A DNA stretch of 59,295 nucleotides from Acidobacteriota bacterium. GTDB lineage: Bacteria; Acidobacteriota; Terriglobia; Terriglobales; Acidobacteriaceae. Shown here in pieces: positions 1-59,295 of this stretch; position 1 is the first letter of the stretch; every line of letters starts with the position of its first letter. The notes under the pieces are model-generated. The model did not search any database, was not told where the DNA came from, and worked only from the letters and a program-made list of their open reading frames with translations. The stretch spans positions 1 to 59,295 of the forward strand of contig QIAP01000047.1 of assembly GCA_003225075.1 (NCBI GenBank). Direction: 5' to 3'. Both the position numbers and the translations under genes were made by a program.

Positions 1-8
1 CATTTCGA

Positions 9-389
9 GTGCGGGGATGGGGCGGCGTGTTCCTGCATCTGATTGGCGGAGTGCTCGGTGTGCTGGTCGGCTTACTGATCGTCACCCACCCCGTCGCCGG
101 CGCACTCGCGTGGACGCTACTCTTTGCCTCATTCTTCACCGTCATCGGGATGTTTCGTCTGATCACGGCGATCAGGTTAAAGTTCCCCAACTGGGGATGG
201 GCAGTTTTCGACGGGGTTGTGACGCTCCTGCTCGGGATTCTACGTTGCGTAGACTGCCCCTGGTCGGGGTTCTGGTATTTGGGTCTGGCGGTGGGGGTCT
301 CGTTAATCCTGCGCGGCTGGTCCTATGTAATGTTCGCGATGGCTGTTCACAGTTTGCCTGTCCCGATTCCCATACGTAAGGCAGCCTGA
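9..389 (+). CDS. HdeD-like DUF308 membrane protein, possibly 5'-partial
   Basis: Small integral membrane protein with alternating hydrophobic segments and short charged loops, resembling the HdeD/DUF308 family, whose members in enterobacteria are linked to acid stress. Four or so membrane helices are visible (about residues 8-28, 31-52, 64-82 and 90-112). HdeD-like proteins are usually about 170-200 residues, so this copy of 126 is short. The reading frame stays open to the left edge, so the GTG at 9 may be internal and the true start may lie outside the window. It ends 12 bases before the grpE fragment. The family call is from composition and general pattern only. Confidence 0.6.
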   Translation: MRGWGGVFLHLIGGVLGVLVGLLIVTHPVAGALAWTLLFASFFTVIGMFRLITAIRLKFPNWGWAVFDGVVTLLLGILRCVDCPWSGFWYLGLAVGVSLILRGWSYVMFAMAVHSLPVPIPIRKAA

Positions 390-401
390 AGCAAGTGAGC
401 C

Positions 402-653
402 ATGACAAGAACCAATTCAAAATTAGAGCTCGAATCCGAGCCGTTCAGTGTGGAGCACGAGTTGCCAGCCGTAGAGGACAGCGGAAACACAGAGGGTGAG
501 AACGCGCAGCAGGCGGGAACGGATGCAAACACGCCCGCATCGCGCACCGAAACAGAGAAACTGAAAGCGGAACGCGACGCCCTGCTCGATCGCCTGACGC
601 GCATGCAGGCGGAGTTCGAGAATTCCCGCAAGCGCTTTCCCCCGCTAACGTGA
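402..653 (+). pseudogene. grpE: grpE 5' fragment (nucleotide exchange factor N-terminus)
   Basis: The first 78 or so residues look like the N-terminus of GrpE, the nucleotide-exchange factor of DnaK. There is an acidic, low-complexity head (residues 1-50) followed by the start of the long coiled coil, with the family's AEFENSRKR stretch near residue 70. Full GrpE has about 180-200 residues. Here homology stops right after SRKR, five foreign codons follow, and the frame ends at 653. The dimerising helix remainder and the beta-wing that touches DnaK are missing. The DNA after about 637-645 belongs to an MFS transporter gene on the other strand, so this is a truncation at a join. It may be a real rearrangement or an assembly chimera. 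Confidence 0.7.
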
Positions 654-810
654 GCGTAAGAAGCAGGCCGGTTTGCGACTCGCTCAGTCCGAGGCCAATG
701 AGGTAGAAAACCAACACTACAGATAGCGAGCCATATGCGAACAGGCGTACGAATCGAGTGAGGAACAGGAGCCACCCATCACGTGTCAGAGTTCTGAGCG
801 CGTGGGGCAT
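640..810 (-). pseudogene. MFS transporter N-terminal fragment
   Basis: Read leftward from an ATG at 810, the peptide begins MPHALRTLTRDGWLLFL and continues with a first membrane helix, a short loop and the start of a second helix ending in LLLTLTLAG. This is the usual opening of a major facilitator superfamily transporter. At about 640-645 the frame runs into grpE sequence (antisense) and loses all similarity. Only about 57 of some 400 residues are present. An ATG at 861 would add 17 unconvincing residues. I see no other feature between 811 and 923. Confidence 0.6.
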
Positions 811-923
811 TGAGTCGGTGGTAGCATCGTTATTTATGCGCACTGTTGAACAAATTCCCACAGCGCCTGAGCGGTTCCGAACTGGAACCGATCCAAACGC
901 CTCGAATTATGCCAGCCCGATGA

Positions 924-2078
924 TCAGGCTGGTCGCAGCAATAGCCCCGCCATGGCCGCGCAGCCTATGACGATTGGTTCAGGAACTTTCCACCGAAAAA
1001 GCACGCCTAGGGAGACAATCGCAATCGCGAATGTGGGCAGGTCATAAATTGAACGGCGGGCGAGCACAATCACTGCTCCCGCAATGGCTCCTGTCGCGGC
1101 GGCGGTGACGCCTCGCACAAAAGCATTCAACTGCGGGTTCTTGGCCCAGCGTTTGTACGAAGGCGCTAGCAGCACGACGACCAGATAGACTGGGAGGAAT
1201 ATTCCGAGCGCCGCAGCTGTCGCACCCGGAACTCCAGCCACTATGAAACCAATGAATGCGACGGTAATTACGACCGGCCCCGGCGTGATCATTGCAACGG
1301 CAACCGCATCGACGAATTGATGGTCGGTTAGCCAATGATGTCCCTGCACCACCCCGCCGTAGAGAAATGGCACGACTGCCAATCCGCTTCCGAACACGAA
1401 CATTCCCGCTTTCGCAAAATAGAGGAATATTTCCGACAGAGTGCCGTATACGCCGAAAGTTCCAAATGTAAACAAGAGCGGGACAACGGTCCGGGTTTGC
1501 ATGCGCATTGGATAAGCCTTGACCAGCACAGAAACTACGCCACCGAGCAGGAATAGCCAGATGATTTCATGCGAAGTCCATGCTGTGGAGACGGCCAGAA
1601 TCGTGAAGATTCCCCACAGCAATTTGTCTTTCCCGAGTGTGAGTTTGGTGAGTTTGAACGCGGACCGAGTAATGATCCCAATCACGGCAGCGCCGATTCC
1701 GTAGAACATACCCTGCATCCACGGCAAGCCGCCAAAGCGGATGTAAGCTGCGGACAAAGCGAGCACCATCAGGAAGGAAGGCAGCACAAACGCTACTCCC
1801 ACTGCAGTAGCTCCTAGCACGCCGGCCCGGATGTAGCCGAGGTAAATCGCCAGTTGAGCTGCCAGCGGGCCCGGTGCTAGTTGTGCCAGAGCTAATCCTT
1901 CAAGGTAGTCTTCTTTGCTGATCCAGCCACGTTCGTCGACCAGATCTTGCTGCATGTGTCCGGCAAGCGCGATCGGCCCGCCGAACCCCACGGTTCCGAG
2001 CCAAAGAAAATAACCGACAAATCGCGGAAAGGAGACTCTCGTGGGTTCGTGCACTCTGGGGTTGACCTCCGCGCTCAT
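924..2078 (-). CDS. chrA: Chromate transporter ChrA
   Basis: Inner-membrane transporter of the CHR superfamily, which expels chromate from the cytoplasm. The 384-residue product has two homologous halves, each with the family's FGGP-type signature (VGFGGPIALAGHMQ near residue 30; FGSGLAVVPFLYGGVV in the second half) and a conserved APGPL / TPGPVV motif after it. About ten hydrophobic segments are visible. I chose the ATG at 2078 because it gives the usual N-terminus and avoids overlapping the upstream ocd gene; the longer frame from 2120 adds 14 atypical residues. It is the last gene of the chrB-DUF1259-pepE-ocd-chrA run, 11 bases after ocd. Two-domain length is normal for long-chain ChrA. 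Confidence 0.9.
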   Translation of the reverse strand: MSAEVNPRVHEPTRVSFPRFVGYFLWLGTVGFGGPIALAGHMQQDLVDERGWISKEDYLEGLALAQLAPGPLAAQLAIYLGYIRAGVLGATAVGVAFVLPSFLMVLALSAAYIRFGGLPWMQGMFYGIGAAVIGIITRSAFKLTKLTLGKDKLLWGIFTILAVSTAWTSHEIIWLFLLGGVVSVLVKAYPMRMQTRTVVPLLFTFGTFGVYGTLSEIFLYFAKAGMFVFGSGLAVVPFLYGGVVQGHHWLTDHQFVDAVAVAMITPGPVVITVAFIGFIVAGVPGATAAALGIFLPVYLVVVLLAPSYKRWAKNPQLNAFVRGVTAAATGAIAGAVIVLARRSIYDLPTFAIAIVSLGVLFRWKVPEPIVIGCAAMAGLLLRPA

Positions 2079-2089
2079 TCGCCGTCCAT

Positions 2090-3085
2090 TCAAGCTGCGA
2101 AATTTAGTCGAACTCCGCATCCTTGGCGCTGCGCCTTCTCGTAGAGGAAAGCGGCCGCAGCCACGTCCTGCAAGGCCATACCGGTGCTGTCGAAAATAGT
2201 GATCTCTTCGTCCGATTCCCTGCCCGGCTTAATCCCCGCCACGATCTCACCTAGCTCGGCATGGACATTGGCTCGCGTTACGACACCGGCAGCGATGGCA
2301 TGATGCAAATCTCCCATCGAGGCACACTGTTCGAGGATGTCAGCCACGATCTTGCTCTTCGCCATCAGAGCGGGGTGGAGCTCTTGCTTCTCAGGATTGT
2401 CGGCGCCTACGGCGGCAATGAAAGTGCCGGGAGAGACATCGTCCGGGCCGAGTAACGGTTTGGGTGAGGTTGTACACGTGACGCAAATGTCGCTCTGCCG
2501 AACTGTGATCGCGAGGTCGGAAACTGCCGTTACAAGGATTCCCAGATGTTCGGCAAGTTGCCGTGCGAAACGCTCGGCTTGTTCGGCATTCTTGTCATAG
2601 GCAAAAATAGTTTGGAGCCGACAGATGCGGGAGATCGCCATCGCCTGAACGCGACCTTGGTCGCCACACCCACAGATCGTCAAGGTCCGCGAATCTCTCC
2701 GTGCCAGGTGTTTCGCCGCCACTGCAGTCGCCGCCGCCGTGCGTAGGGAGGTGATTTCGCGGGAGTCCATCACTGCCAGCGGACCACCCTTCTCTGCATC
2801 GCACACTACAATGACTCCCTGAATAGTGGGCAGCGCGAATCGGGCAGGGTTCTCCGGAAAATTGCCGTTCACCTTTGCAGCAAAGTACTGTCTGCCGAGG
2901 TCAAGTACTCCCGCCTTCACGTGAAAGCCACCGCCCGGCAGATGAATGCTGAGCACCACCGGCGGGACCGCCTTGCCTTCTCCAAGAAGCCGGAATGCTT
3001 GTTCGATCGCGATGATGCAGTCATCGACGGTTAGCAAGCTTGCAATCTCTCGCGGAGTCAGTACCAGGATATTCTCAGCGTTCAT
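2090..3085 (-). CDS. Ornithine cyclodeaminase / mu-crystallin family protein
   Basis: NAD(P)-dependent enzyme family that includes ornithine cyclodeaminase, bacterial alanine dehydrogenase and ketimine reductase. The 331-residue length is typical. Visible family marks are the substrate-loop lysine region (GFHVKAG), the [21 protein letters not shown] helix, and the Rossmann turn ICGCGDQGR near residue 140. The substrate cannot be read from sequence. Its ATG overlaps the stop of pepE by four bases (ATGA), so the two are likely translationally coupled. Sitting between pepE and chrA in a chromate operon, it may serve amino-acid or peptide turnover under stress, which is inference. Confidence 0.85.
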
Positions 3086-3831
3086 GCAAGCGCTCCCATT
3101 GAGCTGCCAGTTGTCTCCAGAAGCGCTTGGAGGTCAGAGCCGGGCGCAACCTCGACAGACTTCTCGCCGCGCCGAAACATGCGTGCAGTGTGCGGTCCCT
3201 TCAAAATCGCCGCGCTGCCTTGCACCCGGACCATCGACCCCTCGCGCAAACCCAGGACTGGAGCTTCGTTTTCTTCAAGGAACTGCGTAATGCGCTCCTC
3301 CTGCGTTTCTCCCATGTGGGTAGACGACGGGTCGGGGTCCAGATAGTGCGGGCTGATCTGGAAGGGGACCAAGCCCAGTGCCTCGAACGATGGAGGTTCA
3401 ACCACCGGCATGTCCTTCGTTGTTTTCAGCGTTGGACCAGCCACGATTGCGCCCGCGCTGGATCCGATGTAAGGTGTGCCCGCTGCCACTCTCCGCCGGA
3501 TCGGATCCAGAAGATCGTGGTCATAAAGCCGTTTCAACAGGCGAAACGTATTGCCACCGCCAACAAAGATTAGTTCAGCCTCTGCGATGGCCCGTCCCAT
3601 GTTGGACAAATCATGGACGGACGTGAGTGCAAGACCCATGTCGCGAAAGCGCTCTTGCACCTTGCCCGCATATGCTTTCCAGTCGTGGACTGCGAACGGA
3701 ACGAAGATCACCCGGCTCCTGTCTCCAACAAAATCTCGGATCTCCTTTTCGGCGTGATCTAAGTACCAGCTGCCGTGCAGGGTCGAGTTGCTGATGAGCA
3801 GCAGCCTTTTGAGACGGTCAATACTGGTCAT
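3082..3831 (-). CDS. pepE: Peptidase E (alpha-aspartyl dipeptidase, family S51)
   Basis: Cytoplasmic serine peptidase that cleaves N-terminal Asp dipeptides. The 249-residue protein carries the class-I-glutaminase-like nucleophile elbow GSSAGA (Ser125 by alignment with the GWSAGA of E. coli PepE), Asp140 in TTKDMPVVEP and His162 in SPHYLDPD, the three catalytic positions of family S51. The upstream IFVGGGNTFRLL motif is also typical. It starts about 16 bases after the restored end of the DUF1259 gene and overlaps ocd by four bases. A peptidase E between chrB and chrA is not a standard chromate-resistance gene that I know of. Confidence 0.88.
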   Translation of the reverse strand: MTSIDRLKRLLLISNSTLHGSWYLDHAEKEIRDFVGDRSRVIFVPFAVHDWKAYAGKVQERFRDMGLALTSVHDLSNMGRAIAEAELIFVGGGNTFRLLKRLYDHDLLDPIRRRVAAGTPYIGSSAGAIVAGPTLKTTKDMPVVEPPSFEALGLVPFQISPHYLDPDPSSTHMGETQEERITQFLEENEAPVLGLREGSMVRVQGSAAILKGPHTARMFRRGEKSVEVAPGSDLQALLETTGSSMGALA

Positions 3832-3846
3832 TGCAGTTCTCTTGGC

Positions 3847-4345
3847 TCATTTCGCTGAGTTTGTATTGTCCAGTGCTGCTCGCAGGCCCTTCGCGAGCTT
3901 CACCACATCGTCGTTTGCCCAAAAATGCACAAAGAATAGGCGTGGCTCTTCCTGGAGCATGTGATTGTGAAGCGCAGTGACCTGAATTCCATTCTGCCGG
4001 TGTGATTTGCAGCCCGTTTTCTTGCAGTGCCAACATCACTGGTGACACCTCGTCTTCTGCTAGCACAAGGTCGCCCATGAGCATCGCGTCCTGGCCGGGG
4101 TTGCTGAACGCGACCCATGATCCGAGTGCGAGGGTAGGTTTCACCTGCACGCCATCGACAGTAACCTTGAGGTCGCCGCGTGGAAGTCCGAATTTGTAAG
4201 GTCCATCGCCTTGCAGTTGACCCGACCGCCCGAGAGCCTGTTCGACTGCTTTCCAATCATTCGCAGTCGGAGCCGTTTGCGCCACCACCGCGCAACTCAG
4301 GACAAAGAGTTGAAACAGTACCAACACACCAATTTTCCTAGTCAT
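3847..4345 (-). pseudogene. DUF1259 (LppY/LpqO-like) exported protein, frameshifted
   Basis: Begins with a clear signal peptide (VLVLFQLFVLSCAVVAQ) and continues with the DUF1259 pattern (PRGDLKVTVDGV, LALGSWVAF, AMLMGDLVL). DUF1259 proteins are often found near chromate-resistance genes. After residue ~108 the frame changes: the expected motif VTALHNHMLQEEPRL and the rest of the domain lie one frame over, ending at 3847. The uncorrected frame reads unrelated sequence to 3818. The break lies in two imperfect copies of a 25-nt segment (4024-4000 and 3999-3975, minus strand) that encode QENGLQIT and RQNGIQVT in different frames, as if a short duplication caused it. A sequencing error is the alternative. 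The gene is 15 bases downstream of chrB. Confidence 0.7.
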
Positions 4346-4359
4346 GATTCCTCCTTTAT

Positions 4360-5292
4360 TTACCGGATTCCGTTGTAAAGCCCTTCGATCATTTCCAAGC
4401 CTCTGCGCAAAACCTCTTCATTCGCCATGCCTTGTTTGTTCCATCCGTCTAATATTCGATCTACCCCGAGTGCTTCGGCTCTTCCAAAGCGTTCATCCGC
4501 CAAGTCTGCGTCATGAATGGCCTGCGCGACAAGCCTTAACCTGGAATCCTTGATACCGAAGCTCTTCACGAGTGTTTCAAAGGTGCAGTCGTTGCCCACG
4601 TGACCGAAACCGCCGGCGCTGAACATGTCGAAAGGAATTGCGTCAGGATGGTGCCGTGGGTCTTTGTCGAAAGTGAACTTCGCCTGAGGATCGATGTAGC
4701 GCAAGATCAGCCACGCAGAAGAAACGCGGTCGATCCCAGGCTGGGGACGGGTGATCCAAGTTCGCCCGACGTAGTCTTTGGGGCTCTTCTTTCCTTCTCT
4801 TGCTTTTTCCTTGCCGTTCTCGCTTTCGAGCTGTTGCACAGCTTCTTCTATTCGAGCACGTATAGGAGACCCGAAGAAGTCAATTTCAACGATTTGCTGT
4901 AAGCGCCTCTTGAGACGCAATATGCCGGGTTCCGACTTGTCGCGGTTTGGCGGTTTTCCGAACTTCTTCAATTCCTTTTCGAGAACTTGATATTCGCGGG
5001 TTCGGACCTCGTTGAACATGTGCTCGATCTGCTCGTTTCTAAGCTCGTCGAAGGAACACACGTGCGCAACGGCGGCCTGCCCTTTCGAGCTACGAATGGA
5101 GGTGGCCAGCCACTCGAAGCGCTCCTGGTTCATGGAATTATTGGGAAGCACATACCCCGAGGCGGGAAGGGCCACTGCGCCATATCTCTGAAGCTTTCTC
5201 CACACGCCGACACGCTCGCTCGCCTTTGCCGTCGGCAAGGTGAAGACAAGCAAGAGCCAGGCAGGGGGTTTTGGCTTCACGGATACGCTCAT
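4360..5292 (-). CDS. chrB: Chromate resistance protein ChrB
   Basis: The 310-residue protein matches the two-part ChrB layout: an N-terminal ChrB domain (WLLLVFTLPTAKASERVGVWR, then a Gly/Ala-rich PASGYVLPN) and a C-terminal chromate-resistance domain starting near residue 170 with WITRPQPGIDRVSSAWLI and containing FDMFSAGGFGHVGNDCTFE. ChrB is described as a chromate-responsive regulator of chr genes, probably a transcription activator or repressor depending on the organism. It is the first gene of the minus-strand chr operon. The DNA just upstream (5303-5332) is very AT-rich, with TATAAC on the minus strand that could be a -10 element, but I see no clear -35. Confidence 0.9.
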   Translation of the reverse strand: MSVSVKPKPPAWLLLVFTLPTAKASERVGVWRKLQRYGAVALPASGYVLPNNSMNQERFEWLATSIRSSKGQAAVAHVCSFDELRNEQIEHMFNEVRTREYQVLEKELKKFGKPPNRDKSEPGILRLKRRLQQIVEIDFFGSPIRARIEEAVQQLESENGKEKAREGKKSPKDYVGRTWITRPQPGIDRVSSAWLILRYIDPQAKFTFDKDPRHHPDAIPFDMFSAGGFGHVGNDCTFETLVKSFGIKDSRLRLVAQAIHDADLADERFGRAEALGVDRILDGWNKQGMANEEVLRRGLEMIEGLYNGIR

Positions 5293-5765
5293 AGCACAAT
5301 CTTGATACAGTTATAACATATAGACTATTTATCGGGGGCCACTTCACAAGCGAAATCGGGACTGCATGGCACCGATGGCGCGGGAACCAAAGGCTATCCA
5401 GAAGGTTTGGCAGACAATGACATCCACCGCCTTGTTCGGGTGACTGCGTTTTGAATGCTGGTCCATGAGACCGCGACTTAGATGGCAGCCCCAACAATCC
5501 CAGGTCTGTCACGGTGGTGATGGACCTGGGTTTAGATCGGACCCCAAATTGCACCGGGCCCAGAAGCGGCCCATTCAGAGTGCGGATAGAAGCACGGCAA
5601 CGGTGGGTGGCGTCGGCCAGAGTTTCTAGTATGGTCTGGTTGGAAGAGGATCAACAATGTTCGGTGACCGAAACGAAAAAGACGATGGTCGAGAATGCCA
5701 GAGGCGTGAGGGGGAGTTTGGTTCACGACGAGAGTGCTCGAGAAAAGCGAACCCCACTCCACTAA

Positions 5766-5803
5766 GGAACGAAGCTCAACTGAACTGCGTTTCGCTTCGT
5801 TCC
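5766..5803. repeat. Perfect 10-bp inverted repeat with 18-base loop
   Basis: GGAACGAAGC at 5766-5775 is matched exactly by its reverse complement GCTTCGTTCC at 5794-5803. There is no T-run on either side, so it is not a plain intrinsic terminator. It sits 15 bases before a second, larger inverted repeat, so the two may be one structured element. Confidence 0.6.
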
Positions 5804-5818
5804 GAGCTCAAGTATGAA

Positions 5819-5889
5819 GTGAGTTGGGGAGTTGTCAAGGGTCAAGATGAACGCCCCGTCGGGGCGCCCTTGACAGCTTCCCAACTCAC
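5819..5889. repeat. Long inverted repeat, 23-bp arms with nested GC hairpin
   Basis: The arms 5819-5841 and 5867-5889 pair at 21 of 23 positions. The 25-base centre contains a second palindrome (GCCCC-GTC-GGGGC). As RNA on either strand this would fold into one long, very stable hairpin. The nearest genes are 500 bases to the left (chrB, minus) and 280 bases to the right (decayed MBL gene, minus). It has no T-run and no coding neighbour. A MITE-like remnant, REP-like element or unlisted RNA are all possible. Confidence 0.65.
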
Positions 5890-6170
5890 CACCGGAGGTT
5901 TATGCAGATCGGAAAAGAACTAATAAGGATGGCCGCCACGTCGGCCTTGACTTTTTACGACCTTCTCATAGAAGCATTCAAACAATCCACCCAGAACGTC
6001 GTGTAACGTGTCGGTCACGATTCCTCGACAACGGTTCCGGCTCACCCTCTATGCTGGCCGAGACTGATTGTCGTCGAAAATACCGAAACACTTCCCTTTG
6101 GGTTCGATTCCAAGATAGCGGCGTGATTAAGGCGAACGCTCGTGCCAACGCATCTCGGATCGCGTACGCT

Positions 6171-6838
6171 CTATTTCTTCTCAAAGTGGTTGCCGAAGTA
6201 ATAGACCCTGTGATGGGATCCTCTCAGCTCGGCCGCATTGAGCGTCAAATCCGCACTATCGAGGCGACGAACATCCGCGTGACGAACCTTCTCCTGGTCC
6301 TTTACCCATTCATCGGCCGACTCCAGGCCGGAGACGGGGCTCGTGAAACCGTTGAGAAAATAGTGCGCTGGAACTACGGCCTTAGGATCATATTTCTGCA
6401 CGATTGCATCCACCTCAGCGCGCGTGAGGACTGACTCGACCGGCAGAATAAGCACGTCAACATTTTTCAGGTAATGATCGAGGGAGGGATCAGGCGCCGC
6501 CCGATTGTCGCCCAGATGGCGACCCGCAATCCCCCGGTCTCAACGATCTGAATCGCGTTATCGAACGCCATCACGTTGTTCGGCGGACAAGTCTCCACAT
6601 GCAGATCTGCGGAGGCACTACCCGGCTTATCAGGAGGCGCCGGTTCACATTTGTGCTTGTCGGCCAGGCCCGTTATTTCAATATCGCCGAGCTTAAACTG
6701 TCCAACCAAACGTTCGAGAACCATCAGCCCATTCGGGCGGTCGACAGCATCGTGGTCGATGTCGGTCGAGCGTCATCATTTCGCACTCGGACCCAGGCGC
6801 CCGGCTTTTGCGATTGGCACGCTGGGATCATGCTTCAT
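6171..6838 (-). pseudogene. Metallo-beta-lactamase-fold hydrolase, multiply frameshifted
   Basis: Reading right to left, fragments of one MBL-fold protein appear in changing frames. First comes a short N-terminal piece from an ATG at 6838 with two stop codons near 6775. Then DIDHDAVDRPNG, which looks like the end of the metal motif with its DH pair, runs on through VLERLVGQFKLGDIEITG to GGLRVAIW. At about 6511-6513 a G-run is one base short: tgg-ggc-gac would continue as GDNRAAPDPS, but the actual frame leaves it and stops at 6467. The correct continuation (DVLILPVESVLTRAEVDAIV, then VVPAHYFL) runs to 6171. The HxHx part of the metal site and the usual N-terminal strands are missing next to the di-haem gene's stop. 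At least three indels make sequencing error alone unlikely but not excluded. Confidence 0.65.
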
Positions 6839-6842
6839 CGGC

Positions 6843-8408
6843 CTACTCCGGATCCGTGGGATCGTTAAATAGCACGCCCAGCTTGATGCTCCCATGACCA
6901 AATTGGGGGAAATTAGGAGCACTTGGATTACCCGGGTCAAGCGTAGACGCTGTGTCGTCCGGTGGGAAAAGCACCAGCGAGTTCAGGAAGGAGAGCAGCG
7001 CGTTCACGTCGCCCGGACCCAGGGCGGCAAATGCATTGCGAGCGGCCTGAGCCTCGCCACCGTGACGCAGGATAACGTCATTCAGAGTCATGCTGCGTCC
7101 GTCGTGCCCATAAGGTCCGGTACTGCCGACACCCCACAGGGCTCGGGTCATGAACATCGTCTGAAGCGTGCCGTCCCAATTGCGTTCGTGGAAGTTTGCC
7201 CCTAGATCATGGCGTTTGAAATCCGTGAAAATGTCTTTGACCACAAATGGATTTCCCAGGGGCAGCTTCAAAGGTGGGTTTCCGCTGCCGTCGTCGTGCG
7301 TGTAGAAGAGCGCGGTGGCTGTAGCGAACAGGGTGTTGAAAATGCCGTTCACCGGGTCATAGACAGTCTCAACGTCAGCTACCCGGCGGTCATGATTGAT
7401 CGTGAGGTCGGGGACATGGCAGGAGGCGCAACCAATCTTGTTGAATACTCGGCGCCCGTGGTCAGTGGAGCTGTTCTGCACGTCATGCCCCGATTTAAAG
7501 TAGTTGAGGAGGTAGAACTCCAGGTGATCCACAATGGCGGGATCCACCTCATTCCCGTTCTGCGGATCGGGAGCCGGCGGCGGACTGATCTTATCCTTTG
7601 AGCCGTCCAACACCATTCCTGACGGAGTCACAACCCGCCCGCCCGCGCTGGCGGCAAGCAGATCTGGATCGGCAGAAGCTTCCAGTCCCATTTCATTGTG
7701 AAGCGCACCGGCAATAAACTCGCGAATGGAAATCGTACTGCCTTCCGCAAAAAAGGGTTTCACTCTCAAATCAACATCAACCCCAATCACTTGAGAGGTA
7801 TCCGCGGTGCCGTCGGGATTTCCGGTAACGGTGCCGTAATGGATTCCTTTGCTCAGCAGTTTCATCGTCACCGAATGATGATTCTGCTGCGCCTTGGTGA
7901 TGGCCAGCGCCTTGGTGTTCCGCAGGTCGGTGGTGATCTCGTCGGCAAGCATTTCTTTTAATCCAAGTCCGAAGAGATGGCCGGCGTCGCGGCTGTCGGG
8001 ACGAGTCACTACGTTGCCGCCCGCCCCCGCGGACCCCCGCGGGCGTCCATGGCAAAGCGCGCAGCTATCGGACAGTCCCGCGCCGATGGCAAGGTCAGTA
8101 TTGATGTTTCCGCTGCCGTCCCCTTCGTTTGCCCCTTGGCCCTGCGCGCGGGTAAATTTTCGCTGGAAGAGCTGACGACCGCGCCGGATCGAGCGAAACG
8201 GGTCGCGGTTAATAATGTAAATGGAAGAGTTCGGTGTCATCACGCCTCCGCGTCCCGTACCGATTTCATCCAGTAGCGACTTGTTGATGCCCGCATTGGC
8301 AGTGTTAGGTGCCTGTGTGTTGTCGATCATCTGAGCTGCGGATACGGACGCGAAGAATAACAATGCGGCTGTTACAGCAATGGTTCGCACTTGTTTCAGC
8401 ATAGTCAT
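6843..8408 (-). CDS. Exported di-haem oxidoreductase (cytochrome c peroxidase-like, DUF1111)
   Basis: Periplasmic c-type cytochrome of the putative di-haem oxidoreductase (DHOR) family, distantly related to MauG and di-haem peroxidases. The product from ATG 8408 has 521 residues, a signal peptide at 1-25 (ending SVSAAQ) and two haem-attachment motifs, CALCH at 116-120 and CASCH at 327-331. The C-terminal TRALWGVGSTGPYGHDGR and LNDVILRHGGEA are typical of the family. I chose 8408 because GGAGG lies seven bases upstream; the frame extends to 8435 without such support. Substrate and electron partner are unknown. It is divergent from the winged-helix/TPR gene across a 327-base gap, which holds only that gene's operator-like repeats. 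Confidence 0.85.
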   Translation of the reverse strand: MTMLKQVRTIAVTAALLFFASVSAAQMIDNTQAPNTANAGINKSLLDEIGTGRGGVMTPNSSIYIINRDPFRSIRRGRQLFQRKFTRAQGQGANEGDGSGNINTDLAIGAGLSDSCALCHGRPRGSAGAGGNVVTRPDSRDAGHLFGLGLKEMLADEITTDLRNTKALAITKAQQNHHSVTMKLLSKGIHYGTVTGNPDGTADTSQVIGVDVDLRVKPFFAEGSTISIREFIAGALHNEMGLEASADPDLLAASAGGRVVTPSGMVLDGSKDKISPPPAPDPQNGNEVDPAIVDHLEFYLLNYFKSGHDVQNSSTDHGRRVFNKIGCASCHVPDLTINHDRRVADVETVYDPVNGIFNTLFATATALFYTHDDGSGNPPLKLPLGNPFVVKDIFTDFKRHDLGANFHERNWDGTLQTMFMTRALWGVGSTGPYGHDGRSMTLNDVILRHGGEAQAARNAFAALGPGDVNALLSFLNSLVLFPPDDTASTLDPGNPSAPNFPQFGHGSIKLGVLFNDPTDPE

Positions 8409-8699
8409 CAGAACCTCCGAAAAGCAGCCCGCCATGGGGGGGTGGGCGATCTACAGTGTGAAAAGAATTGTGGTGTGCCTTTATCTCGGTTGCCAATTTA
8501 CAAGGCTGCCGCGCCAGGGCGGTGTCGCGGCCTTCCACGACAAACAGTCTAGGCGGTGAAGCTTCATTCTTCCGTGCGGTCGGGGAGCTTTTCTGCCGCT
8601 AGGCTTCGTGCTACCATTCGTTCAATTTCACTGAGGCACCCGCCCACGTGGGCAGCGCATAATATTCGCCCCGGCGGACTTTGAAGTCTTCAACCAAGG

Positions 8700-8727
8700 C
8701 TCAAAAACACCTCAAAAGGTTCTCAAA
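8700..8727 (+). promoter_or_regulatory. Three CTCAAA direct repeats at 11-bp period (candidate operator)
   Basis: CTCAAA occurs at 8700-8705, 8711-8716 and 8722-8727, exactly 11 bases apart, ending 8 bases before the ATG of a gene whose N-terminus is a PhoB/OmpR-type winged helix. Such domains are known to bind head-to-tail repeats with about one helical turn of spacing. Autoregulation is therefore a natural reading but is inferred. Confidence 0.6.
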
Positions 8728-8735
8728 TCTGTTTT

Positions 8736-10664
8736 ATGAGCACAGAACTCAAGCAGTCCTACGAGTTCGGTCCCTTCCAACTCGACCCGAAGAATCGCAT
8801 CTTGCTGCGAGATCGCCAGTCCGTTCCGCTCACCCCCAAGGTCTTTGATACGCTGCTGTTGCTCGTAGAACGCAGCGGGCAATTGGTGTTGAAAGACGAG
8901 CTTATGCAGGCGATCTGGCCCGACAGCTTCGTGGAAGAGTCAAACCTGACGCAGACGGTCTTCATGGTGCGTAAGGCGTTGGGCGAGACCGGAGGTGATC
9001 AGCGTTACATTATGACCGTCCCGGGACATGGCTATCGTTTTGTGGCCGCGGTGAAACCGCTTAGAGAAAATGAACAGCCGGAGGCGCTGGCTGCGGCGGA
9101 TCAGCAAGCCGAGGGTGTGCTCGAAGTGGAAAGAACGGCCATCCGGTGGACTTGGATCATTTTGGGCATGGCTATTCTGCTCGTTGCAATTGGACTCTAC
9201 ATAGCGCGAATTCGGAGCCGTGCCGCACTCTTGAAGTTGACCGAGAAAGACACGATTGTTCTGGCAGACTTTGTAAACACAACCGGCGACGCGGTCTTTG
9301 ACGACGCGCTGAAGCAGGCGCTTTCGGTGGTGCTTACCCAATCGCCATTTCTCAATGTCGCGTCGGACGTACAGGTCAGCGAGATGTTCCGACGGATGGG
9401 CCGCACGCCCAATGATCAGCTAACCCGCGAGGTTGCGCGGGAAGTCTGCTTGCGTCTGGGAGGCAAGGCTATCCTGATCGGCTCGATTTCCAGCCTAGGC
9501 AGTCATTACGTGGTCGGGCTACAAGCGCTTGGCTGTGCCAGCGGCGACCTGCTGGCCACAGGTCAAGCCGAGGCCGCAAACAAAGAGAGTGTGCTCAGAG
9601 CCTTGGATGGCGTGGCTTCTCAGGTGCGCGGCAAGGTAGGAGAATCGTTGTCGTCCTTGGAGAAATACGACTTTCCAGTGGATACCACCACGAAATCGTT
9701 AGAAGCGTTGAAAGCCTTCAGCATGGGCCAAAGAGCCCTCCGGGAGAACGGAGAGTTCTACGCGATTCCTTTTTTCCGGCAGGCCATTCAGCTCGACCCT
9801 GATTTTGCGCTTGCCTACGCCACCCTGGGTCGCGCCTATGAGGATGTTGGGGAAGATAGTGAAGCGGTGGAAGATTTCACCACGGCCTATAACCTCCGCA
9901 ACAGGTTGAGCGAGCGAGAGAGATACTACATCACGACCTTGTACAGCGAAACCGTAACTGGCGACATGGAACGGGCAAAGGAGACCGGCGAGCTTTGGAC
10001 ACAAGTCTACCCGAGAGACGGGGTCGCGCGGGAAAAGCTAGGAACTGTGTACGGAGAACTGGGAGAGATCGAAAAGGCGAATATGCAACTCCAGGAAGCA
10101 TTGCGGCTGGATCCGGATTCCACCATTAATGTTTTCAACTCGGTAATGACGGCCGCTGCTCTCAATCGCCTAGACGAGGCACAAGCAATCCTGAAAACGG
10201 CTCAAGCGCGCGGATTGGATGGCCCAGTCATCCATGAAACTGCCTATCCGCTCGCGTTTCTCCGCGGCGACCGTGCAGAAATGCAACGGCAAGTGGCCTG
10301 GGCAGCCGATAAGGGGGGCAGGGATTACGTACTATTCTCGCAACACTCAGACACTGAAGCCTATTACGGACGCCTGCGCAAAGCGCGGGAATTCTCCAGA
10401 CGTGCGGTGGAATTCGCAACTCGCAACGAAAAGAAAGAAGCGGCTGCGTTCTGCGAGGTCGTTGCCGCCTTGCGCGAAATGGAAACCGGCAACGCGTCTC
10501 TGGCGAGGCAAGGTGTGCGCGCCGCTTTATCCTTGGCGCCCACCAGAGACGTCAAGGTTCTTGCCGCACTGCTACTCGCGAAAAGCGGTGATGCCGCGAG
10601 TGCGAAAGCGATAACCAGGGAACTAGAGAACAAGAATCCCTTCAATACACTCATAAAATGGTGA
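8736..10664 (+). CDS. Winged-helix (CadC/PhoB-type) membrane regulator with TPRs, C-terminus lost by deletion
   Basis: Likely one-component transcription regulator. Residues ~8-105 form an OmpR/PhoB-type winged helix (FGPFQLDP, LTPKVFDTLLLLVERSG, ESNLTQTVFMVRKALGE, VPGHGYRFV). Residues ~137-158 are a membrane helix, and the rest is a presumed periplasmic part with TPR-like helical repeats. The design matches CadC-like regulators that are numerous in Acidobacteriota. The frame ends at 10664 after NTLIKW, but the characteristic C-terminal end of such proteins (FPTYVRGQAHL ... LWKDADPDIPILKQAEAEYARL) follows in the next frame up to 10968. About 30-35 residues that normally join the two parts are absent, so an out-of-frame deletion of roughly 100 bases is likely. 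Three CTCAAA repeats precede the start. Confidence 0.8.
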   Translation: MSTELKQSYEFGPFQLDPKNRILLRDRQSVPLTPKVFDTLLLLVERSGQLVLKDELMQAIWPDSFVEESNLTQTVFMVRKALGETGGDQRYIMTVPGHGYRFVAAVKPLRENEQPEALAAADQQAEGVLEVERTAIRWTWIILGMAILLVAIGLYIARIRSRAALLKLTEKDTIVLADFVNTTGDAVFDDALKQALSVVLTQSPFLNVASDVQVSEMFRRMGRTPNDQLTREVAREVCLRLGGKAILIGSISSLGSHYVVGLQALGCASGDLLATGQAEAANKESVLRALDGVASQVRGKVGESLSSLEKYDFPVDTTTKSLEALKAFSMGQRALRENGEFYAIPFFRQAIQLDPDFALAYATLGRAYEDVGEDSEAVEDFTTAYNLRNRLSERERYYITTLYSETVTGDMERAKETGELWTQVYPRDGVAREKLGTVYGELGEIEKANMQLQEALRLDPDSTINVFNSVMTAAALNRLDEAQAILKTAQARGLDGPVIHETAYPLAFLRGDRAEMQRQVAWAADKGGRDYVLFSQHSDTEAYYGRLRKAREFSRRAVEFATRNEKKEAAAFCEVVAALREMETGNASLARQGVRAALSLAPTRDVKVLAALLLAKSGDAASAKAITRELENKNPFNTLIKW

Positions 10665-10968
10665 GACTTCTAATGTATCGAACGTATGGAACATGTTCCC
10701 CACCTACGTCCGTGGCCAGGCTCACCTCTCGGCACACAATGGCAGCGCGGCGGCCACAGAATTCAAGAGACTTCTCGACCACCGGGGCGTCGTGCAAAAC
10801 AGCATTCTCGGCGCGTTATCCCTTTTACAGTTGGCCCGAGCCGAAGTCATGATGGGTGATCTCAGCGGCGCCCGCAAGCAGTACAGCGATTTTCTTTCTT
10901 TGTGGAAAGACGCTGACCCCGACATTCCAATCCTCAAACAAGCCGAAGCAGAATACGCAAGACTGTAG
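10662..10968 (+). pseudogene. Detached C-terminal piece of the winged-helix/TPR protein
   Basis: Read in the frame of 10693, this DNA encodes GETSNVSNVWNMFPTYVRG and then the conserved end of the same protein family, terminating in EAEYARL. It has no credible start of its own and directly abuts the upstream frame. It was almost certainly part of that gene before an internal deletion changed the frame. Initiation at the ATG at 10693 (91 residues) is formally possible. Confidence 0.7.
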
Positions 10969-11000
10969 TGGGTCATAGACCCTCCCATGCGAAATGTTCC

Positions 11001-11024
11001 GCCCGTGATGCGGGCATTGTTTTT
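11001..11024 (+). terminator. Intrinsic terminator after winged-helix/TPR gene
   Basis: GCCCG-TGATG-CGGGC followed by ATTGTTTTT, 33 bases after the end of the TPR frame. The five-pair GC stem is short but the T-run is good. The rest of 10969-11337 holds only this and the facing terminator. Confidence 0.6.
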
Positions 11025-11293
11025 GGGAACGAAAGCGTCCAACCCAAGGAACAGAAACAGCAGCGACCACCGATAGTTGGCGAAATAGCGCCATTTCACC
11101 AGTAATCCAATTTTGGTTCAAAACTGTTTCGTTTCGACTCAAGGTGCCGGGTAAGCCGTAACCTGCGTTAAATCGTGTGTCCCCGCGTGTGCCAAAAAAC
11201 CTTCTAGCAGAAAATGCGGGTTGTAGGGGACGATCTGCGCAAAACTCGTCACCAACGGCGGGGCAGCCCGCGAGCCTCGAAACGAAGAGAGAA

Positions 11294-11331
11294 AATCCCA
11301 TTTCTCGCACGCGGTGCAGAGAAATGGGATT
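11294..11331 (-). terminator. Strong intrinsic terminator of the Gly-rich protein gene
   Basis: A perfect 13-bp inverted repeat (AATCCCATTTCTC at 11294-11306, complement at 11319-11331) begins seven bases after the stop of the minus-strand gene. On the minus strand it is followed by TTTTCTCTCTT. Confidence 0.8.
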
Positions 11332-11337
11332 CTAGTG

Positions 11338-13545
11338 TTAATTCGGTTTTGCCGTCGCTGTGCCATTCCGCAAGGCATCGTGCGGCGGTTGGGTTGCGAT
11401 CTTGTGCAATGCGGCTGCCTGGCGGGCTCGCATTTCCTTGCTCCGCTGCATCATCTGCGGATGGCGAGCCCATTCGATCTGTTTCTCAGCCGGTGCGCCG
11501 TAGAGTTCGGGATGAATGTAGAAACCACGCACCCTGGCTTCCTTTTGCTCTTCGACCACCAGCGGGTGCGCCTTGGCAAAACGGTCCTGGCGCACGCCCG
11601 TCACTTGCCACGAAACCTCTACATTGGGAACACTGGTGCGGATGGTGAACTGGTGGTTGGCGATTTTGCGGCCTACGATGGCCTGGGCAAATTGGCCAAT
11701 CACCGTCAACTGATATCGGAAGTCGGTGTTGAGGACTTCAAACCAGTCTGGCAGGTGCACCGTGGCTTGGCCTTGCGCGTCGGTAGTGACGTTGCCGGTG
11801 TAGATGTTCATCATCTCCGACGATTCCACGGAAGAGTGAGTAAGGTACTTGTTGGCGGGGTCGAGGGGATGGTCGATTCTGAAATCCTTGACGGCGGCAA
11901 AGATTTGGTTACTGACATTGATGCTGCCGGAAAAGTTTCCGGCAAAACCGCTGCCTGTCAGCCCAAATACGCCGTCGCCGGCATTGAGGGAATTCGATCC
12001 TCCCTCGAAAAATCCACCATCGCCGTCAGTGGAGCCAATGCAGCATGGACCTCCCCCGCCGCCGAGGCCTGAAACTCCATTACCCCCGTTGAAGCCACCT
12101 CCGCCGTGGCCGGAGATTCCGCCACCGCCGGTGTTAAAGGTCGTCGTCGTATCACCACTGCCGCCGAAGGATACGATGCCGTCACCACCGTTTAGGCTTG
12201 AACCGCTAGCCACGGTGAAACCAGCCGCACCCATCGCAGGAGTGTTGGCTGAGGGCGAGCCAGCTGCCAGTTCGCCCTCGGTAAATGAAGTTATCGGGCC
12301 GACTATCACGGTGTTGTTGAAGCGCTGCTCCGACCCGGTGAACGTGTTGTTGGCGGCCAATTGGGCGAAAGCACCGGCCACCAGGCCGCCAAGTTTGGCA
12401 GCGTTTACGTTGGTGAGGAACGCGCCGTTGCCGGAGAAGGCCGTGGCGGTCATGGTGCCGTTCACTTTTTGATTGGCGGTAAAGGTGTTGGCAGTGGCGA
12501 GTTGCGGCACTTTCGTGGTGTCGAGGTTGAGGGTGACCGTGCCGGTTGTGCCGCCGCCAGTGAGATCAGTTCCCGCCTTTACGTTGGTGATGGTGCTGGT
12601 GCCGGGAAACTTCTGGCTCGCGACAAAGGTGAACAGACCTTTGCTGTTGACCTTCAGCCCGGTTTCGGCGGGCAGGGCAGTGCCTGCTCCGTAGAGCAGG
12701 TTCAGGGTTCCGCTTGGAGTGGAGGTGTTGTTGCCGAGCGGTTCGGCCTGCCACTGGAAAGTTTGGGCCACTGCCGTGGTGGTGGCGCTGCTGAATGCCG
12801 AGGCAACAAAATCAAGCGGTCGTGAATTGAAGCCGGTGGCGGACGTCGCCACACCGGTGGCCGGCAGGTTCAGGCGGCCGCCTACCTTGATAGCGGTCGT
12901 GCCGGTCTGGGTCAGGATGGAGTTCTGGATGTTAGTTGCGGTGGTGAACATGGGAATCGTGCCGCCGGTACCGCCGGTGGTGGTCACGTTGGAAGTGACC
13001 AGCGGAGCTGTTGAGGACGACGTGAGTGCGGGCGCAGCTGTGGTCGCGGAGGCGACACCACTGCTCGGTGGCGCGGCGAGGATGAAGGCAGACGGCGGCA
13101 ATCCACCGATGGTTTGGGCGTCTGCGGCCTTTAAGGCATAGGGTACGGCAACCAGTAATGTGCGCGGCTGCTCCGGCTGACCGGCGACCTGCACCGCCAG
13201 CCAGCGGGCTTCACCACTGGCAAAAAGATCGGCAGGCATACCGTGCGCCGTGGCGGATCCCAGCATGACTGAATAATGTCCGGTTTTGTCGGGTTGCACG
13301 TTCTGGGTTTCGAGCCAGAGTGGGGTTCCACCTTGATCGTTTTTATAAAGCAGGAAGGTGACTCCCTGAAGGCTACTGAGCCGTTTTCCGTTGAGGTCGG
13401 AGAGGGTGCCGCTGTAACTGATGACGTTCGGTACCACCGGGGCAGCAAGCGTAGCGGCTGTCGCGGTCTGTTGTGCGGAAGCGGTCCAAGGAGCAAAACA
13501 CGAGGCGAGGATCAGGCTTGCGCTGAGAAGCACATGGTTCTTCAT
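11338..13545 (-). CDS. Large exported Gly-rich protein with conserved C-terminal module
   Basis: 735-residue secreted protein of unknown function. A signal peptide (MKNHVLLSASLILASCFAPWTASAQQ) opens it; the ATG at 13545 has AAGGGA upstream, whereas the frame to 13617 adds 24 non-signal residues. Residues ~40-150 look like a beta-rich head (YSGTLSDLNGKRL, VPYALKAADAQTIGGLPPSAF). Ser/Thr/Ala-rich linker and beta-helix-like repeats follow (TANTFTANQKVNGTM), then a Gly-rich stretch around 485-545. The C-terminal ~180 residues (DFRIDHPLDPANKYL, SSEMMNIYTGNV, QLTVIGQFAQAIV, VSWQVTGVRQD) form a compact module I have seen in large exported proteins of Acidobacteriota and other phyla, but no function is known to me. 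Surface exposure is inferred. It is monocistronic with its own terminator. Confidence 0.75.
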   Translation of the reverse strand: MKNHVLLSASLILASCFAPWTASAQQTATAATLAAPVVPNVISYSGTLSDLNGKRLSSLQGVTFLLYKNDQGGTPLWLETQNVQPDKTGHYSVMLGSATAHGMPADLFASGEARWLAVQVAGQPEQPRTLLVAVPYALKAADAQTIGGLPPSAFILAAPPSSGVASATTAAPALTSSSTAPLVTSNVTTTGGTGGTIPMFTTATNIQNSILTQTGTTAIKVGGRLNLPATGVATSATGFNSRPLDFVASAFSSATTTAVAQTFQWQAEPLGNNTSTPSGTLNLLYGAGTALPAETGLKVNSKGLFTFVASQKFPGTSTITNVKAGTDLTGGGTTGTVTLNLDTTKVPQLATANTFTANQKVNGTMTATAFSGNGAFLTNVNAAKLGGLVAGAFAQLAANNTFTGSEQRFNNTVIVGPITSFTEGELAAGSPSANTPAMGAAGFTVASGSSLNGGDGIVSFGGSGDTTTTFNTGGGGISGHGGGGFNGGNGVSGLGGGGGPCCIGSTDGDGGFFEGGSNSLNAGDGVFGLTGSGFAGNFSGSINVSNQIFAAVKDFRIDHPLDPANKYLTHSSVESSEMMNIYTGNVTTDAQGQATVHLPDWFEVLNTDFRYQLTVIGQFAQAIVGRKIANHQFTIRTSVPNVEVSWQVTGVRQDRFAKAHPLVVEEQKEARVRGFYIHPELYGAPAEKQIEWARHPQMMQRSKEMRARQAAALHKIATQPPHDALRNGTATAKPN

Positions 13546-15171
13546 AATTGTCCCTTCGAGCACGAACGATTTGGGCGAGATTGCGGGGCCAGTTTGCGCA
13601 GGCCGTGCTTCAAACACGTCCGGCGTGGTGGCGAATTATGCCCCCGGATGGCGGCGTAGTCAAGATGGCGGGGTCGCCCGGTAAGTGGGTCTTGGGCCTA
13701 CCTCGGCTCTGATGAGAAGGAGACGGACGAGGCGAAAAGAGCATTTGACCTCTCGGCCAATCTTTCCCGCGAGGACCGCCTTTCGATTCGCTGATCTGCT
13801 CAATGATCTCTCGGTGGTTTTCAAACTGTTGAAGGGTACATTCTAGATCGTCGCAAACGAACTGCAATTTGTCGATAGAAATGCCTTTGTCGGCAACGGT
13901 TGGTTGAACCCCGTGAAAATCCAGATTCGTCAGTTCGTACTTGTACGTTCAAACACCCTTCAGTTTGGCCTGGCCTGCTTCCAGTGATCCAAGAGTCGCC
14001 CCTTCTCGGTTCGGTTGTACTACGACAGGAAGGCGAGGGCAATTCGCTTTCGCAGAGCAAGCCGTAACCACAGGAATGACTTCCCTTCGTCCACGTCATC
14101 GAGTTTAGCAGTTTCGCTTTTTGTTCGCCACTATAAAACTACGACGGAAGGAATTTCCGGCCCATGATTCTAGCCCGCGGCCCGCATTCCGCATGTTTAG
14201 CGGGGCTTAGCAGGTTCCGGGCGAACATTGAAGTTGTTGTATGTATGGGTTAAGCTAACCTTGACACCGTAGCACTCTGACGCCAGAGTCCACTGACTGT
14301 CGGTCAGTCACCCCAGTCAACGCGAAATTTATCCCGAACCACGTCCGGTGTGTCACCGGTGTGCCCGTTGCAGCTTTCTTGCCCTGAGCCGGAAAACTGC
14401 TACCTCTTCTGAGATTTTCGAGATTACTCACCTGATCCGAAGACAACGCCAGTGCGAGAATCCAGGAACGACGCCTCTTCGCCCAACAACTTTGCGCACA
14501 CTTTGCGCACACATGCACTACAAGTGGTGCATTCATCTTTTCCAGGGAATGAAGATAACTTCTTTGGAATCTTTGGTGCCGGGAGGGGGAATTGTCGCTT
14601 TGCAAACGGGGCGCGACTCAGACTGCAATGCTACTACCTTTGCGTAAGCGATGGGTCGACTGCGGTTACTTGTGCGGGGTTGGGGTCGAGAGCTGGACTA
14701 CCGCAAATCGGACATGTCCGCTGACCGATCGGCAAGCGAGACGCGATCCCCAATGCCAGTCCGCCTGCCCTCCAAGCGCGAATTGGTAATATCGAATAAT
14801 TCTGTTCTGTTTTCGTAGCAGAAAGGCTTTTCTCTCTCGCTTCGCTTGTACTGATGCTAGTTTTCTTTTGCAGGTTACTTGACCAACCGGCATCCCGAAG
14901 ACCCATTAAGAGGTTGGGGATGCCGTTAGTTTTTAGTGCCGAAGGCCAGATGATCGATATGGAAAAGTCTTCTACGAGGAAACGTTGGCCAGTACTCCAT
15001 TCGGCTCTGCATGAACGATTGGCTGATTTTCGTCTGTCCTGATGTCATCAGCAGTAGGCCTGCGCCAATAACCACCCGTCCAAAAAAGTCCCGAACGATC
15101 AGATTCCTGCTGTCTTTCATCTGAGTGGCCCCTGTTAAATCCCGTGGTTATTAACCAGAAATTCACTCACT
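13546..15171. other. Gene-poor 1.6-kb interval before the pst operon
   Basis: No frame here has a recognisable domain. One minus-strand stretch (about 13960 down to 13750) reads TYKYELTNLDFHGVQP, then KLQFVCDDLECTLQQFENHREIIEQ in one open frame. It looks protein-like but has a TGA just upstream and no credible start, so it may be a gene remnant. A stable hairpin lies at 14888-14930. The right end holds the pstS promoter region. Otherwise I see nothing. Confidence 0.45.
14888..14930 (+). terminator. Stable hairpin with T-rich tail
   Basis: CGGCATCCC (14888-14896) pairs with GGGATGCCG (14917-14925), with a small inner ACC/GGT pairing in the loop, followed by TTAGTTTTTAG. It looks like an intrinsic terminator on the plus strand, although no gene is recognised just upstream. 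It may shield the pst promoter from readthrough. Confidence 0.4.
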
Positions 15172-15190
15172 TGTAACAGTCCTTTAACAG
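15172..15190 (+). promoter_or_regulatory. Candidate Pho box upstream of pstS
   Basis: TGTAACA-GTCC-TTTAACA: two 7-mers at 11-bp period (15172-15178 and 15183-15189), 50 bases before pstS. PhoB/PhoP regulators bind tandem repeats with 11-bp period, and TTAACA-type units are known in Bacillus. The same layout recurs before pstC in this window. Confidence 0.6.
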
Positions 15191-15238
15191 AGCGCCAGTA
15201 ACACTATTAAGGCGAAACTCATCAGGAGGAACGACTCA

Positions 15239-16243
15239 TTGATACGACGCATCGCGCTGGTAGTGTGTCTAGCCCTGGCGGTACCGGTTTTCGGACAGAC
15301 GACGCTAAACGGGGCGGGAGCTACATTTCCCTACCCCATGTACTCCAAATGGTTTAGTGAGTACAACAAACTGCACCCTGACATTCAATTTAACTATCAG
15401 TCGATCGGCAGCGGTGGCGGAATCCGCCAGGTGATCGCGGGCACCGTTGATTTCGGCGCCAGCGATGGTCCTATGACCGACGAACAACTGGCTCAAGCCA
15501 AAATCAAGATCGTGCACATTCCCACCGTGCTTGGGGCTGTGGTTCCGGCTTACAACGTCCCCGGGGTCAGCGGCGAGTTGAAATTCACTCCAGCGGCTCT
15601 CGCCGGTATCTTCCTGGGGAAGATTACCTCCTGGAACGATCCTGCTCTGACCAGTGTCAATCCTGGCGTCAACCTGCCCAATCAACCACTAATCGTGATT
15701 CACCGGTCCGACGGCAGCGGTACCACCTACATTTTCACCGACTATCTCTCAAAGGTCAGCAACGAGTGGCAGAACCAGGTCGGAAAGGGAACTTCGGTTA
15801 AGTGGCCTGTGGGACTGGGGGGAAAAGGAAACGAAGGGGTGGCCGGGATGGTGCGGCAAATGCAAGGTTCGATCGGCTACGTGGAATTGATATACGCGGT
15901 GCAGAACAATATTTCGTACGGAACCGTGAAGAATGCGTCGGGTAATTTCGTAAAGGCATCCCTGGATAGCGTGACCGCAGCAGCGGCTTCCGTCAAGAAC
16001 ATGCCTGCGGATTTCCGGGTCTCCATCACCAACGCTCCCGGAAAGGATGCTTACCCAATCTCCAGCTTCACTTGGTTACTAATACCGGCGCAGTCGAAGG
16101 ATAAGGCAAAGGGTAAGATCCTGGCCGATTTCCTCAATTGGATGGTAGACGACGGTCAGAAAATGACCGCGCCACTGACCTACGCACCCTTGCCTGAAAC
16201 CGTAGTGCAGAAGGTCAAGAACGCCATTAAACAAGTCCACTAA
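15239..16243 (+). CDS. pstS: Phosphate ABC transporter substrate-binding protein PstS
   Basis: Periplasmic phosphate-binding protein of the high-affinity Pst system. The signal peptide spans residues 1-20 (ending PVFGQ). The phosphate-binding loops are clear: GAGATFPYPMY at ~25, SIGSGGGIRQV at ~56 and HRSDGSGTTYIF at ~158. At 334 residues it has normal length. The start is a TTG at 15239 with AGGAGGA eight bases upstream; no ATG fits. It is the first gene of pstS-porin-pstCAB-phoU and is preceded by a candidate Pho box, so induction by phosphate starvation is expected. Confidence 0.95.
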   Translation: MIRRIALVVCLALAVPVFGQTTLNGAGATFPYPMYSKWFSEYNKLHPDIQFNYQSIGSGGGIRQVIAGTVDFGASDGPMTDEQLAQAKIKIVHIPTVLGAVVPAYNVPGVSGELKFTPAALAGIFLGKITSWNDPALTSVNPGVNLPNQPLIVIHRSDGSGTTYIFTDYLSKVSNEWQNQVGKGTSVKWPVGLGGKGNEGVAGMVRQMQGSIGYVELIYAVQNNISYGTVKNASGNFVKASLDSVTAAAASVKNMPADFRVSITNAPGKDAYPISSFTWLLIPAQSKDKAKGKILADFLNWMVDDGQKMTAPLTYAPLPETVVQKVKNAIKQVH

Positions 16244-16303
16244 GATTCCGACCCAATTGCAGGCAGCTGCCTCTTCGTCAGTGCGAGGCAAAAAGGAGAA
16301 AAG

Positions 16304-17992
16304 ATGAAGGCCGTTCTGAAATGGTGGGTAGTTGTGGGTTTGGTGACAACCCTGGTGGCGCAGACTGCGCCCACCAAAGCGAGGTCACGGAGAACGACCA
16401 GTTCGGCCAAGCCGGCGATTACAGCTGCCGACGTTCAGGCGCTGCGCGATGCACTGGCCGCCCAGCAGCAGCAGATTGAACAACTGAGGCAGCAGTTGCA
16501 ACAGAGCAGTCAGGCATGGCAGCAATCACAGCAGCAGGCCCAGCAGCAGCTTCAGCAGGCCCAAGCTGCCGCCACGGAAGCCCAACAAAAAGCAGCCGCC
16601 GTGGAAGTGGTCAGTACTCAGGATAAAGATACTGTCACCAAGCGGAATAACGACTTGGCGGACGTGAAGACAACTCTTACCAACACCGCGGTCAATACCC
16701 AGGAGGAGCAAAAGCGGATGTCTGCTTTGGAGGGTCTGGTCGGGCGGTTCCGGTTTGGCGGCGATGTCCGCGTGCGCGGCGAAGATTTCTTCCAAAACCA
16801 GCCCGGTTTCTTTGATCGTAATCGTGCCCGTATCCGGGTGAGGTTCGGAATCGATGGGAAACTTAATGAAGATTTTGTAGGTGGCATCTACCTGGCGACG
16901 GGCTCGTTGGGTGACCCGACGACCACCAACGAGACGCTGACGAACTTCTTCGATCGCAAGACGATCGCTCTGGACCGCGGCTTCATCACTTACAATCCGG
17001 TGGCCCACAAATGGGTCTCAGTGACAGGTGGCAAGTTTGCTTATACATGGAACCGCACCTCGGTTACATTCGATCCCGACTTGAACCCCGAAGGGTTCAG
17101 CGAAAAGTTCTCTTTCGATCTCAAGCACGTACCTGTGGTGAAGAACGTCACATTCCAGGGCATACAAATGTTGTTTAGCGAAGCGACCAGGGGCGCTGAT
17201 TCGTTTGCAGTAGGCGGTCAGGTTAGCGGCAAATTGGAACTGGGCCGCTGGAGCGCTACGCCGTCTTATACGATCTTGAACTGGCGGAACGTGGACGCCA
17301 TCCTAAACGCGTCCGCGTTTGCCGTCCAGGCAACCATCACCGGCAGCAGCAACAGCACGACCCCTGTTCCGTCGATTCCTGTACCCGGGGAGGGCCCGGG
17401 CTGTGCATCTGGCTCCGGACTTGCGAAGTTCCCGCCATGCGCGTTCGCACCGAATGGATTTTCGAACGGCACATTTGTAAATGCCAGCGGTAAGCCTCAT
17501 TTCCTGTCCCCCTTCCTTTATTCCGACTTCATCCTCAACAACCAGATCAAGACCGGATCAGCTCGTTTGCCAGTCAACCTCATAATCGAGTATGAAGACA
17601 ATCTTGCGGCAAAGGAACATCCGCTGGACTCCAGCGGTGCGTTGGCAACTAACCTGGGTAAGCAATCGCACGCCTACCTGGCTGACATCAACGTCGGCCA
17701 GACCAAGAACAAGAACGACCTCCAGCTTGGCTACGCGTATCTGCGACAGGAGCAGGACTCAGTACTCGGGGCATTCGACGAAAGCGATCAACGCGCGCCG
17801 ACCAACGTTCTGCAACACCGCATCTATGCCTTGTGGAAGCTGCGACCCAACACTGTCGCTGCATTTACCTGGTGGCACGGTCGAACCCTCAACACGAATC
17901 TGCAAAACGCAGTCCTAGCCCCGGGACTCAAGCCGGGCCAGCTCGAGCCCTGGCTCAACCGCTTGCAATTTGATCTGATTTACTCGTTCTAA
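16304..17992 (+). CDS. Outer-membrane porin with N-terminal coiled coil (putative phosphate porin)
   Basis: 562-residue exported protein. A signal peptide (about 1-20) is followed by a long Gln-rich coiled coil at ~45-145 (repeated QQQ and QLQQ units), then a beta-barrel-like part from ~150 (FRFGGDVRVRGEDFF) to the C-terminal aromatic residue (LIYSF), a usual sign of outer-membrane barrels. The layout resembles putative porins with an SLH/coiled-coil periplasmic part. Its place between pstS and pstC, 60 bases after pstS, suggests phosphate passage through the outer membrane, as with OprO/OprP, but anion selectivity cannot be read here. A possible stem (18002-18034) follows the stop. Confidence 0.8.
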   Translation: MKAVLKWWVVVGLVTTLVAQTAPTKARSRRTTSSAKPAITAADVQALRDALAAQQQQIEQLRQQLQQSSQAWQQSQQQAQQQLQQAQAAATEAQQKAAAVEVVSTQDKDTVTKRNNDLADVKTTLTNTAVNTQEEQKRMSALEGLVGRFRFGGDVRVRGEDFFQNQPGFFDRNRARIRVRFGIDGKLNEDFVGGIYLATGSLGDPTTTNETLTNFFDRKTIALDRGFITYNPVAHKWVSVTGGKFAYTWNRTSVTFDPDLNPEGFSEKFSFDLKHVPVVKNVTFQGIQMLFSEATRGADSFAVGGQVSGKLELGRWSATPSYTILNWRNVDAILNASAFAVQATITGSSNSTTPVPSIPVPGEGPGCASGSGLAKFPPCAFAPNGFSNGTFVNASGKPHFLSPFLYSDFILNNQIKTGSARLPVNLIIEYEDNLAAKEHPLDSSGALATNLGKQSHAYLADINVGQTKNKNDLQLGYAYLRQEQDSVLGAFDESDQRAPTNVLQHRIYALWKLRPNTVAAFTWWHGRTLNTNLQNAVLAPGLKPGQLEPWLNRLQFDLIYSF

Positions 17993-18112
17993 GTAGGTAG
18001 AGTAGGCGTCGGACCATTGTTCGGCGCCTGCTTTGCAACCTTTATGCTCCAAAGCCGGGGCCATCGGGTGCAACCATGAATAATGGTCCCATGACGGCAG
18101 AATACGTCCCTT

Positions 18113-18130
18113 TTTAACAATCCTGTAACA
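18113..18130 (+). promoter_or_regulatory. Candidate second Pho box upstream of pstC
   Basis: TTTAACA-ATCC-TGTAACA: two 7-mers at 11-bp period (18113-18119, 18124-18130), ending 24 bases before pstC. It mirrors the pstS box with the two half-sites swapped and nearly the same TCC spacer. It suggests a second phosphate-regulated start inside the cluster. Confidence 0.6.
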
Positions 18131-18154
18131 AGTGCCTGATAGCTTTAGAGCAAG

Positions 18155-19183
18155 ATGGCGAACCAGGCATTTCCTAGACCTCAGCTCACGGGTCAACCGG
18201 TTTCGCAGAAAACTACGGTGGAACCCAAGACGCGGCCTCTGCCACTGATGCCCTCTTCCAGTGGTGAAGTGGCGGACCGCCTTTTTGGTTTCGCAATGCT
18301 CACCTGCGCGGTCGCGATTCTGGGTTTGCTGGTTCTTATCGTTTATGAGTTGGTTGGGCGTTCGCAGCTTTCCTGGCATGCGTTCGGTTGGAAATTTTTT
18401 GCAGGCCGCGACTGGAACCCGGTGGAGGAGCACTTCGGCGCCTTGCCGTTTATCTATGGCACGCTGGTCTCTTCGCTACTGGCGCTGATCATCGCTGTGC
18501 CACTCGCGGTGGGTGTGGCCGTGTTCACGACCGAAATGTGTCCCAAATGGCTCCGCGGACCATTGTCGTTCACCACGGAATTACTGGCGGCGATTCCAAG
18601 TGTAATCTACGGACTGTGGGCGATTTTTGTTCTGGTTCCGCTGCTGCGCCAGTACGTACAGCCATTTCTTGCCCGCACGCTCGGTTGGACTGGACTATTT
18701 GAAGGCCCTCCTTACGGCATTGGCATGCTCGCCGCCGGAATCATCCTCGCGATTATGATTGTTCCCATCATCTCCTCGATCACTCGAGAAGTTCTGATGG
18801 TAGTCCCACAGCATCAGCGCGAAGGTGTTCTTGCGCTCGGTGCAACCAGATGGGAGATGATCCGGATTGGTGTGCTACGCAATGCTCGCGCCGGTATTTT
18901 AGGGGGTGTTATTCTCGGCCTGGGTCGCGCCCTGGGGGAAACTATGGCCGTCACCATGGTGATCGGTAATCGCCCGGAGATTGCCCGGTCTCTTTTTGCC
19001 CCGGGTTACACCATGGCCAGCGTGATCGCCAATGAGTTCAGTGAAGCGACTGGCGATGTGTACCTGTCGGCTCTAATTGAAATCGGTTTGGCGCTATTTT
19101 TGGTTACGATCGTCGTCAACGCGCTGGCGCGTCTAATGGTGTGGAGCGTTACGCGTGGCTTGCCGGCGAGGGCTCATGTCTGA
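18155..19183 (+). CDS. pstC: Phosphate ABC transporter permease PstC
   Basis: Inner-membrane permease of the Pst importer, 342 residues. After a hydrophilic N-terminus (1-40) come six membrane helices. The EAA-type loop contacting the ATPase is visible at VLALGATRWEMIRIGVLRNAR, followed by GRALGETMAVTMVIGN, a PstC hallmark. It overlaps the pstA start by eight bases (ATGTCTGA), so translational coupling is likely. A candidate Pho box lies just upstream. Confidence 0.95.
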   Translation: MANQAFPRPQLTGQPVSQKTTVEPKTRPLPLMPSSSGEVADRLFGFAMLTCAVAILGLLVLIVYELVGRSQLSWHAFGWKFFAGRDWNPVEEHFGALPFIYGTLVSSLLALIIAVPLAVGVAVFTTEMCPKWLRGPLSFTTELLAAIPSVIYGLWAIFVLVPLLRQYVQPFLARTLGWTGLFEGPPYGIGMLAAGIILAIMIVPIISSITREVLMVVPQHQREGVLALGATRWEMIRIGVLRNARAGILGGVILGLGRALGETMAVTMVIGNRPEIARSLFAPGYTMASVIANEFSEATGDVYLSALIEIGLALFLVTIVVNALARLMVWSVTRGLPARAHV

Positions 19184-20069
19184 GCGCAGCTCGAACTCCG
19201 TGGCTCAATCAAGTCTTCTCCGGATAAGTTTGTGGCGGCGTTTCACCGATTGCTTCGCTACTTCTGTCGCCGCACTCACCGTTGTGCTCGTACTGTTGCC
19301 GCTGGGGGCGATTTTTGCCTACCTGGTGTATCGCGGTATCGGCTCCATCAATTGGGCCTTTCTGACCCAAACTCCGAAGCCTGTCGGCGAAGCCGGAGGG
19401 GGAATGGCCAACGCTATCGGCGGTTCCGTCTTGATCTTGGGCATTGCCAGCCTTCTAGGCGTACCGTTCGGGATTGGAGCCGGAATCTACCTGGCGGAGT
19501 ACGGACGCAATCGCTTCGGCGACATCATCCGTTTTACTTCTGACGTTTTGAATGGCGTGCCGTCGATCGTCATTGGCATCGTTGCCTATAGCGTGGTGGT
19601 GCTACGCCAGAAACATTTCTCCGCTGTAGCCGGAGGTTTTGCCCTGGCGATTATGATGGTGCCTACCATTACTCGCACCACCGAGGAAATGCTGTTACTG
19701 GTTCCGCAGTCGATCCGTGAGGCAGCCTATGGATTAGGGGTGCCGCGTTGGCGTACCACGCTCTCGATCACGTTGCGCACGGCCACATCGGGTGTGATCA
19801 CAGGAGTGATGCTGGCTTTTGCACGAGTAGCTGGAGAAACGGCGCCGTTGTTGTTTACAGCGTTTGGGAATCAGTACTGGAATTTAAATGTTAACCAGTC
19901 CACGGCAGCTTTGCCGTTGCAAATTTTCACCTACGCCATCTCGCCATTCGATGAATGGCATCGCCAGGCTTGGGCGGGAGCGCTGGTGCTGATTGTGCTG
20001 ATCGTCGGTGCAGTGGCGGCTGTGCGCATTGCAGTGCGTCGCGGAGCTCTGGCGGGGGCCAACAACTAA
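19176..20069 (+). CDS. pstA: Phosphate ABC transporter permease PstA
   Basis: Second permease subunit, 297 residues from the ATG at 19176. I chose that start because it overlaps the pstC stop and follows GGCGAGGG; the frame opens seven codons earlier. Six membrane helices, the motif [20 protein letters not shown] (EAA loop) and [17 protein letters not shown] identify the family. The stop TAA shares its last base with the pstB ATG (TAATG). Confidence 0.94.
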
Positions 20070-20827
20070 TGGGCGTCACGATACATGTCGAAAATTTGAA
20101 CGCCTGGTACGGAAAGGTCCAGGCGTTGCACGATATTAATCTTAAATTTGAGCCCAATCACGCGACCGCGTTGATTGGGCCCTCGGGCTGCGGGAAATCC
20201 ACCTTCATCCGTTGTCTGAACCGCATGCACGAGACCATACCGGAAGCGCGAGTGAAAGGCCGTGTACGTATTGGAGAACTTGACGCTTACAACGGCACTT
20301 CTGCCACTCAATTGCGACGTCGCGTGGGTATGGTTTTTCAGAAGCCAAATCCCTTTCCCAGCATGTCCATTTATGACAATGTTGCCTCCGGGTTGAAGCT
20401 GAATGGCGTTCGCAACCGTAAGCAGTTGGATGAAGTTGTGGAGCGTTCCCTCAATGCATCAGCGCTATGGGATGAAGTCAAAGATCAATTGCACAAGCAA
20501 TCCGGGGCCGGGCTTTCGGGAGGACAGCAGCAGCGCCTCTGCATCGCGCGCGCGCTGGCGGTTGAGCCCGAGGTTCTGCTGATGGACGAGCCATGCTCGG
20601 CACTCGATCCCATCTCCACCGGAAAAATTGAAGAGCTCATTTTCCAGCTTAAAGAGCAGTACACAATCGTAATCGTGACTCACAACATGCAGCAGGCGGC
20701 GCGGGTCGCGGAATTCACAGGATTCTTCCTGCTGGGCAAGGTCATCGAATTCGACAAGACCGAAAAGATATTTACCAATCCGTCCAATAAGCGGACGGAA
20801 GATTACATTACAGGCAGGTTTGGATAA
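20069..20827 (+). CDS. pstB: Phosphate ABC transporter ATP-binding protein PstB
   Basis: Cytoplasmic ATPase powering phosphate import, 252 residues. Walker A is GPSGCGKST (~35), the Q-loop is [12 protein letters not shown]-like at ~85 (here PFPSMS), the signature is LSGGQQQR (~148), Walker B is [11 protein letters not shown] (~168) and the switch His is in VTHNMQQA. I took the ATG at 20069, which overlaps the pstA stop; the frame extends 38 codons further only as a shadow of pstA. The stop overlaps the phoU ATG in the same TAATG way. Confidence 0.96.
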
Positions 20828-21534
20828 TGCGTACTCGCTTTCAGCATGGACTGGACGAACTGCGGGAAAAATTGCTTCGCATGGGTGGTTTGGCCGAACA
20901 AGCCGTAGATCGCGCCTGCCAAGCCTACATCGATCGCGACTTGGCACGCTGCCACATGATTCTGGAAGGTGAAACCCAGATCAACATTACGGAGCGGGAA
21001 ATCGACGAACAGGCCTTCGATCTGCTCGCCATGCAGCAACCTATGGCCGGGGACCTGCGTTTCATACTGGCCGTGACCAAAATCAATTCTGACCTGGAAC
21101 GGGTTGGCGACCAGGCTGTAAATATCGCGGAACGCGTGATGGATATGGTTGAGCTGCCTGCCGTTGAGTTGCCGGTGGATATCCCGCGCATGGCCGCAGC
21201 TGTCAGCGCCATGGTTCGCCGAGCGTTGGAATCATTTATCGAGGCCAAAGCCGAACTCGCCCAAGCGGTGCTTGAAATGGATAACGTGGTGGATCGCATG
21301 CGTGACGAAGCATTTATCATGCTGGTCAAAACCATGAACAACCGGCCGGAAGCCACCCGTCAAGCGCTCGATGCGCTGCTTATTGCTCGGAATCTCGAGC
21401 GCGTCGCGGACCATGCCACCAACATCGCGGAGGATGTCATCTTCTGGGTGCGCGGCGCCGACGTGCGTCACAACGTAAATCCAGCCACCGAGACTAAGTC
21501 CGATCAAAGAGAAATGAAGCCGCTTCGTCCCTAA
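20827..21534 (+). CDS. phoU: Phosphate signalling complex protein PhoU
   Basis: Cytoplasmic regulator linking Pst transport to the PhoR/PhoB-type two-component system. The 235-residue, all-helical protein has two copies of the PhoU three-helix unit with the metal-contact motifs DLERVGDQAVNIAE (~83) and NLERVADHATNIAEDVI (~188). It is the last gene of the pst operon. No PhoR/PhoB genes are present in the window. Confidence 0.95.
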   Translation: MRTRFQHGLDELREKLLRMGGLAEQAVDRACQAYIDRDLARCHMILEGETQINITEREIDEQAFDLLAMQQPMAGDLRFILAVTKINSDLERVGDQAVNIAERVMDMVELPAVELPVDIPRMAAAVSAMVRRALESFIEAKAELAQAVLEMDNVVDRMRDEAFIMLVKTMNNRPEATRQALDALLIARNLERVADHATNIAEDVIFWVRGADVRHNVNPATETKSDQREMKPLRP

Positions 21535-21746
21535 TTCGTTGCGTTCTGCAATATCGCCCTTTCTTGTCCCGTTCCCGCGCAACACTGACGCCACCGCATG
21601 GACATCCTCCTTATCCCGTGAGCGCATCTGAACAACGTCCGCCAATCACGGGCGTGGAAAGCGTGGTGTCTTCAAATCGCTGATCTGTATTGTAGAAGAC
21701 ATGTACAACGCGCAAATCACGTTGCGGGCGTGACTTTCGGTCTTCT

Positions 21747-24674
21747 ATGCGTTGGTTCGCCCTCACCTGTGTTCTGTGTCTTTGCACCCCGCACATCGTG
21801 GCGCAAACACAGATTTCATACGACGGTCAGCCGGTGGGTGCTGTGGATCTGCTGACAAATCCCAAAATTGATGTCGAAGCTCTGCGACCTCTCGTTTCGC
21901 AAAGGAAAGGCGAACCTTACTCCAATGAAAAAATAAAAGCCTCCGTTGCCGCCCTGGAACGCACCGGAAGATTCAGCAAAGTTGAGGTGGATGTAAAACC
22001 GGAGGCTGCGGGACTACAAGTCAGATTTATTTTAGAGCCAGCTCTCTACTACGGCATCATCGATTTTCCTGGCGCAATCAAAAGATTCAGCTACGCCCGG
22101 CTTTTGCAGGTGGTAAATCTCCCTGATCAGGACCCTTTCGAAAACAAGCAGGTCGAAGAGGGGAAAGCGGCATTGCTGAAGTTCCTTCGGACAAATGGCT
22201 ACTTCCAGGCGCAGGTACGCACATCAACTCAACTCGATGAACCGCATGGACTTGCGAACGTGTCCTACGAAGTGCAACTGGGGAAGCATGCAAAGATTGG
22301 ACGGGTGGGAGTGCGTGGACCGATGCCGCAAGAAGCGCAACGGTTGTTATCGGTCACCCGCTCTTTGCGAGCGAACGTCAGCGGCGCATCGCTGAAGCCG
22401 GGAAAACCATACACTCCAGAGCGGCTGCAGGCTGGTACACGCTTGCTTCGGCGCTACTTGATAAAACACGATCATCTGGCAAGCCGGATAGAGTTGAGTC
22501 CACCACAATACGATCCCAGAACAAACCGAGCTAATTTCGATATTAATGTGGATGAAGGGCCAATTGTGAGCGTTCGCACGGCCGGCGCCCGATTGTCCTG
22601 GATTCCCTTTCTCAGCGAGAGAAACAAGCAAAAACTGCTGCCGGTGTATGAGGAAGGCGCCGTCGATCAGGATCTGATAGACGAGGGAAAACGCGATCTC
22701 ATTAATTATTTTCAAGGTAAGGGCTACTTCGATGTACGCGTGGATACAGTGGTTCAGCGGCAGCCGCAGGAAATTTCTCTTCTCTATCAGATCAGCAAAG
22801 GAAAACGGCACAAGGTACAGCAGATTGCCTTCCGCGGAAACCAGCACATCTCTGAAGATGATCTGGAGGGACATCTCGCGATTCAGAAGCATCACTTTTT
22901 TTCCCGCGGACGATTTAGTGACAAATTACTACGCCAGAGTATCAACCAACTGAAAGCGGCTTACCACAACCAGGGATTCGAGGAAGTCTCCATCGATCCG
23001 CAGGTCGTAGATAAGGAGCCCCAGATCTACGTGACATTCCAGATCACGGAAGGTCCACAGACCCTGGTCGAGGCGGTGGACTTTGAAGGCAACCATAATT
23101 TTCAACCCGCGCTTCTGAGCCCGCAGGGCGGATTCCAAATACGTGAGGGCGCACCTTTCTCTCCACAACGTCTATCCAAAGATCGCGGACAGATTCTGGC
23201 GGTATACCTGGATCATGGCTACTTGCGCGCCACTGTCAAAGGTAACGTGACGCGTCACCCCGACGATCCTCATAAGGTGGATGTCACCTATGTCATTACA
23301 GAAGGACAGCAGGTTCGAGTCAGTCAAGTGGTCCTTACTGGAGAGAAGGTAACGCGTCCCGTGTTGATTTCAAAAACCGCGAATCTCTGGCCAGAGACGC
23401 CGCTCAGCCAGGGGAAGCTGCTGGCGTCCGAAAGCGAGTTATACAACCTGGGAATTTTCGACTGGGCAAGTGTTGGGCCGCGACGGCCGATCAGTGACGA
23501 AACCGAAGAAGAGGCAGTGGTCAAGGTTCATGAATCGCACCAGAATAGTCTCACCTACGGTTTTGGATTTGAAGTCTCGCGGAGAGGTGGCAGCGTGCCC
23601 ACCGGCACCGTAGCTGTCCCGGGTTTGCCGACGATCGGATTGGGCAAGTCAAGGATCGTTCCCAGTGAGCGAACCTTCGCCAGCCCGCGCGGGTCCATTG
23701 AATTCATGCGCCGCAATCTGCGTGGTTTGGGTGAAACCGGAGCGATTTCTTTGCTCTTGTCCAGGCTCGACCAGCGTGTTCTCGCAACTTATAGCGATCC
23801 TCATTTCCGCCTCAGCCAATGGGGATCGTTGCTCAGCTTCGCGGCTGAACGGACAACAGAAAACCCGCTGTTCGCCGCGCGACTGGAGAATGTCTCTCTT
23901 CAATTCGAACGCAAAATCGACCGGAAGAAGACCACCACGGCACAAGTGCGTTACAGCTTCGGTAAGACAGACCTGAGCCAGCTTCTGGTTCCGGAATTAG
24001 TATTGCCCGAAGATCGGTCCGTGCGTCTCTCGACGTTTTCGGGTTCCATCATCAAAGATACTCGCGACAAACCGCTCGATGCTCATCGCGGGCTTTATCA
24101 GACCTCCGACATCGCAATCACCGGCAATGCGATTGGAGCTAGTACGAACTTTGCCAAGTATCTGGGACAGGTTGCTTATTACCGCGGAGTAGGGGGCAGA
24201 ATCGTGTGGGCCAATAGCTTACGGCTGGGATTCGCCAAGGCATTTGGCAGCAGCAACATTCCGACCAGTGAGCGATTCTTCGCGGGAGGGGGAAACACTC
24301 TGCGTGGCTTTCCCATCAACGCGGCGGGACCACAACGCATCGTGCCCTTTTGCGGCAATCCGAATGATACGTCTACTTGCGCCAACATCACCGTGCCGAT
24401 TGGGGGCAATCAGTTATTCATTCTTAATTCTGAACTCAGATTTCCCTTACCCATCATAAAAAATCTTGGGGCTGTGGTTTTTTACGATGGTGGGAACGTT
24501 TACAACCGCATCAGCATCGCTCGTTTCATCAACGACTACACAAACACTGTGGGAGTAGGGCTCCGCTATGACACTCCGGTGGGGCCAGTGCGGTTCGACA
24601 TAGGACACAATCTGAATCCGGTGACCGGTTTCAGATCAACTCAGTTTTTCGTCACCTTAGGGCAGGCATTCTAA
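21747..24674 (+). CDS. Omp85-family outer-membrane protein (BamA/TamA-like)
   Basis: 975-residue exported protein: signal peptide 1-20, a chain of POTRA-type domains over ~20-590 (recurrent motifs GRFSKVEVDV, GYFDVRVDTV, YLRATVKG, NLGIFDWASV), then the Omp85 beta-barrel over ~600-975 with the conserved lid motif GGGNTLRGFP near 850 and the C-terminal strand ending GQAF. Omp85 proteins insert barrel proteins into the outer membrane. The gene directly downstream, after 24 bases, is a TamB-type protein, so a TamA-like partner role is more likely than being the main BamA. The number of POTRA units (about five or six) exceeds the three of enterobacterial TamA. Confidence 0.88.
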   Translation: MRWFALTCVLCLCTPHIVAQTQISYDGQPVGAVDLLTNPKIDVEALRPLVSQRKGEPYSNEKIKASVAALERTGRFSKVEVDVKPEAAGLQVRFILEPALYYGIIDFPGAIKRFSYARLLQVVNLPDQDPFENKQVEEGKAALLKFLRTNGYFQAQVRTSTQLDEPHGLANVSYEVQLGKHAKIGRVGVRGPMPQEAQRLLSVTRSLRANVSGASLKPGKPYTPERLQAGTRLLRRYLIKHDHLASRIELSPPQYDPRTNRANFDINVDEGPIVSVRTAGARLSWIPFLSERNKQKLLPVYEEGAVDQDLIDEGKRDLINYFQGKGYFDVRVDTVVQRQPQEISLLYQISKGKRHKVQQIAFRGNQHISEDDLEGHLAIQKHHFFSRGRFSDKLLRQSINQLKAAYHNQGFEEVSIDPQVVDKEPQIYVTFQITEGPQTLVEAVDFEGNHNFQPALLSPQGGFQIREGAPFSPQRLSKDRGQILAVYLDHGYLRATVKGNVTRHPDDPHKVDVTYVITEGQQVRVSQVVLTGEKVTRPVLISKTANLWPETPLSQGKLLASESELYNLGIFDWASVGPRRPISDETEEEAVVKVHESHQNSLTYGFGFEVSRRGGSVPTGTVAVPGLPTIGLGKSRIVPSERTFASPRGSIEFMRRNLRGLGETGAISLLLSRLDQRVLATYSDPHFRLSQWGSLLSFAAERTTENPLFAARLENVSLQFERKIDRKKTTTAQVRYSFGKTDLSQLLVPELVLPEDRSVRLSTFSGSIIKDTRDKPLDAHRGLYQTSDIAITGNAIGASTNFAKYLGQVAYYRGVGGRIVWANSLRLGFAKAFGSSNIPTSERFFAGGGNTLRGFPINAAGPQRIVPFCGNPNDTSTCANITVPIGGNQLFILNSELRFPLPIIKNLGAVVFYDGGNVYNRISIARFINDYTNTVGVGLRYDTPVGPVRFDIGHNLNPVTGFRSTQFFVTLGQAF

Positions 24675-24698
24675 CGCTAGCGGATTGGGGCTGTTGCC

Positions 24699-27600
24699 AT
24701 GACTCGAAAAAGATTAATGGGCTGGATACTGGGAAGCATCGCCGCTTTACTGGTGCTGGTCGCGGTGGCCGGATTCTTCATCTTGCGGAGCAATGCATTT
24801 CACCAATACGTCTTGGCGAAGATCGTGCAGAAAGCTGAGGAAGCGACTGGCGGGCAGGTGCAGATTCAAAGTTTTGACTTCCACTGGCGTAACCTGACTG
24901 CCGATGTATACGGACTAATCATCCGCGGCACCGAGAAAGATCAGAATCATCCGTTGCTTGCCATTGATAAGCTGTCGGTCAATATCAAAATTGTGTCTGC
25001 ATTGCAGCGCAAAGTAGATCTGAACGAGATCATTATTCAGCATCCCGTGGTTCATCTCATCAGCGATAAGAATGGCCGCAGCAATATCCCACAACCCAAG
25101 GTCCCGACGAAGGATAACCAGCCCGTGAATGTTTTTGACCTTGGAATTAAACACGTCCTGCTGACCAACGGAGAAATTTACTACAACCAGGAACGCACTC
25201 CGCTGCAGGCCGACCTGCATGACCTCGAAACGGAAATCCAGTACAAGATTTTGCAATCGCGCTACACCGGTTCCATGTCATATCGCAACGGGCGTTTGCT
25301 GATGGGAAACTCCGCTCCTCTTCCTCATGACCTGAACGCCACCTTTATCGCAACACCTTCGCTTTTTTCCCTGAACCCTGCCGTTCTGAAAATTGGATCT
25401 TCTCAAATTCGCCTGGAGGCAAATGTCAGCGACTTTGGAAATCCCAAAGTGGATGGTACCTATCAGGTGCTGCTTCACATGCAGGATTTTAAAGCGCTGA
25501 TGACAGATTCGTCCCTGCCTGCTGGAAACATTGATCTTTCCGGAGCGCTTCGCTACCAGAATGTGGCGGTGCAGCCTTTCCTGCGCAATGTGGTAGTTGA
25601 AGGCAGATTAGATAGCCGCCAGCTTGATGTCGTGCTCCTTCAGGCGCGTGCTGTCGTTCGTTCGCTTCACGGGCAATACAAGCTCATCAACGGCAACTTG
25701 CAGGCCAGTGATATTGGCGCAGACTTGCTGGGCGGTCACCTTAGCGCCGAGCTCTCGATGCAGCACATAGACGCGACCCCGGTATCGCGCCTGCGAGCCT
25801 CCGTGCGGGCGATTTCGCTACGATCTGCGCGCGAGGTGGCGAAATCTGAACAGCTAAAGCGAATGCCGGTGACGGGACGAATCGACGGCATGGCCGAGGC
25901 TTCGTGGATTGGTAGTGTCAGGAATCTCAGAGCGAAATCAGATGTAATACTAAAGGCTGCGGTCGAGCAAAGCTCCGCCACCAGGAATAATTTGCTTCCG
26001 GTCGATGGCATCATCCATATGAATTACGATGGTGCTCGTAACATCATCACGCTTCGTGACAGCTATTTCCGAACACCCCAGACCCTTATCGGGATTCACG
26101 GCAGTGTCAGTGATCGATCCGATCTGCGCATTCAAGCTAAGACCGGCGATTTGAACGAGCTTAATTCGCTGGCCGCAGCTCTCCAAACGCCCAACAACCA
26201 GACTGCAAGCGGATCAACTCCCGTACGAACTCTAAGCATTTCGGGTTCTGCGGCGCTCACTGGCGTCATGCAGGGCTCGCTGAAAAACCCGCGTATCTCA
26301 GGACAAGTGACCGCCCAGAATTTGCTGGTCGATGGCAGCCAATGGCGAGACTTGCAGTTTGCGATTCAGGCTTGTCCCTCGGGCATCACCGTGCAACGTG
26401 GTTCACTGGTTGCGGCGCGTCAAGGGCAAGCCTTTTTCAGCTTGAATCTCGGCCTCAGACAATGGAAATACTTTCCATCCAATCCCATCTCGGCAAGTCT
26501 TACTGTTCGACAAATGCCGGTCAATCAACTGCAAAAACTCGCCAAATTAGATTACCCGGTAAGCGGCAATTTATCGGCGGACATCTCCCTGCACGGTTCG
26601 CAACTCAATCCCATGGGGAATGGTTCGGCGCAACTATCGCAAGCGCGCGTCTATAACCAGGCGATTCAGAATCTGTCGCTTCAATTCAAAGCCGCAGGCA
26701 ACTCAGTTACTTCTGACCTTGTCGCGAAAATACCGGCTGGCTCGGCAACCGCACACCTTATCTACTACCCGAAGAATCAGGGTTATGAATTGCAGATGAA
26801 CGCGCCCGCAATTAATCTGGCGCGGCTCGATGCAGTCCAGCAGCGCAACCTCGGGCTCACGGGCATGCTCTCGGCATCGGCAACCGGGAAAGGCACTCTG
26901 GCGGACCCGCAAGTCGCGGCCACTCTACAGGTCCCAACCCTGCAAGTCCGGCAAGCCAGTGTGAACCATGTCAAAGCTCAGTTGAATGTGGTGAATCATC
27001 GGGCTGACATCACGCTCGACTCCGAACTCGCCAACGCGTTCGTGCAGGCGCGTAGCACTATCAACCTCAACGATAACTATTACACCGTGGCAACGTTGGA
27101 TACCAAAGGTTTGCCGCTTGCGCCCTTGATCGCGCTCTATAAACCTGTACCTCCCCAATTTCAAGGACAATTAGAGTTCCATGCGTCGGCAAAGGGTCCT
27201 TTGAAAGACAGATCGCGTATGGAAGCTCACTTAGTGATTCGGACGTTGACTGCGGCTTACCAGTCCATCCAGATTGCGAACGCCGGTCCTATTCAGATTG
27301 ATTACGCCGACTCGGTTGCGCGAATTGCTCCTAGCGAGATCAGGGGAACCGGGACATCGGTTCGGTTCGATGGTGAGATTCCGTTGAAGGGATCTGCGCC
27401 TCCCAGACTCAACCTACTCGGCAGCATTGACATGCAATTGTTACGCATCCTTAGCCCTGAGGTGCAGAGCTCGGGTAAGCTGGCACTTGATCTACATGCG
27501 ACGCGTAGCAGCAACGCCAATTTGGGTGTCCAGGGACAACTACGCATGCAGAACATCTCCCTCGCGGCCGCCAGCGCACCTATGGGCATCGACAATTTAA

Positions 27601-28649
27601 ACGGGCTGTTCGATATTCAGAACAATGAGATTCAAGTTAGCCATCTCGCGGGTCAGCTTGGGGGCGGGCAGATTACTGCTACCGGGGCGGTTATCTATAA
27701 GCCGCAAATGCAGTTCAATCTTGCTCTTAATGCTAATGGGGTTCGCCTGCGTTATCCCGAGGGCGTGCGGACAATACTCGGTGGCGATCTAACCCTGACC
27801 GGAACACCGCAAGATTCGAATCTTGATGGCCGCGTGCTGGTGGATAATCTCTCTTTCACGCAGGACTTCGACCTTGCCGATTTCATAGGTCAGTTTTCCG
27901 GCAACTCCGCGCCCCCTACCGGTGAGGGATTCATCCAAAATCTGAAACTCAATGTCGCTGTGCAGACTACGTCGCAGCTCAATTTGGTGAGTTCGACACT
28001 GAGCCTGCAAGGCCAGGCAAATCTCCGCGTCATCGGCACCGGAGCTGATCCCGTCATTACCGGACGAGCGTCGCTTAACAGCGGTGAAATGTTTTTCATG
28101 AAACAACGGTATCAACTGCAACGGGGCATCATCGATTTTGTTAATCCCAACCAGACCGAACTGGTCGTGAACCTTCTATTAACGACTGCTGTGCAGCAGT
28201 ACAACCTGAGCCTTAATTTTATTGGACCTCTGGATCGGCTCAGAACGGAGTACACGTCGGAGCCGCCCTTGCCACCGGTCGATATCATTAATCTACTCGC
28301 CCGCGGACAGACTACGGAGGAAGCTGCCCCCGCCAATCTGGATGCGAACTCGGTTCTGGCGCAAGGTTTGGCAGGGCAGGTGAGCAGCCGCCTCCAGAAA
28401 CTTGCGGGAATATCCAGTTTGCAAATCGATCCCACGATTGGTGGTAACGGTACCAACCCGGGCGCGCGCGTTGCGCTGCAACAGCGCGTGACCAAGAACT
28501 TCATCTTTACCTTTTCAACTGACGTCGCCGATGCGCAGAGTGAGGTTGTGCAGGGTGAATATCAAATCTCTAAACGCTGGTCTGTCGCTGCCGCGCGAGA
28601 CCAATACGGCGGCATGTCAGTGAATGCCAAGTTCCACAAGGTGTTCTAG
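24699..28649 (+). CDS. tamB: TamB-type translocation/assembly module protein
   Basis: 1316-residue AsmA/TamB-superfamily protein. A single N-terminal membrane helix (~7-30) anchors it in the inner membrane. A long repetitive beta-rich body follows, expected to form a hydrophobic groove across the periplasm. The C-terminal DUF490 part (~1000-1316; LNLVSSTLSLQGQANLRV, YTSEPPLPPVDIINLLARG, VVQGEYQISKRWSVAAARD) is diagnostic. TamB proteins work with TamA-like barrels and, as shown for relatives, in lipid transport to the outer membrane. It is co-directional with the Omp85 gene 24 bases upstream, forming a likely two-gene operon. Confidence 0.88.
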   Translation: MTRKRLMGWILGSIAALLVLVAVAGFFILRSNAFHQYVLAKIVQKAEEATGGQVQIQSFDFHWRNLTADVYGLIIRGTEKDQNHPLLAIDKLSVNIKIVSALQRKVDLNEIIIQHPVVHLISDKNGRSNIPQPKVPTKDNQPVNVFDLGIKHVLLTNGEIYYNQERTPLQADLHDLETEIQYKILQSRYTGSMSYRNGRLLMGNSAPLPHDLNATFIATPSLFSLNPAVLKIGSSQIRLEANVSDFGNPKVDGTYQVLLHMQDFKALMTDSSLPAGNIDLSGALRYQNVAVQPFLRNVVVEGRLDSRQLDVVLLQARAVVRSLHGQYKLINGNLQASDIGADLLGGHLSAELSMQHIDATPVSRLRASVRAISLRSAREVAKSEQLKRMPVTGRIDGMAEASWIGSVRNLRAKSDVILKAAVEQSSATRNNLLPVDGIIHMNYDGARNIITLRDSYFRTPQTLIGIHGSVSDRSDLRIQAKTGDLNELNSLAAALQTPNNQTASGSTPVRTLSISGSAALTGVMQGSLKNPRISGQVTAQNLLVDGSQWRDLQFAIQACPSGITVQRGSLVAARQGQAFFSLNLGLRQWKYFPSNPISASLTVRQMPVNQLQKLAKLDYPVSGNLSADISLHGSQLNPMGNGSAQLSQARVYNQAIQNLSLQFKAAGNSVTSDLVAKIPAGSATAHLIYYPKNQGYELQMNAPAINLARLDAVQQRNLGLTGMLSASATGKGTLADPQVAATLQVPTLQVRQASVNHVKAQLNVVNHRADITLDSELANAFVQARSTINLNDNYYTVATLDTKGLPLAPLIALYKPVPPQFQGQLEFHASAKGPLKDRSRMEAHLVIRTLTAAYQSIQIANAGPIQIDYADSVARIAPSEIRGTGTSVRFDGEIPLKGSAPPRLNLLGSIDMQLLRILSPEVQSSGKLALDLHATRSSNANLGVQGQLRMQNISLAAASAPMGIDNLNGLFDIQNNEIQVSHLAGQLGGGQITATGAVIYKPQMQFNLALNANGVRLRYPEGVRTILGGDLTLTGTPQDSNLDGRVLVDNLSFTQDFDLADFIGQFSGNSAPPTGEGFIQNLKLNVAVQTTSQLNLVSSTLSLQGQANLRVIGTGADPVITGRASLNSGEMFFMKQRYQLQRGIIDFVNPNQTELVVNLLLTTAVQQYNLSLNFIGPLDRLRTEYTSEPPLPPVDIINLLARGQTTEEAAPANLDANSVLAQGLAGQVSSRLQKLAGISSLQIDPTIGGNGTNPGARVALQQRVTKNFIFTFSTDVADAQSEVVQGEYQISKRWSVAAARDQYGGMSVNAKFHKVF

Positions 28650-28690
28650 AACTTTTCAAAGGCCCGGAAAATCAAGTAATCCCCAGCGGT

Positions 28691-29269
28691 TCAGCCGATT
28701 TGCTGGCGACGAAAGCAGCTCAGCAGATGATCATTGACCATTCCAACCGCCTGCATGAAGGCGTAGCAGATGGTAGAGCCTACAAAGTTGAAACCGCGCT
28801 TTTTCAAGTCGCGGCTCATCACGTCCGATTGCGGCGTACTGGTTGGAATCTGTTTTAACGAGCGCCAATCATTTTGTCTTGGCTTTCCGCCCACAAATTG
28901 CCACACGTACTCGTCAAAGCTGCCAAACTCTTTTTGCACTTTCAGGAAGCCCTTCGCATTCTGCACGGTAGACGCAAGCTTGAGCCGGTTGCGAATGATT
29001 CCTGGGTTCTGCAACAGAGAGTTCAGCCTTCGTCCGTCGTAGTTGGCGATGCGGGCGAGATCAAAGTTGTCTAACGCAGCCCGATAATTCGCCCGCTTCT
29101 TGAGGATTGTTTCCCAACTCAGACCGGCCTGAGCTCCTTCCAGAACTAGAAACTCGAATAAGGTACAGTCGTCGTGTGCGGGCACACCCCATTCCTTGTC
29201 ATGGTATTCGATGGAAAGCTCACTGCGCGCCCACCCGCACCGTACCAGAGTTGAAGTTTTCGCCTGCAT
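28691..29269 (-). CDS. tag: DNA-3-methyladenine glycosylase I
   Basis: Base-excision enzyme removing 3-methyladenine from alkylated DNA. The 192-residue length and motifs fit Tag: RCGWA at ~11 and YHDKEWGVP at ~22 (zinc-ligand Cys and His), LEGAQAGLSWETIL at ~45 with the catalytic-site Glu, and ATICYAFMQAVGMVNDHL-type ending (here STICYAFMQA, then VNDHLLSCFRR) with the second His and Cys zinc ligands. It is convergent with tamB and 27 bases upstream of the SYLF gene stop. No SOS-type operator is evident. Confidence 0.93.
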   Translation of the reverse strand: MQAKTSTLVRCGWARSELSIEYHDKEWGVPAHDDCTLFEFLVLEGAQAGLSWETILKKRANYRAALDNFDLARIANYDGRRLNSLLQNPGIIRNRLKLASTVQNAKGFLKVQKEFGSFDEYVWQFVGGKPRQNDWRSLKQIPTSTPQSDVMSRDLKKRGFNFVGSTICYAFMQAVGMVNDHLLSCFRRQQIG

Positions 29270-29296
29270 ACTTAAGCTGACACATTAGGGACATTC

Positions 29297-30010
29297 TTAC
29301 TGCAGCGATTTCGGATCGGACAGATTCTTGGGCGAATGCTTATTCAGCAAAGAGATCAGCTCCTGGCCAGCGGCAGGAGTCCGAACTTTTCCTTGCCGGA
29401 TAATCTCCTTCACGCTCAACTTCTTGCCATACAGTTTCTCGTTAGCGCGATTGTCGGGCCGCAAAGTTGATCCTTCCAGCGATATTCCAGCGAATAACCC
29501 GCGAGAGCGGGAGTAAGAGAGGATTTCGGCGCGCATCACGATGTCCGTTGCCCCTTCGGCGCTGCGGCCTTTCGGTCCCGCGGCTGCTGCGGCATCCGCG
29601 CCCAGTTTTACTTTACTGCCCATCAGAGATTCCGCGCCGCGCGGATTCATAACCAGCAGCACGAAATCTGTCGCCTGCCCGCCCAGTTGAAAACCAATGT
29701 TGCCTCCCTCCAGCGCGTACATCGCGGGGGCGCTCCAGGGACCGGTAAAGTGCTGGCCGGTTCGGCACGACATCACGCCGCGTCCGTAACTCCCGCCTAG
29801 TCCGATAGCAAACTTTTTAACAGAAGGCAGCACCACGACACACTCGGCCCTGTCGAATAGATCTTTGGGAATATCCTCGGGAATGTTAATGATCTCTTTT
29901 AGCACCACGCCCGCTTCCTTAACCCGGTCTTGTTCCTTCTCGCTGTCCGCCGCCATCAAGCTAATGGGCAACATGACAATTGCAAAAATCAATGCCAGCA
30001 GCTTCTTCAT
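29297..30010 (-). CDS. Exported SYLF/YSC84-domain lipid-binding protein
   Basis: 237 residues. A signal peptide at 1-20 (ends SLMAAD) is followed by one SYLF domain (Ysc84 actin-binding-like) covering almost the whole protein: FDRAECVVVLPSVKK, GLGGSYGRGVMSCR, WSAPAMYALEGGNIGFQLG, DFVLLVMNPRGAESLM, YSRSRGLFAGISLEGS. SYLF domains bind phosphoinositides in eukaryotes. Bacterial exported versions have no settled role; envelope or lipid association is inferred. It is divergent from the VWA gene. Confidence 0.85.
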   Translation of the reverse strand: MKKLLALIFAIVMLPISLMAADSEKEQDRVKEAGVVLKEIINIPEDIPKDLFDRAECVVVLPSVKKFAIGLGGSYGRGVMSCRTGQHFTGPWSAPAMYALEGGNIGFQLGGQATDFVLLVMNPRGAESLMGSKVKLGADAAAAAGPKGRSAEGATDIVMRAEILSYSRSRGLFAGISLEGSTLRPDNRANEKLYGKKLSVKEIIRQGKVRTPAAGQELISLLNKHSPKNLSDPKSLQ

Positions 30011-30120
30011 CGACGCCTCCCTCAGTGTCTCAGACTCTTATGCTAATGCCTGTTTGGTCATTTTGTAACATCTCACCGTCAAGCGATGGTGAAATCCCTG
30101 TAGCGCCCGACAAAAAACGC

Positions 30121-30134
30121 TTTAGCCGGCTAAA
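30121..30134. promoter_or_regulatory. Perfect 14-bp palindrome in a divergent promoter region
   Basis: TTTAGCCGGCTAAA lies in the 290-base gap between the divergent SYLF and VWA genes, the usual place for a dimeric repressor or activator site. The cognate regulator is unknown. TTTTGTAAC also occurs twice in the same gap (30061 and 30179). Confidence 0.35.
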
Positions 30135-30326
30135 TCCCACATCCGGCAGTGTTTCACCCATGACCAAACGTGTGCTCCTTTTGTAACTTGGCACTTGCTG
30201 TTCGGTCTCATAAATTCGTAGAGTGGGTTACGGCTCTGGCTGCCGCTTTCGGCACCAAAAGTGCATCTAACAAGTTAAGAAGGCCATTAGCCGTGGCAAG
30301 TGGGGAAAAATTTGGACCTCTTGGGA

Positions 30327-31343
30327 ATGAAGTACACGAGGATCGTATTTGTTACCACCCTGATGCTCGGCATAGCGCAGGTGCCCTTATCGGCGCAATC
30401 GAACGCCTATATCACCCCAAGTCCTACGCTCGCCAATGGCAGCGCCGCTTTCAATTCAGCCCCTTCTGCATTAGTTACCGATTCTGACCAGGCCGGCCAG
30501 GACTCCGTCCTTACTATTAAGACGCGCGTGGACGAAGTGAACCTGCTATTTATTGCCACCGACAAGCACGGCAAGTTCGTCCGTAATCTCGGGCAGAGCG
30601 ACTTCGCTATTCTCGACGATCATAAGCCGCCGCAATCTATTCTGGAATTTCACCGCGAAACCGATTTGCCGTTGGAAATGGGACTGCTCATCGATGTGAG
30701 TGGCTCGGTGAGGGCACGTTTTGATTTCGAACAGCAAGCCGCTACCGGCTTTCTTCAGCACGTGCTGCGCCCGAATTTTGACAAAGCTTTCATACTCGGC
30801 TTCAATAACCGCACCCAGCTTTCGCAAGATTTCACTGATAACGTCAGGCTGCTTTCTGCCGGCGTGCAGCGCTTGCACGATGGCGGTGGTACGGCGCTCT
30901 ACGACGCTGTCTACCACGCCTGTCATGACAAGCTTCTAAAGGAGCGCCCCGCTCATCCGGTGCGCAAAGCTGTCATCATAGTGAGTGACGGTGAGGACAA
31001 CCAGAGTGAGTACACGCGGGCGCAGGCCATTGAAATGGCACAGCGCGCCGAAGTGATCATTTATGCCATCTCTACCGACGACAGTGGTCTCATCCTGCGC
31101 GGCGACAAGGTTTTGGACCAGTTGGCTGCGGCGACCGGCGGTCGTGCCTTCTTTCCATACAAGACGAAAGACATCACGCATTCTTTTGCGGCGATCGAAG
31201 ACGAGTTACGCAGCCAGTACGCGGTGTCCTACAAACCCGCAGACTTTGATGCCGATGGTCGCTTCCGTTCCATCGAAATCACATCACTGAAAAAGGACCT
31301 GCAAGTCCGAGCTCGCAAGGGCTATTTCGCCCCTCACCAGTAG
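30327..31343 (+). CDS. Exported VWA-domain protein (acidobacterial VWFA-related type)
   Basis: About 338 residues. A signal peptide (MKYTRIVFVTTLMLGIAQVPLSAQ) leads to a short linker, a beta-rich lead-in (VNLLFIATDKHGKFVRNL, DFAILDDHK) and a von Willebrand factor A domain from ~105 with the metal-binding DVSGSV (MIDAS), GGTALYDAV and VIIVSDGEDNQS. It ends in LRSQYAVSYKP and ARKGYF, as in the acidobacterial VWFA-related family. The role is probably protein-protein contact outside the cytoplasm; the partner is unknown. The frame also opens at a GTG at 30300; I prefer the ATG at 30327 because the signal peptide then begins normally. Confidence 0.82.
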   Translation: MKYTRIVFVTTLMLGIAQVPLSAQSNAYITPSPTLANGSAAFNSAPSALVTDSDQAGQDSVLTIKTRVDEVNLLFIATDKHGKFVRNLGQSDFAILDDHKPPQSILEFHRETDLPLEMGLLIDVSGSVRARFDFEQQAATGFLQHVLRPNFDKAFILGFNNRTQLSQDFTDNVRLLSAGVQRLHDGGGTALYDAVYHACHDKLLKERPAHPVRKAVIIVSDGEDNQSEYTRAQAIEMAQRAEVIIYAISTDDSGLILRGDKVLDQLAAATGGRAFFPYKTKDITHSFAAIEDELRSQYAVSYKPADFDADGRFRSIEITSLKKDLQVRARKGYFAPHQ

Positions 31344-31484
31344 CTCCGCAGCGTCTCTAAGAATATTTTCCTCCTGTCTGTAGCGAAGCCCTCCCCTGGC
31401 AAGAACGGGCAACGCCACTCCCGTTTGCGCCGCTCATCTCCCTGTGATACCGTCCGTTTGATTCCCTCAACCGAGGAGGTGCGC

Positions 31485-32033
31485 ATGATCAGTTGGATCA
31501 TCCTGGCCATAGCTGTTCTGATTCTCGGCTTTGTCATTGGCATGTACAACAGCCTGGTGCAGTTGCGCGTGCGCGCTGACTCGGCGTGGTCCGACATTGA
31601 CGTGCAGCTCAAACGCCGTCACGACCTCATACCCAACCTGGTAGAAACCGTCAAAGGCTACGCCGCGCACGAAAAGAGCACATTCGAAAACATCGCGAAA
31701 TTCCGTTCGCAGGCAATGCAAGCATCCACTCCGGCGGACAAGGCTGCCGCCGAGAATCGACTTACCGGCGCGCTAAAAAGCCTTTTCGCGGTAGCCGAGA
31801 ATTATCCCGAGCTGAAGGCCTCGGAGGAATTTACGCAATTGCAAAATTCGCTGAGCCAGACAGAAGATGCCATTCAGAATTCGCGGCGCTACTACAACGC
31901 CGTGGTGCGCGACTTTAATACGAAGATCCAGTCTTTTCCGACGAACATTCTTGCCGGCATGTTCGGCTTTCAACCCCGACAGTTCTTCGAGACAACCGAA
32001 ACCGACCGCGAGCCAGTGGCGGTTAAGTTCTAG
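31485..32033 (+). CDS. lemA: LemA family protein (copy 1)
   Basis: 182-residue membrane-anchored protein: one N-terminal helix (~2-22), then a long helical bundle with the LemA marks YNSLVQLRVRADSAWSDIDVQLKRRHDLIPNLVE and NSRRYYNAVVRDFNTKIQSFP, ending FFET. The ATG at 31485 follows GAGGAGGT; the frame to 31425 lacks such support. Function in bacteria is unresolved. It is followed after 81 bases by a DUF2207 gene, a very common pairing. A second LemA gene lies at 40.8 kb. Confidence 0.92.
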   Translation: MISWIILAIAVLILGFVIGMYNSLVQLRVRADSAWSDIDVQLKRRHDLIPNLVETVKGYAAHEKSTFENIAKFRSQAMQASTPADKAAAENRLTGALKSLFAVAENYPELKASEEFTQLQNSLSQTEDAIQNSRRYYNAVVRDFNTKIQSFPTNILAGMFGFQPRQFFETTETDREPVAVKF

Positions 32034-32114
32034 CCCATGCTCGTCAGAGCTAGGTCATCTATAAAGACGGTTCTTGCGACGTCACTGGGACGCAGCAATT
32101 TGCGTCTCTTCCAC

Positions 32115-33839
32115 ATGGCAGCCCGCTTCTTGGCCATCATTTCCTGTGTGGCGGCCCTGGCTGTCCCCCTCGCCGCCAAGAGCTGGCGCGTCGCCGAATT
32201 CCAGGACAACATCACAGTCCAGGAAGACGGCAGTACCACGGTCAGTGAGCGCATCACCCTGGTGTTCATAGGTGAATGGCACGGGATTCATCGGTTTATT
32301 CCAGTCGAGTATCCCGGACCGCGCGGCACAAACTATACGCTCTTCCTCCAAGTCAGTGGCGTGAGCGACGGCAACGGCAACAAGCTGAAGTATGACTCCA
32401 GCATCTCGCGTGGTTTTCGTGACCTCAAAATATACATTCCCGATGCTGTCGACACTACCCGCACCGTCGAGATCGATTACATCGTCAAGAACGGTATCCG
32501 CTATTTCGACGATCACGACGAGTTCTACTGGAATGTTACTGGCAACGACTGGCCGGTCCCGATCGACCACGCATTAGCGACGGTTCGCCTGCCTGACAAC
32601 ACTGCGGGCTCGCTGCGCGCCCAGGCGTTCACCGGAGTCTACGGTTCGACTGAGCGCGAAGTTACGTCAACCATCAATGGCTCACAAATCGAATTCGAAA
32701 CCACAAATCCGCTACCCATGCGCGGCGGAATGACGATAGACATCTACGTCCCTAAAGGACTGCTCCGGGAACCCGGCGAACTCACTAGCTTGGGATGGTT
32801 TGTGGGCAGCAATCCGGCGGTGTTTCTTCCCCTTTGGACAGTGGTCGTCATGTTCACCCTGTGGTGGTATAAGGGCCGGGATCCCGATCCCGGCATATCA
32901 GTTGCGCCAATGTATGAGCCCCCGGCAGGCATGACACCGGCAGAAACAGGCACCTTGGTCGAAGACACAATTCACCCTCGCGACATCACATCGACACTCG
33001 TCGATCTAGCGGTCCGCGGTTATGTGAAAATCGAAGAAACGGTGGATCGCGGCCTGGTCTTCCATCACAAAGACTATATCTTCCACTTGCTCATCCCGCG
33101 CTCTGATTGGAAGGGTCTCGCCCCGCATGAGCGTGTGATGCTGGAAAACGTCTTCGGTCGCGGAGATGAAATACGCCTCTCCAGCCTGAAGAACAGCTTC
33201 TACACTTCAATCCCGATAATCCGCCAAGACATAATGTCAGCGCTGAAGACCAAAGGCATGTATCTGCTCGATCCTGAATCGGCAAATGCTTATAACTTGT
33301 TGGGCATCGGCATCATCATTGCGCCGCTGGCGTTGGCACAATATTTTGGATGGGCAAACTTTTTCAGTTCGATCCCGCTACTGCTGGCATGCGGTGCGAT
33401 ATCGGCGATCATCTGGTGGTTATTCGCGCGGGTAATGACCGCCAAGACGTTGAAAGGGGCGCGTACCCGAATTGCAGTGCTCGGATTCCAGGAGTTTATG
33501 ACGCGCGTGGATGCCGACCGCCTGAAGCGAATGCCTCCTGATACCTTCGAAAAATATCTTCCTTACGCCATGGCCCTGGGAGTGGAACATAACTGGGCGC
33601 AAGCGTTCGCGGGCATCGTGAGGAATCCACCACAGTGGTATGTATCCCCCAACGGAATGACCGGTTTCAATCCTATCTTCTTCTCCAGCAGCATGCATAG
33701 CATGGCAGCGGATATGAATCAGGTCTTCGTTTCGGCTCCGCGCGCCAGTTCCAGCGGGTCAGGATGGAGCGGCGGAGGCTTCAGTGGCGGCGGATTTTCC
33801 GGGGGTGGCTTCGGGGGCGGAGGCGGTAGTGCGTTCTGA
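32115..33839 (+). CDS. DUF2207 membrane protein with Gly/Ser-rich tail
   Basis: 574 residues. A signal peptide or first helix ([18 protein letters not shown]) leads to an extracytoplasmic beta-rich DUF2207 domain (~25-235; [45 protein letters not shown]). A membrane helix lies near 240-256, a cytoplasmic part carries the [18 protein letters not shown] winged-helix-like motif, and two further helices (~395-440) are followed by a C-terminus of repeated [10 protein letters not shown]. This is the usual partner of LemA in many bacteria; together they are thought to act at the envelope, but no activity is known. The upstream frame (32037-) overlaps the intergenic gap, so I start at 32115. Confidence 0.85.
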
Positions 33840-33892
33840 CTAATCGCGTAATCGGCCTGGTACATGTCGTGAAGGAATACTTACCCTTCCAG

Positions 33893-33920
33893 TTGACAAT
33901 TTCGCCTTTTATTCGCTAAT
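33893..33920 (+). promoter_or_regulatory. lexA promoter with TTCGC direct repeat
   Basis: TTGACA (33893-33898) and, 16 bases on, GCTAAT (33915-33920) could be -35 and -10 elements. Between them TTCGC occurs at 33901-33905 and 33912-33916, an 11-bp period, placed exactly where a repressor would block RNA polymerase. Alphaproteobacterial LexA also uses 11-bp-period direct repeats (GTTC-N7-GTTC). The transcript start would be only a few bases before the ATG. Confidence 0.4.
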
Positions 33921-33928
33921 GTAAGCCT

Positions 33929-34549
33929 ATGGCTATCACACAACGGCAGCGGCAGGTTTATGACTTCATCTCACGTTTTGTGGTGGAGAAGGGGTACTCA
34001 CCCTCATTCGAAGAGATTGGCGAGGGCCTTGGGCTGAGTTCGCTGGCGACGGTGCACAAGCATATTTCAAACCTGGAAGAAAAGGGATTACTGACACGCG
34101 GCTATAATCGCAGCCGGTCAATTGACCTGATTGCGCCTAAAGGGCGACTGAAGCAGTCCATGGGGGTCAATACGGCGGTAGTGCTGCCGCTGGTGGGAAG
34201 AATTGCCGCCGGGCAGCCCATCGAAGCGATACAGAATGCGGAAACCATTTCGCTCGCCGACTTCGTGCGATCGAAAGAAGTATTCGTGCTGGAAGTGCGC
34301 GGCGACTCCATGCAAGATGAGCATATTCTTGATGGCGATTACGTGCTGGTGGAGAAGACGAAGACGGCGCACAATGGCGAGATTGTCGTCGCGCTGGTGA
34401 ACGGAAGTGACGCAACCCTTAAGCGTTTCTATCGTGAAGGCGACAACATCCGCCTACAGCCCTCGAACGTAGCAATGAAACCAATTATGGTGCCGGCCGC
34501 GGCCGTCGAGATTCAGGGCAGGGTGATCGGAGTATTACGAAAATACTAG
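33929..34549 (+). CDS. lexA: LexA repressor
   Basis: SOS-response repressor, 206 residues. Residues ~1-65 form the winged-helix DNA-binding domain (RQRQVYDFISRFV, SLATVHKHISNLEEKGLL). The linker contains the Ala94-Gly95 autocleavage site (RIAAGQPIEA). The peptidase domain has the catalytic Ser127 in GDSMQD and Lys165 in DATLKRFYRE. All residues needed for RecA-stimulated self-cleavage are present. The gene stands alone; its promoter carries a possible operator. Nothing of the recognition motif can be proven from one site. Confidence 0.95.
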   Translation: MAITQRQRQVYDFISRFVVEKGYSPSFEEIGEGLGLSSLATVHKHISNLEEKGLLTRGYNRSRSIDLIAPKGRLKQSMGVNTAVVLPLVGRIAAGQPIEAIQNAETISLADFVRSKEVFVLEVRGDSMQDEHILDGDYVLVEKTKTAHNGEIVVALVNGSDATLKRFYREGDNIRLQPSNVAMKPIMVPAAAVEIQGRVIGVLRKY

Positions 34550-34654
34550 AATCAGCCAGTCAGGCCTTGGCCATCGGCTCCCAAGTAATCATCAGAAAAA
34601 TCTTTCTATAGGTTAGGGGAAGTCTTTCCCCAGGAAGCACCAAGAAAAAACAAA

Positions 34655-34677
34655 ACGCTCGGAAAAACTCCAAGCGT
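34655..34677 (-). terminator. Intrinsic terminator of trxA
   Basis: On the minus strand an ACGCTTGG stem pairs with CCGAGCGT (one T-G wobble) around a T-rich loop and is followed by TTTGTTTTTTC. It lies 30 bases after the trxA stop. Confidence 0.7.
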
Positions 34678-34706
34678 GGTTTGCTTCATAAGCTGCGTGC
34701 TAGCGC

Positions 34707-35039
34707 TTATCCGACGTGCTTGTCGAGCGCCTTCTGAATGGTCTCTTTGGGAACGTATCCCACAATTTGTTCCTGGACCTGGCCTCCCTTGAATACCAAT
34801 AGGGTAGGGATGCCGCGGACACCATAGCGCATAGGCGTCGCACTGTTGTGGTCCACATCCATCTTGACGATCTTAACTTTGCCCTGATATTCGCGGGCGA
34901 GTTCATCCACGATGGGGGCAATCGCGCGGCAGGGGCCGCACCAGGTAGCCCAGAAGTCCACCAGAACCGGCTGGTCCGACTTCAAAACATCCTGGTCAAA
35001 GTTCGCGTCGGTGATTTCAAAAATTCCATTGCCTGCCAT
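34707..35039 (-). CDS. trxA: Thioredoxin
   Basis: 110-residue cytoplasmic thioredoxin with the redox motif WCGPC (Cys34, Cys37), preceding DFWATW and the conserved cis-Pro in RGIPTLLVFKGG. It reduces protein disulfides using NADPH via thioredoxin reductase, which is not in the window. The start is ATG at 35039 with a GGAGG-type site (GGAGGAACG) upstream. It is monocistronic with its own terminator. Confidence 0.95.
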   Translation of the reverse strand: MAGNGIFEITDANFDQDVLKSDQPVLVDFWATWCGPCRAIAPIVDELAREYQGKVKIVKMDVDHNSATPMRYGVRGIPTLLVFKGGQVQEQIVGYVPKETIQKALDKHVG

Positions 35040-35435
35040 CGTTCCTCCAGTTAGACATAACCGCTTCCGCTGGTTGGCGGAATACTATCGTAGCACTTCT
35101 ATTGGATGCATCGCATCGGGGGAAGTCGCAAGGCGCGGAAGCCGCGAGGCACGGAAGTCCCCAGGCAGACGGTAGGCCTTAGCGACTAGGTCGAACGTGT
35201 TCGACGGTGCTTCCCTCTGCGATGTTCGGCCTAAAATTAAAAAGCGTCCTAAACTTTTCAGTTCAGGACGCCCCGGCAGCCCTCCCCCAGAACTGCCAAA
35301 CCACAACTGGATACTAGGGCCACCCCCCAAATGTGTAAACGTCACTTCAGTAACCGTGTCTTGATGGCAGGGCACTTCACGGTTGGGTACTCGAGTAACT
35401 GCTCAGTCATTCTTTAATTGAGGGGGACGCCGCCG
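35040..35435. other. Intergenic region between MBL gene and trxA
   Basis: 395 bases with no credible gene. It contains the 3' end region and terminator of the MBL-fold gene (minus strand, 35239-35271) and, to the left, the trxA promoter region. A 96-residue open frame on the minus strand runs straight through the terminator and has no recognisable domain. Confidence 0.5.
35239..35271 (-). terminator. Strong intrinsic terminator of the sigma/anti-sigma/MBL operon
   Basis: On the minus strand a 12-bp stem (GCGTCCTGAACT with AGTTTAGGACGC, one G-T pair) closes on a GAAA tetraloop and is followed by TTTTTAATTTTA. It lies 165 bases after the MBL gene's stop. Confidence 0.8.
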
Positions 35436-36446
35436 CTACTTCACTGCCAACAAAAGAGAAAAGTCCTGAAAGCGGTATTCGCGGCGGCCCTCGATTACTG
35501 TGGAATTTACGAGGCCCGCTTGGACTTTTCTCACCGCTTCTAAAAGTCGCGTTAGGTAACCCGGCTCGGCGACCGGGACATTGTGGCCTGGCAGCAGTAG
35601 CTTGAGACTCGGCGCCAAATGGGCCAATCGCGAAGCGGATCGCGCGTACGCGGCGAAATCGGTCTCTGGGGTGAACAGGTAAATAGGTCCGGGATAGAAG
35701 GTGTCTCCGGTAAACAGCAGACCATGTTTACGGTCCAGCAGGCACAGAGAGTCGGGAGTATGCCCGGGGGTGAAGATGATCTCTAACTGCCGGCCGCCGA
35801 GGTCAATGCGCTCGCCATCTTGCACCCAATGAGAAATGTGCCAGGGCCGAATTGCATACGAATCAGCGCGGACCCCGGCCGCTAGAGTTCCGCAGATACG
35901 CTCGGCCGCGAGCGCGTCGCGCGAGTAGATGTTGGATTGGCCTTTGATACTAGCGCGCGTGAAGGAAGTGTCTTCGCCCATGACCTCGGAGAACTCAGCA
36001 TTCCCGCCGATGTGATCAAAGTGCGTATGCGAATTAAGAACGGTAACCGGTAGCGAAGTCAGCTTTGCAGTGACGTGGCTTATTCTGCCGACGCCCAATC
36101 CAGTATCGAAGAGCAGAGCACGGCGGCTGCCAAGGATCAGGTAGGAAATAACTTCCTCAAACTGGTGGGGCTCGTAAATCGCGAAGACATCCGGGCGAAC
36201 GCGATAGACCTCGAACCAGTCGTCCGTAACGTTGACCCTCTCCAGATTCTTATACTGGGGACGCGGGAGTTGGCGGCACCATTCCGGACGGAGAGGCTCA
36301 CCTGCGTTGATCTGAGAGGACGCCAGTCCGGGAACCAGGAGGAACGCCAGAAGAGTCAACCAAGTTGTAGCAGCAACCCTTCGTGGCAAGATGATTGTGA
36401 TTTCCCGCGATTGTCGAAACAGATTTGATCTTATTTTTTCTGCCAA
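35436..36446 (-). CDS. Exported MBL-fold metallohydrolase
   Basis: Metallo-beta-lactamase-fold hydrolase with the two-zinc motif HTHFDH near residue 140, a further His in FTPGHTPDSLC, Asp in LLFTGDTFYPG and His in LLPGHNVP, so the metal site looks complete. An N-terminal hydrophobic segment (ATTWLTLLAFLLVPGLASSQ, ~26-45) marks export. The 336-residue frame begins with a TTG at 36446 overlapping the anti-sigma gene by 16 bases. An internal TTG about 20 codons later would place the signal peptide at the very N-terminus and may be the true start. Substrate unknown. It is the third gene of the sigma - anti-sigma - MBL operon, suggesting an envelope-stress link. Confidence 0.82.
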   Translation of the reverse strand: MAEKIRSNLFRQSREITIILPRRVAATTWLTLLAFLLVPGLASSQINAGEPLRPEWCRQLPRPQYKNLERVNVTDDWFEVYRVRPDVFAIYEPHQFEEVISYLILGSRRALLFDTGLGVGRISHVTAKLTSLPVTVLNSHTHFDHIGGNAEFSEVMGEDTSFTRASIKGQSNIYSRDALAAERICGTLAAGVRADSYAIRPWHISHWVQDGERIDLGGRQLEIIFTPGHTPDSLCLLDRKHGLLFTGDTFYPGPIYLFTPETDFAAYARSASRLAHLAPSLKLLLPGHNVPVAEPGYLTRLLEAVRKVQAGLVNSTVIEGRREYRFQDFSLLLAVK

Positions 36447-37639
36447 GTCTGTCCGCCGTCAGGAGTCAGCCAGGTTTCGCCATTTGTCGTCGTGAGGTGG
36501 CCATGCTGAAGATCGGTAAACTCAATGGTTACAATGTCGCCAGTCAGCATTGCGCCCTTAGCGGAGGGGTGAATTCCGGTCCAGGAACGTCCAGTGTCGG
36601 CGGAGTGGTAGAGAGCGCCGCCCGCGGCTCCTGCCCACACGCTGTCGGCGACAACGGAAACGGCGCGGAAGATGACATTTTTCTCAACCGGAACTGTTTC
36701 CCAGGTTGCGCCACCATCCAAGGAGCGTTGGAGGACGCCGTCAGAAGAGACCGTCCATCTGGGGATGGTAGTAATTTTCGCCAGCGACATCTGCTCACGT
36801 CCCGGTTGATTAGCGTGAGGGACGGAGTTCGCTACTAAGCCTCCAATTGTCCCACCCGCTGTGCCATTCTGCGATTTTGGCTGAGGTTCTTTCGCCTTGC
36901 CTGGTATGGCCTCTGCCATGTCAGTTATTTGCGCAGCCTCTGCCTCGACGGTGACAGTTTCGCTCGCTGCACTTGGGGCACTATCCTTTTCAACCTGCTT
37001 CTGCTCCCGATCGGCCTTTCTCTCGAAAAGGGAAGGCGGTGGAGATTTTCCTCCAGAAGGTATTGCAAAAACCGCCCTTCCTGTCAGCTTGTTTTTTGGG
37101 CCCGACCCAACGCCGCCTGCGATGCCTGCGCCGTAACTCGCCTGGGAACGTCTTGAAGGTTGTAAGGCAGTCTTTCCTGCAGTCCGGGATGCCGGCATGT
37201 TCTTAGATTCAGGATGCTTCGATTCAAGAGTAGACGAGAGCTTGGTCTCCGGTAATTTCGTGATCTGTTGGTCGCTGCGTGCGACCTGGGTTGAAATCCT
37301 GGATTCGAGGTTTGCCTTCTCATGCCGCTTTGTTAATAGCGCTACAGACACGATTACAGCAAATGCTGCAAGTGTTCCCCAGCGCAGCACCGGCCAGCTC
37401 AACCACGCGATCGGACCAGAAGAGTGCCTTACAATTAAATTTTCTATCTGAGGTTGTGCCAGCCTGATGACTTCGCGACAGTCACCACAATTTGCAAGAT
37501 GTTGCATGACTTGTGCGCGCTCGCAGTCCCCGATTGAGTGTTCGGCAAACGCGGTGAGCAAGTCAGCGTCAGGATGGCCGCCAAGCGGGTTAGACGGCGA
37601 GTTCAGGCGAACACGTACAATTTTGGGTAGATCTAACAT
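36431..37639 (-). CDS. Anti-sigma factor with zinc-finger N-terminus and YCF48-like sensor domain
   Basis: 402 residues. The N-terminal ~70 residues contain the ZAS anti-sigma signature Hx3Cx2C (His47, Cys51, Cys54 in HLANCGDC). One membrane helix (~82-102) follows, then a long low-complexity periplasmic linker (105-295, rich in Ser, Lys, Gly). The final ~100 residues resemble YCF48/BNR-type repeats (LQRSLDGGATWETV, LYHSADTGRSWTGI, WLTPDGGQTWQKK). It probably holds the sigma factor encoded 46 bases upstream inactive until an envelope signal arrives. The start has GGAAG a few bases upstream. Confidence 0.8.
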   Translation of the reverse strand: MLDLPKIVRVRLNSPSNPLGGHPDADLLTAFAEHSIGDCERAQVMQHLANCGDCREVIRLAQPQIENLIVRHSSGPIAWLSWPVLRWGTLAAFAVIVSVALLTKRHEKANLESRISTQVARSDQQITKLPETKLSSTLESKHPESKNMPASRTAGKTALQPSRRSQASYGAGIAGGVGSGPKNKLTGRAVFAIPSGGKSPPPSLFERKADREQKQVEKDSAPSAASETVTVEAEAAQITDMAEAIPGKAKEPQPKSQNGTAGGTIGGLVANSVPHANQPGREQMSLAKITTIPRWTVSSDGVLQRSLDGGATWETVPVEKNVIFRAVSVVADSVWAGAAGGALYHSADTGRSWTGIHPSAKGAMLTGDIVTIEFTDLQHGHLTTTNGETWLTPDGGQTWQKK

Positions 37640-37685
37640 TTACTTCCAATTCTCATTTTCGAATAGGTCGACAGCAAAAGCCTTC

Positions 37686-38612
37686 TTATCCCGGCCCATC
37701 GCTTGCCCTTGCCTGTACCTTCTTACCAGGGAACGACGGGCTGTTCGAATCTTGCGCCAAACGCTGGCGAATATCTACTTGGAGGTCACGCACGTCAACT
37801 TCAAGTGCCTCTTCAGCTTGGCGGTGGGTCATGCCGCGCCGTCGCAGTCCGGATAGAATTTGTCGGCGCAAAGCTTTAGCCAGCTTTTCAAGCTTACGAC
37901 TGATAGTCGACTCATGTACCCGCAGCATGCGCGCTATTTCCGCCAGAGTGCGTCCATCGAGATAGTACGAAGCCAGAATAAATCTTTCCTCAGACGGCAA
38001 GCCAGCCAGAGCCTCGTCGGTCGCGTTTTCTACTCTGGAATCGACCACGCAGACGGGTTCGGGATCGCTGGCGGCAAATTGGGTTCCGTCTTCGCTTTCT
38101 TCGTCGAGACTGACGAACCTTTTCTGACGGCGATAACGATTTACATGTTCCTGCGCCAGCACTGTGCGCAACCAGCCTTCGAGCGACCCGCGTCCTGTAT
38201 AGGACGCCAGCTTCGATGCGCGCTTGCCGTCGCGAGTGATCGTGCCATAGAGATCGGCGTAGAGCGAATCCGCGAGTTCGCGGGCAGCGGAGGCTTCGCG
38301 CGCGATGTGCAGCGCGATATCGTACAACTTCTCGCGATAGCGGATGAGGAAGGTCTCCCACGCATTTTCGTTCCCGCAGGCGCAGGCACGGGCCAGAGCT
38401 AACTCCTCGGTCCGCAGACTGAGGTAGAGCTCGCGGGCGTTCGCCTCGCTGGTATTGGTCGCCAGATACTTCCGCCCGATCTCTTCCAGAATAACGTTGA
38501 ATTCACGCTGGGAGATGCCGAACTTCTCCGCGCCACTCTTCTGGTAGAGCTCTGTGAGCACAGAGTCCATGGCCGAGGAGAACACTATCCCGGACTGGGC
38601 GCTATTGGTCAT
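37686..38612 (-). CDS. ECF-like sigma-70 family RNA polymerase sigma factor
   Basis: 308 residues, longer than a usual ECF sigma (~180-200). Region 2 lies at ~80-165 (NENAWETFLIRYREKLYDIA, SLEGWLRTVLAQEHVNRYRR) and region 4 at ~205-265 (LPSEERFILASYYLDGRTLAEIARML, then the helix-turn-helix VHESTISRKLEKL). There is an extra ~80-residue N-terminus and ~45-residue C-terminus of unknown role. Region 3 is absent, so it is ECF-like. The partner anti-sigma gene follows after 46 bases. The start could also be the ATG 14 codons in (38570); neither has a clear ribosome site. Candidate ECF-type promoter elements lie just upstream, in both directions. Confidence 0.85.
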   Translation of the reverse strand: MTNSAQSGIVFSSAMDSVLTELYQKSGAEKFGISQREFNVILEEIGRKYLATNTSEANARELYLSLRTEELALARACACGNENAWETFLIRYREKLYDIALHIAREASAARELADSLYADLYGTITRDGKRASKLASYTGRGSLEGWLRTVLAQEHVNRYRRQKRFVSLDEESEDGTQFAASDPEPVCVVDSRVENATDEALAGLPSEERFILASYYLDGRTLAEIARMLRVHESTISRKLEKLAKALRRQILSGLRRRGMTHRQAEEALEVDVRDLQVDIRQRLAQDSNSPSFPGKKVQARASDGPG

Positions 38613-38673
38613 TCGTTATCTGTTATCGCCGCGTTGTGGGACAGACCGTCCCTGTGGCGATGCTATCAACTTT

Positions 38674-38715
38674 TTAGACGCAAGAAAGAGGAATCTCGCG
38701 TTCCTTTAGTTAGTC
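38674..38715 (+). promoter_or_regulatory. Candidate ECF-type promoter(s) between sigma gene and ARPP-1 gene
   Basis: On the plus strand GGAATC (38690-38695) is followed 17 bases later by GTCAGG (38713-), close to the GGAAC...GTC pattern of ECF sigma promoters and pointing at the ARPP-1 gene. On the minus strand GGAAC (38704-38700) is followed by GTCTAA (38679-38674), a textbook ECF -10, but with a slightly long spacer, pointing at the sigma gene itself. Confidence 0.4.
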
Positions 38716-38730
38716 AGGATGCGACGAGAT

Positions 38731-38767
38731 GCCCCGGGCAGTCGGGCAGCACGCAGGCGCCCGGGGC
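38731..38767 (+). repeat. 9-bp perfect GC-rich inverted repeat in ARPP-1 leader
   Basis: GCCCCGGGC (38731-38739) pairs with GCCCGGGGC (38759-38767). It would form a stable stem in the 5' untranslated region, 35 bases before the ARPP-1 start. No T-run follows. Confidence 0.5.
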
Positions 38768-38801
38768 GTCCTTGCGGTGTCTCTAGCTGTGTGGAGGCAA
38801 T

Positions 38802-39935
38802 ATGAACTTCAAGACGTTTTCTGCCGTGGTTTTGGTTCTGGTTCTCGGACTGCCATTCGCCGGGCGATGGCACGCTCAGGCCGGTACAGCTCCGCCGAGT
38901 ACTTCAACTTCCGAATACAAAGTTCTCGCCCCTATTCGACATGGCAGTCTGACCGTGTTTCCCATAGTAGCTGCCAAGTCGTTTGATACCAGCGAATTTC
39001 TTACTCTGGATGAGGGTCTACGATCCGGCGACGTAGTGGTCACCGAATCGGGCAGTATTCGCTCAATGATGCGCCGCCATTCGCGTCCAATTCCGGTGGA
39101 GAACGCCCAGGTAAACCAGTTGGTGCTGGTAAACAACTCTAAACGTCCTCTGTTGTTGTTGGCAGGCGAGATCGTTACCGGCGGCAAACAGGACCGGGTA
39201 ATCGGCAAAGACCGCATTGTTCCGGCCGAAAGCGACCCCATTGACTTGAGTGTGTTTTGCGTTGAACCGGGCCGATGGGTGGGGACTAGCGACAAATTCG
39301 GAATAGCCCCAGGCGTCCCTGGTGGCGTGTCTGGCGCGCTGATGGCGGCGCCTTCAGTGCGCAGCAAAGCCATGGCCGACAAGGACCAGACAAAAGTATG
39401 GTCGGAAGTGAAGAGGGCACAGACAGCTATGGCCGAAACGGTCACGGTCGCCGGTGAGTTCCCCGTCCCAGCCGCGCGCGAAATTGGCGAAACCAGTTCG
39501 TACGCTCGTGTCATGCACAATTCCGAGGTGCAGAAACACGTGGATTCGATGGCTGAGCCCATCCAGCACAGCTATGAAAGTGTGATCAAACAACTGCGCG
39601 ATCGCAACGCAGTGGGAGTGGTGGTGGCGATGAATGGCCAGATTATCTGGGCTGACATTTTTGCCAGCACGAACCTGCTGGAAAAATATTGGCCAAAGTT
39701 GATCCGTTCCTATGCTGCCGAGGCTGTAGTGACGAAAGCGAAAGGCGCTGAGGTTGGCACGAAAGCGGCACAGGAGTTTCTGGCTGAAATGGACGGTCGC
39801 AGGGAAACCGTGGAGAGCGAGCCCGGTATCTACCGCCATACCGAGATTACTGGAGATGACTTCAAGGCGTTTGAGCTGACATCATTGCTGCCTAAGACAG
39901 GCTTTAACGTGCATATTGCAAAAATGGCGGAGTAG
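38802..39935 (+). CDS. Exported ARPP-1 domain protein
   Basis: 377 residues with a signal peptide (~1-27) and then one large domain matching my recollection of ARPP-1 (ARG and rhodanese-phosphatase-superfamily-associated protein): LTVFPI, TLDEGLRSGDVVVTESGS, QLVLVNNSKRPLLLLAGEIVTGGKQDR, FCVEPGRW. ARPP-1 was proposed from comparative genomics as a component of prokaryotic conflict systems; no biochemical activity is known to me. Export is plain here, which does not fit a cytoplasmic immune role. The ATG at 38802 follows GGAGGCAAT. It is divergent from the sigma/anti-sigma operon, with a candidate ECF promoter upstream. Confidence 0.75.
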   Translation: MNFKTFSAVVLVLVLGLPFAGRWHAQAGTAPPSTSTSEYKVLAPIRHGSLTVFPIVAAKSFDTSEFLTLDEGLRSGDVVVTESGSIRSMMRRHSRPIPVENAQVNQLVLVNNSKRPLLLLAGEIVTGGKQDRVIGKDRIVPAESDPIDLSVFCVEPGRWVGTSDKFGIAPGVPGGVSGALMAAPSVRSKAMADKDQTKVWSEVKRAQTAMAETVTVAGEFPVPAAREIGETSSYARVMHNSEVQKHVDSMAEPIQHSYESVIKQLRDRNAVGVVVAMNGQIIWADIFASTNLLEKYWPKLIRSYAAEAVVTKAKGAEVGTKAAQEFLAEMDGRRETVESEPGIYRHTEITGDDFKAFELTSLLPKTGFNVHIAKMAE

Positions 39936-39965
39936 GTCGCGAGAGCGGCAGAGTTCTCCCTGCCA

Positions 39966-40736
39966 CTACACCAGAATATTGTCATCCAGCCGCTTCTTGC
40001 TCCAGTCCGCCGCGGCCTGCACAAAAGCTATTACCAGCGGGTGCGGTTTCTTAGGCTTGGACGAAAGCTGCGGTTGGAACAGGGTGGCCAGAAAGAACCG
40101 ATGTGTCGGTGACTCAATGGCGCGTGCCTCGCCCTGCGGGCCGCGAGCGGCGACGGGGAAGCCAGCCTCGATCGAGACCCACTCAAACTCCGGGTTGACT
40201 TCGAAATTGCAGAAAAACTCTTCCTGCACGACATCCTTTGTATAAAAAGATTGCAAATATGATCCAGGACGCAGGCGGATCTCCGGAACCATTCCTGACA
40301 ATTTGGGTTCGCCCGGCTTCTGATCGGGAACAGCACAGGCCACGGGGTAGATGATGATGCTTTTTGATCCAGAGTTATTCTCGGCCGTGTCCGCATCTTT
40401 GATCCCCAAAACGTTGCGCGCGCATTCAATCAGGGTGTACTGGAAGCCTCCGCAGGTGCCAAGGAACGGCCAATCGCGGCGTCGGGCGAACTCAATGCCT
40501 TTCAGCATTCCCTCGGCATTCTTATAGGGGCTGCCCGGCGAGGCCCATAGGCCATCGAAACTTTCGAGCACCTGGTTCGCGTTTGGCTCGAGCAGTGACG
40601 GGGTTGGAACCCACTGGGACTCGACTTCAATCTTCAGCTTGGCGGCGGCGTGCTGTAATGCGTCATTGGTGGCGTGGTGGGAACGAAACTCGGGATTGAA
40701 GTCGCCCAGGATTCCGATGCGAACCGCTTCGCTCAC
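39966..40736 (-). CDS. CTP-synthase-like class I glutamine amidotransferase homologue with altered His/Glu
   Basis: 256 residues resembling the glutaminase half of CTP synthase without the synthase part: IGILGDFNP start, GLWASPGSPYKNAEG, the nucleophile elbow FLGTCGGFQY with Cys95, and a C-terminal FQPQLSSKPKKPHPLV. In CTP synthase the last motif is FHPE..S.P...HPL, where His and Glu complete the catalytic triad; here they are Gln221 and Gln223. Glutamine hydrolysis is therefore doubtful. It belongs to the group annotated as CTP synthase C-terminal region-related proteins. It is convergent with the ARPP-1 gene (30 bases apart). Confidence 0.78.
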   Translation of the reverse strand: MSEAVRIGILGDFNPEFRSHHATNDALQHAAAKLKIEVESQWVPTPSLLEPNANQVLESFDGLWASPGSPYKNAEGMLKGIEFARRRDWPFLGTCGGFQYTLIECARNVLGIKDADTAENNSGSKSIIIYPVACAVPDQKPGEPKLSGMVPEIRLRPGSYLQSFYTKDVVQEEFFCNFEVNPEFEWVSIEAGFPVAARGPQGEARAIESPTHRFFLATLFQPQLSSKPKKPHPLVIAFVQAAADWSKKRLDDNILV

Positions 40737-40845
40737 AGCGCCATTCTAATCAATAGGACGTGTAAGTCACATCGGCCGAGCTACAAGTGAGGTTAGAAGC
40801 TTGGTGACCCGGCGCTTAGGCGATGCTTCTGGCTCACTTATGAGG

Positions 40846-41415
40846 CTACCGCGCTGCGCTGTAGGTCATATGCAGGTCCGCCTTATCCGTTTCTTCCACT
40901 TTGAACATGGCGCGCGGTCTTACCTGCATAAAGCTGGCGACGAATGTGTCAGGAAACTGCTGAATGCGAATGTTGAATGTATTCACCGAATCGTTGTAGA
41001 ACTCACGCCGGTCGGCAATCTGGTTTTCCAGAGCGGTGATGCGCGTCTCGAGCTGCATGAAATTATCATTGGCCTTGAGCGCAGGATACTTCTCAGCGAC
41101 AGCGAAGAGTCCTCGCACAGCGGTTGTCGTGCTCTGGTCGGCCTGAGCCTTCTGGTCCACAGTAACTGCCTGCTGGTACATAGACCGCGCCTGCACAACT
41201 TTTTGCAGCGTGTCGCGCTCATAATTCATATAACCCTTGCACACATCCAGCAGCTTGGATACTTCGTCATGGCGCTGTTTGAGTATTACATCGATGTTGG
41301 CCCACGCTTTGTCGATGTCGTTTTTCAGCGCGACCAAGCCGTTGTACATCATGGCCACATACGACAGGAGCCCGATGCAGGCGAGCACGAAGCCAAGAAG
41401 AACGATATTATCCAT
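40846..41415 (-). CDS. lemA: LemA family protein (copy 2)
   Basis: 189 residues: N-terminal membrane helix (~3-23), then the LemA bundle with YNGLVALKNDIDKAWANIDVILKQRHDEVSKLL and YNDSVNTFNIRIQQFPD. The frame opens at 41430, but the ATG at 41415 places the helix normally. It lies 21 bases downstream of the GIDE gene, so the two are co-transcribed. It differs clearly from the 31.5-kb copy and has another partner. Confidence 0.9.
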   Translation of the reverse strand: MDNIVLLGFVLACIGLLSYVAMMYNGLVALKNDIDKAWANIDVILKQRHDEVSKLLDVCKGYMNYERDTLQKVVQARSMYQQAVTVDQKAQADQSTTTAVRGLFAVAEKYPALKANDNFMQLETRITALENQIADRREFYNDSVNTFNIRIQQFPDTFVASFMQVRPRAMFKVEETDKADLHMTYSAAR

Positions 41416-41436
41416 ATTCGTTCCCTGCATCTCTCC

Positions 41437-42603
41437 TCACCGCCAACCAAAATACTTCACGAGGACGTATAAGCACGCAAGAATCAGTCCCGGCGCACCC
41501 CAGATGCATAGGGCCGATTTCCAGTTTAGCTCCTGCACAACATCGCGGCGGCTGCGCCAGGAAATGAAGAAGGCGGGATTGTGATCACCCTTCATCAGCA
41601 CTGTTTTGGGCTGGAGGTCGAATTGCTCGGTCTCAGCGTCGGGAGATCCGTTTCCAGCAGGCGATGTCCCGCTCACGGCCGCGGTGGCCGTGGCTACTGC
41701 GGAGGCAGGGCCATTAAGGCCGGCAGCTTCCCACGCGGCAGGATTGGTTATTCCTGCTTTCATTAACGCAGCAGCGATCTTCTCCTGCTGAGTCATGTTG
41801 AGAGAGCTAGTCGGCCTGTCAGATGACAAGCGGACCAGCTCGGTCTTCAGGCCTCGCCCATTTTGAAGGCTGGTCTCGAAAACCTCTTCCCCGGCCGGCA
41901 GCATTGTGATTCGTGCTGAGTTAAGTGCCAACTCGACCTTCGTTTTCGTTCCACTCGGCAAGTTGAAATTGAAACTGGCCACAGGACTAGGGAGAGTACC
42001 AACCGGCTTCGGACTAACGGTCAGACCTGGGTTCTCGGCCAGCGTCCCCAGTATGAAAAGCGTATTCTTGGGCTTGATACAGTACTCATCAATCCGTATT
42101 CTTTGATCGCTTGAAACTCCGTGTGCCATCAAAAAACTGCGGACGCTCTCCGGCACCAGGTCACTGTTGAAAAAGACCGGGCCGTTAAATTCGTCATGGA
42201 AGTCGCGGTGGATCTCCAAATCTGCGCCCTGGGGGTTGACCAGCAAACGACCGGTGTTGTCGTCAAGATAAAAAGGAACGTGCAGGCTTTCGTCGATAAT
42301 TTGCTGCCACTTGTTGCCTTTGCCCGATTGTTTTAACTGCCAGACAAGCGTGCGGTAATAAAAGCAGGGCAAGCCAGTGATGGGAGCGTTTATGGTATAT
42401 GGTCCGATTGCCACTCCATTGACTTCAACTAGACCGATGGAAGCGCTTCGAATCCTGGAGATAGGTGTGTTCAGGATCAGCCGTTTGCGCGCCAGCATGC
42501 GGAATCCGTGCACAAAAAGAAAAATACCGGCGCACGTCCCGATTGCTGCCGGGATCCAGAAGTCGGCAGTGCTATACGCCAAGAGTGCGAAAAGGGAATC
42601 CAT
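41437..42603 (-). CDS. GIDE-domain (E3-ligase-like) membrane protein
   Basis: 388 residues. Membrane helix ~12-33, then a GIDE-type domain (ISRIRSASIGLVEVNGVAI, PITGLPCFYYRTLVWQ, VPFYLDDNTGRLLVNPQGADLE) as in mitochondrial MUL1/MAPL-like proteins. A Ser/Ala-rich linker (about 310-335) and a C-terminal membrane helix end it. Eukaryotic relatives add a RING finger; none is present here, so ubiquitin-ligase activity is not expected. The start is taken as ATG 42603, 11 codons inside the open frame. GIDE next to LemA is a recurring bacterial pairing of unknown role. Confidence 0.75.
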   Translation of the reverse strand: MDSLFALLAYSTADFWIPAAIGTCAGIFLFVHGFRMLARKRLILNTPISRIRSASIGLVEVNGVAIGPYTINAPITGLPCFYYRTLVWQLKQSGKGNKWQQIIDESLHVPFYLDDNTGRLLVNPQGADLEIHRDFHDEFNGPVFFNSDLVPESVRSFLMAHGVSSDQRIRIDEYCIKPKNTLFILGTLAENPGLTVSPKPVGTLPSPVASFNFNLPSGTKTKVELALNSARITMLPAGEEVFETSLQNGRGLKTELVRLSSDRPTSSLNMTQQEKIAAALMKAGITNPAAWEAAGLNGPASAVATATAAVSGTSPAGNGSPDAETEQFDLQPKTVLMKGDHNPAFFISWRSRRDVVQELNWKSALCIWGAPGLILACLYVLVKYFGWR

Positions 42604-42829
42604 GCAATGGGTCCGCGCACCTGTGGTAGAAGACACAGAGGGCGTCGGCCCGAGCGTAGCGGAGAGCGACGGGCAGTCGCAGCAGAAAACCGCAGTTTTG
42701 GCTTACGTTGGTAATGCGAGGAGATAATTCAACAATTAAGGGGTGAACACCGGTGGCACGGGGAGAAATCTCTTGCGCAATACTGTGAATCCAATCGCGG
42801 GAAACGCTATTTTCGACGGAGTTGCTCAG

Positions 42830-43996
42830 TCATCTGGCCGCCACCGTCCGCTCCTTCAAAATCTCTTCGACTGCTAAAATCCCTCGTTCCAGTTCCTCAT
42901 CGGTGTTATAGAAATGCGGCGACATGCGTAGGCCTGCTCTGGGACGCCAATCCACCAGGATTTCGCGCTTCAGCAACTCGCGGCAAACTTCCTGGGAATC
43001 TGGCATCTCGATGGAGACAGTTCCGCCACGCCTCTCCGGATCGCGCGGCGTGTTCACGCGCCAGCCGTGCTTGTCCGCCAACTCGATCAATCGTGCGGTC
43101 TGCCGCTTCGATTTCTCGCGGATGCGCTGCACACCGGCTTCAGCAACGATGTTCAAGCCCGGGCGTGCCGCTTCGAGCGACGGAATGTGGGGCGTGCCAT
43201 TCATAAACCGGTACGGCGGATCGGTGTAGCGAATTGGCCCAATCTCGAATCCAAATGGATTTTCGTGCGCCATCCACCCCGTGAATCTTGGTGCCAGCTT
43301 TTTTCCCAGATCCGGACGCACATATAGATATGCGACTCCCGGGCCGCCGCACAGCCATTTCAGAACTCCGCCACAAGCAAAGTCGACATTCAGAGACTGA
43401 ACATCGACCGGCACCGTACCCAGCGATTGGAAAGTATCCAGCACTACGTGCGCGCCAACTTTGTGAGCCTTCTCGACAATTGCCTTCGCATCGTTGATGT
43501 AGGCGCTGCGAAAGATCACATGGGAAATGGGAACCAACAGGGTCTGTTCGTCAATCGCATCCAGTAGACGTTCGGTGGGAACGCTGACACCGTCGTCGGT
43601 CTTCACCATATGCACACGTGCACCACAAGCGCGTTGTGCCTCCCAGAAATACATCACTGACGGAAAATTCAGGTCGCTGTAAACGACTTTATTGCGCTTG
43701 GCGGAAAAATCGAAGCAGGAGGCAACCACTGCCTGGCAAGTAGTCACATTCTGGTGAGTCGAAACCGATCCCTTGGGCGCGTTCGTCAATGCGCCAATTT
43801 GGTCGCCGACATCGGCAGCCAGCATCCACCACGATTCCTCCCAGGCGCGCACTCCTCGTGTCGCCCACGTGTCCGCGTAGCTTTTCATGGCCTCGTAGAC
43901 ACCGCGAGGCATTGCCCCTAGAGAATTGCTGATGAGGTAGGTTGTGTGCTCAAGAATGGGAAACTCAGAACGGTACCGCAGCAGCTCGTCAGTCAT
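42830..43996 (-). CDS. Kynureninase-like / class V aminotransferase-fold PLP enzyme
   Basis: 388-residue fold-type I PLP enzyme. The opening (YLISNSLGAMPRGVYEAM, RAWEESWW) is like kynureninases. The PLP-binding Lys lies in GGVLKWLCGGPG near 218, and an Asp in VVLDTFQSLGTVPVD contacts the cofactor. Kynureninase cleaves kynurenine or 3-hydroxykynurenine to an anthranilate and alanine, but no other tryptophan-catabolism gene is nearby and a cysteine-desulfurase-like or other activity is possible. The start ATGACTGA overlaps the stop of the upstream permease by eight bases, so the permease probably supplies its substrate. Confidence 0.8.
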   Translation of the reverse strand: MTDELLRYRSEFPILEHTTYLISNSLGAMPRGVYEAMKSYADTWATRGVRAWEESWWMLAADVGDQIGALTNAPKGSVSTHQNVTTCQAVVASCFDFSAKRNKVVYSDLNFPSVMYFWEAQRACGARVHMVKTDDGVSVPTERLLDAIDEQTLLVPISHVIFRSAYINDAKAIVEKAHKVGAHVVLDTFQSLGTVPVDVQSLNVDFACGGVLKWLCGGPGVAYLYVRPDLGKKLAPRFTGWMAHENPFGFEIGPIRYTDPPYRFMNGTPHIPSLEAARPGLNIVAEAGVQRIREKSKRQTARLIELADKHGWRVNTPRDPERRGGTVSIEMPDSQEVCRELLKREILVDWRPRAGLRMSPHFYNTDEELERGILAVEEILKERTVAAR

Positions 43997-45404
43997 TGAA
44001 GTATTGTACTGTTTTACTATGAGCCAATTTCATCACTGCATAGGCCGCGCTTAGCAGGAGCAGGTAAGAAACTCCGCTGACGAGACTTATACGCGAATCC
44101 CACCAGGTCTTCAGGATCGCACACGACACCAGCGCGAGTCCCAGCACCGATCCCCATCCACCTATCGGAGAGCGCATGGGCAGGCTGGCCAGCTGTTCCG
44201 GAGTCGCCTGCCTCCGGAAAGAGAAATGGGCCGCCAGTGATACCAGCCACGAGAGCATCAGACCGAACAGCGCGCCACTCAATATGTAGACGAAGGCATC
44301 CGCAGGCGCCCACTTTTCCAGAACCAGCGCTACAACAATCCCGTATGAGGAGCCCAGCAGCGCCAGTTTGGGTGCGCCGGCCGAATTCAACCGGCCGAAT
44401 AGCGCTGGAGCCCATCCCGTCCGGGCCAACGAGAACAGCATTCGCGATGCGGCATATAGATTAGCATTTGCTCCGGAAAGTGCCGCCGTCAATATTACAA
44501 AATTGACCAGGGCGCTGGCGGCGGGAATTCTTACCGACCGAAAAGTTGTTACGAACGGGCTTTCTGCAACGCCTACCTGATTCCACGGCACCACCCCTAC
44601 CAAGACCACAATTGCGCCGAGATAAACCACAGTCAAAATGATGAAAGTCCACCGTACGGCGCGTGGGATCTGGGCCGTGGAGCGCGATTCGCCGGTGGTA
44701 ACCGCGACCAATTCCACCCCGCCAAACGTGTATAAAGCAAATGTCATCGCCAGCAGGGGAGCCATTACTCCCTTGGGAAAGAAGCTTCCCTGCGAAGTGT
44801 ATTGTGCCGGAACGCGCCCGCTGCCCAATAGGACGCCGCCGATGATTATGAACGCGACAATCGTTACCAGCTTCACCATCGCGAACCAGTACTCGAATTT
44901 GCCGTAGGTGCCAACGCTAAGGAGGTTGACGAGCACCAACACAACCGAGAACACCGCGACCCACACCACCGCCGGTGCCGATGGAAACCAGTAGCGCATG
45001 TAGGTTGCCGAAGCCACCAGGTTAGCCCCCACGCCGATCGAAATCGCGGCCCAGAATCCAGCCCGGGTGATGAAACCCGCCCACTGATTCAAATAGAGAT
45101 CGGCATAGACGCCGAATGAGCCTGCAGCAGGGTGCATGCTTGCCAATTCGCCCATCGCCATGGCGACCGTCCAACTGATGAACCCTGCCAGAACGAAACT
45201 CAGGATCACGCTGGGGCCGGCAATTTGGATAGCCGCCGCCGAGCCCAGAAGCAGCCCAGTGCCAATGGAACCGCCCACGGCTACCATGGCCATCTGCCCG
45301 GCGCTCAATTGTCGCTGGAGGCCCCGTTCCTGGCTAAGGTCTTGGCTGACTTGGATCTCCGAAGGCACCTCGCACGTATACCAGAAAGATCTGGAGGCTG
45401 CCAC
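43989..45404 (-). CDS. APC-family amino-acid permease
   Basis: 471-residue inner-membrane transporter with about 12 hydrophobic helices. The first carries the APC signature (AVGGSIGTGLLLGSAAAI) and the third MGELASMHPAAGSFGVYA. It belongs to the amino-acid transporter (AAT/GABA permease-like) group and takes up an amino acid by proton symport. Translation is coupled to the kynureninase-like gene downstream. The start is a GTG at 45404; another GTG 12 codons later (45368) is equally plausible. Confidence 0.87.
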   Translation of the reverse strand: MAASRSFWYTCEVPSEIQVSQDLSQERGLQRQLSAGQMAMVAVGGSIGTGLLLGSAAAIQIAGPSVILSFVLAGFISWTVAMAMGELASMHPAAGSFGVYADLYLNQWAGFITRAGFWAAISIGVGANLVASATYMRYWFPSAPAVVWVAVFSVVLVLVNLLSVGTYGKFEYWFAMVKLVTIVAFIIIGGVLLGSGRVPAQYTSQGSFFPKGVMAPLLAMTFALYTFGGVELVAVTTGESRSTAQIPRAVRWTFIILTVVYLGAIVVLVGVVPWNQVGVAESPFVTTFRSVRIPAASALVNFVILTAALSGANANLYAASRMLFSLARTGWAPALFGRLNSAGAPKLALLGSSYGIVVALVLEKWAPADAFVYILSGALFGLMLSWLVSLAAHFSFRRQATPEQLASLPMRSPIGGWGSVLGLALVSCAILKTWWDSRISLVSGVSYLLLLSAAYAVMKLAHSKTVQYFND

Positions 45405-45521
45405 CAGTGTGCAAGGGGCGATAACTTGGGTGACCTTGGTAACTGCGCCGCCCTCTTAGTTCATTGCCGGTGATTTGCCCTGCACCTAAAATCGCAAGTG
45501 GGTTACTCCGCACATTACTCC

Positions 45522-48089
45522 ATGCCGGATCGAGCCGAAATCGCGAAACGCGTGGACCACGCCGAGAAGCTTCTCCAAAAGGGCAAGACGGGAGACGCGC
45601 TAGAGCAGTATCTCCAAATCCTGCGCGAAGATCCGGAGAATGACAATGTTCGGCAGATGGCCTCCGACTTGTGTCTCTCTGTTAATCGCACCAAAGAGGC
45701 AGTCGTGTTGCTCGGCCAGCTTTTTGAAAGGCAGGTAGGTGCCGGTGAGGCCACCCGCGCGAGCCTTACTTACAAGAAATTGGCGCGCTACGGCAACCCT
45801 ACGTGGCAGCAAAAAATCCGTTTTGGCCAGATCCTGGAAAACTCCAATAAGAGACTTGCAATAGGAACCTATGAAAACGCGCTTGAGGAGTTAACCCGCC
45901 AAGAGCTCAAGCAGGAGTCGGTAGAGGTTCTTAACCGTATCGTCGCAATTGAGCCGGCACAGCAGAATTTCCTGCGGCTGGGCGAACTATGCTCGCAATT
46001 AGGAGATGGAAAGGCTGCTGCCGCGGCATTTCTACGAGTGGCGGAGTTTGCGGAAACCGCCGGCGCGAATGCGGCACCATGGTTCGAACGCGCGTATTCC
46101 GAAGATTCCAGAGACCCTCAAATTGCATTGGCCTACGGCAAGAGTCTGTTGGCACAGGGTGAAATCGGCGCCGCTATCTTCATATTTGAAACCCATGTTC
46201 AGGCGGGTAATCCGTCACTGGAGTTGCGGGATCACTATGCCAAGGCTCTGCTCGCGGCCAACCGTCTGATCGATGCCGAGGCGTTGGTCTGGCAGCTCTT
46301 CGAACAGAATCCAACGCGTATCCATCAGGTGGTAACACTGATCGGGGCCATGGTGGATGCGGAACTCGATGCCGAGGCTGCCACTCTGGCACGCAAGTTG
46401 GAACAATTTCAACGTCGCCATGGGGAGCGCCGCTCCTTTGTCACCTTGATGCAGGATCTGGTGGCGGCACATCGTCCCTCGCCAGACCTGTTGGAGTTTC
46501 TGAGTGAGTTGTTTAATTCCTCCAACCGCGAAAATGACTATTGCCAGACGCTTCTCAAGCTTTTCGACCTTTACTGCAGCACCGGCAATTTCCAGAAAGC
46601 GGGCGAATGTCTGGACCGCGCCGCCGAAATTGATCCGTACGAGCGCGGACATCAGAAAAGACTGGAGATGCTGCGCGGCAAGATTGATGACAATCGATTT
46701 CAGGTCATCGCTTCTCGTTTCACCCAGGTAAATAACTCCCAAGCTGCGCCCATGCGAGCCGAGGAATCGACCCTGGGTGCCGGCGCGTTGCAGGATCTGA
46801 TGTTGCAAGCGGAAATCCTCGTGCAATACGGCATGCGCTCGAAAGCTATCGAGCGTTTACAGCGCATTCAGGAGCTTTTCCCTCACGAAGAGGATCGGAA
46901 CGAAGACCTGCAGCGGCTCTATTTAGCCGCGGGCATGACTCCGCGCTATGCCGGGTCTGCTCCTGTGGTACAGCCTGCCAGTCCTGCTAAATCTGCGTCA
47001 GCAGCACCCGTGTCTTCCTCAAAAGTGCCCGCCCAAACGCAGAGTGAGGCTGATATCAGTAGCCTGACGCGGGTTGCCGAAATTACGCGCAAGCTTTATC
47101 ACCAGAGCAATGCTAATGCCGTGCTCTCAACTGCAGTGAACGAAATTGGCACACAGTGGGACGTGACGCGCTGCATCGCGGCAATGCGCAAGCCCGGATT
47201 GCCTCCCACCACGGTGCAGGAATTTCGTGGCGAAGGCATGGCTGCGGGGAATTCGGCAGCATTGGCCGCATTGGTATCTGCTGTGCAGGATCTCGCAGTC
47301 AGCCGCGGCATTGTCACCATCGCAGATGCTGCCGCTTCCCAGGAGTTACAGGGAGTTCGTGAAATTATAAGTGGGCTTTCGATCACATCGCTGCTGGCCT
47401 TGCCTCTTTCGGACGGTACCGAGCAGGTTGGTGTGCTTATTCTGGCGCAAGGCCAGCCGCGCGGGTGGCACTCGTCCGACATCGTGGTTCTTAGGGCCAT
47501 CAGTGAACAAATGGTGATTGCCCTGAACAACGCCGGCCTGCGTCGCTTGGTGAAGAACCTCTCGGTGACCGATGAGAAGTCGGGTCTTCTGAAACGCGCG
47601 TCTTACATCGATCTGTTGCTGGCCGAGACGAGACGCAGTGTGCAACAAAGCGGGCCGGTAAGCATCCTGCTGATGCAGTTCGGCAAGAGGGCTGCCATGG
47701 TGAAGGAAGTTGGCGAGGAAGCGGTCGAAGCCATGATGGAACAGATTGGACAGCTCTTCGCCACTAACATCCGCTCCAACGACCTGGCGTTTCGTTATGA
47801 GTTGACGACCATCGCCATTATTCTAGGCGACACTGCGGAAAAAGAAGCTCTCATGGCGGTCGAGAAGCTACGGAACTTAATTGCAGGCGTCCGTCTTCCC
47901 GGCAGAGAGCAGCACGTTCCATTCGTGGCTGGACTCGCCGAAGCGGTAATGCGCCAGCAGTACGATCCGGTGGACATTGTGACTGAAGTGATCAACCGCG
48001 CTGAACAAGCGCTTGCCGATGCCATCGCAGAAGGTCCCGGTAAGGTGGTTTGCCGAGCCGCCACTGCGGCCACCGCAGCAGTCGCATAA
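45522..48089 (+). CDS. TPR - GAF - degenerate GGDEF protein
   Basis: 855 residues from ATG 45522 (the frame opens eight codons earlier at a GTG). Residues ~1-480 form TPR-like helical repeats (GKTGDALEQYLQILREDPEND, GDGKAAAAAFLRVAE, GNFQKAGECLDRAAEIDPYE), followed by a Pro/Ala/Ser linker. A GAF-like domain lies at ~515-680 (LSTAVNEIGTQWDVTRCIAAM, LLALPLSDGTEQVGVLILAQ). A GGDEF fold at ~690-845 (VTDEKSGLLKRASYIDLL, then RYELTTIAIILGDT at ~758) completes it. The active-site GGDEF is replaced by ELTTI, so it cannot make c-di-GMP and is more likely a sensor or scaffold. No signal peptide; cytoplasmic. Confidence 0.82.
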   Translation: MPDRAEIAKRVDHAEKLLQKGKTGDALEQYLQILREDPENDNVRQMASDLCLSVNRTKEAVVLLGQLFERQVGAGEATRASLTYKKLARYGNPTWQQKIRFGQILENSNKRLAIGTYENALEELTRQELKQESVEVLNRIVAIEPAQQNFLRLGELCSQLGDGKAAAAAFLRVAEFAETAGANAAPWFERAYSEDSRDPQIALAYGKSLLAQGEIGAAIFIFETHVQAGNPSLELRDHYAKALLAANRLIDAEALVWQLFEQNPTRIHQVVTLIGAMVDAELDAEAATLARKLEQFQRRHGERRSFVTLMQDLVAAHRPSPDLLEFLSELFNSSNRENDYCQTLLKLFDLYCSTGNFQKAGECLDRAAEIDPYERGHQKRLEMLRGKIDDNRFQVIASRFTQVNNSQAAPMRAEESTLGAGALQDLMLQAEILVQYGMRSKAIERLQRIQELFPHEEDRNEDLQRLYLAAGMTPRYAGSAPVVQPASPAKSASAAPVSSSKVPAQTQSEADISSLTRVAEITRKLYHQSNANAVLSTAVNEIGTQWDVTRCIAAMRKPGLPPTTVQEFRGEGMAAGNSAALAALVSAVQDLAVSRGIVTIADAAASQELQGVREIISGLSITSLLALPLSDGTEQVGVLILAQGQPRGWHSSDIVVLRAISEQMVIALNNAGLRRLVKNLSVTDEKSGLLKRASYIDLLLAETRRSVQQSGPVSILLMQFGKRAAMVKEVGEEAVEAMMEQIGQLFATNIRSNDLAFRYELTTIAIILGDTAEKEALMAVEKLRNLIAGVRLPGREQHVPFVAGLAEAVMRQQYDPVDIVTEVINRAEQALADAIAEGPGKVVCRAATAATAAVA

Positions 48090-48268
48090 ATTCCTGCCAT
48101 AAAATTCAATCTCACGAGAAGAACCGACTCGTCACTGTCTTGATTAGGTGCGTCGGAGCCTGTTGCTAAAGCCGAGGCAGAGCGAAGTGCTTCTCTGGCA
48201 AACTTATTTCACCGCTGTTAAACTGAGCAGTTTGGCTGTCCTAATCTGCGCTCTTCTATAGGAACTTA

Positions 48269-49468
48269 ATGCTGAAAACGGGTGACATCGCAATTGTCAG
48301 CGGCGCACGCACTCCGATGGGCCGTTACTGCGGCAAGCTGAAGGATTTCACGGCCATGGAATTGGGGGCCATCGCAGCCAGGGGAGCCATGGAACGCGCG
48401 GGACTTCAGCCCAGCGAGTTCGATCATGCCGTTTTCGGCAACGCACAACAGACTTCCGGGGATGCTCTTTACGGAGCCCGCCATGTCGCTTTGCGTGCTG
48501 GATTGCCAATCGAAACCCCTGCCCTTACGGTCAATCGCCTCTGTGGTTCCGGCATGCAGGCTATTGCCAGCGCAGCTCAGATGGTTCAGCTCGGCGAAGC
48601 CGACATCGTGCTTGCCGGCGGGATGGAAGCCATGTCGCAGGCCCCTTTCGTGATTCATGGACGCGATGGTTTCGCACTCTCGCCGGGCGGGAAGCTCGAG
48701 GATTCGCTCATGGTCGCGTTGCTCGACAGCTACTGTGGCCTCTACATGGCGAATACAGCCGAGCTATATGGCGAACAGCAGGGGATCACCCGGCAGATGC
48801 AGGACGAATTCGCGGTACGCTCGCAACAACGTGCCGATGCTGCTTATAAAGCTGGGCGTCTTCAAGAAGAGCTTGTCCCCGTGCCGCTCAAGAACTCGAA
48901 AGGCGAAACGACCGGCGAGATGTTTACAGAAGACGACCATCGTCGTCCCCAAACCACCATGGAGGGCCTTGCGAAGCTGAAGCCCGCTTTCGGCAAGAAC
49001 GGTACTGTGACGGCAGGCAACGCCAGCGGCATTGTCGATGGGGCCGCGGCAGTCGTCATCATGCCGATCGAGGCTGCACAGAAGCGTAATCTCAAGCCGA
49101 TCGGCCGCATCGTCGGTTGGGGCACCGCGGGAGTCGAGCCGAAATTGATGGGACGCGGTCCCGTGCCGGCAACCAAGATCGCATTGCAAAGAGCCGGACT
49201 TACGCTCGACTATATTGATTTGATCGAAGTTAACGAGGCCTTCGCCGCGCAGTATCTCGCAGTCGAAAAAGAATTGGGCCTTGACCGCGAAAAGGTCAAT
49301 GTCAACGGCGGCGCCATTGCGCTTGGACATCCTCTCGGCGCAACCGGCACGCGTCTGGTGATTACTTTGCTTTACGAACTGCGTCGCAGAAATAAGAAGT
49401 ACGGGCTGGCGACGGCGTGTATTGGCGGCGGGCAAGGGATTGCGATGGTGGTGGAAGCCCTGCAGTAG
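48269..49468 (+). CDS. Thiolase (acetyl-CoA C-acyltransferase)
   Basis: 399-residue thiolase of the biosynthetic/degradative type, exchanging acetyl-CoA with acyl-CoA. The nucleophile Cys is in NRLCGSGMQAI (~90), the second His in NGGAIALGHPLGATG (~351) and the acid/base Cys in TACIGGGQGIA (~381). It has normal length. The ATG follows AGGAACTTA. It begins a three-gene acyl-CoA cluster with 3-hydroxyacyl-CoA dehydrogenase and enoyl-CoA hydratase. Substrate length cannot be told. Confidence 0.92.
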   Translation: MLKTGDIAIVSGARTPMGRYCGKLKDFTAMELGAIAARGAMERAGLQPSEFDHAVFGNAQQTSGDALYGARHVALRAGLPIETPALTVNRLCGSGMQAIASAAQMVQLGEADIVLAGGMEAMSQAPFVIHGRDGFALSPGGKLEDSLMVALLDSYCGLYMANTAELYGEQQGITRQMQDEFAVRSQQRADAAYKAGRLQEELVPVPLKNSKGETTGEMFTEDDHRRPQTTMEGLAKLKPAFGKNGTVTAGNASGIVDGAAAVVIMPIEAAQKRNLKPIGRIVGWGTAGVEPKLMGRGPVPATKIALQRAGLTLDYIDLIEVNEAFAAQYLAVEKELGLDREKVNVNGGAIALGHPLGATGTRLVITLLYELRRRNKKYGLATACIGGGQGIAMVVEALQ

Positions 49469-49479
49469 TTGAGAATCTT

Positions 49480-50358
49480 ATGGAAATCAAGAAAGTTGGC
49501 GTGCTGGGCTGCGGGCTCATGGGGTCGGGCATTGCCCAGGTCGCGGCGACCGCGGGATTTGACGTTACGGTGCTCGAAGTCGAGCAGAAGTTCCTCGACA
49601 AGGGATTCGCTGGAATCGAAAAGTCTTTGGCCAAGTTGGCCGAGAAAGGCACGCTAAAAGAAACGCCGGAGGCGGTTCGCCCCCGACTGAAAGGCACCAC
49701 CAAGAGAGAAGACCTCGCCGGCTGTGACATCGTCATCGAGGCCATCATCGAGAACGTCGAGGAAAAAAAGAAGGTGTACGCTGCTCTCGACAGCGTTGTA
49801 AAAAAAGAAGCTATTTTCGCTTCGAATACCTCTTCTATTTCTATCACCGAGCTTTTAACTTCGACTAAGCGTCCCGAACGCTTCGTCGGGTTGCACTTTT
49901 TCAATCCCGTACCGCTGATGAAACTGGTGGAAGTTGTGCGCACCATTGCGACGGCCAACGAGGTTTATGAGTCGGCATACGAGTTCGCCAAAAAGCTGGG
50001 TAAAGTTCCGGTCCGCACCAGTGACAAGACCGGCTTCATTGTGAACCGGCTGCTCGTGCCCTATCTGCTCGATGCCATCCGGGCCTACGAAGATGGGGTG
50101 GGCTCGATCGAGGACATTGACAACGCCATGAAGCTGGGTTGCGGCTATCCTATGGGGCCGTTCACGCTTCTCGATTTCGTCGGCCTCGATACGACCTACT
50201 ACATCACCCATGTGATGTATGACGAATTCAAGGAGCGTCGCTTCGCGTCGCCGCCGTTGCTGAAGCGGATGGTAATGGCGGGATGGTATGGACGGAAGAC
50301 GGGGAAGGGATTCTACGATTACTCAGATTTGAATAACCCGAAGGCGAATAAGCTGTGA
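49480..50358 (+). CDS. 3-hydroxybutyryl-CoA dehydrogenase
   Basis: 292-residue NAD-dependent dehydrogenase interconverting 3-hydroxyacyl-CoA and 3-oxoacyl-CoA. It has an N-terminal Rossmann fold with VGVLGCGLMGSGIAQVAA (~5-22). The catalytic part has SNTSSISITELL and the His of GLHFFNPVPLMKLVEVV (~140). The C-terminal domain has GFIVNRLLVPYL and PMGPFTLLDFVGLDT. I chose ATG 49480, 11 bases after the thiolase stop; the open frame back to 49417 overlaps thiolase and lacks similarity. Confidence 0.92.
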   Translation: MEIKKVGVLGCGLMGSGIAQVAATAGFDVTVLEVEQKFLDKGFAGIEKSLAKLAEKGTLKETPEAVRPRLKGTTKREDLAGCDIVIEAIIENVEEKKKVYAALDSVVKKEAIFASNTSSISITELLTSTKRPERFVGLHFFNPVPLMKLVEVVRTIATANEVYESAYEFAKKLGKVPVRTSDKTGFIVNRLLVPYLLDAIRAYEDGVGSIEDIDNAMKLGCGYPMGPFTLLDFVGLDTTYYITHVMYDEFKERRFASPPLLKRMVMAGWYGRKTGKGFYDYSDLNNPKANKL

Positions 50359-50440
50359 GGTAGCGGGCCGAATTCCTCACAGGTAGATCCGACGTGAGTG
50401 TTGTTTCGCGTTGCTGATGGCTTGATTTGGGAAGGCGCAG

Positions 50441-50680
50441 ATGGAGACCGTAATCTACATGCCGTTACTTGGTGAGGGTACGGACTGCTGGCGTCCGGTC
50501 CGGGCCCTGCCGGTTGCTCAGGATCTCTTCGAGGTCGTAGATCAAATTCCATCAGGGGAGAGTTGGGCTTTTGCGCCGGGGTGCCGGCTACGGTGTCGGA
50601 AACACGTGTTCAGCAGCGGCGAGCGTGGATTGATAGCATTCGGTATGCGATTGAGAGTAATCCGTACTATCAGCTGTTAA
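50441..50680 (+). CDS. Small hypothetical protein
   Basis: 79 residues. The first ~65 (VIYMPLLGEGTDCWRPVRA, FEVVDQIPSGESWAFAPG, RHVFSSGERGLIAF-like end) look like a small beta-rich bacterial protein family of unknown role that I have met as short stand-alone genes. The last dozen residues look foreign, so the end may be altered. It overlaps the next, broken small gene in another frame. It lies in the 560-base gap between the dehydrogenase and the enoyl-CoA hydratase. Confidence 0.5.
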   Translation: METVIYMPLLGEGTDCWRPVRALPVAQDLFEVVDQIPSGESWAFAPGCRLRCRKHVFSSGERGLIAFGMRLRVIRTISC

Positions 50681-50880
50681 AGAAGCACGAGCGTAAAGTC
50701 TTCAGCGTCGTTTTTGCAGATGGCGAGGAAGCCGTGGTGAGAGTTCTGCATGTTGACCGTTAGCATGAAGATTTTGTTTATGATCTGGTGTCCACAAATG
50801 TCGACCGCGATCATTACCGGGCAAGTAGGGATGCGGCTTAGGTGGCGAGATTTGCTGACTTAGTGTCCGCCCAGTTGTAA
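50593..50880 (+). pseudogene. Small gene interrupted by two in-frame TAG codons
   Basis: In one frame the DNA reads IRYAIESNPYYQLLKKHERK, VFSVVFADGEEAVVRVLHVDR, TAG (50761-50763), HEDFVYDLVSTNVDRDHY, RASRDAA, TAG (50839-50841), VARFADLVSAQL, TAA (50880). All three parts look like coding sequence and continue each other. The start is uncertain (GTG 50593 is possible). It may be a decayed gene, a pair of base-call errors or, least likely, amber read-through. The function is unknown. Confidence 0.5.
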
Positions 50881-50921
50881 GAATGAGTTTCCCATCCGTG
50901 TCTTCGTGGTAAATCGACTTT

Positions 50922-51704
50922 ATGACCTTCTCCAACATCCTCTTCGAAAAGAAAAATGCGATTGCCTACGTCACCGTGAACCGTCCGAAGGTGCTCAATG
51001 CTCTAAACATGGCCACGATGGAAGAGCTGCGGGCGGCGTTTCACGACATCAAGAATGATGTCTCCGTGCGCGTAGTCATCTTTACTGGTACAGGTGAAAA
51101 GGCTTTCATTGCGGGTGCGGACATCGCTGAGCTCGCCAAACACGATGCCGTTAAAGGGAAAGAGTACACGCACCGCGGTCAATCCGTGCTCAACCTGATC
51201 GAGAACCTCGGCAAGCCGGTGATTGCCTGCATTAACGGTTTCGCGCTGGGAGGCGGATGTGAGATTGCCATGGCCTGCACCATGCGCCTGGCTAGCGAAA
51301 ACGCCAAATTGGGTCAGCCGGAAGTGAAACTCGGGATTATCCCCGGTTATGGTGGTACGCAACGCCTGCCGCGGCTCGTGGGCAAGGGTATCGCCATGCA
51401 GCTTGTGCTTGCGGGCGAAATGATTACTGCGCAGGAGGCACATCGCATCGGACTTGTAAATGAAGTCACGGCCCCGGCTGAGCTAATCCCGCGCGCCGAA
51501 GCGATCGCGCATAAGATCATCGCCAACGCGCCCCTCGCCGTTCAATATGCGATGGAGGCCGTGAACAAGGGTATGGAGATGACCCTCGTCGAGGGGCTGT
51601 ATCTTGAAGCGATTCTGTTTGGCGTGTGCTGCGCGACGGAAGACAAGAAGGAAGGGACCACGGCGTTCCTGGAAAAGCGGCAAGCCCAATTTAAAGGACG
51701 ATGA
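50922..51704 (+). CDS. Enoyl-CoA hydratase (crotonase family)
   Basis: 260-residue crotonase hydrating trans-2-enoyl-CoA to 3-hydroxyacyl-CoA. The oxyanion hole motifs are EKAFIAGADIAELAK (~63) and CINGFALGGGCEIAMACT (~104). Both catalytic Glu positions are present (NAKLGQPEVKLGIIPGYGGTQRLPR: E131-region and downstream). The NRPKVLNALN start motif is typical. With the thiolase and dehydrogenase upstream it could run a butyryl/crotonyl-CoA branch or beta-oxidation. Confidence 0.92.
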   Translation: MTFSNILFEKKNAIAYVTVNRPKVLNALNMATMEELRAAFHDIKNDVSVRVVIFTGTGEKAFIAGADIAELAKHDAVKGKEYTHRGQSVLNLIENLGKPVIACINGFALGGGCEIAMACTMRLASENAKLGQPEVKLGIIPGYGGTQRLPRLVGKGIAMQLVLAGEMITAQEAHRIGLVNEVTAPAELIPRAEAIAHKIIANAPLAVQYAMEAVNKGMEMTLVEGLYLEAILFGVCCATEDKKEGTTAFLEKRQAQFKGR

Positions 51705-51795
51705 GCTTCTGATCGCGGCTTCACTTCAGACGGGATTTTGATTCCCAACACGGAGCCACAGCGTCACGAAAAAAAACAACCAAGAAACTTCTCCA

Positions 51796-52353
51796 GTGGA
51801 CGTCCGCTCTGGCTTCCAGGTCAAGGCGCTTGAAGGCAAACTTAGCGCCTCTGGTAAGCGCTTTGGCATCGTGGTTTCCCGCTTTAACGCTTTCATCACC
51901 GAGCGACTTCTCCACAGCGCATTTGACGGGCTCTTGCGCTGCGGTGCGAAGCGAAAGGACATTGAAATTGTCCGCGTTCCCGGCGCCTTCGAAATTCCCT
52001 CTGCCGCGCGCACCCTGGCCGAAACCAAAAAATACGATGCCATCATCTGCCTGGGCTGCCTGCTTCGTGGTGACACGGCTCACTACGATGTCATCGTCAA
52101 CGAAGTCACCCGCGGCATCGGACAATCGGCGCAAGAGACCGGCGTGCCCCACGCCTTCGGCGTGCTAACCTGCGACAACTTGGAACAAGCCATCGATCGC
52201 GCCGGCCTGAAAATGGGTAATAAAGGTTTCGAAGCAGCGCTGGCGGCGGTGGAGATGGCGTCCTTAAAAAAAGCTATCGGCCTTCCGCTGTCAACTCCCC
52301 GCAAAAATAAATCACGAAAGCGAAGCACGCCTTCCAAGACGCGCAAATCCTAG
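51796..52353 (+). CDS. ribH: 6,7-dimethyl-8-ribityllumazine synthase
   Basis: Penultimate enzyme of riboflavin synthesis, condensing 5-amino-6-ribitylaminouracil with dihydroxybutanone phosphate. Motifs: GIVVSRFNAFITERLL (~24), VRVPGAFEIPSAARTLAE (~59), CLGCLLRGDTAHYDVI with the active-site His (~87-95) and GVLTCDNLEQAIDRAG (~121). The C-terminal ~25 residues are a Lys/Arg/Ser-rich tail not found in most RibH. The start is GTG 51796. nusB follows after 67 bases, a common ribH-nusB order. Confidence 0.94.
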   Translation: MDVRSGFQVKALEGKLSASGKRFGIVVSRFNAFITERLLHSAFDGLLRCGAKRKDIEIVRVPGAFEIPSAARTLAETKKYDAIICLGCLLRGDTAHYDVIVNEVTRGIGQSAQETGVPHAFGVLTCDNLEQAIDRAGLKMGNKGFEAALAAVEMASLKKAIGLPLSTPRKNKSRKRSTPSKTRKS

Positions 52354-52420
52354 CGCTTCATTCCTCAGGGGTTGATCTGTCCACTTCTTGTTAGACTGAT
52401 GGCTGATAGCTGGCTGCTTC

Positions 52421-52858
52421 ATGGGCACTCGACGCAAATCCCGCGAACTTGCTCTGCAGATGCTCTTCCAATCCGACATGGGACGGCAGAGTTCCGACGA
52501 GGTCCGTCGCACCTTTTGGGCGGAGCGCAACGCAGTGGCTGCCGACGTTCGCAGCTTTGCGGAAGATCTGTTTCGTGTGGCGGTTGACCGCTTGACGGAA
52601 ATTGATGCGCTGATCGTGCGCCATGCCGAACACTGGCGCATGGATCGAATGGCGGCGGTCGATCGCAATATTCTTCGCCAGTCAGTTGCGGAGCTGTTGG
52701 CGTATCCAGACACCCCACGGGCCGTGATCATCAACGAAGCATTGGAGATTGCCAGGAAATTTTCCAGCCCCGAGTCGGTTAATTTCATCAATGGTGTGCT
52801 TGACAGTATCGGCCGCGAACTCGAGAACGCCAAACCTCAAGCGCAGGATCATCGTTAG
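52421..52858 (+). CDS. nusB: Transcription antitermination factor NusB
   Basis: 145-residue all-helical RNA-binding protein that, with NusE (S10), binds boxA of rRNA leaders. Marks: RRKSRELALQMLFQSD at the start and WRMDRMAAVDRNILRQSVAELL plus RAVIINEALEIARKFSSPESVNFINGVLD at the end. Length and order after ribH are typical. Confidence 0.94.
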   Translation: MGTRRKSRELALQMLFQSDMGRQSSDEVRRTFWAERNAVAADVRSFAEDLFRVAVDRLTEIDALIVRHAEHWRMDRMAAVDRNILRQSVAELLAYPDTPRAVIINEALEIARKFSSPESVNFINGVLDSIGRELENAKPQAQDHR

Positions 52859-52912
52859 CCGTCAGTCATATGCCGTCGGTATTCTCCTGCGGCGAAACCT
52901 ACTCTGCCAAAG

Positions 52913-52944
52913 CTGTGACATCAAGTAACTGTGACATCAAGTAA
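52913..52944. repeat. Exact 16-bp tandem duplication
   Basis: CTGTGACATCAAGTAA occurs twice back to back (52913-52928 and 52929-52944) in the convergent gap between nusB and the Ig-like lipoprotein gene. It is probably a replication-slippage product. Confidence 0.7.
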
Positions 52945-52958
52945 TGGCCCACGCACGG

Positions 52959-55193
52959 CTAGGGCCGTACCGCCACCAAGTCAGGCGTACAGGTGAAGCT
53001 CACGTTAGTGCAAAAGTTGAAGTTTACCGGCAGAGAAACCTGCTGTAGATCCGTGCTAGCTAAGGTATCGAGGACGTGCACTGTGCCATCGCTGGTAGCG
53101 ACGTAAAGCAGGGTGCCATCAGGGGTGAGGCTACCGCTGAGAGGCTTGGGGTTTACGCCAGCGAGCGAAATTGCGGAGGAAGGGGTTTGCCCATTCACGT
53201 CGAACACCAGCGCGCTTCCTAAATTGCTGGCTAGCACATAGGCTTTCAAGCCATCCGAGGAAACGATTAATTGCAGCGGAGTGAAAGTGCCCTGGCCCAT
53301 ATTCACAAAAGTGTGCGCGTTGCTGACGGTTGGCGGGCATCCCGTCAGCATCATCGTGCTTGCGGTAATTACGTCTACACCCTGAGCGGTGGGAGGATTG
53401 GTGCTCACGGGTGAGTCCAAAGCCAGCACGTGAAGTCCGTCCGCAGCCGACCGGATGAATTGCGGAACGGTCGAAGTCGCAGTACTGGTCGCTACGGTGT
53501 TATCGCACGTCGCTCTCACAGTGACTGCGGAGGCCGCACCGCCCGCCAGATAGGCGAATGCGCCGTTCGAGAAGAATGAAACATCATTGGCCGGTGCCGT
53601 CAGCGGAATAGTTTTCAAGCCATCCACTGACGAATAAACGTACAAATTATTCGTATTCGCGCCAACCATATACACCTTGAGGCCGTCGGGTGAGAAATCC
53701 GCTGCGGTTACGCCGCTAATGAGAAGATCCGCGCGGCTTCCCGAATTCGTTTGATCGAAAATGGAAACGTCTTGCTGCGGATGACTAGCCGTGATGCTGG
53801 TATCAGAAACCACAGCTTTGTTACCGTCGGGAGAAACGGCCAGCACTTTGCCGGTCACCGCGTTGAATGTATTCACTGTAGGTGGGTTCGCAGCGGGATC
53901 GAGGACCATAAGGCCTTTGCTGCTGCCCAAAAATGCCTTCGTCCCCTGTGGATTGAAGACTAGAGAATTGGGAGGGTTCGGAAGCGACGCGGCGCCGGAA
54001 ACGGCATTATTTGATGTGCTGATAGACACAATCGAACTGCCGCAATTGAAATTTGTGCCACACCCCGTGCTTGTTGCCCACACGGTTGTCGTCGCTTTCG
54101 TGCCGGTCACTGTGGCTTTCACAATGTCGGTCGGATAGATCGGTAAGGTCGTTACGCCGACCACGGTCGGGGTTTGAACACCGTCGTTGCAAGAAGGCGG
54201 TGTACAAGAAGCGATGATTGCTGCCCCGCCCGGAGAGACTGCCCGCACCGTTCCTGTACTGCCGATTCCGGTCGCATTTCCGCTTGTCCCAGTACCGGTC
54301 ACGGTTGCGACCGCGGGCTCGGAAGTACTCCAGGTTAGCGGCACATTGGTCAAAGTCGCATTCAGGGTATCCACGACCGTGGCTGTGATCGTTTTGCTGC
54401 CACCAGTAGCCAGCGTGAACGCGTTGCTGGCCGAATTCGTCACCGCGAGTGTGATCGACTTCACTGGGCAGGTTGCGAAATTTATGGCTGGACTATTCAC
54501 GCCGGCTGCGTTTACGAAGATTTGCGTTATCCCGGGGACGTTAGCCGTGGCCTGCGCCTGGTTCGCGCCGATTCCGCTTACCGTGTTGCTGACCTTAACG
54601 ATGGTGCTGCTCAGCGCAGTCCAGGTAAGTGGCCCTACGGTAGCGGTGATGTCGTTTCCGCGACTGGAAACAGTAGCCTGGTAAGTGAAAATTTGGTTTT
54701 GCGAGATGCCATTGACCGGGCCGCTTGCGCTCTCAACCGTGCAGGTAGGAGGCGGGGTAGGTGATGGGACTTGGGTGACGCTGATGTGCTCGATATGCTG
54801 ATGTACGAAGACCGTCACCGGCGCGCTGCTGACCCCGGCGGCTGAGGCGGTCACTTGGGCTACGCCGACAGGACCAGGGGTACATACGATGGGACTCGTC
54901 AGTGAATCCCATGTGCCGCCACACGCTACGCCGTTGTTGGCAATGGTCAACACGGCAGGATTGCTGGAGCTCAACGTAACAGCAACGGAGATCGGCGCTC
55001 CAGCGGAGTTCTTCGCGGAAACTGTAAAATTCTGTGTCCCCCCTACTTCCACCGACGCCGTAGCCGGCGTGAGGGTTATTGACGCCGGCACATTAGGCGC
55101 AGCTGGCGCGTTATTGCTGCTGCCGCAACCAGCCAGACTGCCGATAAGTAAAATAAGAATTACTACCCAAAGAACGGAACCGCACCGACCCAT
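52959..55193 (-). CDS. Lipoprotein with Ig-like repeats and a beta-propeller-like C-terminus
   Basis: 744 residues. A lipoprotein signal peptide (VILILLIGSLAGC, lipobox LAGC at ~20-23) is followed by three or so bacterial Ig-like (BIG2-type) domains over ~30-350 (SITLTPATASVEVGGTQNF, VTLSSSNPAVLTIANNG, LTWSTSEPAVATVTGTG). A repeat region like YncE/lactonase beta-propellers covers ~350-744 (FNPQGTKAFLGSSKGLMVLD, FSPDGLKVYMVGANTNNLYV, LTPDGTLLYVATSDGTVHVLD). It is probably an outer-membrane-attached surface protein. I chose ATG 55193, which follows GGGAGGGTGC; the frame to 55415 precedes the signal peptide. Confidence 0.82.
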   Translation of the reverse strand: MGRCGSVLWVVILILLIGSLAGCGSSNNAPAAPNVPASITLTPATASVEVGGTQNFTVSAKNSAGAPISVAVTLSSSNPAVLTIANNGVACGGTWDSLTSPIVCTPGPVGVAQVTASAAGVSSAPVTVFVHQHIEHISVTQVPSPTPPPTCTVESASGPVNGISQNQIFTYQATVSSRGNDITATVGPLTWTALSSTIVKVSNTVSGIGANQAQATANVPGITQIFVNAAGVNSPAINFATCPVKSITLAVTNSASNAFTLATGGSKTITATVVDTLNATLTNVPLTWSTSEPAVATVTGTGTSGNATGIGSTGTVRAVSPGGAAIIASCTPPSCNDGVQTPTVVGVTTLPIYPTDIVKATVTGTKATTTVWATSTGCGTNFNCGSSIVSISTSNNAVSGAASLPNPPNSLVFNPQGTKAFLGSSKGLMVLDPAANPPTVNTFNAVTGKVLAVSPDGNKAVVSDTSITASHPQQDVSIFDQTNSGSRADLLISGVTAADFSPDGLKVYMVGANTNNLYVYSSVDGLKTIPLTAPANDVSFFSNGAFAYLAGGAASAVTVRATCDNTVATSTATSTVPQFIRSAADGLHVLALDSPVSTNPPTAQGVDVITASTMMLTGCPPTVSNAHTFVNMGQGTFTPLQLIVSSDGLKAYVLASNLGSALVFDVNGQTPSSAISLAGVNPKPLSGSLTPDGTLLYVATSDGTVHVLDTLASTDLQQVSLPVNFNFCTNVSFTCTPDLVAVRP

Positions 55194-55314
55194 GCACCCT
55201 CCCCGCTCCTTATTTGGAGCGAGCGCGTGTTGTTCTGGAAAATTTCCAGTGTAGAGGCAGAAAATCTTTTCGGCAAGTTGAGGCGTTTGCGCGGCGTCCG
55301 AGCCGCGCGCCGAA

Positions 55315-55335
55315 ATCCTGAGCGAAGCGAAGGAT
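55315..55335. repeat. Short palindromic extragenic element
   Basis: ATCCT-GAGCGAAGCGA-AGGAT inside the gap upstream of the Ig-like lipoprotein gene. This string resembles short palindromic repeats often scattered between genes in related bacteria, but only one copy is seen here. Confidence 0.3.
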
Positions 55336-55492
55336 CTTTGAGCCAGAGCGTCCGCGCCACGAAATCGTTCGGAAGCGAAGCATCCTTGGCATGCAACTCG
55401 ATGCCTTGAACCCACAAACTTCCGAACATCGCGCTCCAGTGGACCATTTTCGGGGCTCTGCCATTTTAGTCTCTAGATGCAGGGTGGAGTCA

Positions 55493-55522
55493 TTGACGAT
55501 GTGCGACGGAACTTGATATATT
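55493..55522 (+). promoter_or_regulatory. Candidate sigma-70 promoter for the str operon leader
   Basis: TTGACG (55493-55498), 18-base spacer, TATATT (55517-55522). It is the best promoter match in the 807-base gap before rpsL and points toward the ribosomal genes. It would give a leader of about 470 bases. Confidence 0.5.
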
Positions 55523-55529
55523 TAAAAGG

Positions 55530-55973
55530 TTCCGCGAGTTAAGTTCGGCTTGCCTGTAAGCGGCGGTCAGTTTTTGCCGTTACGTGATGAGTGTGCGAAC
55601 TGACCCTGAAGCATTTGCGGCTGAGCTCTTAAGAATTGGCTTGGAAACGCCCTCGCTGAAACATGCCTGCGCTCACCTTTCGCCCCGCGAAAGGATATGC
55701 AGGTAGAGCAGACGAAACGGAGTACCTCCTGTTTGAGTTTTCCGTCGGGCGATGTAGGTCGGCGGTAACTGGAAGGGCTTGATACCACCGTCGTCAGCGT
55801 TAGTCTGAAACGGGAAATCCAAAATCTCTCTCCGGCGTTTATGCGCGGCGAGAAAGTATGGCTGGCGACAATGCCATCCAGCCCCTTAAGGGGAAAGCGG
55901 AAACAGCGCTTGAACTCTCGGCGCGTCCGAATGGCTATGCCGAAAGACGGCACGGACGCCGTTTATATTTTTT
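55530..55973 (+). ncRNA. Possible structured leader RNA upstream of rpsL
   Basis: Between the candidate promoter and rpsL the plus strand holds several perfect hairpins: GGTCAGTT/AACTGACC (55565-55605), CCTTTCGC-CCC-GCGAAAGG (55676-55694), CCCC-TTAA-GGGG (55882-55893), and finally ACGGC/GCCGT with a T-rich tail (55947-55973), 27 bases before the rpsL start. No protein-coding frame here is convincing. The layout suggests a regulatory leader or a separate small RNA ending at the last hairpin. No known RNA family is recognised. Confidence 0.4.
55947..55973 (+). terminator. Terminator-like hairpin (possible attenuator) before rpsL
   Basis: ACGGC (55947-55951), six-base loop, GCCGT (55958-55962), followed by TTATATTTTTT. 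The stem is short, so termination may be partial, as in an attenuator. Confidence 0.4.
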
Positions 55974-56000
55974 GATGGAGCGCTGAAGGAGCGGAGAAGA

Positions 56001-56375
56001 GTGCCTACTTTTAATCAATTGGTGCGTAGCGGCCGTACTCGACCTCGTTATAAGACGGCCAGTCCCGCGTTACAAGGATGCCCGCAGAAGCGAGGGGTCT
56101 GTACTCGTGTCTATACCCAGACACCGAAGAAGCCGAACTCGGCGCTGCGAAAAGTCGCGCGCGTCCGGCTCACGAACGGGATTGAAGTTACGACTTACAT
56201 TCCTGGTGTCGGCCACAACCTGCAGGAGCACTCGATCGTGCTCATCCGAGGCGGTCGCGTTAAGGATCTGCCGGGCGTGCGCTATCACGTAATCCGCGGC
56301 ACGCTGGACTCGGTGGGTGTTGCCAACCGCAAGCAGGGGCGCTCGAAATACGGCGCCAAGCGCCCGAAAGCGTAG
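56001..56375 (+). CDS. rpsL: 30S ribosomal protein S12
   Basis: 124 residues, decoding-centre protein. It starts with GTG at 56001, with AAGGAGCGGAGAAGA upstream. The conserved loops [12 protein letters not shown]-type (here [13 protein letters not shown]) and [13 protein letters not shown] are intact, with lysines at the two positions where changes give streptomycin resistance, so the predicted state is sensitive. It is the first gene of the str operon rpsL-rpsG-fusA-tuf. Confidence 0.97.
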
Positions 56376-56387
56376 CGGTCGATTTCA

Positions 56388-56892
<505 letters not shown>

Positions 56893-56963
56893 CGCGATAT
56901 TGGGAACAACATACCAATCGCATCTCTACAGAGACGCTGAAAAAGATTGAGAAGGGTAGCGCT

Positions 56964-59105
<2,142 letters not shown>

Positions 59106-59137
59106 TCGTAATAAAGGCTGGCGCTGCCGGCCGGTGT

Positions 59138-59175
59138 GGGGCTTAGCCCCAAAGACAACATCCGGCGTTGCCGGA
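59138..59175 (+). repeat. Two tight hairpins between fusA and tuf
   Basis: GGGGC-TTA-GCCCC (59138-59150) and TCCGGC-GTT-GCCGGA (59161-59175), both perfect with three-base loops, between the fusA stop and the tuf ribosome-binding site. No T-run follows, so they may act as processing or mRNA-stability elements. Confidence 0.6.
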
Positions 59176-59190
59176 CGGAGACCTGAGGAA

Positions 59191-59295
59191 ATGGCGAAAG
59201 AGAAATTTGAGCGCAATAAGCCGCACGTGAATGTGGGGACGATTGGACACATTGACCACGGCAAGACCACTTTAACGGCGGCCATCACCAAGGTA
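59191..59295 (+). CDS. tuf: Elongation factor Tu, N-terminal part (cut by window end)
   Basis: The ATG at 59191, with GAGGAA six bases upstream, opens a frame reading [16 protein letters not shown] and then [16 protein letters not shown], the start and P-loop of EF-Tu. Only 35 codons are inside the window. It is the last gene of the classical str operon. Confidence 0.95.

Follow-up and report, generated by a model that had tools for sequence, protein, structure and literature searches.

Two questions are raised by the regulator gene that starts at 8736 of this window (the whole stretch of 59,295 nucleotides analysed here, from an Acidobacteriota bacterium): why a hexamer should be repeated three times at exact spacing directly before a gene for a DNA-binding protein, and which protein would read it. 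The copies of CTCAAA lie at 8700-8705, 8711-8716 and 8722-8727 on the plus strand in exact 11-bp register, with eight bases between the last copy and the ATG, which confirms the coordinates and the perfect period of the original prediction. CTCAAA is the sole 6-mer found in triplicate at 11-bp spacing on the plus strand of the window; for spacings of 7-30 the other 6-mer triples occur solely at spacing 12, at 16519/16529 (16519-16560, plus strand). The triple is not a chance occurrence: in 5000 dinucleotide shuffles of the 300 bp between the genes a 6-mer triple at 11 bp never arose, and 4 of 5000 shuffles reached the lag-11 score found for the 75 bp upstream of the ATG (p 0.001). A loosened pair with two mismatches is ordinary: 5.2 would be expected in the window and 7 were counted.

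When up to two mismatches are allowed, TTCAAC at 8689 can be counted as a fourth, imperfect unit. It falls within a GTCTTC element at 8686, and the array therefore reads GTCTTCAACCA / AGGCTCAAAAA / CACCTCAAAAG / GTTCTCAAATC in 11-bp register. Successive CTC trinucleotides are followed, at the same spacing, by A-runs of 5, 4 and 3. No -35 accompanies the candidate -10-like box, a sigma-70 scan gave no promoter on the plus strand at the array region, and inspection by eye of the window upstream of the ATG gave no clear ribosome-binding site. The intergenic region is held in common with a divergent neighbour (6843-8435, minus strand) encoding a di-haem oxidoreductase-like protein (DHOR); this gene could be a second target of the regulator.

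Features of the array and of the regulator gene in the window
Feature	Position	Strand	Basis or remark
-10-like hexamer TAATAT	8660..8665	+	26-21 bp upstream of the GTC element
Unit 0, GTCTTCAACCA, GTC(C/T)T(T/C) element	8686..8696	+	shares the 11-bp register of the CTCAAA copies
Three 11-bp units holding CTCAAA, putative operator array	8697..8729	+	repeat register
ORF of 642 aa: winged helix, membrane helix, TPRs	8736..10664	+	stops early compared with homologues
Winged-helix DNA-binding domain Trans_reg_C, PF00486, residues 28-102	8817..9041	+	Pfam
Membrane helix (approximate), WTWIILGMAILLVAIGLYIA, residues ~137-160	9144..9215	+	hydrophobic stretch read by eye from the translation
Leftover TPR C-terminus, other frame, ~40 codons lost before it	10660..10968	+	tblastn of homologues

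The domain order read in the original prediction, a winged helix joined to a membrane helix and TPRs, is borne out by Pfam matches to Trans_reg_C and TPR families, the only families matched, and by eye for the helix. The helix containing EESNLTQTVFMVRKALG is, by comparison with OmpR-family folds, what we take to be the recognition helix. A receiver domain with a phospho-acceptor is absent from the window protein by Pfam, which sets it apart from two-component regulators. The closest solved structure to the winged helix is that of CadC (5ju7, E 2.3e-11), followed by the response regulator 1p2f (E 3.7e-10) and, further down, ToxR, KdpE and PhoB (1gxp); the score against the CadC equivalog, NCBIfam PRK10153, is 64.4 bits, below the curated cut-off of 400 bits. 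The full-length homologues that were read are longer than the window protein. With five homologues, tblastn switches from frame 1 to frame 2 near 10661 with 36-46 homologue residues missing, so that the gene is possibly truncated or the assembly in error there, and L297, the nearest named relative (an Acidobacteria gp1 MAG), reads through continuously at this point. The window gene thus appears damaged, with its last TPR part out of frame. The TPR half is common to proteins of ~1000 aa that start with a PknB-like Ser/Thr kinase (L053, L055, L057, L058 and L061; five of five, by eye), and one TPR module would seem to serve two kinds of output, winged-helix and kinase-type.

CTCAAA had been proposed as a recognition motif for this class of regulator, to be found as CTCAAA-N5-CTCAAA upstream of other winged-helix/TPR genes. 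The proposal found no support: the exact pair occurs at one place in the 4.79-Mb genome of the bacterium, the window array, with no further place upstream of other such genes, and other homologues carry other units (CTGGAAA, TTCCAAA, CTGAAA, CTCAGA). A search for the triple with up to three mismatches gave 8 places, of which two overlap at the window array, and its reversed control gave 7; CTCAAA was rejected as a genome-wide motif. Across the family the pair is present in 37 of 150 genomes, reversed controls (not summed) looking about equally frequent, and two of the 30 fetched loci that carry it adjoin a winged-helix (wHTH) gene, namely the window and a locus in G084. As a rough baseline, for 28 of the 29 non-window loci the sequence fetched, mostly 1.5 kb to either side, contains no wHTH gene. 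In two genomes of one genus (L048 and L049, from G086 and G016) the sequence CTCAAAACATTCTCAAA was seen, and the surrounding DNA that was fetched holds no wHTH gene. The unit of another group, as TTCCAAA-N4-TTCCAAA, occurs at nine places in 150 genomes, five of them upstream of wHTH genes (four directly, one at ~150 bp), and each of these five is the only such place in its genome. The pattern was drawn from four of the five promoters, so that they are recovered by construction and the informative part is the scarcity elsewhere.

What the homologues have in common is the form of the element. Among 98 wHTH promoters collected, 95 of them usable, a layout found in many is a GTCCTT-like element followed by two to four units at 10-11 bp, often with a -10-like box ~25 bp further up; the letters of the units vary between groups of regulators. 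Self-similarity at lag 11 in the region -65 to 0 reached z 9.0 in 80 non-redundant wHTH promoters excluding the window (lag 22, z 4.2), and in controls from 81 promoters including the window it was z 2.6 at -135 to -70, z -1.2 at -265 to -200 and z -3.0 in the first 65 coding bases. Taken singly, 37 of 95 wHTH promoters were significant at p<0.05, and of 29 TetR control promoters taken within the family none was (30 were collected; L189 was dropped as its start was not placed); the binomial probability of 1.3e-23 for the former treats related promoters as independent, and the remaining 58 gave no significant lag-11 signal. Helix type did not separate promoters with signal from those without (33 of 80 VEExNL-type against 4 of 15 others at p<0.05).

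The GTC element lies 22-75 bp upstream of the start in 45 promoters. When these are aligned on GTC, 28 have A at -25 and 30 have T at -21, and TA at -21 is found in 17 of 45 compared with a mean of 1.6 per offset. The conserved letters, apart from the anchoring GTC itself, include the T and C of TTTCT units and GTCCTT, and A/T-rich positions recur across the family. Distances from GTC to ATG are most often 48, 37 and 59 bp (8, 5 and 5 of 45), that is, one unit apart, the other 27 being spread. A second layout was seen in L091, L113, L115, L116, L228, L235, L250 and L021, with an array of the GTCCTTACAAA..TTCTGAAAATTTCTGATAATTTCTCGC type ~118-171 bp upstream of the start (~120-230 bp upstream of the ATG for L091, L115, L116 and others), a GAAACGAGCGCAG-like block before most of these arrays, and in several a second -10-like box of the TGCTA type downstream; as the array is upstream of this second box, activation there is possible. 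In its general form the idea that a PhoB/OmpR-type winged helix has an operator of direct repeats at 11 bp before its own gene is well supported, such arrays being found before many homologues; as a claim about CTCAAA itself it is not supported.

The predictive value of this layout was assessed with a sequence-only model, R1, made from 38 of the 45 GTC-bearing promoters, the window among them. Seven were left out by eye as having no visible array or as near copies (L083, L018, L149, L169, L085, L143 and L159); four of these (L149, L159, L169 and L085) do reach p<0.05 at lag 11, and L083 has an array further upstream. The window itself, despite having been trained on, is a weak match (8661-8722, 18.3 bits, E 0.0063). 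In 300 genomes of the family R1 matched 76 places in 56 genomes. For 50 of these places the locus was fetched: 16 had been trained on, 33 had not, and L218 was a near copy. The remaining 26 places were not fetched (15 trained, 11 not). At 23 of the 33 untrained matches examined, wHTH sequence lies downstream on the same strand, in L257 and L258 as a fragment only; the other ten comprise two that resemble decayed copies (L245, L246) and eight without a wHTH gene (L223, L226, L229, L240, L242, L248, L259, L260). By coordinates, nine of the 11 unfetched untrained places lie 19-235 bp upstream of a wHTH match, the misfits being G029:C41 (614 bp away) and G069:C50, where the match is downstream of the wHTH gene. 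Several untrained matches, in the family and beyond it, come from a single genus or are closely related to trained promoters, so that they are not independent trials.

In L226 (G077:C5) the array lies ~250 bp upstream of a kinase-like gene and in L260 (G049:C5) it is in a region with a permease-like ORF, both genes being named by reading the sequence; both loci have a wHTH gene less than 2 kb off on the same strand. L245 and L246 (G299:C101) are two arrays ~1.2 kb apart, each followed by the apparent start of a decayed wHTH gene.

Beyond the family, R1 gave matches in 31 of 200 genomes of the class, and a wHTH gene is downstream at 22 of the 26 loci examined from other families (exceptions L288, L292, L293 and L296), counting places with a fetched locus and omitting L283 and L289 as same-family. 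A set of 73 other loci (254 kb), made up of 30 TetR loci, 22 with relatives of the TPR half, 11 with short Trans_reg_C proteins, six other wHTH loci and four named relatives, yielded two matches, both upstream of wHTH genes in MAGs labelled Eremiobacterota. These MAGs (L298 and L299, labelled Candidatus Eremiobacterota) carry a wHTH/TPR relative and the same kind of array. The Chloracidobacterium relative L300 has a visible array that R1 missed. In the bacterium's own genome R1 matched at three places (C216, C230 and C88), each upstream of wHTH sequence; C216 and C88 were trained on, and the gene at C230 is frame-broken. R1 gave no match at six other wHTH loci of this genome (L014, L015, L017, L018, L020, L022) or at 11 Trans_reg_C loci (L003-L013, ORFs of 174-270 aa), which presumably encode response regulators.

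Whether the array goes with one part of the protein or the other was indicated by L297, which shares 405 of 477 residues (85%) with the window protein (8736-10661) in the TPR half and 33 of 106 (31%) in the winged helix. The L297 promoter has no array (lag-11 p 0.92), and in this one case the array would seem to go with the winged helix and not with the TPR half. The similarity of units was compared with that of proteins in 43 non-redundant promoters; arrays scoring below 10 of 25 were not used, and L257, L157, L150, L164, L169, L256, L253 and L251 were left out beforehand for doubtful arrays or broken genes. Over all pairs unit similarity tracks protein similarity (Mantel r 0.35, p 0.0005). 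Similarity of the recognition helix adds nothing significant beyond that of the whole protein (partial r 0.113, p 0.087), and among pairs below 55% identity unit similarity tracks neither the helix (r 0.056) nor the rest (r 0.026), so that the Mantel correlation rests on close pairs. A residue-to-base code read by eye, with Q-x-x-F helices going with CTC and Q-x-x-S helices with CTG, was rejected, as L170 and L171 break the pattern and the partial Mantel result falls short of significance.

These data bear on who reads the arrays. One other global regulator, for example a response regulator, might have its sites before all these wHTH genes, and the common frame (GTCCTT and TTTCT at 11 bp), the recognition of many arrays by one model and the presence of some arrays upstream of other genes would all suit it. 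Set against this, units differ among paralogues within one genome: unit similarity is 0.47 for same-genome pairs (n=8, including one recent duplicate pair at 0.86), 0.58 for pairs of close proteins from different genomes (n=47) and 0.43 for distant pairs (n=848). Units within a genome are less alike than those of close proteins (p 0.029), similarity tracking the protein more closely than it does the genome. This is evidence against a single global regulator, as are the position of most untrained R1 matches upstream of wHTH genes and the absence of the array in L297, the one case seen in which the wHTH differs though the TPR half is the same. We consider a global regulator improbable.

Two readings that need no DNA-binding protein of this kind are less probable still. 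Phased A-tracts bend DNA, and the A-runs after each CTC together with the recurrent A/T-rich positions could mark a structural repeat lacking a specific binder; yet conservation extends beyond the A-runs to the T and C of TTTCT and to GTCCTT, and TetR promoters of the same family have no 11-bp signal, which makes bending a very unlikely account. An equally slim chance attaches to the array acting in the RNA leader, as a structure or as the site of an RNA-binding protein. Its place downstream of the presumed start site and ahead of the ATG, and the lack by eye of a clear ribosome-binding site, would fit such a role, but RNAalifold found no pairs in 38 aligned leaders, inverted repeats are absent, and no Rfam family was above cut-off, the single match at E<=0.5 having 16 bits against a required 49.5 and lying on the opposite strand. 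A period of 11 bp is moreover one turn of the DNA helix and has no obvious meaning in RNA.

The reading we favour, at a probability of roughly 0.75, is that the array is an autoregulatory operator bound head-to-tail by the gene's own winged helix. The 11-bp register, the placement after a -10-like box and ahead of the start codon, the recurrence in family and class and the rarity in the other loci searched are all evident in the sequences. The array is of a type widespread before related regulators, through which each would most likely bind and control its own gene. On the window array the N-terminal winged helix of the gene's own product would bind at GTCTTC and the three CTCAAA, one copy per 11-bp unit and on one face of the DNA. 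Three or four monomers could thus be placed just downstream of the presumed transcription start (~+15 to +60), a location that makes repression of the gene's own transcription likelier than activation, by our estimate roughly 60:40. Signals reaching the membrane or TPR part may alter DNA binding. The L297 exchange suggests that the DNA-binding part and its operator travel together, the TPR half being a module open to exchange, with kinase-type proteins as well.

As the unit letters differ between regulator groups, each group probably reads its own unit. A bolder and more doubtful extension is that Acidobacteriota hold many parallel, insulated loops of self-control, with private units in a modular 11-bp operator (GTCCTT plus units), placed in the leader of each regulator's gene, and few or no other targets. 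If this were true, nature would have supplied many matched proteins and operators from which to work out how the OmpR fold recognises bases. A literature search over titles and the starts of abstracts, covering few subscription journals, found no such arrays and no DNA site for these Acidobacteriota regulators. With the array, a specific binding site is predicted for many of them together. Such arrays would also allow each paralogue to be matched to its site, and they lend themselves to testing how a single winged-helix fold has come to recognise units that differ.

Several known systems resemble this one in part. Like the one-component regulators CadC and ToxR, the window protein has an N-terminal OmpR-type winged helix, with a candidate single membrane helix after it (a clear hydrophobic stretch, by eye). 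ToxR reportedly recognises a direct repeat element, to go by the title of one study. Unlike in CadC and ToxR, the C-terminal part here is made of TPRs that are common to kinase-type proteins. The CadC target has been proposed to be quasi-palindromic and AT-rich, the available portion of that paper mentioning no direct repeat (PMC5430869). A survey that counts transmembrane regulators names the Acidobacteriae as one of the groups richer in them per genome, and its available portion makes no mention of autoregulation or binding sites (PMC10269533). AfsR/SARP proteins also combine a winged helix with TPRs in one protein, and an '11-bp direct repeat' is named in the accessible part of that source; AfsR has a nucleotide-binding oligomerization domain (PMC10936776), whereas the window protein has only Trans_reg_C and TPRs by Pfam, plus a putative membrane helix.

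For the DNA there is a parallel with the tandem sites of OmpR/PhoB regulators, such as the pho box and the sites of PhoP. According to the accessible part of PMC4832192, structures of OmpR-family domains show head-to-tail dimers on direct repeats, with a 7-bp motif and a 4-bp spacer, and PhoP binding can be extended to trimers and tetramers. Head-to-tail repeats of ~11 bp linked to a Trans_reg_C protein are likewise found here, in the window and in the family, and as in the PhoP case (accessible part of PMC4832192) more than two units are possible. The window regulator differs from OmpR/PhoB response regulators in having no receiver domain and in being TPR-fused and probably membrane-anchored. 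Its array differs from their sites in its location, downstream of the -10-like box and just ahead of the regulator's own start codon.
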